A stretch of DNA of 42,904 nucleotides, from assembly GCA_030145195.1 (NCBI GenBank), contig JAQYVY010000032.1, positions 1-42,904 on the forward strand. The letters are read 5' to 3'. The notes beneath the pieces were generated by a model. That model did not search any database. It was not told the DNA's origin and saw only the letters and a list, made by a program, of their open reading frames with translations. Positions 1-42,904 of the stretch are shown in pieces. This stretch comes from Desulfuromonadales bacterium. GTDB lineage: Bacteria; Desulfobacterota; Desulfuromonadia; Desulfuromonadales; BM103. The position numbers and the translations under genes are program-made. Within the stretch, counting starts at the first letter, position 1. Each line of letters starts with the position of its first letter.

Positions 1-882
1 TATGTCGCTGATTTCAAGCTGGTAGTTGATGCGTCTTAGCCACCAGTGGAAGTTGCTCGCAATGAGACGATCCCAGCGATAGAGAGGGTTGCCCCAACGT
101 TGACCGGTGGCGCTGAAATAGTCTGGTGGCACGCCAGCGACCACAGTCGGTTGGCCCTGCTCGTCAAGTTTAAAAAGCTGCTGATTGGCCCAGACATCTG
201 CAGAGTCGAAGGCGACAAAGATCGGAATATCGCCGAAGATGCGTACGCCCTTGTCGTTGGCATGATTTTTCAGAGAGGTCCATTGTTCGGCAAAGATGTA
301 CTGCTGGTATTGATAAAGGTAGCAACTCTCAGCGCATTCTTTTCGCCAGTGGTCCAGCGCCGCGACTTCCCGGTTGCGCAGTTCCGCTGGCCATGTGACC
401 CAGGATTCCCCGGAAAACTTCTCCCGAAGGGCCATAAATAGAACAAAGTCATCAAGCCATTCAGCTTGTTGCTGACAAAAGTTATTGAATGCCTGTTGTC
501 GTTCTGAGGAGGCGTTGTTGGTGAATTCTCGGCAGGCTTTGGCGAGAAGACGGGATTTCATGTTGCTGACGCGCTCGAAGTCAATCGGGCCTGGGGCTGT
601 CTCAAGTCCTTCCAGGTCCTCTGGCTTCAGATCATTGCACGAAACCAGTTGCGGAAGATTGATCAGCAGCGGATTCCCGGCAAAGGCCGAGAGGGCGTTG
701 TAGGGTGAGTTTCCATAACCGGTCGGGCCGAGAGGGAGGATCTGCCAGATACTCTGCCCGGCTGCAGTCAGGAAGTCTACAAAGGTTCTGGCTTGTTTGC
801 CGAGATCGCCAATGCCATGTTCCCCCGGCAGGGCGCTGGGATGAAGAAGTATGCCGCCAGCACGTTGCATGAAATTTCTCAT
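1..882 (-). CDS. malQ: 4-alpha-glucanotransferase (amylomaltase), 3' end cut off by window edge
   Basis: The minus frame stays open for 294 codons from an ATG at 882 (alternative ATG at 870) to the left edge. No stop is reached, so the gene continues outside the window. The N-terminus reads RAGGILLHPSALPGEHGIGDLG, the substrate-site opening of bacterial amylomaltases. It is followed by SPYNALSAFAGNPLLINL and later GDIPIFVAFDSADVWAN, PPDYFSATGQRWGNPLY and NFHWWLRRI, all in family order. The enzyme (GH77) moves alpha-1,4-glucan segments between maltodextrins in cytoplasmic glycogen or maltodextrin metabolism. The catalytic Asp/Glu motifs lie beyond the visible part. The family is about 500 residues, so roughly 60 percent is seen. 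No convincing Shine-Dalgarno precedes either start. The family call is secure; the exact start is not. Confidence 0.93.
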   Translation of the reverse strand, partial: MRNFMQRAGGILLHPSALPGEHGIGDLGKQARTFVDFLTAAGQSIWQILPLGPTGYGNSPYNALSAFAGNPLLINLPQLVSCNDLKPEDLEGLETAPGPIDFERVSNMKSRLLAKACREFTNNASSERQQAFNNFCQQQAEWLDDFVLFMALREKFSGESWVTWPAELRNREVAALDHWRKECAESCYLYQYQQYIFAEQWTSLKNHANDKGVRIFGDIPIFVAFDSADVWANQQLFKLDEQGQPTVVAGVPPDYFSATGQRWGNPLYRWDRLIASNFHWWLRRINYQLEISDI

Positions 883-1377
883 GGCCGGATTATGCCACAG
901 AGAGGGTTTGTGGCAAGCATAAATCTGAAGTGACGGCAAATGATTAAATCCTGTTCAATCCTAATTTCTGATGTTGTGTTGCCCAAGCCTGTTTCGGTGA
1001 GAAAAGAGTTTATGGTTTCCCTGCTTTATCAACCTGTCAAGCTATCGATGAACTGGCTACAAATTCGATTCGTTGGCCCATGTCTCAGATCCTCTTCGAT
1101 CAAGAGCTAAGGCTATTAATCTGAATGAGATGAAATCTGGTCTCAAACGTGCAGATTTTCGGTTCAACTCTGATGATCCGACAGGCTGCAAGTGCTTTCT
1201 GCTGAAGTGGCTTTTTATAATTACCCGTCACGTGGAGTTGGCGCATCATGGTGACATTGAGGTCGAAAGCTAAATCGGGTGCGGCACAACAGTGCGAATG
1301 TGTTTGCCGCTGAAATTACCTGCTGGTGTTCTCGATACGCCGTAGCCGTTTGTCTGATCGTTCGCTTTTTTCCAGGA

Positions 1378-1406
1378 TTGACCCATAGCTCAGCTTGCGT
1401 TAATAT
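1378..1406 (+). promoter_or_regulatory. Sigma-70-like promoter upstream of prfC
   Basis: TTGACC at 1378-1383 and TAATAT at 1401-1406 are separated by exactly 17 bases, close to the sigma-70 consensus. The predicted start near 1413 falls just before the hairpin at 1417, so transcripts would meet a terminator almost at once before reaching prfC. Confidence 0.5.
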
Positions 1407-1416
1407 CGACACTGTA

Positions 1417-1439
1417 ACGGGCTTATTGGCCCGTTTTTT
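1417..1439 (+). terminator. Rho-independent terminator (possible attenuator ahead of prfC)
   Basis: ACGGGC and GCCCGT form a six-pair stem around a six-base loop, followed by a run of six T. No plus-strand gene lies upstream. It therefore either ends an unrecognised transcript or acts as a leader attenuator between the promoter at 1378 and prfC. Confidence 0.65.
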
Positions 1440-1495
1440 CATGATCATGACATTAATGTTTGGACCTGTTAGTTCAGGTAGAAGACGAGGTTTGA

Positions 1496-3082
1496 TTGAG
1501 TAACCGTTTTTTGCAGGAAATTAAAAAGCGCCGAACTTTCGGTATTATCAGCCATCCAGATGCCGGCAAGACCACTTTGACCGAGAAATTGCTGCTCTTT
1601 GGTGGCGCTATTCAGATGGCTGGTGCGATCAAGGCGCGTAAGGCAGGCCGCCACGCGACCAGTGACTGGATGAAGGTCGAGCAGGAGCGCGGCATATCGG
1701 TGACTACCTCGGTCATGAAGTTTGGTCATCGTGATTGCGAGATCAACTTGCTGGATACGCCGGGACACCAAGATTTTTCCGAGGATACTTACCGGGTTCT
1801 AACTGCGGTTGATAGTGCTTTGATGGTGATTGACAGTGCCAAGGGCGTCGAAACCCAGACCGAGAAGTTGATGTCAGTCTGCCGGATGCGCAATACGCCG
1901 GTGCTGACGTTTATCAACAAGCTGGACCGGGAGGGGCAGTTTCCCCTCGACCTGTTGGCCGATGTCGAAGAAAAGTTGCAGATTGAATGTGCGCCGATGT
2001 CCTGGCCGATCGGCATGGGAAAGCGGTTCAAGGGGGTTTACAACCTCTATCGCAAAGAATTGCGGTTATTCAGACCTGGCGAGGAAAAGCGAACCGAAGA
2101 TGTTCAGGTTGTTAAAGACCTGAACGACCCGATTTTGGATGAACTGCTTGGTAGTGCCGCTGACGAACTACGTGAAGACATTGCCCTGCTGGAAGGTGCC
2201 GCCAACCCCTTTGATTCGGCAGAGTACCTGAAGGGGAACCAGACCCCGGTTTTCTTTGGCAGTGCCATTAACAACTTTGGGGTTGAAGAGTTGCTGGATG
2301 CGTTGGTTGATCTGGCTCCTTCTCCAGGTCCACGTGAGGCCCAGAGCCGCTCCGTGGCTCCGGAGGAAGAAGCCTTCTCCGGGTTTGTCTTCAAGGTCCA
2401 GGCGAACATGGATCCCGCGCACCGGGATCGCATCGCTTTTCTGCGGGTTTGTTCCGGACGTTTTCAGCGTGGGATGAAGGTTCGACACCACCGGATTGGC
2501 AAGGAAGTTAGTCTTTCCAAGGCGATCATCTTTATGGCTCAGGACCGGGCCAATGTTGAAGAAGCTTTTCCCGGTGATATCATCGGATTGCATAATCACG
2601 GCACGATCAAAGTCGGTGATACCTTCACCGATAAGGAGCCTTTGAAGTTTACCGGCATCCCCAGTTTTGCTGCCGAGCACTTTCGCCGAGTTCGCCTGAA
2701 GTCGCCGTTGAAAGCCAAGCAGTTGGAAAAGGGACTGATTCAGCTATCTGAGGAGGGTGCGATACAAGTGTTCCGACCTCTGCTCAATAATGATTATATT
2801 GTTGGTGCTGTCGGCGTTCTGCAGTTCGATGTGACCATGGAACGGCTTAAAAACGAATATGGTGTTGATGCTGTTTATGAGAATGTTGATTATGCGACGG
2901 CACGCTGGATCGGCAGCGATGACCCGAAAAAACTTGCCGAATTTGAGAAGAAGAGCCAGGCGAATCTTGCCTTGGATTCTGAGGGGAATCTTAGCTATTT
3001 GGCCCCCAGTGAGTGGCGGCTCGGTTACGTGATAGAACAGTGGCCGGGGATTGAATTTGCCAAGACCAGGGAGCACAATTAA
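1496..3082 (+). CDS. prfC: Peptide chain release factor 3 (RF3)
   Basis: The 528-residue product matches the usual RF3 length (529 in E. coli) and aligns with it end to end by eye. RF3 is a cytoplasmic translational GTPase that recycles RF1 and RF2 from the ribosome after peptide release. The GTPase domain shows the P-loop HPDAGKTT (residues 20-27), the switch/G3 element [16 protein letters not shown], and NKLD (G4). Later come the RF3-typical [20 protein letters not shown] and [12 protein letters not shown]. The start is TTG, chosen because GAGG ends 5 bases upstream and the protein then begins where RF3 normally does. No ATG fits. It is monocistronic, with the pilin fragment and asnS following on the same strand after gaps. 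Confidence 0.97.
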
Positions 3083-3169
3083 ACTCTCTTTAATTGTACC
3101 AGCGCCAACGGTTGACAGTGTTTTGTTGTCAGGTAAGGTGTTAATGTACTGATAATTTGGGGGGTGATT

Positions 3170-3357
3170 ATGCGAAGATTGATGTGCGGAATGACTGCCC
3201 TGTTTCGGGCAGAAGAGGGTGCAACAGCAACGGAATATGCCATCATGCTGGTGCTTATTCTTCTGGTGGCTTTTGTTGCCATTGGTGTTTTTGGGGGGGG
3301 TAGGTGAGCCAAGCGTTTGATCTGTTTGTCAGCCTGTTTGGTGATGCTGCGGTGTGA
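3170..3357 (+). pseudogene. Flp/Fap-type pilin, C-terminus disrupted by a frameshift
   Basis: An ATG at 3170, preceded by a G-rich ribosome site (GGGGGTG), opens a 45-codon frame ending at 3307. It encodes a short basic N-terminus, then EEGATATEYAIM and a hydrophobic helix. This is the Flp pilin signature: the prepilin peptidase processes before the A-T-A-x-E-Y segment. The frame runs into a run of eight G (3293-3300) and a TGA. In another frame the sequence continues from 3304 to 3357 as VSQAFDLFVSLFGDAAV, a typical Flp C-terminus. Removing two bases (AG at 3302-3303) would join the halves into a normal pilin of about 62 residues. No tad assembly genes are nearby. It may be a decayed gene, a truncated but usable pilin, or a sequencing error at the homopolymer. 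Confidence 0.7.
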
Positions 3358-3382
3358 TCTGATTAATTATGATTGAAAAAAC

Positions 3383-3411
3383 GGGGGGATTGGTTAAGCC
3401 AATTCCCCTTT
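3383..3411 (+). terminator. Terminator-like hairpin before asnS
   Basis: GGGGGATTGG pairs with CCAATTCCCC (one G-U) around a short loop, followed by a T-rich but interrupted tail. It would end transcripts reading from prfC or the pilin before asnS. Confidence 0.5.
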
Positions 3412-3433
3412 GCTTGTTGTTTATGGAGAGGTT

Positions 3434-4837
3434 ATGACCACCTTGGATTGGCGTAAAGATCGAATTCGGGTTAAAACCTTGCTCGAAGCGGACCGAGAAC
3501 AGGGAGAGGTCTTTGTGCAGGGCTGGTTGCGAACTGTGCGGCGCAGTAAGGATGTTGTGTTTTTGGCTCTGAGCGACGGATCCTGTCATGCCATTTTGCA
3601 GGTTGTGGTACCGGAAGACTCTGCAGCGTTTGACTCTGTCAAGCAACTTGGAACCGGCGCTTGTGTCGGTATTCGAGGTGAGATGGTTGCTTCTCCGGGT
3701 ACCGGTCAGCGTTGGGAGGTGCAGGCCCGAGAGGTAACGATCTATGGCCTGACTGACGAGGAGTATCCACTGCAGAAGAAACGCCACACTTTTGAATTCC
3801 TTCGCTCAATCACTCATCTGCGACCTCGCACCAACGCCTTTGGTGCCGTGTTTCGGGTGCGTAGCCGGATGTCGCACGCGATTCACATATTTTTCCAGGA
3901 TCGTGGTTTCGTTTATGTCCACACCCCGATCATCACCACGAATGACTGCGAGGGGGCTGGCGAAATGTTTCGTGTCTCAACCCTTGATCCCGAGAATCCA
4001 CCCCGTGTGGATGGCCGGATCTCCTGGCATGATGATTTTTTCGGGTCGAAGGCCGGTTTGACCGTTAGTGGTCAGTTGCAGGGTGAATTGTTCGCCACCG
4101 CCCTGACCGATATCTACACGTTCGGCCCGACTTTCCGCGCCGAAAACTCCAACACCAGCAGGCATGCTTCCGAGTTCTGGATGATTGAACCGGAGATGGC
4201 GTTCGCCGATCTGGCTGCTGATTGTCAACTGGCCGAGGATTTTCTTCGCTTCCTGGTTGGTTACGCTCTGGAACATTGCGGTGAAGATCTGGGGTTTTTT
4301 AATCAGTTTGTATCGCCGGGTCTGCTGGATCGATTGGAGTCGGTTGTTGCGACTGATTTTGAACGCATGACTTATACGGAAGCGGTCGAAAAATTGCAGA
4401 AAAGCAACAAAAGTTTCGACTTCCCGGTTGAGTGGGGCTGTGATTTGCAGTCAGAACACGAACGCTATTTGACAGAAAATGTCATCGGTGGGCCGCTTTT
4501 TGTTACTGACTACCCGGAAGGAATCAAGGCTTTTTACATGCGGAACAACGATGATGGTAAAACCGTGGCCGCAATGGATCTGCTGGTCCCCAAAGTGGGA
4601 GAGTTGATTGGTGGTAGTCAACGCGAAGAACGTCTGGATGTATTACAACACAAAATGAAAGCTTTCGACCTTGATCCAAAAAGCCTCGATTGGTATCTCG
4701 ATACCCGGCGCTGGGGGAATTGTCCGCATGCAGGCTTCGGCCTTGGGTTCGAACGCTTTCTGATGTATCTGACCGGGATGGAAAATGTGCGAGATGTGAT
4801 TCCGTTCCCGCGAACTCCGGGGAATGCGATGTTTTGA
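3434..4837 (+). CDS. asnS: Asparaginyl-tRNA synthetase
   Basis: The 467-residue product is a class IIb cytoplasmic tRNA synthetase that charges tRNA-Asn. The N-terminal OB-fold anticodon domain (VFVQGWLRTVRRSKDVVFLALSDGSC in the first 60 residues, quoted only as landmarks VQGWLRTVRRSK and LALSDGSC) is followed by the catalytic core. The core shows GAGEMFRVSTLD, LTVSGQLQGE, the motif 2 segment FRAENSNTSRHASEFWMIEP and motif 3 GFGLGFERF near the C-terminus. These forms distinguish AsnRS from AspRS and LysRS. I chose the ATG at 3434 over an upstream start at 3410. GGAG at 3425 has correct spacing, and the upstream start lies at the edge of the hairpin at 3383-3411. Length matches the E. coli enzyme (466). 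Confidence 0.97.
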   Translation: MTTLDWRKDRIRVKTLLEADREQGEVFVQGWLRTVRRSKDVVFLALSDGSCHAILQVVVPEDSAAFDSVKQLGTGACVGIRGEMVASPGTGQRWEVQAREVTIYGLTDEEYPLQKKRHTFEFLRSITHLRPRTNAFGAVFRVRSRMSHAIHIFFQDRGFVYVHTPIITTNDCEGAGEMFRVSTLDPENPPRVDGRISWHDDFFGSKAGLTVSGQLQGELFATALTDIYTFGPTFRAENSNTSRHASEFWMIEPEMAFADLAADCQLAEDFLRFLVGYALEHCGEDLGFFNQFVSPGLLDRLESVVATDFERMTYTEAVEKLQKSNKSFDFPVEWGCDLQSEHERYLTENVIGGPLFVTDYPEGIKAFYMRNNDDGKTVAAMDLLVPKVGELIGGSQREERLDVLQHKMKAFDLDPKSLDWYLDTRRWGNCPHAGFGLGFERFLMYLTGMENVRDVIPFPRTPGNAMF

Positions 4838-4881
4838 GGTGTGGTGATGGGCAAGGTTACATGCCATCATGCTGTGCGAAA

Positions 4882-4899
4882 GCTAAGGAGCCCTTTAGC
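4882..4899 (-). terminator. Weak hairpin at the end of the pilin-like gene
   Basis: GCTAAAGG and CCTTAGC form a short stem that overlaps the stop codon of the pilin-like gene on the minus strand. A short TTTC follows. The T run is poor, so terminator function is uncertain. Confidence 0.3.
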
Positions 4900-5470
4900 G
4901 TAGTATTCCATCTTCAAGGAAAAAGATGCCATCCAACCAAAGCCCTGAAATGTCGGCGTCATTTTCATCCTTAAGCGGGTTGCCGTCCTGATCGTTAATT
5001 GCCGCGTCAGTTTGACATACGATGACCCGCACCTCGGGGTTTTTCGCCATGCGGAAAGTCAGGTAAAATTGCTCGTTGCCGTTTAGCATTACGTCGGGTG
5101 AGTCAAAACTGTCGGCCTTACCGCTAACCATTTTGGCGAGCAGACTGTCGGCAATTAGTGCGTCAACAAAGTATTGCTGGTCATTGTTGGTGTCTGGTGT
5201 GGTGCGGTTTTTCAAGGGATAGAGGGTATTCAGGTTAAATGCTGGTGCCGTTGCCTGGAAAGGGTAGCCGCCGGTTCCGTCTGGATCTTCCAAGTAGTAG
5301 ATCACGAATCCCTGGTAGATTGCACGCGCATCGGAGAGTGTGGAAGCTCGCTCTGCTTTGCCCCGATATGATGCGAATTGCGGAATGGCAATGGCTGCCA
5401 ATGCACCAATAATTGCCACTACAACCAGTAGTTCCAGAAGAGTAAAGCCCTGTTGGTTTCTTTGCCGCAT
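4895..5470 (-). CDS. Type IV pilin-like / pseudopilin protein
   Basis: The 191-residue protein begins MRQRNQQ and then G followed by FTLLELLVVVAIIGALAAIA. This is the class III signal: cleavage after Gly by prepilin peptidase, with Phe1 and Glu5, and a long hydrophobic assembly helix. The globular part ends acidic (DISGLWLDGIFFLEDG) and has no recognised subfamily. GGAGTGG sits 6 bases before the ATG. It stands alone between asnS (convergent) and an unknown membrane protein, with no pilus assembly genes around it. It may be an orphan minor pilin assembled by machinery encoded elsewhere, or by the gsp system in this window. The class call is secure, the function is not. Confidence 0.85.
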   Translation of the reverse strand: MRQRNQQGFTLLELLVVVAIIGALAAIAIPQFASYRGKAERASTLSDARAIYQGFVIYYLEDPDGTGGYPFQATAPAFNLNTLYPLKNRTTPDTNNDQQYFVDALIADSLLAKMVSGKADSFDSPDVMLNGNEQFYLTFRMAKNPEVRVIVCQTDAAINDQDGNPLKDENDADISGLWLDGIFFLEDGILR

Positions 5471-5616
5471 CTACCACTCCAAATGAGAGGGTCCGAATTG
5501 TATAGAATTTGTACTACATAACAATTTTTCTATTTAAACAGCTTATGGGTGCAATATTCAAGCCTTTTTGTTGAATTCAACTAATTTGTGGTCGGCCTTG
5601 AGTCTGCAGGCGAGGC

Positions 5617-6246
5617 TCATTTTTCTTTTGAGAGGGGTGTGTCTTGTGTCTTTTTCCGCGAACCTGTCAATGCTTTTGCCAAACCAAGCAGGCCGATGAT
5701 GCAGAAGGAAATCCCCCTCCACTTGCCAGGTTCTTTGCTTTCACTAATAAAAATCACGTCTTCTGCAATTTTCAGATCGGTCTGCAGGGCCAGTTTTAGC
5801 AGTTTGTTGTGATTGTTTTTGGCAATCAGTCCTGAAACTTCCATGCCGATTATATCACGCTGGCCCTGAAACTCTTCGCTGTGCTCCTGACGGAACGCTC
5901 GCTTCTCCGGTACTGTGTCCGTGAATAGATGATACTGCTTGAAAAGATCAAGGAGCTGTGGCTGCCGGGTTTCAACCAGAATCCTAATCGTCTCCTGTTG
6001 TGGATATTCAAGCAGAGGAACCAGCAATGCTTCCATTTCAATGGTGCCGGAAGTAGAGATGGCCCGATCGAGATCCTGATAGCCATCGGAAATATGTAAC
6101 CATTCCCGTGGCGACCCTTGCTCTTGCAGGTTTTTGACGGAGAGAGGTGCAGGCTCCTGATTCTGAAACCAAAGCAGTAAGTCGTTGCCACCGAGATAGA
6201 GCAGGACCAGGCAAACGGTGATTAAGGTAAAGCGAAAACGGCGCAT
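5617..6246 (-). CDS. Hypothetical membrane protein with N- and C-terminal hydrophobic segments
   Basis: I do not recognise this 209-residue protein. It starts with a basic MRRFRF and a hydrophobic stretch (about residues 6-28), consistent with a membrane anchor or signal. The middle (residues 30-170) is polar and predicted mostly helical (LLVPLLEYPQQETIRILVE and similar). A second hydrophobic segment (ISFCIIGLLGLAKAL) lies near the C-terminus, followed by a basic tail. The layout suggests a periplasmic helical domain held by two membrane anchors. The ribosome site (CGAGAAA) is weak. It lies 146 bases from the pilin-like gene on the same strand; a functional link to it is only a possibility. 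Confidence 0.7.
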   Translation of the reverse strand: MRRFRFTLITVCLVLLYLGGNDLLLWFQNQEPAPLSVKNLQEQGSPREWLHISDGYQDLDRAISTSGTIEMEALLVPLLEYPQQETIRILVETRQPQLLDLFKQYHLFTDTVPEKRAFRQEHSEEFQGQRDIIGMEVSGLIAKNNHNKLLKLALQTDLKIAEDVIFISESKEPGKWRGISFCIIGLLGLAKALTGSRKKTQDTPLSKEK

Positions 6247-6288
6247 AGATTTTTTCTCGTTGAATTTATAAGTGTTAGCTGGGCCACC

Positions 6289-6458
6289 GTTAGGAGGCTG
6301 TCGGACTTGACAGACCGTAGCGAGGGATTGGATGTTCGTGGCCAGATTTATGAGAATTTGAGAGCTAATAGCAGGGCTATTTGTCGAAAATTACCGTAAA
6401 TATGGACCGATCAGCCGATTTCGCAGCAGGTTTTTGTAAAGTCCGACAGTCTCCTAGC
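6289..6458. mobile_element. MITE-like element with 23-bp terminal inverted repeats
   Basis: The left end (6289-6311) and the reverse complement of the right end (6436-6458) agree at about 20 of 23 bases around the core AGGAG-N-CTGTCGGACTT. The 170-base element has no coding capacity. It sits just upstream of the 5617..6246 gene, possibly in its promoter region. The size and terminal repeats fit a non-autonomous MITE. No target-site duplication was obvious. Confidence 0.65.
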
Positions 6459-6523
6459 AGCGGAGCAAAGATATTACTCTCAGACTGTTGAGTCAAGACT
6501 GATGGTACATATCTGGTATAAAA

Positions 6524-6551
6524 AGAGGGGCGGCCGGGAGGCTGCCCCTCT
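6524..6551 (-). terminator. Bidirectional rho-independent terminator after the acetate permease gene
   Basis: AGAGGGGC and GCCCCTCT form a strong stem, extended inward by GGCC/GGCT around a GGGA loop. It is flanked by A5 on the left and TTTAA on the right, so on the minus strand it ends the actP operon with a T run. Confidence 0.8.
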
Positions 6552-6586
6552 TTAATGTGTAAACGCAGAAGGTGTTATGTCTCGAA

Positions 6587-8515
6587 TCAGGCTTCTGCGC
6601 CTTCTTCGACCATGGCACCTTTCTTCTGGGTGATCAACGAGACCAGAATCAGAGTAATGAAGCTGGCCGGGATCGAAATGGCTGCCGGGCTGTTGAAGGC
6701 GACCGGTGCATCCTGCGGCAGCAGACCGTAACGGACCCACATATCCGGTGACACCAGAATCAGGCCGAGCGATGAGGTCAAGCCGACCAGGATTGAGGCC
6801 GCTACGCCCTGGGCAGTGGACTTTTTCCAGAACAGAATCATCAGGATCGCTGGCAGGTTGGCGCTCGCCGCCACGGCAAAGGCCCATCCGACCAGGAAGG
6901 AGACGTTCATTCCTTCGAAGATGATGCCGAGATAGATAGCGATGCCGCCAATCACCATGGCCGAGATCTTGCCAGCCCTGACTTTCCCCTGATCGGTCAT
7001 GTTCATGCCAAGGAAGTTGTCCATCAGGTCGTGAGCAACGGCACCAGCCGATGCGACGATCAGGCCCGACACCGTGCCGAGCACAGTGGCAAAAGCCAGT
7101 GATGAGATAACTGAGAAGAGCACAACGCCAAAGGAGAGCGCCAACAGCGGTGCCGACATGTTGTTGTCGGTGATGTTGATGACGCCGTTGGTCATGGCAC
7201 CCAAGCCAAGATAGAGGGTCAGGACGTAAAAGAAGCCGATGGCGGCAATAGCGACGATGGTCGATTTACGGGCCGCGGCCTGGCTCGGTACTGTGTAGTA
7301 GCGAATCAGGATGTGAGGTAGGGCTGCGGTGCCACAAAAGAGTGCGAGCATCAGCGAGATGAAGTTGAACCTGTCAAGGCCGCTGGCGTTGTCGACCTTG
7401 AATTTCAGGCCGGGACGCAGGATGCGACTGCCAGGAGTCGGTTTCTGATAGTAAATGGTTGTGGTGGTGTCGCCAACTTTAACAAACTTCTTGCCCCACA
7501 GGACCACGGTGCTGTCTTTGAAGCGGTTCAGGAATTCGAGTGGGCCAACGGCTCCGGTCTGAGCGATTTGTTTGCCGTCCACCGTAATCTCTTTGATATG
7601 ACCAACAGCGAAGAACTTGCCGTCCTCTTTGGGTGCGCCGTTGTACAGTTTCGTGCCGTCAGCCAGTTTGGTAACATAGAGGGTCTCAATCAGTTCGTAG
7701 CCGGTGGCCGCTTCTTTGAGATGCCAGACCGATTCTTCACCATTTTGTGAAAGTTTGACAAAACCTGCTTTACCGAAATCAGAATCAAGACCGGCGACCA
7801 CATCGTAGTCGGCAACTTGCAGGCTGCCGTTAATGTCTACAGCCTGTAAGGTCTGAAATTTATGGTATTCCTTGGTGTCGCCCTGATTGGGGTCGGTGCC
7901 AAGACCACGAGTCAGCAAGGCAATGACAACAACGGTGGAGCAGATCAGCAGCAGAGCACCTTTAAAGAACTGGACGTAGGTGGTGGAGGCCATTCCTGCC
8001 GTGGCGACAATGATGGTAACGACCACACCGACGATGCAGACGCCGACCCAGTGTGGCATGCCGAGCAGTGGCTGAACCAACACACCAGCTCCAACCATCT
8101 GGGGGATCAGGTAGAAGACTGAGACAACAAGAGTAGATATAGCCGCCGTCAGTTGGATCGCCTTGGAGTTAAACTTCGAATCGAGCGCGTCGGTAAAGGT
8201 GTACTTGCCGAGGCGTTTCATCGGTTCGGCAACCAGGAAGAGGGCGACCATCCAGCCGGCCAGGTAGCCAATCGAGTACATCCAGCCGTCAAAACCGGCG
8301 GTTGCAATCATGCCGCAAATGCCGAGAAAGGACGCGGCTGAAAGGTAGTCGCCAGCAAAGGCGATGCCATTGGTGAACCAGTGAATGTTACCGCCAGCGG
8401 CATAGTATCCGGCTGCTGAGGTGGTCCGTCGAGCCAGGAAGAAAGAGAGTCCGAGGACGAATAGGACGAAAAAAACAAACAGGCCAATAGCCAGAGGTGA
8501 TTGTGAATATATCAT
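6587..8515 (-). CDS. actP: Cation:acetate symporter (SSS family), with an extra hydrophilic insertion
   Basis: This is a 642-residue inner-membrane sodium:solute symporter family protein. The N-terminal part shows the ActP-type signatures AAGGNIHWFTNGIAFAGDYLSAASFLG and DALDSKFNSKAIQL (landmarks GDYLSAASFLG, DALDSKF), and later FCGTAALPHILIRYYTV and ASAGAVAHDLM. These indicate an acetate/propionate-type permease importing substrate with a cation. The E. coli protein is 549 residues. The surplus here is a hydrophilic block of about 180 residues (roughly 203-382) between transmembrane segments, rich in short beta-like stretches. The gene follows a DUF485 gene by 19 bases, the classical yjcH-actP order, and ends at a strong terminator. 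Substrate is inferred from family and context. Confidence 0.88.
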   Translation of the reverse strand: MIYSQSPLAIGLFVFFVLFVLGLSFFLARRTTSAAGYYAAGGNIHWFTNGIAFAGDYLSAASFLGICGMIATAGFDGWMYSIGYLAGWMVALFLVAEPMKRLGKYTFTDALDSKFNSKAIQLTAAISTLVVSVFYLIPQMVGAGVLVQPLLGMPHWVGVCIVGVVVTIIVATAGMASTTYVQFFKGALLLICSTVVVIALLTRGLGTDPNQGDTKEYHKFQTLQAVDINGSLQVADYDVVAGLDSDFGKAGFVKLSQNGEESVWHLKEAATGYELIETLYVTKLADGTKLYNGAPKEDGKFFAVGHIKEITVDGKQIAQTGAVGPLEFLNRFKDSTVVLWGKKFVKVGDTTTTIYYQKPTPGSRILRPGLKFKVDNASGLDRFNFISLMLALFCGTAALPHILIRYYTVPSQAAARKSTIVAIAAIGFFYVLTLYLGLGAMTNGVINITDNNMSAPLLALSFGVVLFSVISSLAFATVLGTVSGLIVASAGAVAHDLMDNFLGMNMTDQGKVRAGKISAMVIGGIAIYLGIIFEGMNVSFLVGWAFAVAASANLPAILMILFWKKSTAQGVAASILVGLTSSLGLILVSPDMWVRYGLLPQDAPVAFNSPAAISIPASFITLILVSLITQKKGAMVEEGAEA

Positions 8516-8534
8516 TGTCTTTAGTTGCTCCCTA

Positions 8535-8798
8535 TCAGTTCAGACGCGCTTCAGCGGCGGTACAGAAGTGGTTGTAGATGACTGCCAGCACCAAGGCGAA
8601 GATGATTAGGAAGAAGCCGTAGAGGACGGCCAGGGTCTGACCGAAGTAGACTTTCTCCATGATTTCCGGGCTAATCGCGTTGATGACGACAAAGCCGAAG
8701 TAGGTCAGGGTGTAGACGATAAACATCGAAATGCCGATTTTGCTCTTGTACCCGGCGGCATTGTCTACGCCGAGTTTTGCTGCTGGTCCGTGTCCCAT
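8535..8798 (-). CDS. DUF485 small membrane protein, partner of the acetate permease
   Basis: This 87-residue protein has two hydrophobic segments (SMFIVYTLTYFGFVVINAI and TLAVLYGFFLIIFALVLAVIY), the two-helix layout of DUF485 (YjcH-like) proteins. These are almost always encoded directly upstream of ActP-type permeases, as here. It probably sits in the inner membrane and assists or regulates the symporter, but its molecular role is not established. GGAG lies about 11 bases before the ATG. Confidence 0.88.
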   Translation of the reverse strand: MGHGPAAKLGVDNAAGYKSKIGISMFIVYTLTYFGFVVINAISPEIMEKVYFGQTLAVLYGFFLIIFALVLAVIYNHFCTAAEARLN

Positions 8799-9541
8799 GA
8801 GGTGTGACTCCTTTTTAGTGATTTTTTACTGCTGTTTTCTCCAAAATAACGACATATGGCAATTGTGAGCCAATAAATAGCGGAGCCATCTGAGACGCTC
8901 CGCATATGGATAAATCTTATAAACCTTACTGTGTTTGCACCTCACATAAGTACATGGAATATACACAAACCCCGTGTTGTGAGGGGGGGGTAAAGGTACC
9001 TATTCGGGAAAAAAGACCACATCGTGGGGTGGTAAATTTTGCGACATGATACGTCGTTCTAAAAAGAAGTCAATAGTAAACTTTCGGTAAAAAGGCCGAA
9101 TAAAGGGTTTGTTTGGATAAAGCGTACGGAATATCAAGAGAATAAACTTCTGTGAAAATATGTCTTATCTTTGGGGATAGAAAGATGTTTTATCTTATCG
9201 GTTAAAAGATTATACATATGGTTTGCGGCGTATTAAAAATCAAATTTTTAACTAGGTTGTAAGGACTCGTTATGACTGAGTATGTTGAGGTTTAAGAGGC
9301 TTTTTTAGCGTGAAAGGTATGTCGATGATCGAATATAAAGTCGTGGAGCTCTCTGTGGTTACGGATGAGCTGATTTAAGAGGTTTTGAATGTCTGGATGC
9401 GACAGGGGTGGCAGTTTGACGTCATTCCGTTTGTTGTGCACGAGGCAAGTAAACGCCCTGCGATGGCATTTGTCCTGTTTACTCGTAAGGTCACCAACTC
9501 GCAGCCAGTTGATTGCTAGTCCGACCGGCTGCTCGTTGGGT
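8799..9541. other. Long AT-rich intergenic region upstream of the acetate permease operon
   Basis: About 740 bases contain no gene I can support. The right half includes a minus frame (9292-9541) that stays open as an extension past the next gene, but it has no start with a ribosome site of its own. A run of nine G lies near 8983-8993. The strongly AT-rich part (9000-9260) is the likely promoter and control region of the DUF485-actP operon. No confident -35/-10 or -24/-12 pair was assigned. Confidence 0.4.
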
Positions 9542-9718
9542 TCAATCGTCCCAGGTTTCAAAGTCTTTGTAGGTAATCGTATGCCGGGGGTCCGAGGAAG
9601 ATGACGCGCCGCAACGCTGGCAGGTCGGTTCCACCGGTTCATCTTCGGTGGTCTCGACGATGGCGAGTTCAGCTGGCGTGCCTCTACAACTGCAATACCA
9701 TTTGCGGTAGATAGTCAT
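9542..9718 (-). CDS. Small Cys-rich (zinc-ribbon-like) protein
   Basis: The product has 58 residues and I do not recognise the family. It has a CSC pair near the N-terminus (KWYCSCRG) and a CQRC pair (PTCQRCGASS), a four-Cys layout fitting a small zinc ribbon. It ends with an acidic ETWDD. The start was moved 31 codons in from the longest open frame. The ATG at 9718 is preceded by GGGAGG at ideal spacing, and the upstream extension has unrelated composition. It lies 144 bases after the YdfG-like gene on the same strand, so co-transcription with the selenopeptide locus is possible but unproven. Confidence 0.75.
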   Translation of the reverse strand: MTIYRKWYCSCRGTPAELAIVETTEDEPVEPTCQRCGASSSSDPRHTITYKDFETWDD

Positions 9719-9862
9719 TGTCGCCTCCCTGAGGATGTTGCTGCGCTTGTTATTCAGTATGGCAGGGAATGGCGGAGATGCAACGAAGAGAAAAGGTGCA
9801 CCATGTCGCACGATGCTGGTTCCTTGCCATAAATGACCGGAGTTGGGTTGCCCTCACGTAAA

Positions 9863-10621
9863 TTAGCTGCGATCCACGGCCAAGTGCCCCCACGACTGAT
9901 CAATGCACATCAGTTCGATGTTGTTAATGTTGACATGGGCTGGACGTTCGACGATCCATTTGACCGTATCAGCGATATCTGCTGCCGTCAGTGGTTCGGT
10001 TCCAGCGTAGACCTTTTCGGCCTGCCCACTGTTCCCCTTGAAGCGCACTTCGGAAAACTCGGTTTCTGCCATGCCGGGCTGGATGCAAGAAACGCGCACC
10101 TTGGTGCCAAGCAGGTCGGCGCGCAGGTTGCGGGAAAACTGCAGGACAAAAGCTTTGGTTCCGCCATAAACGTTGCCACCGGGGTAGGGCCACGAGGCGG
10201 CTGTTGAACTGATGTTGACAATATGGCCGCGATTGCGCGCAACCATACCGGGCAGCATGAAACGGGTACAGTACATCAGCCCTTTGATGTTGGTATCGAC
10301 CATGACCTCCCAGTCGTCGAGATCAACCTGATGAGCAGGTTCAAGGCCTAGGGCGAGACCCGCATTGTTAATCAGCACATCAATCTCGTGGAATTGGTCG
10401 GGCAGTGACACTACCGCGTGGCGAACGGCCTCGCGGTCGCGTACATCCAGGGTGAGGAGGTGAACGGTCGTATTTTGCGACAATTCGTCACGGAGTTTGA
10501 GCAATGGTTCCTCGCGGCGTGCCGCCAGGATCAAACGATTGCCCGCAACAGCGAAACTGCGGGCACAGGCGGCACCAAAGCCGGAGGAAGCACCGGTGAT
10601 GAAAAAAGTTTTTCCCGCCAT
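9863..10621 (-). CDS. ydfG: SDR-family NADP-dependent 3-hydroxy acid dehydrogenase (YdfG-like)
   Basis: A 252-residue cytoplasmic short-chain dehydrogenase. The cofactor motif TGASSGFG is at residues 9-16, with NNAGLALG and the catalytic Ser-Tyr-Lys set in NISSTAASWPYPGGNVYGGTK. The segments EPAHQVDLDDWEVM, GNVYGGTKAFVLQFS, EVRFKG and PAHVNINNIE follow E. coli YdfG closely along its length (248 residues). YdfG oxidises L-allo-threonine, serine and 3-hydroxy acids with NADP, and reduces malonic semialdehyde. The ATG at 10621 is preferred to the one at 10636. The first 15 bases after 10636 contain the GGAG that fits the later start, and nothing precedes the earlier one. It follows the radical SAM gene by 52 bases in the same direction. 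Whether it belongs to that pathway is unknown. Confidence 0.88.
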   Translation of the reverse strand: MAGKTFFITGASSGFGAACARSFAVAGNRLILAARREEPLLKLRDELSQNTTVHLLTLDVRDREAVRHAVVSLPDQFHEIDVLINNAGLALGLEPAHQVDLDDWEVMVDTNIKGLMYCTRFMLPGMVARNRGHIVNISSTAASWPYPGGNVYGGTKAFVLQFSRNLRADLLGTKVRVSCIQPGMAETEFSEVRFKGNSGQAEKVYAGTEPLTAADIADTVKWIVERPAHVNINNIELMCIDQSWGHLAVDRS

Positions 10622-10673
10622 GTCAGAGTTCTCCATGAAGATTTAATGTCATTAGCAATTCAACTGACCCGAT

Positions 10674-12242
10674 TTAGTTCATTCTCAAAAAACAGCCTGG
10701 GTCCTTCTCTTTGAGCGGATCCAGACCCCACCCGTAAGTTACTGCCAAACAGCCCCCACAGTTTGCGCGCAAGCGACAATCCGCACAGTCATGACAGCCT
10801 TGTCTATATGATTTGGCCGCAGTTGAGTGATAAATCTCTGCCAGGGTCTGATGATTGATGTCGCCGATCAGTGAAGGAAGCTTACGACAAGCGTGGATCT
10901 GGCCATCCGGCAGGAGTGAGACAAAATTGAAGGCAGCGCCGCAACCGAAACCAGTGCAACCACCAAACAGACTCTGTTTGTTCTGTTCCAGTTTTATGTT
11001 GATCAAGTTGTCTTTTAGCGCCATTACAGGGTTGTGTCGGCAAGCTTGTAAATAGTCCTCGACAAAGGTTTTGTATTCGGTTGCTCCGGGAGATTCGAGG
11101 TTCGCGCCTTCGCCAACCATGGCCAACCGATTGAAGGTAAATAGGTCAACGCGGTCGCGCAGTATTTCCGCGAGCGGGAGAACCTGATTCAGATTGGCCT
11201 GGGTCATGGTCAGCATGACCATTGAGTAGACCTGTCTTTCTTTTAACAGGTCGAGGAAGTTCAACACCGATTTGAAATTACCTTTGCCACGAATCAAGTC
11301 ATTGTGTTCCTCTAAACCTTCCAGACTGACCTGATAAAAAGCGGGCCGGGTAATCTGCAGAACCTCGTCCAGCTGGGTCTCAGAAACCGGGTTGCCTAAA
11401 ATTGCCAGATTCAGGTTGCGCTCATGGGCCGCCTGATAAAGTTCTGGAAAGTCGGGGTGCAGGAACGGGTTGCCCCCAGAGAAGGTGACTTGGCCGCCGA
11501 CTTGATGTTGACGACAGAAGCTACGCATCTGATCAAGGATGTTGAGGCCCTGCTCCAAGCCTACATCGGAACGCAAGCTGCGATCGTAGCAGTGACGGCA
11601 ATGCAGGTCGCAGGTGTTGGTGATGTGCCATTGCAGGGTAAAGGTTTTTGCCTCCAGATATTTTTCGGGAGTGGTCGTGGGGGCCGGAAATTCAGATAAA
11701 TTTCGGCGTAGCTTCGATGGCGGTGCCACGATTAACCCGCGCCTTACAGCCCGGTCAAGTGCCGCATCAATGAGGCCTACTGGTTGCTTTGTCTCCTCGG
11801 CGACGGCTTCAGGGGAGAGTTGTTCAACTACGGTTTTGAGCGCCAGCAAATCTGCTGGTGTTGCCTGTTCCTCTCGCTCTCGGCCACCTTGCGGATGGCG
11901 CCAAAACAGTAATATTTGCGGGTCAGGCTTTGGGCTGGACTCAACGCCAGTGAGCAAGGGTAACAGTTGCCAGTTAACTTGAACAAGAGTCAAACTGGGG
12001 TTGACCTGGTACTCATCAGAGCTTGCACTCAATACCACCTTGTCGTTTTGAGTGAGTTGATAACGGGCCAATTCAACCTTGGCCAGATCGGGCAGGAAGC
12101 CTGGCATTTGCACCTGCAGGGCATAATCAGCGACCCGTTCAGGAAAATTGTCAGGCTTTGTAAGCTCAAAGCTGTTCTGCCAGAATTGCTTTGGCAGAAG
12201 TTTTGAGCTTACTGGGAATATGTTTCTCAGGTGCTTCGACAT
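10674..12242 (-). CDS. Radical SAM/SPASM peptide maturase, selenobiotic-family type
   Basis: A 522-residue cytoplasmic radical SAM enzyme. Residues 1-200 look like a precursor-binding or winged-helix-like region. CDLHCRHC at 211-218 is the CxxxCxxC motif that binds the catalytic 4Fe-4S cluster, followed by GGNPFLHPDF in the SAM-binding part. The C-terminus is Cys-rich (CTGFGCG, HACRKL, CHDCADCRLRANCGGC, GCF), a SPASM/twitch region binding auxiliary clusters, as in enzymes that modify ribosomal peptides. The gene follows a peptide gene with two UGA codons, and this pairing matches what I recall as the selenobiotic maturase family. The ATG at 12242 was chosen because the longer frame (from 12320) would start inside the terminator hairpin. 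The reaction on the peptide is not known. Confidence 0.9.
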   Translation of the reverse strand: MSKHLRNIFPVSSKLLPKQFWQNSFELTKPDNFPERVADYALQVQMPGFLPDLAKVELARYQLTQNDKVVLSASSDEYQVNPSLTLVQVNWQLLPLLTGVESSPKPDPQILLFWRHPQGGREREEQATPADLLALKTVVEQLSPEAVAEETKQPVGLIDAALDRAVRRGLIVAPPSKLRRNLSEFPAPTTTPEKYLEAKTFTLQWHITNTCDLHCRHCYDRSLRSDVGLEQGLNILDQMRSFCRQHQVGGQVTFSGGNPFLHPDFPELYQAAHERNLNLAILGNPVSETQLDEVLQITRPAFYQVSLEGLEEHNDLIRGKGNFKSVLNFLDLLKERQVYSMVMLTMTQANLNQVLPLAEILRDRVDLFTFNRLAMVGEGANLESPGATEYKTFVEDYLQACRHNPVMALKDNLINIKLEQNKQSLFGGCTGFGCGAAFNFVSLLPDGQIHACRKLPSLIGDINHQTLAEIYHSTAAKSYRQGCHDCADCRLRANCGGCLAVTYGWGLDPLKEKDPGCFLRMN

Positions 12243-12270
12243 GGCTCTTAGTGAACATTCCTGAAAATTG

Positions 12271-12313
12271 AAAAAATCGGATTGGCCCTGTCTATCGCCA
12301 GAACCAATCCGAT
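12271..12313 (-). terminator. Terminator/attenuator between the selenopeptide and its maturase
   Basis: On the minus strand ATCGGATTGG (12313-12304) and CCAATCCGAT (12285-12276) form a perfect ten-pair stem around an 18-base loop, followed by a run of T. It lies after the peptide gene and before the maturase start, so most transcripts should stop here. Read-through would give less maturase than precursor, the usual RiPP stoichiometry. Confidence 0.8.
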
Positions 12314-12353
12314 CATACAATAAGGACCGAAAATTTTCAGTTAGCTGACTTGT

Positions 12354-12372
12354 TTGATGCCAACGGCATCAA
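12354..12372 (-). promoter_or_regulatory. Putative bacterial SECIS element for the second Sec codon
   Basis: The minus-strand transcript right after the TAA stop forms UUGAUGCC-GUU-GGCAUCAA, an eight-pair perfect stem with a GUU loop. The loop G is 24 bases after the second UGA (12390-12388), within the distance used by SelB-dependent bacterial SECIS. No U run follows, so it is not a good terminator. Confidence 0.75.
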
Positions 12373-12741
12373 TTATTTGTGCCCGCCTCAGCCACTACCG
12401 CCCATCTTCTGCTCTTTGACTTCTTCCGCAGCCTTGGCCTTTTCTGCGGCTTCTTTGGCCTTCATGCACGCATCGCTCATCTCGCCTTCTTCCGGGCATT
12501 CGGCAAGTTTTGCTGCTTCGTCAGCGCTCATGGCATCGTCTTTACTGGCGCTGCAGCCGCTTTTGCCACTACAGCCGGTGGCTCCGGAACTACTTTCTTT
12601 GTCGGCACCAACTGTGCCGTCAGTTTTGCCGCCTCAGCCAGTGCCCGCGTGCAGGAAGCTTGGTGTCATCACCCCGACTGCAGACACCAGGGTCGCGACG
12701 CCAAGACCGGCTAGAACCTTTTTCAGCTCTTTAGCATCCAT
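12373..12741 (-). CDS. Selenocysteine-containing radical-SAM-modified precursor peptide (two in-frame UGA)
   Basis: Reading through two UGA codons (12636-12634 and 12390-12388) gives 122 residues ending at TAA. The leader MDAKELKKVLAGLGVATLVS runs into a hydrophobic, signal-like stretch and then AGTG-U-GGKTDG (Sec36). A Cys segment TGCSGKSGCSASK (Cys57, Cys63) comes next, then a long Ala/Glu/Lys helix with Cys82 and Cys92, and finally GGSG-U-GGHK (Sec118). AAGGAG lies 7 bases before the ATG, and a TTGACA/TAAATT promoter is upstream. The two Sec sites share a Gly-x-Gly-Sec-Gly-Gly context. Each has a hairpin of SECIS type at the proper distance, and the radical SAM gene follows directly. With standard decoding the product would stop at 35 residues, and normal gene finding would miss it. 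It is most likely a ribosomally made, modified peptide. Export and activity are unknown. Confidence 0.88.
12600..12622 (-). promoter_or_regulatory. Putative bacterial SECIS element for the first Sec codon
   Basis: Inside the coding sequence, downstream of the first UGA (12636-12634), the transcript forms CGGCAC-AGUUG-GUGCCG, a six-pair stem with a five-base loop. U-A and G-C pairs extend it beyond one A-A mismatch. The loop G is 22 bases after the UGA. The GUU loop matches that of the second hairpin (12354-12372). Confidence 0.72.
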
Positions 12742-12830
12742 AGATACGCTCCTTACTTTAGAAAAAAGCTGGTTAAAGAGGCTCCGTTGGTTTGAAACAA
12801 TGGCCCCCTTCGAAATGAACCTCGACTCAA

Positions 12831-12858
12831 AATTTATCGGTAAAAGCGAGTATGTCAA
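12831..12858 (-). promoter_or_regulatory. Candidate sigma-70 promoter of the selenopeptide gene
   Basis: On the minus strand a perfect TTGACA (12858-12853) and TAAATT (12836-12831) are 16 bases apart. The predicted start leaves a leader of roughly 80 bases before the ATG at 12741. Confidence 0.5.
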
Positions 12859-12990
12859 GGTTCATGGTCATGATAGACAGCTCAACTCTCTCAATGAAAA
12901 ATTACCAGAGTGTCGAGGCTTTCTCTCAAGTTGTAGCGGGTGTTCCCTGTTGAAGTTAAACCGGCTCCACCAAAAGATGATCAAATGGTT

Positions 12991-13014
12991 ATGACTCCGT
13001 CATGACGGAGTCAT
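12991..13014. promoter_or_regulatory. Perfect 24-bp palindrome between the selenopeptide and PAP2 genes
   Basis: ATGACTCCGTCA followed by its exact reverse complement TGACGGAGTCAT forms a gapless palindrome in the divergent promoter region. There is no T run on either side, so an operator for a dimeric regulator fits better than a terminator. The regulator is unknown. Confidence 0.55.
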
Positions 13015-13102
13015 CCTGGCTCCCTATAGTGCAGCCAGATTTGGGTGACAAGGGTCGTCCTGTGTTTATGACTCTTTCGAGCACAACAAAGGTTACCAAG
13101 CC

Positions 13103-13840
13103 ATGTTCAAGCGTTCACTCTTGATTGATTTTTCCGTCCCCTCTGTTGCGGTCGTGTTGGCTGTCTGCACCGAATACACCGGGCTGGATGTCTGGCTAAG
13201 CCAACAATTTTATGACCCTGTTCTCGGGGTTTGGCCTTATGGAGAGCATTGGTTGACTCAAGACCTGCTCCACATCGGCGGCCGCGATCTGGTTGTCGCC
13301 ATGGCTACTGTCCTGCTGCTCCTGTTTGTTGGGTCTTTCCTCCTGTCAGGGCTGAAACCATACCGCCGGGATCTGGCCTTTGTTCTGGTCGCTGGGATCA
13401 GTGGACCAATCATTATCGGCGGGTTTAAAGCTTTGACGCATATCTACTCGCCTTGGGATTTGCAGATCTTCGGTGGTGAGCAGCCATACATTCGAATTTT
13501 CGACACTGTGCCAAGCCAGGCCCCGGTCGGGCACGCCTTCCCCGCAGGGCATGCCAGTGGTGGTTTTGCCTGGTTCAGCCTTTTCTTTGCCCTGCGACAG
13601 CGCGCGGTACCCAGCTATCGGCTCAGTCTGCTGGTGCCTCTGCTCCTCGGGATTTTGTTCGGTCTGGCTCAGCAGGCCCGTGGTGCACACTTTTTAAGTC
13701 ATGATCTGGTCACCCTGGCAACCTGTTGGATGTGCGCCGAGGTGTGGAGTCGGTTGTTTTATGCCAACGTGCCTCACCCTGCTACTCCTGGCGATCTTTC
13801 GTCTGGCACAGCCAATTATTGTTCCAAGGAATGTCTATGA
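13103..13840 (+). CDS. PAP2-superfamily membrane phosphatase
   Basis: A 245-residue polytopic protein with about five hydrophobic segments. It carries the three PAP2 signature blocks: KALTHIYSPWDL (variant of KxxxxxxRP), PAGHASGG (PSGH block) and ARGAHFLSHD (SRxxxxxHxxxD block) with the catalytic His and Asp. Members remove phosphate from undecaprenyl-PP, phosphatidyl-glycerophosphate or lipid A in the inner membrane or at its periplasmic face. A 4-base ATGA overlap couples it to the LTA-synthase-type gene, and a two-component system follows. Together they suggest a regulated envelope lipid modification, perhaps lipid A dephosphorylation with head-group transfer. The substrate cannot be read from sequence. 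Confidence 0.88.
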   Translation: MFKRSLLIDFSVPSVAVVLAVCTEYTGLDVWLSQQFYDPVLGVWPYGEHWLTQDLLHIGGRDLVVAMATVLLLLFVGSFLLSGLKPYRRDLAFVLVAGISGPIIIGGFKALTHIYSPWDLQIFGGEQPYIRIFDTVPSQAPVGHAFPAGHASGGFAWFSLFFALRQRAVPSYRLSLLVPLLLGILFGLAQQARGAHFLSHDLVTLATCWMCAEVWSRLFYANVPHPATPGDLSSGTANYCSKECL

Positions 13841-15807
13841 AAACATCGCGCTTCAATCTATTAGTGATCATTGCTGTGGTCGCCGTAACCTTGTTTTTTT
13901 TGACACGTCTGACGCTGCTTTCTTACAGTTGGTCACAAGCGGATCTTTCCGCGGGTAGTCTCGTGCAGGTTTTCGCTCGTGGGCTGCTCTTTGATGTTGG
14001 CTTCTGCGCCTATGTCCTGATTTTACCTGCCCTCTACCTGTGGCTGCTCCCAGAGCGGCTCTGGCAGTTGCGCCTGCATCGCTACGGGATGCAAACGCTT
14101 ACTTTTATAGCTTTTTATGCGCTCACCTTTATTGCCATTGCTGAATACTTTTTTTGGGATGAGTTTAGTGTCCGGTTCAATTTTGTCGCGATTGATTACC
14201 TGATCTACCGCCGAGAAGTTACAGCAAATATCTTCGAATCCTATCCCGTCGTCCCCTTGTTAGCTGGGGTTCTGGTGGTCTCGGCGTTCATTTGCTTTTG
14301 TCTGCGTCGTCCCATTACCCAGGCGTTGTTCTCCAGAGAAAGCTTCTCCAGAAGGACTCTGGTTGCTGTGATAGTTCTGCTGTTGCCGCTTGCTGCCTAC
14401 GCCGTGCTCGATCAGTCGCTACGCACCGTCTCTGAAAATACTTACCAGAATGAACTTGCCAGCAATGGTCCGTACCAATTCGTCGCGGCCTTTCGCAATA
14501 ACGAACTCGATTATTTGAAATTCTACGAAAGTCTTGATCCTGAGGAAGCCTCGGCCTTGCTCAAACAGGAAGTTGCCGAACCGAACGCGACTTTTCTCAG
14601 CGATGAACTTTTCGATATCAAGCGGGATATCGTGCAGACCGGACCGGAAAAAAGACTAAATGTCGTTTTGGTGATGGTGGAAAGTTTGAGTTCGGATTAT
14701 CTGTCCTTTTTTGGCAACAAGGAACAGCTGACACCGAATCTTGACGCTCTTATTGACCAAAGCCTGTTCTTTTCGAAATTTTATGCGACCGGCACTCGAA
14801 CCACGCGTGGGTTGGAAGCCGTGACCCTGTCAATCCCGCCGACACCGGGCCGCTCCATCGTCAAGCGTATCGGCCGGGAAGGTGATCAATGGTCGCTTGG
14901 CAATGTGCTGAATACCAAAGGTTACCAATCTTTTTTCGTCTATGGTGGCCGCAGCTACTTTGACAACATGGGGGCCTTTTTCGGGGGCAATGGTTACCAG
15001 ATCGTGGATCAAGCGACAGTGCCAGATAGCGAGATTGGTTTCACCAATGCCTGGGGTATGTCTGATGCTGACCTTTACCGCCAAGCAATCAAAGTGGCGG
15101 GTAAAGTTCACACCGAGAACCAACCTTTCTTCCTTCATCTGATGACGACTTCCAACCACCGACCTTATACTTACCCGGAAGGGCAAGTAGACATCCCTTC
15201 GGGTACAAATCGTGCCGGGGCGGTAAAATACACCGATCATGCGATTGGCGAGTTTTTGGCTGAAGCGGCAACGCAACCCTGGTTTGATGACACTCTGTTC
15301 GTCATCGTCGCGGATCATCAGTCAGGCAGTGCTGGCAAGCGCGCGCTCCCAATAGAACGGTACCATATTCCGCTTTGGATCTATGCTCCGCAACATATCA
15401 CTCCGGGACAAGTCGAGCGTCTGTCAAGTCAGATTGACCTGGCCCCAACTTTGCTCAGTCTGCTTAACATGAGTTATCGTTCGAGTTTCTTCGGCAAGGA
15501 TATTTTGGCAATGAACCCAGATCAGGAACGCGCTCTGATCGGCAATTACCAGAACCTCGGTCTGTTTGATGGGCAGTCCATGGCAATCCTTGGCCTACAG
15601 CATAAACTGCGGTTGCAAGAGGCTTTTGCGTCCGAGCAGGTTGTTGAACACACTGCACAAAAGTCACAAAGTTTGATACAAAAGGATATTAGCTATTATC
15701 AAGGTGCCGCCTACGTCTACCGCAATCAGCTCAATGCCTGGCAAGCGCCAGACGGCGGTGTGGCACATTCTCAGGTGACTGCCAAGGCTTCAACCCTGGC
15801 ACTGTGA
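13837..15807 (+). CDS. LTA-synthase-family membrane sulfatase/phosphotransferase
   Basis: The 656-residue protein has an N-terminal block of about five transmembrane helices (to about residue 200) and a periplasmic alkaline-phosphatase-superfamily domain. Metal and catalytic motifs are visible: VVLVMVESLSSDYLSFFG (metal-binding Glu), TGTRTTRGLEA (nucleophilic Thr region) and VIVADHQSG (Asp-His). The layout matches LtaS-type enzymes, which transfer phosphoglycerol or phosphoethanolamine groups from phospholipids. In Gram-negatives, relatives decorate lipid A or periplasmic glucans. The ATG at 13837 was chosen because AAGGA lies 6 bases upstream and it gives an ATGA overlap with the PAP2 stop. 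The longer frame would overlap the PAP2 gene by over 100 bases. Confidence 0.88.
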   Translation: MKTSRFNLLVIIAVVAVTLFFLTRLTLLSYSWSQADLSAGSLVQVFARGLLFDVGFCAYVLILPALYLWLLPERLWQLRLHRYGMQTLTFIAFYALTFIAIAEYFFWDEFSVRFNFVAIDYLIYRREVTANIFESYPVVPLLAGVLVVSAFICFCLRRPITQALFSRESFSRRTLVAVIVLLLPLAAYAVLDQSLRTVSENTYQNELASNGPYQFVAAFRNNELDYLKFYESLDPEEASALLKQEVAEPNATFLSDELFDIKRDIVQTGPEKRLNVVLVMVESLSSDYLSFFGNKEQLTPNLDALIDQSLFFSKFYATGTRTTRGLEAVTLSIPPTPGRSIVKRIGREGDQWSLGNVLNTKGYQSFFVYGGRSYFDNMGAFFGGNGYQIVDQATVPDSEIGFTNAWGMSDADLYRQAIKVAGKVHTENQPFFLHLMTTSNHRPYTYPEGQVDIPSGTNRAGAVKYTDHAIGEFLAEAATQPWFDDTLFVIVADHQSGSAGKRALPIERYHIPLWIYAPQHITPGQVERLSSQIDLAPTLLSLLNMSYRSSFFGKDILAMNPDQERALIGNYQNLGLFDGQSMAILGLQHKLRLQEAFASEQVVEHTAQKSQSLIQKDISYYQGAAYVYRNQLNAWQAPDGGVAHSQVTAKASTLAL

Positions 15808-15872
15808 GAGTTATCTGCGATTTGATGACCGGGCTTATGTGGCCCCGTTGACGGCCCGAGGACTTAGAAAAG

Positions 15873-16550
15873 ATGCGAATCCTGCTTGTGGAAGATGATG
15901 ACCGGACGGCTCAGTTTGTCAAAAAGGGCTTTAATCAGGCGGGCTACGCTGTTGACCGTGCCGCCGATGGTATGGAGGGGCTCTTCATGGCCCAGGATGC
16001 ACCATATGATGTCGCCGTGGTTGACATCATGCTGCCCAGACTTGATGGGCTGGCTTTGATTGAGCGCTTGCGCAAACAGAAGATTAACCTGCCAATCATT
16101 GTTTTAAGTGCCAAAAAGACTGTCGATGACCGCATCATCGGCTTGCAGACCGGTGGTGATGATTATCTGGTCAAACCCTTTGCTTTTTCTGAACTGCTGG
16201 CGCGGGTCCAGACTTTGCTACGGCGCAGTCAGTCTCAGGAAGAGCCGACCCGTTTGACGGTCAACGACCTGACCATGGACATCGTCCGGCGCAAGGTCAC
16301 TCGCGGTGAGGTAGAAATTGAACTCCAGCAGCGCGAGTTCGCCCTGCTGGAGTATCTGCTGCGCAATGCCGGGCGGGTGGTTTCCAAGACCATGATCATG
16401 GAGCACGTCTGGGACTACAACTTCGATCCGGAAAGCAATGTAGTCGAATCAAGAATTTGTCGTCTGCGGGAAAAGATTGACCGCGCTTTTGCACACAAGT
16501 TGATCCATACCGTGCACGGCGTTGGCTACCTGCTGGAAAAGAAGGATTGA
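15873..16550 (+). CDS. OmpR-family response regulator
   Basis: A 225-residue cytoplasmic regulator. The receiver domain has the acidic EDDD (residues 7-10), phospho-acceptor Asp51 in VVDIMLPRLDG and Lys101 in LVKPF. The C-terminal winged helix (about 125-223) includes LQQREFALLEYLLRNAGRVV and VVESRICRLREKID, typical of OmpR/PhoB-type DNA binding. It lies 65 bases after the LTA-synthase-type gene. One base separates its stop from the ATG of the sensor kinase, so the pair is co-translated. It probably controls the envelope genes upstream, by location only. Confidence 0.95.
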   Translation: MRILLVEDDDRTAQFVKKGFNQAGYAVDRAADGMEGLFMAQDAPYDVAVVDIMLPRLDGLALIERLRKQKINLPIIVLSAKKTVDDRIIGLQTGGDDYLVKPFAFSELLARVQTLLRRSQSQEEPTRLTVNDLTMDIVRRKVTRGEVEIELQQREFALLEYLLRNAGRVVSKTMIMEHVWDYNFDPESNVVESRICRLREKIDRAFAHKLIHTVHGVGYLLEKKD

Positions 16551-16551
16551 C

Positions 16552-17922
16552 ATGTTTCGAATCCTCGCTGTCCGCTTGACCCTACTCTATACCTTGCTGT
16601 TCTCCCTGCTGGCGCTGGTGGTCTTCAGTCTGATCTATCGCAGCCTGGAGGCTGACTTGATGTCGCGAATTGACACTCTCCTGCTAAGCGACGGGCAGGA
16701 GTTAGCCGGGGTCTATCGAAATGAGGGCCTGGCTGTACTCTTCTCCGAAGTTCACCTCGAAGCAGCTGAGGAAGGGACTGAAAGAGCTTTCTACCGGGTC
16801 TATTCACCCGAGCGTCAGCTGATAGAGACTTCCGACCTGACCGCGTGGGATGGCCTTCCGATCCGCTCAAGCTTGCTTGAAGACCCCGCAGAAACGCGTT
16901 TCGAGACAATTCACTTTTCGGGCAGTCGCGACCGGGCCCGACTGCTCTTTCAAGACATCGGCGACGGCTACATTGTGCAGATTGGGTTTCTGTTGACTCA
17001 GGATGAACAGTTGCTGGCGAACTTCGGCAAAGTGTTCAGTGAGGCCTTTGCCCTGTTGCTGCTAAGCGGCGGTGGTATTGGGTTTCTGATGGCACGCCGG
17101 GCTCTGGCTGGCATCGAGCAGGTGCGTCGTTCCGCTGATCGCATCAGTAGGGGCGATTTGTCGCAACCGATTTTTGCCAACGGCGGTAGTGTGGAAATCG
17201 AAAATCTGGTTCACTCCTTCAATTGGATGCAGGAGCGGATCCAGACTTTGATCAGTGAGCTGCAGGATGTCACAAATAATGTCGCTCATGACCTGCGCAG
17301 TCCGGTGACGCGCATGCGTGGGTTAGCTGAAACGACTTTGACCGGGCCACAGACCTTGGAAGAGTATCGGGATTTGACCAGTGCTGTGATCGAGGAGAGC
17401 GACCGTTTGGTCGGCATGATCAATACCATGCTCGAGATTGCTGAAACCGATGCGGGAATTCGCCCATTATCGGGAGAGAAAGTTGATTTGACTGAGATCG
17501 TTCATGATGTCACTGATCTCTATGCCTCGGTCGCCGAGGATCAGGACCTTGTGTTCCACACCCAGATCCCCTCGCATGAACTGCTCGTGACGGGTGACCG
17601 TAGTCGGCTACAACGCGCTTTCGCTAACCTGCTCGACAATGCTCTAAAGTTCACCCCGAAAGGCGGCCGGGTCGCCGTAACTTTGCTTCAGGATGACGGC
17701 CAGGCTCTGGTGGTTTTTGATGATAATGGCCCCGGTATCTCTGCCGAGAGTTTGCCTCGTGTCTATGATCGTTTTTTTCGCGGTGAGCAGAGTCGGACAA
17801 CCGCAGGCAGTGGCCTCGGTCTCAGTCTGGTTAAAGCTATTGTCCAAATTCATGGTGGACAAATTGAGGTCGCGAGTTCTCCAGACCAAGGCTCCAGATT
17901 CACGGTCAGTTTGCCGTTGTAG
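16552..17922 (+). CDS. Membrane sensor histidine kinase
   Basis: A 456-residue inner-membrane kinase. TM1 spans about residues 8-28. A periplasmic sensor loop of about 130 residues follows, then TM2 (about 163-182) and a HAMP linker (ARRALAGIEQVRRSADRISR and beyond). The phospho-acceptor His246 is in VAHDLRSPVTRMRG (HisKA). The ATPase domain has N, G1 and G2 boxes: NLLDNALKFTP, DDNGPGI and GSGLGLSLVKAI. AAGGA precedes the ATG at 16552 by 6 bases. It pairs with the response regulator one base upstream. The signal is unknown; a cell-envelope cue is the natural guess from the PAP2/LTA-synthase genes. Confidence 0.95.
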   Translation: MFRILAVRLTLLYTLLFSLLALVVFSLIYRSLEADLMSRIDTLLLSDGQELAGVYRNEGLAVLFSEVHLEAAEEGTERAFYRVYSPERQLIETSDLTAWDGLPIRSSLLEDPAETRFETIHFSGSRDRARLLFQDIGDGYIVQIGFLLTQDEQLLANFGKVFSEAFALLLLSGGGIGFLMARRALAGIEQVRRSADRISRGDLSQPIFANGGSVEIENLVHSFNWMQERIQTLISELQDVTNNVAHDLRSPVTRMRGLAETTLTGPQTLEEYRDLTSAVIEESDRLVGMINTMLEIAETDAGIRPLSGEKVDLTEIVHDVTDLYASVAEDQDLVFHTQIPSHELLVTGDRSRLQRAFANLLDNALKFTPKGGRVAVTLLQDDGQALVVFDDNGPGISAESLPRVYDRFFRGEQSRTTAGSGLGLSLVKAIVQIHGGQIEVASSPDQGSRFTVSLPL

Positions 17923-18052
17923 GGTTTGCTGTGAAAAAAGGGAACGTTTAAATCGAGAAAAGAGAAGCGTTTGCGGATGGTACCGGAGTGACGTCAGAAG
18001 GGGAGGTTTTGGGCACTGTCTGCAGCAATCATCTGCAAACATATTAAATAGA

Positions 18053-18076
18053 GCGACAGATTTTCGAATCTGTCGC
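18053..18076. terminator. Bidirectional terminator between the sensor kinase and trpS
   Basis: GCGACAGATT and AATCTGTCGC form a perfect ten-pair stem closed by a TTCG tetraloop between two converging genes. T/A-rich tails on both sides are modest. Confidence 0.75.
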
Positions 18077-18084
18077 CCTTTATT

Positions 18085-19050
18085 TTAGTAGATCAAGCCG
18101 GTTTTCTTGCGTACCTTGCGTAGCGTCTTGCTCGCTGCGTATCTGGCCTTCTCAGCCCCTTTGGCAAGAATCTCGCGAATCCCGTCCGGGTTAGCGAGTA
18201 ACTCCTTGCGAAATTCGGCCTGGGGAGCAAAATAGTCCCGCACCGTTTCAAACAGCTCTTGCTTGACATCACCAAAGCCGAGATTGCCTGCCTGGTAGCG
18301 CTGGCGTAACGCCTCATCCTGAGTTTTGTCGAGGAAGAGTCTAAAAATCTTGTAAACGTTGCAGGCATCGGGATCTTTCGGATCCTCTACCGGGATTGGG
18401 GCGGTCACGATCCGCATGATCTGTTTGCGCAGGGCTTTATCCTCGGCAAACAGATCAATGGTGTTGCCGTAACTCTTGCTCATCTTCAAACCATCGAGCC
18501 CTGGTACCGTGGCGACGTCATCATCGATTTCAGGCTCAGGCAGGGTGAAGATTTCACCGTATTGGTTGTTGAATTTGATCGCCACATCACGGGCCACTTC
18601 GACGTGCTGTTTCTGGTCTTTGCCAACCGGAACCTTGTTGCTCTGAAACAGCAGGATGTCAGCTGTCATCAGCACCGGGTAGGCAAACAGGCCATGATTG
18701 GCGGCAATCCCTTTGCCGATTTTGTCCTTGTAGCTGTGACAGCGTTCAAGTAGGCCCATCGGTGTAAAGTTGGAAAGGATCCAGGTTAATTCCTGAACTT
18801 CGGGGACATCTGATTGGACCCAGAAGGTGCTTTTTTCGGGATCCATGCCGAGGGCCAGGAAGTTAGCGGCGGCTTCAATGGTGCCGCGGGCGAGAAGCTT
18901 GCCGTCGCTGACCGAGGTTTGGGCATGATAGTTGGCAATAAAACAGAAGAGTTCAGCTTCTTCCTGATAGGCGATCATCTTTGACATCATGCCGAAGTAG
19001 TTGCCGAGGTGCAAAGAGCCTGAAGGCTGAATGCCGGATAGAACGCGCAT
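18085..19050 (-). CDS. trpS: Tryptophanyl-tRNA synthetase
   Basis: A 321-residue class Ic cytoplasmic tRNA synthetase that charges tRNA-Trp. The N-terminus GIQPSGSLHLGNYFG carries the HIGH-like HLGN (residues 14-17). It is followed by CFIANYHAQTS, the KMSKS motif in PGLDGLKMSKSYGNTI near residue 193, and VPVGKDQKQHVEVARD, all diagnostic of TrpRS. The longest frame starts at 19116. The ATG at 19050 is preferred because AAGGAG lies 8 bases upstream and the protein then begins like other TrpRS. Length is normal (about 330). Confidence 0.96.
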   Translation of the reverse strand: MRVLSGIQPSGSLHLGNYFGMMSKMIAYQEEAELFCFIANYHAQTSVSDGKLLARGTIEAAANFLALGMDPEKSTFWVQSDVPEVQELTWILSNFTPMGLLERCHSYKDKIGKGIAANHGLFAYPVLMTADILLFQSNKVPVGKDQKQHVEVARDVAIKFNNQYGEIFTLPEPEIDDDVATVPGLDGLKMSKSYGNTIDLFAEDKALRKQIMRIVTAPIPVEDPKDPDACNVYKIFRLFLDKTQDEALRQRYQAGNLGFGDVKQELFETVRDYFAPQAEFRKELLANPDGIREILAKGAEKARYAASKTLRKVRKKTGLIY

Positions 19051-19276
19051 GGTAAATCTCCTTGAGCTCGTCGTAGCGAGTGGCGCGAACTTACCAGAAA
19101 AGCGCGCTGATTTCAATTGTCTGAAATTGTTCCATTACAAAAGCGAAATTGCCAGCTCAAAACCTTTGTGGATAATTCCGGCTGGCTGGTATTCTCTGCC
19201 ACTCCGACGAAACTTCGGCCTAGTAGCCAGTTCATTGATAGCCCGACAGGTTGCTAGGGTTTTTCTACTGACGTAA

Positions 19277-19310
19277 GGGGACGGTCGCGACTTTTCGCGG
19301 GGCTGTCCCC
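19277..19310. repeat. REP-like imperfect palindrome
   Basis: Outer arms GGGGAC and GTCCCC enclose an inner stem CGCGA/TCGCG with a CTTT loop. The GGGGAC...GTCCCC form resembles repetitive extragenic palindromes mobilised by REP-associated transposases. Only one copy was noticed here. Confidence 0.5.
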
Positions 19311-19317
19311 GTCTCCG

Positions 19318-19413
19318 GGCAAAGACGAGGCCGGTCTGCAAGCGATCAGCGCCTGCGTCAAGGAGCTCAACCCCAAGCTGTTCAAGCTGCAGAAACTCAC
19401 TGGGGATTTTTGA
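19318..19413 (+). pseudogene. 3' fragment of a paralogue of the 134-aa gene at 42151
   Basis: The frame GKDEAGLQAISACVKELNPK and onward to LQKLTGDF plus TGA matches the last 37 residues of the 42151..42555 product almost residue for residue, with a six-residue deletion. No start or upstream half is present; the similarity begins just after the REP-like hairpin. It is a remnant of a duplicated or recombined gene and is probably not expressed. Confidence 0.82.
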
Positions 19414-19541
19414 GGCGGTTCAGAATGCTGGCCCCATATCGTTGATTTGAACCATATTATACAAACGAATGCTGGTGCACACCGCTGTCTTCCTTTATAA
19501 TGTCACGACGTTGAACAACCGCCAATCCTGAGTGGGGCTCC

Positions 19542-21191
19542 ATGTACACTTCATATTTTGCCCTCAATGAAAATCCTTTCTCGATCGCACCGGATCCACT
19601 CTACCTGTACATGAGTGAGCACCATCGCGAAGCTTTGGCGCACCTGAAGTACGGGGTCAAGAGTGACGGTGGCTTTGTCCTGCTGACCGGCGAAGTCGGC
19701 GCTGGCAAGACCACGCTCTGCCGCAGCCTTCTGGAACAGTTGCCAGAGAACGTAGTGGTCGCTTTTGTCCTCAACCCCAAAGTCAGCGTCATCGAACTCC
19801 TCGAAACCATTTGTGACGAACTCCATATCGAACGCCCGGAGCAGGGCAGTATTAAAAAACTGGTCGATCCGCTCAACGCCTACCTGCTTGAAGCCAATGC
19901 CCGTGGCTGTAAAACCGTACTGATTATCGATGAGGCCCAGAACCTCTCGGTTGACGTCCTTGAACAGTTGCGGCTGCTGACCAACCTGGAGACCAACCGC
20001 TACAAGCTGCTGCAGATCGTGCTGCTTGGTCAACCGGAGTTGCTACAAATCCTGAACCGCGAGGAGCTGCGCCAGCTTTCTCAACGGGTGACCGCCCGCT
20101 ACCATCTGGGCTCGCTTGAGGCCGACGAGATTGATGCCTATGTCCGTCATCGCCTGAAAATCGCTGGTTGCACTCGCCCGCTCTTCCCCGAAACTCTCAG
20201 CAAGACCCTCTGGCAGCTGACCGGCGGCATCCCGCGTTTGATTAATCTGGTCTGTGACCGCGCTCTGCTCGGTGCTTATGTGCTGGAACGGCAACAGGTT
20301 GATAACGAGATTCTTCGTCAAGCCGCCCGTGAAGTCTTTGGTGACTATCAAGCACCGAGGCAGGGCAAAAGGGTCGCGTTGATAACCGCAGTGGCATGCT
20401 TGGTTCTGTTGCTTTGCACGGTCGGCCTTTGGTCCTGGAACTCCTCCTCCGCCACGGTCAGCCAAAGCCCTGAACCAAACATTAAGCCGGTCGCACCGAC
20501 TCAAGCTGCAACCATGGCCGAGCCGAACCCGGTGGTGGCGGTAACGTCGCAAGATGATCGGACCGATACCTTGCTGCAGAGTTGGCCGAAGGATCTCGCC
20601 ACCTCTCAGGGCATGGAGAGCGCGTTTGCCGATCTCGCTGGACTGTGGGGGCTTGCCGCTCCTGCTGAAGGTTCCGACACCTGCTTGTATGCCCTTGAAA
20701 ACGGTTTTGGGTGCCTTGCCCGCAAGGACAGCCTGGAGTCGTTACGCAATATGAACCGACCCGCCATTCTCACGCTTTATGGCGATAACGGCGCTCCTTT
20801 CCATGTGGTTATTGTCGGTCTGGAGAAAGACCGGGCGCGCTTTCTCGTTGGCAACGCACAACATGAAATGGCCCTGGCCGCGATTACCTCGCGTTGGTTT
20901 GGTGAGTATTTTCTGCTCTGGCAGCGGCCGCCGCTGCAGCGGCAGTTTTTAAAGCCTGGAGATTCGGGAGATTCGGTCGACTGGTTGGCAGAAAACCTCG
21001 AGGGCTTAGGTCTTTACCAAGAGACTGGTCAGGAAGTGCGTCTGGAAGGTTCGCTGCTCGGTGCTTTCAAGCATTTCCAGTTCAGCAACGGCCTGACCCC
21101 TGATGGCGTGCTCGGGCCGATGACTCTGATTCATCTCAACACCGCCCGCAATCTCTCCGGTCCGCGCCTCTTTTCGCGAGGAACCAGCTGA
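19542..21191 (+). CDS. gspA: Type II secretion ATPase GspA (ExeA-like) with peptidoglycan-binding domain
   Basis: A 549-residue inner-membrane protein. The cytoplasmic AAA domain starts MYTSYFALNENPFSIAPDP and has Walker A GEVGAGKTT (50-58) and Walker B VLIIDEAQNL. A transmembrane helix follows at about 280-297 (VALITAVACLVLLLCTVGLW, roughly). The periplasmic part contains a C39-peptidase-like fold region and a C-terminal peptidoglycan-binding repeat (LKPGDSGDSVDWLAENL and LTPDGVLGPMTLIHLN). ExeA/GspA with GspB inserts or positions the secretin GspD through the peptidoglycan. It overlaps gspB by one base (TGATG). It is separated from gspC-N by about 5.8 kb of opposite-strand cytochrome genes. 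Confidence 0.93.
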   Translation: MYTSYFALNENPFSIAPDPLYLYMSEHHREALAHLKYGVKSDGGFVLLTGEVGAGKTTLCRSLLEQLPENVVVAFVLNPKVSVIELLETICDELHIERPEQGSIKKLVDPLNAYLLEANARGCKTVLIIDEAQNLSVDVLEQLRLLTNLETNRYKLLQIVLLGQPELLQILNREELRQLSQRVTARYHLGSLEADEIDAYVRHRLKIAGCTRPLFPETLSKTLWQLTGGIPRLINLVCDRALLGAYVLERQQVDNEILRQAAREVFGDYQAPRQGKRVALITAVACLVLLLCTVGLWSWNSSSATVSQSPEPNIKPVAPTQAATMAEPNPVVAVTSQDDRTDTLLQSWPKDLATSQGMESAFADLAGLWGLAAPAEGSDTCLYALENGFGCLARKDSLESLRNMNRPAILTLYGDNGAPFHVVIVGLEKDRARFLVGNAQHEMALAAITSRWFGEYFLLWQRPPLQRQFLKPGDSGDSVDWLAENLEGLGLYQETGQEVRLEGSLLGAFKHFQFSNGLTPDGVLGPMTLIHLNTARNLSGPRLFSRGTS

Positions 21192-21940
21192 TGTCCTTTA
21201 TCCTCGAAGCCCTGAAAAAATCGGAGCGGCAACGGCAAGAGCAAAAAGCGTTGCCGCCCAAGGTGCGAAGCCGGACGCTGTCGCTGACTTCAAACCCGAC
21301 CGGTCGCCGGCCTTACTGGCTGCTGGCTGGAATCCTGCCGCTGGTTCTGTTCTGTGGTTGGTGGCTTTTCAGTGAAACGGAAGCACCGGTAGCGCCGCAC
21401 GCAGTGGTGAACCCCTCGACCAGCGTTGCGGCTGCGCCCACAGTGGCTGTGACCCCGGAACCGGCAGTCGTCACCCCCTCATTGGCAATCCCTGCGCAGC
21501 AACCGGTCTCGTTCATAGAACCCGCTCCGGTACCGCGTGAGGCGGTTTTGTCGCCTCCGGTCTCCGGTCACATCTCTTCTGAACAGAGTTTTACACCGCA
21601 GAACGAAATCTTTACCGATAAAGAATCAGCGACAAGCAATCAATCGGTTGTTGCCGCTGTTATCGAAGCATCTGAACCCCAAGCCGAGTCCAGAGAACTG
21701 CAGGAGCTGCCGCTCTACCTCGACTTGTCCATGGCGTTGCGCGACCGGATGCCGCCGATTGCAATGAGTATGCACTATTACACCGCCGTCCCGGCTCGCC
21801 GGATGGTGCGGATCAACAATCGCTTGCTGCATGAGGGTGATTGGGTGAATGATGATTTGGAGGTGGTGGAAATCACTCCGAGTGGAGCAATTCTTGATTT
21901 TTTGGGGAAATCCTTTGAGTTGCGTAGTGCCGGTCGGTAG
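21191..21940 (+). CDS. gspB: Type II secretion protein GspB (ExeB-like)
   Basis: The 249-residue protein begins with the hallmark MSFILEALKKSERQRQ, followed by one transmembrane helix (about 43-60, LLAGILPLVLFCGWWLF). A long Pro/Ala/Val-rich periplasmic linker comes next. The C-terminal GspB domain (LPLYLDLSMALRDRMPPIAM and RMVRINNRLLHEGDWV) follows. It partners GspA in secretin assembly and anchoring to the cell wall. The one-base overlap with gspA indicates translational coupling, and a strong terminator follows. Confidence 0.93.
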   Translation: MSFILEALKKSERQRQEQKALPPKVRSRTLSLTSNPTGRRPYWLLAGILPLVLFCGWWLFSETEAPVAPHAVVNPSTSVAAAPTVAVTPEPAVVTPSLAIPAQQPVSFIEPAPVPREAVLSPPVSGHISSEQSFTPQNEIFTDKESATSNQSVVAAVIEASEPQAESRELQELPLYLDLSMALRDRMPPIAMSMHYYTAVPARRMVRINNRLLHEGDWVNDDLEVVEITPSGAILDFLGKSFELRSAGR

Positions 21941-21968
21941 TTGATTCGGAACTCATTCGCGTAGACAA

Positions 21969-22010
21969 AACAAGGGCACCCCCTACAAAAGGAGGTGTCC
22001 TTGTTTTTTT
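21969..22010 (+). terminator. Rho-independent terminator after gspAB
   Basis: AACAAGGGCACC pairs with GGTGTCCTTGTT (one G-U) around a 13-base loop and continues into seven or more T. It clearly ends the gspA-gspB unit. Confidence 0.9.
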
Positions 22011-22033
22011 ACGAACCTATAACCCAAAAAAAC

Positions 22034-22137
22034 GTTTAACGCAGAGACGCTAAGAACGCAGCGGGAAATATAACAACCTTTAGAAAAATGACTTGATCAT
22101 CCCTGTTCTTCTCTGCGCCTCCGCGTCTTAGCGTTAA
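22034..22137. repeat. Imperfect inverted repeat of the ACGCAGAGACGC type
   Basis: The left arm starts GTTTAACGCAGAGACGCTAAG. The right arm, on the other strand, reads TTTAACGCTAAGACGCGGAG and continues GCGCAGAGAAG. This GCAGAG/ACGC-rich inverted repeat family occurs between genes in many environmental bacteria. It is non-coding and sits right after the gspB terminator. Confidence 0.6.
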
Positions 22138-22186
22138 AAATGGCTTTACTTGTGTTTGCCTTTTGTTTTGGTTCAGGCCCGTTTTT

Positions 22187-22507
22187 TTAAGGCTTCGTCC
22201 AGGAGATGGTGGCCGATGTCGAGTTTTTACACGATTTTACAGCAAAATAACGGAACAATTCGGGACTGATCCCTTTGGTAATCCATTCCCCAGCTTGCTG
22301 GTCGACCCAAAAGCGGATTTCCTCAGACTTGCTGTTCTTGTTATAGCGCTGTTCTTCTTCGATGATGTTCTGATTTTGCGTACACTGGTAAGCGAAAAAA
22401 TGATCTTGATCGACATGTTTTACCTCGAGGAAACGAAACTCTGCTTCACCAGCAATAACTAATAAGGGACAAAACAGGGCCAAGACAACCAGACTGACTT
22501 TCTTCAT
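22187..22507 (-). CDS. Small secreted hypothetical protein
   Basis: I do not recognise this 106-residue protein. It has a clear signal peptide (MKKVSLVVLALFCPLLVIAG, cleavage near residue 20). The polar mature part of about 86 residues contains two Cys (Cys42, Cys93) that could form a disulfide. GAGGAGGT lies 5 bases before the ATG, a very strong ribosome site. It lies downstream of the cytochrome operon on the same strand, but two hairpins separate them, so it is probably independent. Confidence 0.75.
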   Translation of the reverse strand: MKKVSLVVLALFCPLLVIAGEAEFRFLEVKHVDQDHFFAYQCTQNQNIIEEEQRYNKNSKSEEIRFWVDQQAGEWITKGISPELFRYFAVKSCKNSTSATISWTKP

Positions 22508-22886
22508 GCGCTACCTCCTCAGTGGGCCGTAAACGGCCAGAGATTGTTCCGGCATGAAGATGTTCGGAGGGAAGGGACCGAAACAGGTTTAAATATGTGT
22601 ACCCCAAGGTCTCGTGTTAATCACATTAACTGACGGATGGTGTTTGTTAATATGCAATAGATTAAAATGTCGTTTTTGTTATATTTATCAGTAGATTAAA
22701 AAATACCATGGTGGGGATTGGGCCGCCGGTAGCAGAGTTGTTAACTCGATGTGCCGACAAAAATAATGAGGATGTTGTGGCCATCTCCGGTGGGGGATTG
22801 TCGTGTTAGATAGTGAAGCAGGTTAAAAGAGTGTTCCGAAGACAACGACACTCTTTTCTAGATTGTTTGTTCCCAGTGATAAAAAA
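22508..22886. other. Intergenic region upstream of the small secreted protein
   Basis: About 380 bases without a supportable gene. It holds the presumed promoter of the 22187..22507 gene and an inverted repeat at 22825-22857 next to the cytochrome terminator. Confidence 0.45.
22825..22857. terminator. Perfect 10-bp inverted repeat, possible second terminator
   Basis: AAAAGAGTGT and ACACTCTTTT are exact inverted copies around a 13-base loop. On either strand the stem ends in T-rich sequence. It lies 30 bases beyond the strong terminator of the cytochrome operon, so it could be a back-up terminator or end an unseen short transcript. Confidence 0.5.
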
Positions 22887-22906
22887 GCCCCCGCGTTAGC
22901 GGGGGC
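22887..22906 (-). terminator. Strong terminator of the porin-cytochrome operon
   Basis: GCCCCCGC and GCGGGGGC form an eight-pair GC stem with a four-base loop. On the minus strand it is followed directly by six T. It lies about 30 bases after the stop of the 13-heme cytochrome gene. Confidence 0.92.
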
Positions 22907-22934
22907 TCGGTTATTAAAACAAGTTTCTCAGTGA

Positions 22935-25127
22935 CTATGGTCGGGTCGCTTCGTTGGTTGCAGCATTTGCATCAAACCATGCAGCTGCACCGGGGTAGAC
23001 TGTTTCATCAACGGTTATGGCTCCGGTAAGGTCACCATGTTGTAACCAGTCGAGCGAATCGAAGATAATCCGCTTGGCATATATGCTGTTGTGGGCAAAA
23101 GAACCTGGGTCATCATCCAGATAATCAAAGTTCTGCCAGGCCCCGTAATCGTTCTGTCCCGAGACACTGTCCCCTCTGCTCTCCAGGAAGTCCCCGTCAT
23201 CGAAATCTGCAGGCACATAGTTGGTCTGGCCATTTGACAGGGTTGCAACATCCTCGTAGAAGACCAAAGCATTCTGAAATTGGTCACTGAGGGTGTTTAG
23301 TACCTCAGCATCGATTGCTCCACCATGACAACTGTCGCAGAGGGTTTGACTGGTAATAGCCGTAATCGTATCACCACTTTTTTCGACGACAGCAAAGTGA
23401 TGATCGGAGCCCGGCATATGACAGCTTACACATGGGCCGGAACCTGAATCTGGATCATCCCCATTAAGACCTATCTCGTCGTGCTCCAAGTCATTGTTCA
23501 CGTAATGCTCAGCAGCATCACCGTCACCATCGAGGTCGAATTCATAACCGGTGTTAGTGTTCTCACTGAACAGTGTCCCGGCCGCCGGGCGGTGATGAAT
23601 TTGCCCCCTTGAACTGCGGTCAACCGCAGCAGTGTCTCTAAGGTACTCACCGTTTGCCCGTCCGCCATGACACTTAATGCAGACATTCGAGTTGCCTTTG
23701 TCAGGCACAGTCCCTATCAGCTCTGGAGCTGACAGATCATCGGGAAGCCGGGAATGCAAGCTGATTGGGGCATTGTTGAGCAGCGATCCTTGAGCCACAT
23801 TGCTGTGACAGCCCCAGCAGTAAAGTAATTCGCCTTGTGGGGATCCTTCAAAATAAGTCCAGCTGTCCAGATGCCCGAAATCGTTGTCGTTACCGGTTAA
23901 GTCGTAACCAGCTAATGCGTCAGGGCTGGTTGGGTCATCCAGGAAATTCATGACGCCGGTTGCCGTATGACAGACTTGGCATTCACCACGATCCAATTCT
24001 GTTTTCGCTTCATCATCCCAAATCTGGTTCCAGTTTCGATTGGACCATGATGCATCCAGGACGGCAGCATTGAAAATATTCTCACTTGCATCATCAGCCG
24101 CAGTTTTAACTAGCAAAATCTCTCCAGCGTGCTGTGACTCTGCCCATTGATTGTTGATTGTGTTCTCCGCAGCATGAACATCGTGACAATCAGCACAGGC
24201 AGCACTACCATTGTTTCTAACCACGTAGCCCTCAATGGCTGTGTCAGGCGTGTCAGGATTATCATAGTGCGTGTCAGCGATGGTTCTGCTTGCGCGGTCT
24301 TCGTGGTAGCTGTTTCCTTTTACCCAGTCATCACCAATCTCCGGGTCGAGCAGAGTATGACAGCTGGTGCAGAGATCGAATTGTGGGTCGCCGTCAAAGC
24401 TCCAGTCCAATGGAACCAGAAAACCGAAATAATGTTCATCGTGACAGGTTGCACATGTCATAGGCTGTGCTGAGTCAAGGCCTGGCTCTGTTAAGGCGAG
24501 CATTACATCGCGGTTGCCTGTTGCCTCATCGCCAAAAGCCAAGGCACCTTCATAAGAATGACAACGTTGACAGTAGGAAGAGCTCCCTTTTGTTTGCGAG
24601 GCATGATTTGATTGATCAAAATCGTCCTCAAGACTATCGATATTGTTGCCGTGGGCGTTATGACAATGAGCACAATCCTCGATTCCTGGTTGAGGAACTG
24701 GAATTGGACCTACGCCGCGATGAGCGCTGCCTGGGCCGTGACACCCTTCACAGCCTACAACCGGACGATCCGATGAAGCGCTAAAATCTTCGACCAGCGT
24801 ATCGCCGTCTCCGGCTGGGTCGTGGCACTCATTACAGTCTTCTATGTCATTCCCATAATAACCCAAAGGTGGTCTCCCATTGGCATTGCCATGAGCATTG
24901 CTCCGCTCGTTCATGCCATTTGAGACCGGTGTGTCCAGTGTGTCAATCCAGACCGATGTTGGTCGTTCGTGACAGACCAAACAGTTCGTTACGCCAACGT
25001 AGTCCAAGTCACTCGGGTCTTCCGGTGACGAAACATCGCTGTCACCGCCACCACCACTACTACCGCAGGCCGAAAGTCCGACTACGGCAAGGAGTGCAAC
25101 CAACAGAACTAGCCATTTTGTACGCAT
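22935..25127 (-). CDS. 13-heme c-type cytochrome lipoprotein (outer-membrane, OmcB-like role)
   Basis: The 730-residue protein has a lipoprotein signal: a hydrophobic stretch ending LSA-Cys21, then a Ser/Gly linker. Thirteen CxxCH heme sites are visible: CLVCH, CNECH, CEGCH, CAHCH, CQRCH, CATCH, CTSCH, CADCH, CQVCH, CWGCH, CIKCH, CVSCH and CDSCH. About 120 heme-free residues end the protein. The composition is acidic, as in exported surface proteins. CAGGAGG precedes the ATG. It is the last gene of an operon with a beta-barrel and a decaheme cytochrome, the layout of porin-cytochrome conduits that carry electrons across the outer membrane to extracellular acceptors. Heme count and lipobox are read directly; location and role are inferred. 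Confidence 0.92.
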   Translation of the reverse strand: MRTKWLVLLVALLAVVGLSACGSSGGGGDSDVSSPEDPSDLDYVGVTNCLVCHERPTSVWIDTLDTPVSNGMNERSNAHGNANGRPPLGYYGNDIEDCNECHDPAGDGDTLVEDFSASSDRPVVGCEGCHGPGSAHRGVGPIPVPQPGIEDCAHCHNAHGNNIDSLEDDFDQSNHASQTKGSSSYCQRCHSYEGALAFGDEATGNRDVMLALTEPGLDSAQPMTCATCHDEHYFGFLVPLDWSFDGDPQFDLCTSCHTLLDPEIGDDWVKGNSYHEDRASRTIADTHYDNPDTPDTAIEGYVVRNNGSAACADCHDVHAAENTINNQWAESQHAGEILLVKTAADDASENIFNAAVLDASWSNRNWNQIWDDEAKTELDRGECQVCHTATGVMNFLDDPTSPDALAGYDLTGNDNDFGHLDSWTYFEGSPQGELLYCWGCHSNVAQGSLLNNAPISLHSRLPDDLSAPELIGTVPDKGNSNVCIKCHGGRANGEYLRDTAAVDRSSRGQIHHRPAAGTLFSENTNTGYEFDLDGDGDAAEHYVNNDLEHDEIGLNGDDPDSGSGPCVSCHMPGSDHHFAVVEKSGDTITAITSQTLCDSCHGGAIDAEVLNTLSDQFQNALVFYEDVATLSNGQTNYVPADFDDGDFLESRGDSVSGQNDYGAWQNFDYLDDDPGSFAHNSIYAKRIIFDSLDWLQHGDLTGAITVDETVYPGAAAWFDANAATNEATRP

Positions 25128-25173
25128 GATTTACCTCCTGTATGTGTTTTGAAAAGTTTTGAATAAATGGCCG

Positions 25174-26040
25174 TTAATGGCATTTGCGGCAGGTTCTGCC
25201 GTTACTCGCCCGATCCAGTCTGTTTTTGAAATCTCCCCAGTCCTTAGGGTGCGGATTGAACGCAGAAGCTCCAGACTTGGCACTGTGGCATCTCAGGCAG
25301 ACATCACCGTCGGGATGACAGGCCTGACAGGTCATCAGTGACTTGCGTGCTTCCCGGGCATGACCAATCGACCAGGAATGAAAATCCGGGGCAACTGAAC
25401 TCTGCAGGTGGCAGGAGTCGCACATCTGTGATGCGTCCGATATCTTGAGATTCCTGAGAGGTTCATGGGTTTTGTTAAAGGCTGCATCATCGGAGCCCAG
25501 TTGGAAGGTGCGGCGATGCGACGGGCTGCCAATGTCGCCGGTACGGAAGCGGAAGGACTCGTGGCAGTCGTTGCAGAATTGCGATTCATGGCAGCCGGAA
25601 CAGAGCTTCTCATTGGTGCGCGCAGTAATCGGATGTGAAACCATAAAATCGCTGCGGTGCACGTTGACCATGTTGTTGCCCAGTTCACCCATTTCATCGG
25701 CAAATCCAGACTTGTGGCATTCCTGGCAATATTCCTGAGAATGGCAGGACGCGCAGTTGATGGCGCTGCCCTTGGCTTCGGGGCGATGGTTGAGAGACCA
25801 GGCCGGACCGTGGGTCTTGGGCATGGCCAGGGTTACCTCGTCGAGCATGCTCTGCTCATGACACTCGAGGCAGACCTTGGTGTCGGGGACGATGGATTGG
25901 GCGCCAGGGAGATGACAGGACTCACAGGACGCGTCGGCAGCATAGTCGTCGAGGTGAGCCTGATGATTGAAATCTCCGGCCCAAACCACTGCGACCCCCA
26001 TCATCAGCAGTATCAGACTTAATAGTACTTTGCGGGTCAT
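25174..26040 (-). CDS. Periplasmic decaheme c-type cytochrome
   Basis: The 288-residue protein has a signal peptide (MTRKVLLSLILLMMGVAVVW-A, cleavage near 21) and ten CxxCH motifs: CESCH, CLECH, CASCH, CQECH, CSGCH, CNDCH, CDSCH, CQACH, CLRCH and CRKCH. The tenth ends exactly at the C-terminus, so its heme-binding His is the last residue. Extra His residues (FNHQAH, HRSDFMVSHP, SIGHAREAR) can serve as distal ligands. TAAGGAG lies upstream of the ATG. It sits 16 bases after the porin gene and 46 bases before the 13-heme lipoprotein gene. It is best read as the periplasmic component of a trans-outer-membrane electron conduit. Length compared with known Oma/Ext proteins was not checked. Confidence 0.92.
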   Translation of the reverse strand: MTRKVLLSLILLMMGVAVVWAGDFNHQAHLDDYAADASCESCHLPGAQSIVPDTKVCLECHEQSMLDEVTLAMPKTHGPAWSLNHRPEAKGSAINCASCHSQEYCQECHKSGFADEMGELGNNMVNVHRSDFMVSHPITARTNEKLCSGCHESQFCNDCHESFRFRTGDIGSPSHRRTFQLGSDDAAFNKTHEPLRNLKISDASQMCDSCHLQSSVAPDFHSWSIGHAREARKSLMTCQACHPDGDVCLRCHSAKSGASAFNPHPKDWGDFKNRLDRASNGRTCRKCH

Positions 26041-26056
26041 AAGATCACTCCTTATA

Positions 26057-27295
26057 TCAGAAGAGCAGGTTCAGGCGGAGACGGCCGCGGTTGTAGTAGT
26101 CCCAGAGGTCACTTTCAACGCGTTCGAATTTAGCATCCAGGCTGATCTTGTCGGTAAAGTCGTAGCTTCCATACACCCAGGCCCGGGTGCTGGTGGTTTC
26201 ATCCTGGTCGGTGTCGTCGGTATCGAAGTAAGCGATCTCACGCTCCAGCACGTCAACCTCAAGGCCAACGCCAGCTTCGAAGTCGGGGCGGAAACGGTAA
26301 GCCGCGAGCATCTTGATGCCGTGCATATCCTGGCCATCTTCATCCTGTCGGACGATCCCGGAGATATAACCGGAGAATTTGTCGGTGCGCATTTTCTCGA
26401 CACCGAGCTCGAAGACATTGGCGTCATCGAATTCATCGTAGAGCTCACGGGTAAGGCGGGCGAAAGTCTGCAGCCCTGGCTTCATCATCCAGGTCGCTTC
26501 AGCGAGGATTTCTTCGTATTCTTCAACCGCAAAAACCGAGTAGATCGAGGTCGATGAGAATACGGGCAGAGAGTAGAGGTACTCGAGGCGAAGGGTGAAG
26601 GGGCCATCAAAGCGATACTTGGCGCCAACCAGTTCGTAGCTGAGACGATCAGAAAGATAGTCCCACTGCGAATCATTGTAGATCCACAACTTGCCGTTCA
26701 AGTCGTAGCTGGCGTCGAACCCGATCAGCTCCATACTGAGGACCCCGTCGTACCATTTCTGCAGGTAGGAGAGGTTGACATCGAGATCCTTGTCGAGGAA
26801 GAAGCCGCCGACTTCGAGACCCCAAATACCATTTGAGTCGACATTGTAGCCGTCGAAGTAGGTGACGTCACCACCACCATAGAGTTTGACGTGGTAGTTT
26901 TCCATGAAGGAGTAGTCGATGTTCAGACCATCCACCACGGAGGCTCCAGCGGTGGTCGTGATGAACTGCCGGCCAAGGCGGAAGTCGAGGCCATCGAAGA
27001 GATCTCTCTTCTCCAGATAGGCATAGTAAAGGCGACTGTCGATATCGACTTCATTTTCGATATCATCGGCCAGTCGTCCGTACACTTTGAAGTTGTACCC
27101 CGAGTCCGCGATGTCGATCAGGCTGAACTGCAGGTACTGATGAATCGGGATGGCTGTGTCCTCGTCCGCGTTGTCATACCACTCCACGACGGTGCTTGCC
27201 CGACCGTGAATCTCGGTCGCCTGCACCGGGCACGCTAGCCCCATGGCCAGCGGAACCAGGAGTATGCCTAGAACAAAATTCTGCCAGACTCTCAT
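26057..27295 (-). CDS. Outer-membrane beta-barrel (porin-like) protein of the cytochrome conduit
   Basis: The 412-residue protein has a signal peptide (MRVWQNFVLGILLVPLAMGL, cleavage after VQA). Alternating aromatic/polar strands follow throughout (YDLNGKLWIYNDSQWDYL, FDGPFTLRLEYLYSLP and similar), and it ends in RLRLNLLF with the terminal Phe typical of BAM-inserted barrels. It has no CxxCH. The ATG at 27295 was chosen because AGGAGG lies 5 bases upstream; the longer frame needs a GTG at 27319 without a ribosome site. It heads the operon with the decaheme and 13-heme cytochromes, so it is probably the pore that lets the cytochromes meet across the outer membrane. It does not visibly match a named porin. 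Confidence 0.87.
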   Translation of the reverse strand: MRVWQNFVLGILLVPLAMGLACPVQATEIHGRASTVVEWYDNADEDTAIPIHQYLQFSLIDIADSGYNFKVYGRLADDIENEVDIDSRLYYAYLEKRDLFDGLDFRLGRQFITTTAGASVVDGLNIDYSFMENYHVKLYGGGDVTYFDGYNVDSNGIWGLEVGGFFLDKDLDVNLSYLQKWYDGVLSMELIGFDASYDLNGKLWIYNDSQWDYLSDRLSYELVGAKYRFDGPFTLRLEYLYSLPVFSSTSIYSVFAVEEYEEILAEATWMMKPGLQTFARLTRELYDEFDDANVFELGVEKMRTDKFSGYISGIVRQDEDGQDMHGIKMLAAYRFRPDFEAGVGLEVDVLEREIAYFDTDDTDQDETTSTRAWVYGSYDFTDKISLDAKFERVESDLWDYYNRGRLRLNLLF

Positions 27296-27332
27296 AGTAC
27301 CTCCTGTTTTCGTTGTCACTGAAAACCTATAA

Positions 27333-27362
27333 TGACAGCCGTGGCGATCACCTTGGCTGTCA
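27333..27362 (-). promoter_or_regulatory. Inverted repeat in the leader of the porin-cytochrome operon
   Basis: TGACAGCC and GGCTGTCA are perfect inverted copies separated by 14 bases, 38 bases before the porin ATG. It could be an operator or an RNA hairpin controlling the operon. No T run follows. Confidence 0.45.
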
Positions 27363-27768
27363 ACCCAAAAGACATGACTTTATTAGTTCATTGTAACCTT
27401 TGTTGACGTTAGCAATGAATAGGGTCTTGTCAAGCTAACCTCCCAAGAATATGAATCTAATGAAATTACCTGATAATGGGTAAGCTCCTTGACTGACATG
27501 TTTTTTGCTGATTACGTCAAACAACCCTTTTTCCCGACAATCTTGATTAGACTCCTTGCATTAGAGGTATTTTTTGTCAAACTCAAGAACCATGAGTTGC
27601 TTAATTGTTCAGAACCAATCGCATAAAAAATGACAAGGTTCGTTCTGATCCTTTACCGAAAACCATCGGCTCAGGTTGTTGAAGTTCTTGATTTAACAAC
27701 AACAGCACCCTATGATGTTGGACGATCCATTTAGTTTTGTTCGTTTGTTATTTTAAGGAGTTGGCCGA
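27363..27768. other. Divergent control region between the cytochrome operon and gspC-N
   Basis: About 400 AT-rich bases without a gene. It must hold promoters for both divergent operons, which may be co-regulated. A short repeat GTTGTTGAAG/TTTAACAACAAC lies near 27676-27705. No consensus promoter was assigned and no c-di-GMP riboswitch core was found. Confidence 0.45.
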
Positions 27769-28644
27769 TTGAATACCGGTGCTGTGCTAGCCTTGTTCCA
27801 GAAGTTTCACCGCGAGCTCTGTCTGCTGTTGCTGGTGCTGTTCGGACTGGCTTGCGGTCAACTGGCCACAACGCTGATTGCAACCGTCCTGCATCCCGAT
27901 CAGGCGGTTGATCCCGCCACTCGTCTTGCCCCGAGAAGTACCGGTTCACAGCTTTCCGAGCGTGACTTGAACCAGATCCTGCAGCAGAACCTCTTTGATC
28001 CAAGTGCGCGCGGCCGCTCAGCCACTCTTCAACCTTCACCGAGCAGCACCACAACCTCAACCCGCAAGGATCTGACTCTGATCGGCACTCTGGTCTCTGG
28101 AGAGGAGTCCACCGCCCTGCTCGAAGTCGGCAAGGCGATCAAGCTGTTGCATCTGGGGGATCCGATCCCCGGCGGCGGCCGCGTTGAGGCGATCTATCGC
28201 AACCGGGTGATCATCCGTAACCAGGACGAATCGATTACCGAGTTGATTCTGAATGAAGAAGCCCGAACCCGGGCGGGGACTAACGCTGTACCGTCCTCCA
28301 GGCGCGGGGTTCGCTCCGCCGGAGACAATCGCTGGCTGATTTCTCAAGCCACTGCCGACGACGCCCGCACCAACATCGCCGTGCAGTTGCGCCTGGCTCA
28401 GCTGGAACCCCGAATCACCAACGGCCGCACTGACGGCTTTCTGGTCAGAAAGCTTGAGCGCAGTTCGTTGCTCACCCAGATGGGAATCCGGCGGGGTGAT
28501 GTGATCCTGAGTGTGAACAATATGACCCTCGACAGCCCGGATAAAGCCTTACAGCTGTTGCAGCAACTTCGGGAAGCCCGTCAGTTGACGGTCGACCTGG
28601 AACGTAGAAATAAACCGCTGACTTTCGCTTATGAAATCAATTAG
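27769..28644 (+). CDS. gspC: Type II secretion protein GspC
   Basis: The 291-residue protein has a short cytoplasmic N-terminus and one transmembrane helix (about 17-40). The periplasmic homology region (LTLIGTLVSGEESTALLEV) contacts the secretin GspD. The C-terminal PDZ-like domain is seen in GFLVRKLERSSLLTQMGIRR and GDVILSVNNMTL. GspC links the inner-membrane platform to the secretin. The start is TTG at 27769, with AAGGAG 8 bases upstream. It heads the gspC-N operon; gspD starts 12 bases after its stop. Confidence 0.92.
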   Translation: MNTGAVLALFQKFHRELCLLLLVLFGLACGQLATTLIATVLHPDQAVDPATRLAPRSTGSQLSERDLNQILQQNLFDPSARGRSATLQPSPSSTTTSTRKDLTLIGTLVSGEESTALLEVGKAIKLLHLGDPIPGGGRVEAIYRNRVIIRNQDESITELILNEEARTRAGTNAVPSSRRGVRSAGDNRWLISQATADDARTNIAVQLRLAQLEPRITNGRTDGFLVRKLERSSLLTQMGIRRGDVILSVNNMTLDSPDKALQLLQQLREARQLTVDLERRNKPLTFAYEIN

Positions 28645-28656
28645 GAGATTTGTCTT

Positions 28657-30807
28657 TTGAAAACTGCAACCATTTACCGTGTGGTGGTCGTTCGTGTGCT
28701 ACTTAGCGTGCTGCTGTTGGCTCTGTTGCCGTTTCCAGCCTTTGCTGCGAACCAGCAGCCTGCGGCCAGCTCGACCGAGGGCCAGGTCACGCTCGACTTC
28801 AGGGATGTGGAACTGAGTGACCTGATTCAGACGATCAGCGAGCTGACCGGCAAGAATTTCCTTTACGATGACAGCGTTAAGGGCAAGGTCACCATCGTCT
28901 CTCCGGACCGCATGAACCTCGATGAGGCTTACCAGCTGTTCCTCTCGGTGCTTTACGTCAAAGGCTTCACCGTGGTTCCTTCAGGCAAGGTCATCAAGAT
29001 CGTGCCGACCAAAGGGGCCAAAAGTGAAAACCTGCCGACCATAGTCGATAGCTACCGGCATGGTACGGTCCAGTTTGTCACCCGCCTGGTGCGACTGCAG
29101 CATCTTGATGCCGAAACCATTGCTAACACCGTGCTGGCACCGCTGATGGCAGCCACCGGCCATCTGCTGGCCTATCAACCAACCAACACCTTGATCATCA
29201 CTGACAGCGGCACCAACATCGAGCGATTGATGCGCATCATCCGCGAACTCGATCTGCCCGGCGCCGCCAGTTCTCTCGAAATCATCTCTTTGCAGAATTC
29301 CGATGCTGACGAGATCGCCAAAATCTGCACCGAAGTGCTGAACCAGCCTGGTGCGACCCGCGCCTCCCGCAGTCGCAGGGAAGGCACGGCGGCTCAGTTA
29401 GACGTCAGCAAGGTGATCCCCTACGCGCGGACTAACTCCCTGATCGTGATGGCCAACGCTGAAGATATGGCGCTGGTCAAGGGGCTGATCATCCGCATGG
29501 ACCAGGAATCGGACAGTAAACGCTCGCATATCAATCTGCGCTACCTGGAAAATGCTGATGCGGAAACTCTGGCTGTGACCCTTAACGAGATCCTGACCGG
29601 CATCAAATCCCAGGCTCGGGCCTCTGGTGCAGATCGTAACAATAAAGGACCTCTTTCCTCCGGCGCGGTGACCATCACCGCCGACAAACCGACCAACGCG
29701 TTGATTATCAACGCCAGCCCCGAGGATTACCTCACCCTGCAAGAGATCATCGCGCAGCTCGATATCAAGCGCAAACAGGTCTATGTCGAAGCCCTCATCC
29801 TCGAATTGTCGATGGATGCGACGCAAAAGCTGGGGGTCTCCCTGCAGGGTGCATTAACCCATAATGGCGAAGGGCTTATTTTAGGGAGTAGTAACCAGAA
29901 CAAAGGGCCTCTCGGAATTGGAGATGCCGTGCCTGGCGAAGCGGCGTTGCCTTCGTTGCTGACCCAGGCGGTTGAAGGCTTTCTGGCCGGTGGTTTCTTT
30001 AACCCGATCACAGTGACTGGCCCCGATGGCACAGCGATTAAAGTGCCCTCCCTGTCGGTGTTGATTGACGCCTCCAAGACTGACAGAGACGTCAATATTC
30101 TTTCGGCGCCGCGACTGCTGACTTCAGACAATGAAGAGGCAGAGATTATCGTTGGTGCCAATGTGCCTATTATTACTGGTCGCCTGACCGACTCTGGCAG
30201 CAACGGTCTGGCCCAGAGTGTTTCGGTTGAACGTCAGGATGTGGCCTTGATTCTGCGCTTCACCCCGCAGGTGACCGAAGGGAATCTAGTGCGGCTGAAG
30301 GTTTATCAGGAATTGACCGACATTGTGCCAGATGGTTCCGGTGTAGGTGACACCAACGAAGTCGGCCCAACCTTCACCAAACGGGTCATTCGCAACACCG
30401 TGTTGGCGGAGAGCGGCAAGACGGTGGTGCTCGGAGGTCTGATCGACACAGCTGTTACTGAGTCGGTGACTAAGGTGCCACTGCTTGGCGACATCCCCTA
30501 CCTTGGCTGGTTGTTCCGACGCACCTCCTCCGTGGAGGAGAAGACCAATCTGTTGGTCTTTATCAACCCGACCATAATCAGGGACACTGGCGACCTGGAC
30601 CGGATCACCGGGCGCAATCGCAAAGCCGCCAGCAGTTTCTTGACCGAAGATGTTATTGATGCCCTGCCGGAGAATTTCTTCGGTGAACTGGGTGGTGCAC
30701 CGAAGACTGAGGCTATGTCTGAGGAAGAGGTCAGGGGTTTAGACAGTACTACTGCCGAGCGGGATCAATGGGTCGCTCCGGCACCTGCGCAAAGCGCCAA
30801 CCAATAA
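28657..30807 (+). CDS. gspD: Type II secretion secretin GspD
   Basis: The 716-residue outer-membrane secretin has a signal peptide (about 1-30, ending PAFA). The N0 domain begins VTLDFRDVELSDLIQTISEL and is followed by N1-N3 repeats (IKIVPT, TNTLIITDSGTNIERL, TNSLIVMANAEDMALV, TNALIINASPEDYLTL). The secretin core spans about 370-640 and includes VNILSAPRLLTSDNEEAEI, VGANVPIITG and TVVLGGLIDT, ending NLLVFINPTIIRD. A Glu/Ala/Gln-rich tail follows. The start is TTG with AGGAG 9 bases upstream. It forms the outer-membrane channel of the system, assisted by GspA/GspB and GspC. Confidence 0.96.
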   Translation: MKTATIYRVVVVRVLLSVLLLALLPFPAFAANQQPAASSTEGQVTLDFRDVELSDLIQTISELTGKNFLYDDSVKGKVTIVSPDRMNLDEAYQLFLSVLYVKGFTVVPSGKVIKIVPTKGAKSENLPTIVDSYRHGTVQFVTRLVRLQHLDAETIANTVLAPLMAATGHLLAYQPTNTLIITDSGTNIERLMRIIRELDLPGAASSLEIISLQNSDADEIAKICTEVLNQPGATRASRSRREGTAAQLDVSKVIPYARTNSLIVMANAEDMALVKGLIIRMDQESDSKRSHINLRYLENADAETLAVTLNEILTGIKSQARASGADRNNKGPLSSGAVTITADKPTNALIINASPEDYLTLQEIIAQLDIKRKQVYVEALILELSMDATQKLGVSLQGALTHNGEGLILGSSNQNKGPLGIGDAVPGEAALPSLLTQAVEGFLAGGFFNPITVTGPDGTAIKVPSLSVLIDASKTDRDVNILSAPRLLTSDNEEAEIIVGANVPIITGRLTDSGSNGLAQSVSVERQDVALILRFTPQVTEGNLVRLKVYQELTDIVPDGSGVGDTNEVGPTFTKRVIRNTVLAESGKTVVLGGLIDTAVTESVTKVPLLGDIPYLGWLFRRTSSVEEKTNLLVFINPTIIRDTGDLDRITGRNRKAASSFLTEDVIDALPENFFGELGGAPKTEAMSEEEVRGLDSTTAERDQWVAPAPAQSANQ

Positions 30808-30825
30808 CCACGAGGCTGTCTAAAG

Positions 30826-32526
30826 ATGCAGAGCTGGAGATTGATCGGCGACATACTCGTAGAAGAGTTCGAGCTGGCCCGCGAGCAGGTTGTCGCGGCT
30901 TTAACCGAGCAGCAGCAGAATCCGAAGCGACTCGGTGAGCTGCTCCTGGCCCGGCGTGCGATCGACTCCACGCTCCTGGCCCGGGCGCTGGCGATTCAGC
31001 ACGACCTGGAATTTATCGAATCAATCCCGGCTGAAACCGCGGTTGAAGATTTGCACGCCTTGATTCCAATCAGCTTCGCTAAACAATACTTGGTTTTTCC
31101 CCTTTCCCGAACCGCTGAGCGTCTGCAGGTCGCGGTCTGTGATCCCGGCGACAGCCGCCCGATCAACGACTTGAGCACCCTGACCGGGGCTCTGATTGAA
31201 ACCTGTATCGCCACTCCGGAAGAGATTTTGCGGGCTATCAACCGTGCCTACGAAAAGCAGGCGGGCGCCACCGGGGATGTGATCGAAGAGATCGAGGGTC
31301 GTAGCGGTGATGATCTGTCCCACGCGCTTGAGCCTCGTGACTTGCTCGACAGTTCGGACGAGGCACCGATCATTCGTTTCGTCAACAGCTTGATCACCCA
31401 GGGGTTCAAAGAGCGCGCCAGTGATATCCACATTGAACCGTTCGAGCAGGAGCTGATCGTCCGTTACCGGATCGACGGTATTCTCTACGAAGTCAACAAA
31501 CCACCGCTTAAGGCTCATGCCGGGATCGTTTCGCGGATCAAGATCGTGGCCCAGTTGGATATCGCGGAAAAACGGCTGCCGCAAGATGGTCGCTTCCGGG
31601 TGCGTATGGGCGGGCGGGATATGGATATTCGGGTCTCGACCCTGCCCACCGCTTTCGGTGAGCGCGTGGTCCTGCGTCTGCTCGACAAGGCGGCGAGTGT
31701 GCTCAGCCTCGAAGAGATCGGGCTTGAGGGTGACCTGTTAAAGCCGTTCGAGGCGATGATCCACAAAAATCACGGGATTTTTCTGGTCACCGGTCCGACC
31801 GGTTCCGGTAAAACCACCACCCTGTATGCGGCCCTGACCCGACTCAACAACCGTGAGAAAAACATCATCACGGTCGAAGACCCGATTGAGTACCAGCTGC
31901 CGGGCGTCGGCCAGATTCAGGTCAACCCGAAGATTGATCTGACCTTTGCCAACGGCTTGCGCTCGATCCTGCGTCAGGACCCGGACATCATCATGGTCGG
32001 AGAAATTCGCGATCGTGAGACCGCCGAGATCGCCGTGCAATCGGCCTTGACCGGACACATGGTGTTTTCGACCCTGCATACCAACGATGCGGCGGGGGCG
32101 TTGACCCGCCTGGTGGAGATGGGCATCGAGCCGTTCCTGGCGGCCTCGAGTATTGTCGGGATCTTTGCCCAGCGCCTGGTGCGATCGATCTGTCCGCACT
32201 GCAAGGTGCCGCACCAGCCGCTAGAGGAGTTGCTGCTTGAAGTCGCCAGTGAGAGCCCGCTGCCTGCTGGCAGCACCTTCTACCGGGGCACAGGTTGCAA
32301 CAAGTGCATGCAGATTGGTTACTGGGGGCGGACCGGTATCTACGAATTACTGAAAGTCGACGATAAAGTGCGAGAGCTGCTGTTGCAGGATAAGGACGCC
32401 GCCTCGATCAAGAAAGCTGCCATCAAGGGTGGGATGCGCTCCCTGCGATCTGCCGGGCTGGCGAAAGCACTGCAGGGGATCACTACTCTTGAGGAAGTGA
32501 TGCGCGTTACTCAGGAGGAGGTCTAG
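30826..32526 (+). CDS. gspE: Type II secretion ATPase GspE
   Basis: The 566-residue cytoplasmic ATPase drives pseudopilus assembly. The N-terminal GspE/MshE domain covers about 1-150. The ATPase core has Walker A GPTGSGKTTTLYA, the Asp box (TVEDPIEYQLPG), Walker B (DIIMVGEIRDRETAEIA) and the His box (STLHTNDAAGALTRL). Two CxxC pairs (CPHC and CNKC) form the zinc-binding subdomain that distinguishes GspE/PilB from the retraction ATPases. It stops directly at the GTG start of gspF. Confidence 0.96.
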   Translation: MQSWRLIGDILVEEFELAREQVVAALTEQQQNPKRLGELLLARRAIDSTLLARALAIQHDLEFIESIPAETAVEDLHALIPISFAKQYLVFPLSRTAERLQVAVCDPGDSRPINDLSTLTGALIETCIATPEEILRAINRAYEKQAGATGDVIEEIEGRSGDDLSHALEPRDLLDSSDEAPIIRFVNSLITQGFKERASDIHIEPFEQELIVRYRIDGILYEVNKPPLKAHAGIVSRIKIVAQLDIAEKRLPQDGRFRVRMGGRDMDIRVSTLPTAFGERVVLRLLDKAASVLSLEEIGLEGDLLKPFEAMIHKNHGIFLVTGPTGSGKTTTLYAALTRLNNREKNIITVEDPIEYQLPGVGQIQVNPKIDLTFANGLRSILRQDPDIIMVGEIRDRETAEIAVQSALTGHMVFSTLHTNDAAGALTRLVEMGIEPFLAASSIVGIFAQRLVRSICPHCKVPHQPLEELLLEVASESPLPAGSTFYRGTGCNKCMQIGYWGRTGIYELLKVDDKVRELLLQDKDAASIKKAAIKGGMRSLRSAGLAKALQGITTLEEVMRVTQEEV

Positions 32527-33744
32527 GTGTCGCTGTTTGAATACACCGGCCTGGACGGGCAGGGGCGCAAGGTCTCCGGCCGGATTGAAGGCGTCGGCCG
32601 CAACCTGGTGTCCCAGCAATTGCGCGAACAGGGCATCTTTCCGACCGAACTCCACGAAAGCTCTAGCCCCCCCGTACGTCGTCGCTGGTCGAGTCTGCTG
32701 GTCAGCCTGCAGCGTTCAACCGCGGAGCTGGCCTCGGCAACCCGTCAACTCGCCACCTTGCTCAGTGCTGGCCTGTCGCTTGAGGTCGCTCTGGGCACCG
32801 TCGCCGAGCAGAGCGACCAGCCGCTGATCGGTCGGGTGCTGGCGAATGTTCGCGAAGAGGTGATTCAGGGCAACCCGCTGCACCAGGCGCTGGCCGGGCA
32901 TCGGGAGGTCTTTCCCGATATCTTTATCAATATGGTTCAGGTGGGAGAAAACAGCGGTACTCTGGATCAGGCTTTGGAGCGGCTGGCCGATTTTCTCGAG
33001 AATCAGGCCCGAACCCGGGCGCGCATCCAGGCCGCGCTGGCCTATCCAATACTGATGAGTCTGGTCGGCAGCGGCGTGCTGGTCTTCCTGTTTGTGTTCG
33101 TGGTGCCAAAGATCACCCGGATGTTGCAGGAGATGGAGATGGCGCTGCCCTGGCCGACCCTGGTGTTGATCAAGCTGGTCGCTCTGCTGGCGGCCTGGTG
33201 GTGGCTGCTGGCCCTTGTGCTGGTGGTCGGGCTGGTCTTGCTGCAGCGGTATCGGCGCACCGATAACGGACGCATACACCTTGATCGGATGCTACTCAAG
33301 GCACCGCTGTTTGGTCGGCTGCTGTTACTGATCGCAACCTCCCGGTTCTCTCGCACTTTGGGCACCCTGCTGCAGAGCGGTGTGCCGCTGCTCAAGGCCC
33401 TCGATATCTCTCGTAACCTGCTTGATAATCGCGTGTTGAGCCAAGCCGTGGAGACCGCCATTGTGCAGGTTCAGGAAGGTGGCACTCTGGCTGCGGCCCT
33501 GAGGGAAACGGCGGTCTTTCCGCCGATGCTGGCTCAGGTCACCGCTGCCGGTGAACAGAGCGGCAAGCTCGAGGAGATGCTGTTCAAGGTTGCCGACACT
33601 TACGAGCACCAGTCTAATCTTTCGATCACCGGGATGCTCTCCCTGCTCGAACCGCTGATGATTCTCTTTATGGGCGGGGTGGTTGGCTTTGCGGTTTTGG
33701 CTATTTTGTTGCCGATCTTTCAGGCGAGCCAGGGCTTTGGCTGA
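32527..33744 (+). CDS. gspF: Type II secretion inner-membrane platform protein GspF
   Basis: The 405-residue polytopic protein has two repeated T2SF domains, each ending in membrane helices (about 170-190, 210-240 and 375-400). Diagnostic segments are RQLATLLSAGLSLEVALGTV and SRTLGTLLQSGVPLLKALDI. It begins SLFEYTGLDGQGRKVSG, the usual GspF opening. The GTG start abuts the gspE stop with no gap. It is the central platform that couples GspE to the pseudopilus. Confidence 0.95.
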   Translation: MSLFEYTGLDGQGRKVSGRIEGVGRNLVSQQLREQGIFPTELHESSSPPVRRRWSSLLVSLQRSTAELASATRQLATLLSAGLSLEVALGTVAEQSDQPLIGRVLANVREEVIQGNPLHQALAGHREVFPDIFINMVQVGENSGTLDQALERLADFLENQARTRARIQAALAYPILMSLVGSGVLVFLFVFVVPKITRMLQEMEMALPWPTLVLIKLVALLAAWWWLLALVLVVGLVLLQRYRRTDNGRIHLDRMLLKAPLFGRLLLLIATSRFSRTLGTLLQSGVPLLKALDISRNLLDNRVLSQAVETAIVQVQEGGTLAAALRETAVFPPMLAQVTAAGEQSGKLEEMLFKVADTYEHQSNLSITGMLSLLEPLMILFMGGVVGFAVLAILLPIFQASQGFG

Positions 33745-33791
33745 GAATAAACCCCGAGCGATTAATATGATTTTCTTAAGGAGTTACGAAT

Positions 33792-34235
33792 ATGCCCTCA
33801 TCGAATAATCATTCCTGCCGCGGCTTTACCTTGATCGAAATCATGGTCGTCGTGGTGATTCTCGGCATCCTGGCGGCGCTGGTTGTGCCGCAGTTGCTGA
33901 GTCGGCCGGATGAGGCCAAGGTGACCAAAGCCAAGGTCGATATGAAGAGCATCGAGGAGTCGCTCGGCCTGTTTAAACTCGACAACGGGTTTTTCCCCTC
34001 GACCGAGCAGGGGCTCAAAGCCCTGGTCACCAAGCCGGAAATCGGGCGTATTCCGACCCGGTATTCGACTGACGGCTACCTGAGAAAAGCTCCGGTCGAT
34101 CCCTGGGAGAAGCCCTATATTTATATTTCACCGGGGGTTCACAGCCGTAACTTTGATCTGATCAGTTACGGTGCCGATGGCGAACCGGGTGGTGAAGGAT
34201 TCGATGCGGATATCAATAGCTGGGAACTTGATTAG
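33792..34235 (+). CDS. gspG: Major pseudopilin GspG
   Basis: The 147-residue protein starts with a short leader ending SCRG, then [20 protein letters not shown], with prepilin peptidase cleavage after Gly and Glu5 present. The C-terminal GspG signature includes [31 protein letters not shown] and [15 protein letters not shown], with Asp residues of the calcium site. AAGGAG precedes the ATG. It forms the body of the pseudopilus. The processing enzyme (GspO/PilD) is not encoded in this window. Confidence 0.96.
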
Positions 34236-34245
34236 GGATTGAACT

Positions 34246-34788
34246 ATGGGCCGTACGGACGCCACTGCAGGTGACATATTACGAGTCCGGCCGCGCTCTG
34301 CCCAGACAGGCTTTACCCTGGTCGAGTTGGCGGTGGTGGTCGCTCTGCTGGCGCTGTTCTCGATGCTGACCATTCCAATCTTCAGCTCGACCGGAACCAG
34401 CAAGCTGGGTTATTCGGCGCGCCGCCTGAGCGGCACGATCAAGTACCTGTTCAACGAAGCAGCTCTGACCGGACAAGAGCATCGTCTGATTTACAATCTG
34501 GATCGCGACACTTACCGGGGCAAAATTGTTGAAGCAAACGGCGAGGTCGTTGATCTTAAAGGCCTGGGTAAAGAAACCTCGCTGGCCGGTGATGTCCGCT
34601 TCCGTGATCTGCAGCTGCCGGGCCGGGGTACTTTTACTTCGGGAGAGGTGACGGTACGAATTCATCCGAGCGGTTGGCTCGAGGAGACCAGCGTGCATCT
34701 TGAGGACGGGCCGGAGAATGAGCTGACCCTGCAGATCATGCCGCTGACCGGAACCAGCGAAATTTTTGAGGGTTACAAGGCGCTCTGA
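34246..34788 (+). CDS. gspH: Minor pseudopilin GspH
   Basis: The 180-residue protein has an unusually long leader (about 22 residues, ending SAQTG) before FTLVELAVVVALLALFSMLT, which gives the prepilin cleavage site and Glu5. The rest is a beta-rich domain without family-specific motifs visible by eye. Position directly after gspG and before gspI supports GspH. A start further downstream was not found. Confidence 0.87.
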   Translation: MGRTDATAGDILRVRPRSAQTGFTLVELAVVVALLALFSMLTIPIFSSTGTSKLGYSARRLSGTIKYLFNEAALTGQEHRLIYNLDRDTYRGKIVEANGEVVDLKGLGKETSLAGDVRFRDLQLPGRGTFTSGEVTVRIHPSGWLEETSVHLEDGPENELTLQIMPLTGTSEIFEGYKAL

Positions 34789-34795
34789 AGAGATC

Positions 34796-35182
34796 ATGCA
34801 CGCAACCAACCAACATACCTCGATTCGGGGCTTCACCCTGCTGGAGATCATGGTCGCTCTGGCTATCATCAGCATCTCCATGCTGGCGCTGCTGACTCTC
34901 GGCAACCGTTCTATCGGGGTGCATGATCGGCTGCAGCATTTGACCCAGGCGACTCTGCTGGCGCAGCAGAAAATGGCCGAGAGCGAGCTTGAGGCCCGGC
35001 GCGTTGGCGTGGCGCAGCTGGCCGATAGCACCGGGGGGTTTGTTGACCCCTTCACCGACTACCGCTGGCAGATCGAGATCGTCAATACCCCGTTGCCGGC
35101 GGTGCAGATGGTCACGGTGACGGTCCTGTGGGGTGATGCGGACCGTAATGAGGGGGTTGATGTTACCTCATTCCTATTTTAG
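34796..35182 (+). CDS. gspI: Minor pseudopilin GspI
   Basis: The 128-residue protein has the leader MHATNQHTSIRG followed by FTLLEIMVALAIISISMLAL. It then has QKMAESELEARR and WQIEIVNTPLPAVQMVTVTV, typical of GspI, which joins GspJ and GspK at the pseudopilus tip. I start it at the ATG at 34796, preceded by GAAGAG; the longer frame would overlap gspH by 23 bases. It overlaps gspJ by 23 bases. Confidence 0.9.
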   Translation: MHATNQHTSIRGFTLLEIMVALAIISISMLALLTLGNRSIGVHDRLQHLTQATLLAQQKMAESELEARRVGVAQLADSTGGFVDPFTDYRWQIEIVNTPLPAVQMVTVTVLWGDADRNEGVDVTSFLF

Positions 35183-35810
35183 CTCCCGGAGACAGCGTGG
35201 TATGCGCGGCTTTACCCTGATTGAAGTGCTGGTTGCTATCAGTCTGCTGGCTATCGTCATGACCTCGGTCTATGGGGTTTTTGGCAGCGTCAGCGCGACC
35301 AAGTTACGCCTCGACAATGACAGCGCCGAGTACCACCGAGCGCGCGTGGTCTTTGACCGCCTGGGTCGGGAACTGCATGGTGCCTACTTCCAGCAAAATG
35401 ATCAGACCACCCTGTTTCGCGGCGGCGTTAACGACCAGGGGGAAACGTTTCTGGAGCTGACCACCACCGCGGTGACGCCCTTAAGCGTCACCGGCACAGG
35501 CATTGCCGAGGTTCACTACCGGCTGACGCCGGATTCGGAATCAACGGCGAATCTTCAGGTGCTGCTGCGTAGTGAACAACCGAGGCAATCGGCGACGGCG
35601 GCCATTGACGACCGGATGATGCGGCTGGCGCCAGATGTTGTCAGCTTGACGCTGCGCTTCTATACCGAAGGCAACTGGCGAACGGAGTGGGATGCATTGC
35701 AAGACGGACTGCCGCAGCTGGTCGAAATTGCGCTGGTGGTTGGCCGTGAGGAGCAACGGCAGGTCCCGTTTACCACGACTTTTGAAATTCCGGATGTGAA
35801 GATACGATGA
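35160..35810 (+). CDS. gspJ: Minor pseudopilin GspJ
   Basis: A 216-residue protein with a leader ending RQRGMRG and then FTLIEVLVAISLLAIVMTSV (Glu5 present). It has YHRARVVFDRLGRELHGAYF and a beta-rich C-terminus with LPQLVEIALVVG, characteristic of GspJ. Several in-frame starts exist (35133 GTG, 35136, 35148, 35160). The ATG at 35160 follows GAGGGGG most closely and gives the shortest normal leader. ATGA overlap with gspK indicates coupling. Confidence 0.9.
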   Translation: MLPHSYFSSRRQRGMRGFTLIEVLVAISLLAIVMTSVYGVFGSVSATKLRLDNDSAEYHRARVVFDRLGRELHGAYFQQNDQTTLFRGGVNDQGETFLELTTTAVTPLSVTGTGIAEVHYRLTPDSESTANLQVLLRSEQPRQSATAAIDDRMMRLAPDVVSLTLRFYTEGNWRTEWDALQDGLPQLVEIALVVGREEQRQVPFTTTFEIPDVKIR

Positions 35811-36772
35811 AGAGCTGCCGCAACAACCGAGGCATGGCGCTGCTGGTGGTTCTGGTGATCATTGCCTTGTTGACTTCGCTCTTGACCGAGCTGGCTTTTT
35901 CGACCCTGGTGGACTTGCGCCTGACCGAAACCTTTCGTGATACCACTCGGGCTTACTACCTGGCCAAAGGGGGGGTCAATGCCGGGCGGATGATTCTTCA
36001 GGAGGACCGCAACGGCTACGATGGTTTTGATGAAATGTGGAGCCAGGGGGTGATCAATTACCCGGTTGGTGATGGCGCCGTTAGCGTGCGCATTGTCGAT
36101 CAGGATGGCAAGCTGGGAATCAACGCCCTGGTCACTGGCAACACGCCGAACACGCTGATGGTTGATCGCTTTTACCGGCTGCTGGTTGCCTTGGAGCTCG
36201 ACAACCTTGGTGATCCGGCCGAGTTGACCGCGGCGCTGATCGACTGGTTGGATAGTGGTGACACCCCATACCCGGTGATTCTCACCGACGGGGTCAACCT
36301 CCCGGTCGCCGGTGCTGAAAGGGCGTATTACCAAGGTCTTGCGCAACCGTACCTGGTTAAAAACGGTCGACTGGAAACCCTCGAAGAGTTGACTCTGATC
36401 AGGGGTTTTACCCCGGATGTCCTCAGCCGGGTGCTGCCTCATGTCGGTCTGCACGAAGCGGTGCAAGTGAATATCAATACCGCCAGCGCGGCAGTGCTCC
36501 GGTCGCTCGATCCCGTGGTCGATGCCGCCGTGGCTGAAGAGCTGATCCGTTATCGCCGGGAAATCGCCATTGAGAGTCTGGAACAACTTGAAGAGGTGCT
36601 TCCCGACGTTGCTTACAGTGCGCTGAAGACCCTCGCTAACCTGAAACGCTTGGGTGTGCAGAGTGACCGTTATCGGATCGAAGCTGAAGCCGTGGTCAAT
36701 GACGGCCGCCGGCGCCTGTTGGCTGAAGTCGACAAACAGGGCAACCAACTGCTGTTTTTTAAGGTAAACTGA
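35807..36772 (+). CDS. gspK: Minor pseudopilin GspK (tip protein)
   Basis: The 321-residue protein begins MKSCRNNRG and then MALLVVLVIIALLTSLLTEL, a pseudopilin helix without the Glu5, as is normal for GspK. GspK hallmarks follow: AYYLAKGGVNAGRMIL, LIDWLDSGDTPYP, RAYYQGLAQPYLVKNGRLET and NINTASAAVLRSLDP (helix-hairpin-helix-like). It caps the pseudopilus. It overlaps gspJ by ATGA. Confidence 0.93.
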   Translation: MKSCRNNRGMALLVVLVIIALLTSLLTELAFSTLVDLRLTETFRDTTRAYYLAKGGVNAGRMILQEDRNGYDGFDEMWSQGVINYPVGDGAVSVRIVDQDGKLGINALVTGNTPNTLMVDRFYRLLVALELDNLGDPAELTAALIDWLDSGDTPYPVILTDGVNLPVAGAERAYYQGLAQPYLVKNGRLETLEELTLIRGFTPDVLSRVLPHVGLHEAVQVNINTASAAVLRSLDPVVDAAVAEELIRYRREIAIESLEQLEEVLPDVAYSALKTLANLKRLGVQSDRYRIEAEAVVNDGRRRLLAEVDKQGNQLLFFKVN

Positions 36773-36777
36773 CTGCT

Positions 36778-38169
36778 ATGACAAAACGATTAATCGGTAT
36801 TGATCTTGGCCAGAAAACCGCGCGCGTGGCTGTGCTTAGCCTGGAACAGGGTAACGTCGCGGTGGTCTCGATTGAGGAAAGCGCTCACGACCAGGAGGCA
36901 GATCTGGCGGTCAGACTGAAGGACTCCATCCAGGGTGTTTTTTGTCTTGGTGACCGTCTGGCGGCCTGCCTTCCTGGCAGCGCTGCATTTGTGCGCCGCT
37001 TAAGCTTTCCGTTCAGTGACCGCAGGAAGATTCTCGCCACCCTCTCTTTTGAACTGGCGTCGCAATTGCCGGTCTCACTAGAAGACTACACCACGGTTAT
37101 GCAGCCACCGGTTCGAACCGAGGCCGGAGCCGAGGTGGTGGTGGCCGCAGTCAGGACCGCCCAGTTGGCCGAGACGCTGGCACCCTTTGATGCGGCGAAT
37201 ATCCCCTTGCATATTATGGATCTGGCCCCGCATGCCTATGTTGCCGGTCTCAAGGACTTTCTGGTCGATGGTATTCTGGTTTGCGCCATGGAACAGGAGA
37301 CCAGCCTGGCCCTGGTCCGCGCCGGGAAGGTGCTCGATTATCGGCAGCTGCCGCTTGACGCCACGACCCCGGTCGACGCTCAGGCCCGCTCCATTCACCG
37401 GGAAGCCAGGGCCCTGGGGCGAACCCGGCAACCGGGTGACCTGGCACTGCAACTGATGGGGCCTTTAGCCACGCAGGAGCTGGTCGCCGCTTTAAGTGCG
37501 TTGCAGGACGACGTGGAGCTGCTCTCCATCAATATCAACGGCCAGATCATCGCGGCACCGTTCCTGCCTGCTGTTGCCCTGGCTCTGAGAGCGGCAGACA
37601 GCGGTAAAGGGCTGACCTTTAACCTGCGTCAGGGTCTGTTCGCATTCAAAGGTGAATGGGTTGGCCTGCGTAAAACCCTGCTGCTGGCCGCGTGCCTGGC
37701 CGGACTCACTCTGGCCGTCGTTGTTACCAGCATGGGGCTTCGTTATTACGATAAGCAACACCAGGTCGATCTGCTGGAACAACAGATGGTGGCGCTCTAT
37801 AAAGAGACCTTTCCGCAGTCGACGACCGTGGTCGACATTCCTTTGCAGATGAAGAGCGCGATCCGTCAACTGCAGGAGGACGTCGGCATGATCGGCCTTG
37901 ATCAGCCCTCCTCTCTGGCTTTGCTACAAACGCTCTCCGCTTTGCCGGAGGCGCTCGGGGTCGATGTTGATGAATTCACCCTGGAGCGCAACGAAGTGCG
38001 GATCTCCGGCAGAGCCAGCACCTTTGACGCGGTGAATCGTATGGCTGAGACCTTCCGAAAAGCAGTCGCCTTTGAAAAGGTCGAGGTTGCGGAATCGAAA
38101 ATGGACCTGGCCGGCAAGCAGGTCAGTTTCCGTCTGCGCATGACCTTGAACGGGGGAGGGGCGTTGTGA
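36778..38169 (+). CDS. gspL: Type II secretion platform protein GspL (PilM-like actin fold)
   Basis: The 463-residue protein begins TKRLIGIDLGQKTARVAVLS, an actin/PilM-like nucleotide-fold opening. The cytoplasmic domain runs to about residue 300. It is followed by one transmembrane helix (about 301-320, LLAACLAGLTLAVVVTSMGL) and a periplasmic ferredoxin-like domain (about 370-460). GspL recruits GspE to the membrane and pairs with GspM. Its TGA overlaps the gspM start. Confidence 0.9.
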   Translation: MTKRLIGIDLGQKTARVAVLSLEQGNVAVVSIEESAHDQEADLAVRLKDSIQGVFCLGDRLAACLPGSAAFVRRLSFPFSDRRKILATLSFELASQLPVSLEDYTTVMQPPVRTEAGAEVVVAAVRTAQLAETLAPFDAANIPLHIMDLAPHAYVAGLKDFLVDGILVCAMEQETSLALVRAGKVLDYRQLPLDATTPVDAQARSIHREARALGRTRQPGDLALQLMGPLATQELVAALSALQDDVELLSININGQIIAAPFLPAVALALRAADSGKGLTFNLRQGLFAFKGEWVGLRKTLLLAACLAGLTLAVVVTSMGLRYYDKQHQVDLLEQQMVALYKETFPQSTTVVDIPLQMKSAIRQLQEDVGMIGLDQPSSLALLQTLSALPEALGVDVDEFTLERNEVRISGRASTFDAVNRMAETFRKAVAFEKVEVAESKMDLAGKQVSFRLRMTLNGGGAL

Positions 38170-38693
38170 TGATCAAGACGCTGAATCAGAGAGAACGTCA
38201 TGTGCTGGTGGGTGGGGCGGTGGCACTCGGTTTGCTGTTGCTTGTTTTCGGCGTGGTTGTGCCCTATGGTGCGGGCATCAAACGGCTCGACAAGACGATC
38301 CTTTCGCGTCAGGCACAACTGGTTGAAGTTAGACAGCTGCAGGTCGACTATCGGACCCTCAAGCAAGAGGTGAGTCGATTACAGCGTGATCTCGACCAGC
38401 GGGAAATCCCCCCTCTGTTGACTTTTCTTGAGCAGACGGCCAGTCGGCTTGGTGGTCGAGAGAATCTTGTCCTGATGCGCCCCTTGCCAGTGGTCATGCA
38501 GGGGCAGTTGCGGATTGAGGGGACTGAATTCAAGCTGCAGCGGCTCGGTCTGGAGCAGGTCTTGCGGATTCTTCAGCAAATTGAGCAGGCCAAGCCACCG
38601 ATGCGCGTCGACCGACTGCATCTCAAACAACGCTTTGATAACGCTGCGCAACTGGACATGAACGTCACGGTCAGTGCCATGCGGAGAAATTGA
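38169..38693 (+). CDS. gspM: Type II secretion protein GspM
   Basis: The 174-residue protein has a short cytoplasmic N-terminus (MIKTLNQRERHVL), one transmembrane helix (about 14-33) and a coiled-coil stretch (KTILSRQAQLVEVRQLQVDY). A ferredoxin-like periplasmic domain follows. The ATG at 38169 overlaps the gspL stop by one base; a GTG three bases earlier is also possible. It partners GspL in the inner-membrane platform. Confidence 0.87.
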   Translation: MIKTLNQRERHVLVGGAVALGLLLLVFGVVVPYGAGIKRLDKTILSRQAQLVEVRQLQVDYRTLKQEVSRLQRDLDQREIPPLLTFLEQTASRLGGRENLVLMRPLPVVMQGQLRIEGTEFKLQRLGLEQVLRILQQIEQAKPPMRVDRLHLKQRFDNAAQLDMNVTVSAMRRN

Positions 38694-39589
38694 TGCCGTT
38701 CCTAAGACGTTTCCGCCAGAGACCTGCCAGCGCGCAGGCGGCTCCCCGGAAAAAGCTAAACCTGTACCTGGTGGCCGGTCTCGGTTTTTTCCTGCTTGGG
38801 TTGTTTTGCAGTGTTTATTGGACTTTCCCCGGGGAAATCCTCCGGCAGCGCTTGGTTCACGAACTTGAAGCCCGGCTCCCGCTCAAGGTGACCCTGGCTG
38901 AAGCTGACCTGCGACCTTTGTTGACTGTCACCGGCAAACAGCTGAGCGTTGGCTTGCCCGATCAGCCAGGGACGCTGTTTCAGGTTGATACTTTCCAGGT
39001 CGATCCCCACTGGACCAGCCTTTTCACCGGAGAGCTTGGGGTCGAAGGTGACCTCAGTGTCCTGGCGGGTGAGCTCTCCTTTCGTTGGCAGCGCAGCGGT
39101 CCTCTGGAACTGTCAGGCCAAAAGCTATCGCTTGATCTGCCTCTGGCGACCAGTCCGGCGACACGTTTTTCTGGGATTCTTACTACGGGAAGGGTGACGA
39201 CCGCGGCACCGCTACAAAAAACCACGGAAAGTCGGATCGACCTGACTTTTGAGCAGGTCGCGGTGCAAGGGCTGGAAGACCTGGTCTCGAATGCTGCTGG
39301 TCTGCGCCTTGGCACGATCTCGCTGCAGATGACTGGACAAGGGACGGCGTTTTCTATCGCTCGTCTGGAAATGACTGGCGGGGACCTGGAGCTGTCTGCA
39401 GAAGGAACGTTGATGCTGGCGACCGCAAAGCCACAGAACAGCCGGATCAATCTCAACCTGTCGGTGCGTGCTGGCAAACAGGCCGACCCGATCCTGGTCA
39501 GTCTGCTTGAACTCGCCGGAACCCCGCAGTCAGACGGCAGTCGTAAGCTGCGCTTGACCGGCACCCTGGACAAACCCGTATTCAGGTAG
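38693..39589 (+). CDS. gspN: Type II secretion protein GspN
   Basis: The 298-residue protein has one N-terminal transmembrane helix (about 26-46, LNLYLVAGLGFFLLGLFCSV). A beta-rich periplasmic domain follows with the GspN-type opening FPGEILRQRLVHELEARLPL, and later LSGQKLSLDLPLA and LRLTGTLDKPVFR at the end. GspN occurs in a subset of type II systems and is dispensable in some. It is called from position and layout. The ATG overlaps the gspM stop by one base (TGATG). Confidence 0.85.
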   Translation: MPFLRRFRQRPASAQAAPRKKLNLYLVAGLGFFLLGLFCSVYWTFPGEILRQRLVHELEARLPLKVTLAEADLRPLLTVTGKQLSVGLPDQPGTLFQVDTFQVDPHWTSLFTGELGVEGDLSVLAGELSFRWQRSGPLELSGQKLSLDLPLATSPATRFSGILTTGRVTTAAPLQKTTESRIDLTFEQVAVQGLEDLVSNAAGLRLGTISLQMTGQGTAFSIARLEMTGGDLELSAEGTLMLATAKPQNSRINLNLSVRAGKQADPILVSLLELAGTPQSDGSRKLRLTGTLDKPVFR

Positions 39590-39595
39590 GCGGTT

Positions 39596-39691
39596 GTGAA
39601 AAAGTTTTTCGGTGCACTGTTGCTGCTCCTCACCAGCGAAGTTGTTGCTGCCACCTCTTCCCCGGCACCCGATCAGTTCTCCCCTCCGTAG
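39596..39691 (+). CDS. Possible small exported peptide or truncated remnant after gspN
   Basis: A GTG six bases after the gspN stop opens 31 codons reading MKKFFGALLLLLTSEVVA and then ATSSPAPDQFSPP. It has a clear signal peptide and a very short Pro-rich mature end. AGGCGG lies just upstream. It could be a genuine tiny secreted peptide, or the 5' end of an exported protein gene whose remainder was lost. Evidence is limited to the signal and spacing. Confidence 0.4.
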   Translation: MKKFFGALLLLLTSEVVAATSSPAPDQFSPP

Positions 39692-39771
39692 ACTTTTCTT
39701 TGTTGAATGCAGTATGGTAATCATTGATAACAGAGGCATCGTTCCAGATTTAAATCCCAATCGAGGTTGAT

Positions 39772-40833
39772 ATGAACATCTCGCAGATGAAGCAGGTCCT
39801 GGTCGAAATCCTGACCCAAACAAATTTGACTCCGTGTGTTGTCGGCCACCGCGGCGTGGGCAAAAGTGCCGGGGTCATCCAGGCCTGTCATGAAATTGGC
39901 CGAAACTATGTGGCGTTGCGGCTTGGCCAGATGGAGGTCGGTGACCTGGTTGGTATCCCCTACCGTGAAGAGAAAGTCATGCACTGGTCGCAGCCTTCCT
40001 GGTGGCCCGCTGATGATGCTCCGGAAACTATTATTCATTGTGATGAGTTGAACCGCGCTCAGCAAGAAGACACCTTGCAGGCGATCTTCCAGTTTGTGGA
40101 ACCGCCGGTTGAGAGCACCCAGCGGCGGTTACACACGCATGTGCTGCATGCCAAGCATAAGGTGGTCGTCTCCATCAATCCGCCGGACGGCAGCTACCAA
40201 GTGGCCACCCTCGACCGGGCACTGCTCGACCGCATGGTGATGATTTATGTAGAGACTGATTACCGCTGTTGGGCTCGTTATGCCAAGGAACAGCAGTTTG
40301 ATGAAGGCGTCCAGCAATTTATCTCGGCCTACCCGAACCTGTTGGCAAAGCCGGGGGCGCCGATGGATATGCAGATGGAGCCGACCGAACGCGCCTGGGA
40401 GATGGTCAGCACACTCAGGCGCTCCTGCCGGTTCCCGGCTGATCTGGAGATGGAGATTTATGCGGGGATTGTCGGTCAGGAAGCGGCGGTCAGTTTTTTG
40501 CGTTGGTCGCGCGAGCAGCAAGAGCGGCCCGTTACCGCCCGGCAGATTCTTGATCACTGGACAGACGTTGCAACTCAGGTGAAGGAGCAACGTGATGATC
40601 TTGCGGCGGTTACCTTTAATGATATGGTGACGACCCTTGAAGTTGACCCGACCCTGACTTTAGCGCAGGAGCAGAATTTGGTGGCCTATATCGGTTCATT
40701 GCCGCGTGATTTAAGGTTCGGTCTGGTCAAGTCTTTGCTGAAAATCCCTAAAGTTGCGGCGGTGCTCTGTAAGGATAATTATGATGATGTCATTCTCGAA
40801 GCGATCGAAGCAATCAGCCGCGAAGCCTCGTGA
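39772..40833 (+). CDS. MoxR-type AAA+ ATPase
   Basis: The 353-residue cytoplasmic ATPase has Walker A GHRGVGKS (residues 25-32), Walker B IIHCDELNRAQ, sensor 1 VVVSINPPDGSYQVA and an arginine-finger region DRALLDRMVMIYVE. MoxR-type ATPases act with VWA-domain partners as chaperones in complex assembly or metal insertion. The next gene encodes just such a protein, 30 bases downstream. GAGG precedes the ATG. The client is unknown. Confidence 0.9.
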   Translation: MNISQMKQVLVEILTQTNLTPCVVGHRGVGKSAGVIQACHEIGRNYVALRLGQMEVGDLVGIPYREEKVMHWSQPSWWPADDAPETIIHCDELNRAQQEDTLQAIFQFVEPPVESTQRRLHTHVLHAKHKVVVSINPPDGSYQVATLDRALLDRMVMIYVETDYRCWARYAKEQQFDEGVQQFISAYPNLLAKPGAPMDMQMEPTERAWEMVSTLRRSCRFPADLEMEIYAGIVGQEAAVSFLRWSREQQERPVTARQILDHWTDVATQVKEQRDDLAAVTFNDMVTTLEVDPTLTLAQEQNLVAYIGSLPRDLRFGLVKSLLKIPKVAAVLCKDNYDDVILEAIEAISREAS

Positions 40834-40863
40834 AAACGTGGGATGCGGAAAGCCTGTTAGAAC

Positions 40864-42099
40864 TTGAACGCTAAAATCCTGAAATTCCCAGAAAATAATA
40901 AGGCTAGCCACGCTCCGCAGCGAGTTCTGGAAAATGCCGTTGTTCGCTTGCTCAAGCAGAAACCTTTCTATGGTCATCTGCTGCTCGGTTTACGACGGCG
41001 TATAGAAGCCGGGCAGTATGTTGTCGGGGTGACGGTGGCCAACGGCATCCCGGTTCTCTGCGTCGATCCTGATCGTTTCTCCCTCTACCCTGTCGATGAG
41101 CAGCTAGCCTTGCTCGAACATGGCATCAAACATTTGCTGCACCTGCATCCGCTCCGTGGCCGCGGTGTGCATCGTTTAACCTGGGGTGTGGCTGCCGATC
41201 TGGCGATCAACCCGGGCATTGCGAAGATGCCGATTGCGGCACCGCAACCGCAACAGTTCAAGCTGGAAGCGGGGTTAGCTGCGGAAGAATATGCGCGTTT
41301 GCTGACACCGGCCTTCGATGTTGGCACCCTGGAAGGAGACGGGATTGGTAACGCCAGCCAGGATTCAGGCGGTCAGCATGGTCTCGGTGGAGAAGAGGTC
41401 TCAACGCAGCAGGCTCCCTCACCGGTTGATGACCACACTATCTGGAGCGAAGCAGACAGCACTCCTGAATGCCTCGCGCAGCAGGCAGTTCGGGATCTGG
41501 TGCGTGAGGCGCATCGCAAAGTACACGGCGAGATTCCCGAGGACGTTATAGAGATAGTCCAGGGTTGGTTGGCACCACCGGTTATTCCGTGGCGGCAGGT
41601 CCTTAGGCAGTTTGTCGGCACCGCCGGACGCATCGGTCGACAGAGCACCTGGCAACGTCAGCATCGCCGTTTTGAGCACAATACACCGGGGATGCGCAAG
41701 CGGCGGCAACTGAAGCTGCTGGTTGCCATCGACGTCAGTGAGTCGACCGATGAAGCTCCTTTGCGGGAGGCTTTCGCCCGGGAATTATTGCAGATTGCCC
41801 GTGGTCGCGATAGCCGGATTACGGTGCTTTACGCCAACAGTCGCATTCGTCGCATTGAGCAGTTTGCCAGCAGTCAGGTGGTGGCGGAAGTGGTTCATGG
41901 CGGCGGTTTTACCGATCTGCGGCCGGTATTTGAGCATGCCAAAAAGATGCATCCCCTGCCAGCGGCGATCATTTATCTGACTGATGGTTATGGACCCGCC
42001 CCCGAGGAGATGGAATTGCCGACGCTCTGGGTGTTGACGCCAGAGGGGCAGAAGCCGGTGGAGTGGGGGGTGGAGTTGAGACTCAGCGCTGAGTCTTGA
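40864..42099 (+). CDS. VWA-like protein with N-terminal putative metallopeptidase domain (DUF2201 type)
   Basis: The 411-residue cytoplasmic protein has an N-terminal region with a His-rich helix (EHGIKHLLHLHP, about residue 81-92) resembling a zinc peptidase motif. A linker rich in Gly, Gln and Ser follows (about 160-200). The C-terminal VWA-like domain contains the MIDAS motif DVSES (in LLVAIDVSESTDEA), GGGFTDLRPV and IYLTDGYGPAP. The start is TTG with a weak ribosome site. It pairs with the MoxR ATPase upstream. Such pairs are known as chaperone-like modules, but the His motif lacks the canonical HExxH, so peptidase activity is doubtful. Confidence 0.85.
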   Translation: MNAKILKFPENNKASHAPQRVLENAVVRLLKQKPFYGHLLLGLRRRIEAGQYVVGVTVANGIPVLCVDPDRFSLYPVDEQLALLEHGIKHLLHLHPLRGRGVHRLTWGVAADLAINPGIAKMPIAAPQPQQFKLEAGLAAEEYARLLTPAFDVGTLEGDGIGNASQDSGGQHGLGGEEVSTQQAPSPVDDHTIWSEADSTPECLAQQAVRDLVREAHRKVHGEIPEDVIEIVQGWLAPPVIPWRQVLRQFVGTAGRIGRQSTWQRQHRRFEHNTPGMRKRRQLKLLVAIDVSESTDEAPLREAFARELLQIARGRDSRITVLYANSRIRRIEQFASSQVVAEVVHGGGFTDLRPVFEHAKKMHPLPAAIIYLTDGYGPAPEEMELPTLWVLTPEGQKPVEWGVELRLSAES

Positions 42100-42150
42100 C
42101 GGGACGTGGGACGTTGTCACTTCTTCTGAATATTAATTGAGGAATAATCG

Positions 42151-42555
42151 ATGGATCAAGCAAAACCGATGACCGAGGAATCGGTCAAAGAGATACTTGA
42201 AGTCGCTGGTGCGCGGGTGATGTCGCGTAGCGGTCGAACCGAGAGTTACGGCTCACCTCGGGAGTTCTCCTTCGAGGTCAAAGGCGTTTTCCCGAATGGT
42301 CTGCTGCTGCACATTGTGGCGCGGCAGTACGATTACCGCGACCCCTGGGAAGCGACCGGCCGGGTCAACGAGGTGGTCGACGTCTCGCTGCTACGCGACG
42401 GGACTTATTCTGAATTGCCGAAAGGCTACGATTGGTTTCAGGGCAAAGATGAGGAGACCGGCATCGACGAGCCTGGTCTGCAAGCAATCGTCGCTTGCGT
42501 CAAGGAGCTCAACCCCAAGCTGTTCAAGCTGCAGAAACTTACCGGGGATTTTTGA
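42151..42555 (+). CDS. Hypothetical 134-aa protein following the MoxR/VWA pair
   Basis: I do not recognise this family. The protein is soluble, with a beta-rich middle (REFSFEVKGVFPNGLLLHIVARQYDYRDPW, landmarks FEVKGVFPNG and ARQYDYRD) and a helical end ACVKELNPKLFKLQKLTGDF. GAGGAAT precedes the ATG, and it lies 51 bases after the VWA gene, so it is probably co-transcribed and ended by the terminator at 42588. A truncated copy of its 3' end lies 23 kb away at 19318..19413, showing that the family is duplicated in this genome. Confidence 0.8.
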   Translation: MDQAKPMTEESVKEILEVAGARVMSRSGRTESYGSPREFSFEVKGVFPNGLLLHIVARQYDYRDPWEATGRVNEVVDVSLLRDGTYSELPKGYDWFQGKDEETGIDEPGLQAIVACVKELNPKLFKLQKLTGDF

Positions 42556-42587
42556 GATCTCGGTAGAGAATAATGTAAACTGCTTAC

Positions 42588-42616
42588 GGGGCACTCCTTT
42601 TAATGGGAAGTGTCCC
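42588..42616 (+). terminator. Terminator after the 134-aa gene
   Basis: GGGGCACT and AGTGTCCC form an eight-pair stem (one G-U) with a 13-base loop, then TGTTTATTT. It separates the plus-strand operon from selD on the opposite strand. Confidence 0.65.
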
Positions 42617-42619
42617 TGT

Positions 42620-42904
42620 TTATTTCACAATCATTTGTCCAGGATGGTCAGCGACGACCCGGCCGATGTGGAAGGCGTTGCAGCCCGCCGCTTCGAGTTC
42701 TGAGGTGAGTTGTGACAGTTTATCAGCGGAGACCGAGATCAGTAGTCCGCCAGAGGTCTGTGGGTCGGCGAGGATGTCTGTGATCTCGGCTGACACCCGC
42801 TCCCGATTGACCACTTTCGGCAGATAGTGCTCACGGTTGCGATAACTGCCTACCGGAACCATGCCGATCGCGGCCATTTCCATCACTTGCGGATAGACGT
42901 GCAG
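42620..42904 (-). CDS. selD: Selenide, water dikinase (selenophosphate synthase), C-terminal part only
   Basis: The minus frame is open from the right edge to TAA at 42620, giving about 94 residues of the C-terminus. It contains DILADPQTSGGLLISVSADK and ELEAAGCNAFHIGRVV, the SelD C-terminal signature (DPQTSGGLL). SelD makes selenophosphate from selenide and ATP, the selenium donor for selenocysteine tRNA and selenouridine. The catalytic N-terminal Cys/Sec and Lys lie outside the window. Its presence shows that the organism can make selenocysteine, in line with the two UGA codons in the peptide gene at 12373..12741. Confidence 0.95.
   Translation of the reverse strand: MHVYPQVMEMAAIGMVPVGSYRNREHYLPKVVNRERVSAEITDILADPQTSGGLLISVSADKLSQLTSELEAAGCNAFHIGRVVADHPGQMIVK

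Follow-up and report, generated by a model that had tools for sequence, protein, structure and literature searches.

Enzymes of the SbtM family were reportedly found by Lewis et al. in 2021 to make thio(seleno)oxazoles. According to the available part of PMC11002830, SbtM turns Cys into a thiooxazole, and Cys and selenocysteine (Sec) substrates each lose four hydrogens. A 2026 review (PMC13188914) lists, in its available part, a 'Selenobacteriocin' defined by TIGR04081, the motif SGUG and two Sec residues. In another group of RiPPs, the bufferins and captophorins, an MNIO enzyme (PF05114) with a DUF2063-RRE partner produces a 5-thiooxazole on Cys, as stated in the accessible text of PMC12452194 and PMC12668002.

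Here we analysed a stretch of 42,904 nucleotides (the window) from a Desulfuromonadales bacterium. By sequence, the locus that it carries is a further member of the known SbtA/SbtM family, as an earlier note on this DNA had proposed when it referred to the selenobiotic design and named TIGR04081 and TIGR04082: the precursor scored 44.1 bits (cut-off 30.5) and the maturase 683.5 bits (cut-off 350). As far as the available text on SbtA/SbtM thio(seleno)oxazole RiPPs goes, the locus resembles them in its precursor and maturase, which score above the curated cut-offs of the same two families, in a UGA within an SGUG motif and in a radical SAM/SPASM gene adjoining the precursor. It differs in belonging to another genome, in combining two UGA codons and a motif Cys in one precursor, and in having the second UGA's hairpin past the stop. 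With the 'Selenobacteriocin' of PMC13188914 it shares family and Sec number, the entry being, in the part of the review at hand, a table row without SECIS or module analysis of the family. What seems new is that each UGA has SECIS evidence of its own, one hairpin lying past the stop, and that the SbtM N-terminus is apparently homologous to the partner module of MNIO enzymes. The features of the cassette are:

12831-12858, minus strand: sigma-70-like match TTGACA-16-TAAATT from a consensus scan, a putative promoter by this match only
12749-12754, minus strand: ribosome-binding site AAGGAG, read from the sequence, 7 nt 5' of the sbtA ATG
12373-12741, minus strand: sbtA, a 122-codon precursor with two in-frame UGA codons, assigned by TIGR04081
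12643-12741, minus strand: leader, residues 1-33, with a charged start, a hydrophobic core and a small end residue, a presumed Sec signal peptide
12634-12636, minus strand: UGA codon 36, predicted Sec from codon context, hairpin test and relatives
12603-12619, minus strand: predicted SECIS hairpin 1, CGGCAC-AGTTG-GTGCCG, from the bSECIS script
12571-12573, minus strand: Cys57 (TGT), in the same motif as the UGA sites in the alignment of relatives
12388-12390, minus strand: UGA codon 118, predicted Sec on the same grounds as codon 36
12354-12372, minus strand: predicted SECIS hairpin 2, TTGATGCC-GTT-GGCATCAA, from the bSECIS script
12275-12314, minus strand: terminator-like hairpin of 16 pairs with a T run in the gap between sbtA and sbtM, a pattern match only
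10674-12242, minus strand: sbtM, radical SAM/SPASM thio(seleno)oxazole maturase, assigned by TIGR04082
11697-12221, minus strand: putative N-terminal module of SbtM, DUF2063-RRE homologue by profile-profile and structure-model comparison
11187-11624, minus strand: radical SAM domain of SbtM (PF04055) with the motif CDLHCRHC
10776-10943, minus strand: SPASM domain of SbtM (PF13186)

The sbtA frame starts at the ATG at 12741 and ends with the TAA at 12375-12373, interrupted by TGA at codon 36 (12636-12634, context GTG-U-GGK) and at codon 118 (12390-12388, context GSG-U-GGH); the earlier note had given this frame and its two TGA triplets with exact coordinates, and had mentioned its ribosome site, which lies at 12754-12749. 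Its predicted Sec residues and Cys57 lie in motifs of the G-x-G-[U/C]-[G/S]-G type, and its TIGR04081 match, the single one in the whole genome, covers residues 1-27 in the leader. The frame is not a product of chance, because its TIGR04081 score and the TIGR04082 score of the next gene both exceed the cut-offs. The terminator-like hairpin downstream could set the ratio of precursor to enzyme. On the plus strand, the genes at 13103-17922 resemble, as judged by eye, those for a PAP2 phosphatase, a protein of the LTA-synthase/sulfatase type, a response regulator and a histidine kinase.

Three sources yielded SbtM loci: the scanned genome contigs (25 loci), the genomes of relatives (5 of 58, the window's own included) and an even sample of the phylum (39 of 395, again with its own). 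With nine more phylum loci, and with longer stretches obtained for four others, the total came to 67 distinct loci. An iterated leader profile, with matches accepted at E 0.01 and then at 0.6, gave 66 frames; after removal of one false frame (L047) and three duplicates, 62 precursors remained, spread over 54 loci. Because leader matches were taken at E values up to 0.6, the assignments of L089 (E 0.56) and L085 (E 0.038) rest on their motifs. The real L047 precursor, found by motif, has four UGAs and was left out of the precursor counts. A homologous frame with a motif UGA was detected near SbtM in 51 of the 67 distinct loci with duplicates removed (53 counting two duplicate loci, 54 counting L047), while the leader-profile and motif searches recognised no precursor in 10 of the 67 (L026, L034, L041, L042, L043, L044, L087, L071 (=L090), L072 (=L091) and L076 (=L092)). 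Eleven non-motif TGA contexts (L027, L050, L051, L075, L079) having been excluded by hand as stops or as lying outside the gene, motif UGAs numbered none in 7 of the 62 precursors, one in 5, two in 26, three in 19 and four in 5. All 61 placeable precursors (L089 excluded) lie on the sbtM strand, 57 before the sbtM core motif and 4 behind it.

Among the five nearest precursors, the window's included, sites 36 and 118 are UGA in every case, and site 57 is UGA in L048, L049 and L050 and Cys in the window and L051. Conserved motifs and the second UGA continue beyond residue 35 in the frames of relatives. The earlier note had named unrelated codons at the UGA positions, no protein past residue 35 or missing sel genes as grounds against its reading; the relatives show none of the first two, and the UGA/Cys alternation that it had suggested looking for occurs at site 57. 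The precursor of L027 is all-Cys, and its genome, of which the completeness is not given, yielded no SelA or SelB match; L031 and L089 have all-Cys precursors, yet SelB is present in their genomes. An all-Cys SbtA paralogue lies near a four-UGA SbtA in L035, L037 and L065, and in L080 and L082 the Sec-bearing SbtA is accompanied by a second, short paralogue that has a lipobox but lacks UGA. In genome G450, the SbtM of L044 is over the cut-off and no SelA or SelB match was obtained, so the precursor there should be all-Cys; one was looked for at L044 and not found. An association between SelB and SbtM was set aside as weak evidence, since SelB occurs in nearly all of the phylum.

Rfam gave no match in the window at gathering score, and near sbtA weak matches to unrelated families only, so a scripted bSECIS test was run. 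The model, published in section 5 of PMC13188914 as far as that text is available, takes a loop of 3-9 nt that has G within its first two positions, a stem of 4-16 bp, a distance of 16-37 nt from the UGA and an MFE of −7.5 or lower; our script was stricter than the published form in demanding G followed by G or T and a gap-free stem. Both sbtA codons passed. The loop of hairpin 1 lies 20 nt past UGA 36 (−9.1 kcal/mol), and that of hairpin 2 lies 23 nt past UGA 118 (−9.4 kcal/mol), the whole of hairpin 2 being located 3' of the TAA stop. Folded alone, the 42 nt after UGA 118 form hairpin 2, and the 42 nt after UGA 36 favour a fold other than hairpin 1. No passing hairpin was detected 3' of the Cys57 codon. 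Across the window, 30 of 1693 TGA triplets passed, UGA 36 and UGA 118 among them.

In the SbtA relatives, the test was passed by 107 of 132 distinct UGA sites compared to 6 of the 41 motif Cys codons (108 and 6 with the published loop rule); two of these six Cys codons lie just 5' of a UGA, and the hairpin of that neighbour accounts for both. Internal UGA sites passed in 71 of 87 cases against a mean of 7.9 and a maximum of 18 in 100 synonymous-codon shuffles, so protein coding is not the source of the hairpins. Where a stop codon lies nearby, 36 of 45 sites passed; 100 base shuffles gave 0.7 on average. Moreover, in a fixed register over 89 internal sites 78% of cells pair, with compensatory types (C-G/T-A/G-C, G-C/A-T, T-A/C-G), against 22-59% in registers and slides off the pairing axis. 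The passing hairpins lie before the stop codon (75), contain it (18) or lie behind it (14). As for the 25 sites that failed, relaxing the energy limit to −5 admits 17, the published loop rule admits one more, and 7 fit neither. Another of the six passing Cys codons, a TGC at codon 95 of L056 in the C-terminal motif, retains a SECIS-like hairpin 20 nt downstream, and may represent a recent change from Sec to Cys with a relic SECIS. Paired UGAs 3-8 codons apart were seen in L035, L037, L052, L053, L064, L067, L075, L078 and L086. In six loci (L037, L052, L064, L067, L078, L086) the first UGA has its best passing hairpin at a distance of 26-37 nt, past the second UGA, so one SECIS may serve two UGAs.

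The genome encodes all of SelA, SelB, SelC and SelD, in keeping with the expectation of the earlier note. SelB (398.7 bits) and SelA (617.9 bits) are adjacent on another contig, C39, and tRNA-Sec (selC) scored 68.1 bits on contig C2, where ARAGORN agrees; a second tRNA-Sec match of 48.2 bits proved to be tRNA-Trp. The selD gene runs to the end of C39 and has an in-frame UGA in the context SG-U-AAK. From this context SelD itself looks like a selenoprotein, so UGA is probably decoded elsewhere in the cell too. C39 holds selA-selB-selD on the same strand as a selD end in the window:

42719-42904, minus strand: 3' end of selD, assigned from the overlap of the window end with contig C39

The last 144 bp of the window are identical to the first 144 bp of C39, so selA-selB-selD most likely runs into the right end of the window, about 30 kb from sbtA.

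The sbtM start was put at the ATG at 12242, which is a judgement, the open frame extending to a TTG at 12320. SbtM matches TIGR04082 over its full length, and the earlier note had correctly recognised it as a CxxxCxxC/SPASM radical SAM gene next to sbtA. C211, C215 and C218 are invariant across 43 aligned SbtM rows, as are eight Cys of the SPASM region (residues 429-517). By analogy with the described enzymes, the SbtM of the window likely forms rings on SbtA. The earlier note had regarded both structure and function of such products as undescribed: this does not hold for the chemistry, which is described (PMC11002830), and it stands for function, as no tested biological function was found in the literature available. 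Its observation of the locus is confirmed and its interpretation supported.

A Pfam search of the isolated SbtM N-terminus gave no match, and the 43 SbtM members gave one weak match each to PF09836 (0.062) and PF22106 (0.13), so a profile-profile test was required. HHalign matched the first ~175 residues of SbtM to the DUF2063-RRE partner of MNIO enzymes at 98.7% (E 4.6e-16, score 107.5) over 169 of 181 columns, including the RRE and the helical part that contains (Y/F)LxDLARLEWA. As controls, 30 column shuffles scored no higher than 18.1, and the reversed profile scored 29.8 (21.6%, E 0.00099). SbtM aligns from column 63 of the DUF2063 profile onward only, the first part of that domain being absent. 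The SbtM profile also matched 104 of 107 DUF2063 proteins at E < 1, compared to 1 of 107 reversed. A model of the N-terminal domain (pLDDT 94.8) had TglHI as its sole Foldseek match below 1e-3; in VIA-align, the top 19 rows presumably belong to RiPP enzymes or their partners. With a model of the RRE domain, many RiPP enzymes matched at similar Z, TbtB and MibB ranking above TglHI. Profile searches of the PDB retrieved no RRE chain with the RRE alignment and 3DEE only (0.0097) with the DUF2063 alignment, and the genome of the window has no separate PF09836 match at E 1e-6. Taken from profiles and models, the SbtM N-terminus appears to share a peptide-gripping module with the DUF2063-RRE partner of MNIO enzymes, which are unrelated to SbtM. 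We have not found this homology in print.

In the 62 precursors, residues 9-28 have a mean hydropathy of 1.6 and residues 36-90 of −1.2, and residues 1-9 carry a mean net charge of +1.6. A lipobox is present in 12 of the 62 by a strict pattern and in 18 by a loose one; no strict match falls in residues 43-140. By these features the leaders look like signal peptides, as in the MNIO system. Among ORFs of at least 80 aa in 39 loci, several of them short, no neighbour besides sbtM was widespread, as expected for general Sec export; this count sets aside sbtM and, by eye, opposite-strand frames overlapping sbtM or sbtA. The largest shared group, of sensor-kinase type, occurs in 5 of the 39 loci, and three related Nitrospiraceae loci share flanks.

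We consider it probable that the sbtA-sbtM cassette reads its two UGAs as Sec through SECIS-like hairpins, and that its product is handled as follows. SelB bound to hairpin 1 would bring Sec-tRNA to UGA 36, and SelB on hairpin 2, beyond the stop codon, would do so at UGA 118. The N-terminal module of SbtM would hold the SbtA leader while the enzyme probably oxidises Sec36, Cys57 and Sec118 to seleno- and thiooxazole rings. The leader would also act as a Sec signal peptide for export of the modified peptide to the periplasm, where in relatives with a lipobox it would be anchored as a lipoprotein. The product is most likely an exported seleno-/thiooxazole peptide, perhaps a metal-binding one, and could serve as a chalcogen metallophore or redox buffer comparable to the sulfur-only bufferins and captophorins.

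Other readings of the locus have to be weighed against this one. An opposite-strand ORF of 214 codons (12350-12994, plus strand) overlaps sbtA, and its openness could suggest that it is the gene and the sbtA frame an accident; the family scores come from the minus strand, however, as do the conserved motifs, the hairpins and the start site, and we give this practically no credence. It is plausible, as the earlier note had said, that gene callers overlook sbtA for this ORF or for the short stub that ends at UGA 36 (12634). The same UGA could mainly be a regulated stop, where low selenium leaves a 35-residue leader and read-through or stalling sets sbtM expression through the terminator-like hairpin. 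The location of that hairpin (12314-12275) between the two genes would suit such a switch, as would a UGA directly after the leader and invariant in the five nearest precursors, but two to four motif UGAs occur in 50 of the 62 precursors, SECIS-like hairpins follow 107 of the 132 sites, and Cys in place of Sec in the same motif preserves the full peptide, making this very unlikely.

Many RiPPs are antimicrobial, and a secreted antimicrobial would be an obvious role for the SbtA product. PMC13188914 does label the family 'selenobacteriocin', in the available text without a test. Against this role, which we regard as improbable, genes for immunity, a transporter or a peptidase are not widespread next to sbtM (several loci being short), and the lipobox of 12 to 18 of the 62 precursors would anchor the peptide. 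Finally, the likeness of the SbtM module could reflect convergence on a generic RRE with no special tie to DUF2063. The similar Z of many RiPP enzymes in the RRE comparison and an alignment that begins at column 63 agree with that; the length of the match, through helical part and RRE, its distance from the shuffled and reversed controls, and its extension to 104 of 107 DUF2063 proteins against 1 reversed argue for homology, and convergence seems unlikely to us.

Returning to Sec insertion followed by ring formation and export, bufferins and captophorins, as described in the available texts, have several likenesses to SbtA/SbtM: a signal-peptide-like leader, in some with a lipobox, repeated Cys motifs, a recognition module that appears homologous, and 5-thiooxazole as the reported product. 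The differences are that SbtM is a radical SAM/SPASM enzyme and the cassette enzyme does not belong to MNIO (PF05114), that the module is fused to SbtM whereas a separate partner protein carries it there, and that SbtA contains Sec where those peptides use sulfur alone. The MNIO enzymes act on copper peptides, and metal binding by the SbtA product is a proposal. A broader idea, to which we give somewhat less than even weight, is that SbtA/SbtM is the selenium branch of these peptides: radical SAM (anaerobic) and MNIO (aerobic) enzymes would build the same 5-chalcogeno-oxazole by means of a homologous DUF2063-RRE that reads a signal peptide, and SbtA peptides would be exported seleno-metallophores with up to four Sec, most with their own SECIS and the last often past the stop.

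The locus thus constitutes a clean two-Sec member of its family, backed by a SECIS for each UGA, exchange with Cys and a full sel set. If SbtM and the MNIO partner share the module, two chemically unrelated enzyme classes share one substrate logic, which suggests an exported metal or redox peptide function for SbtA/SbtM. In that case the function of SbtA would become approachable by bufferin-type assays, and the reading of the whole SbtA/SbtM family would change.
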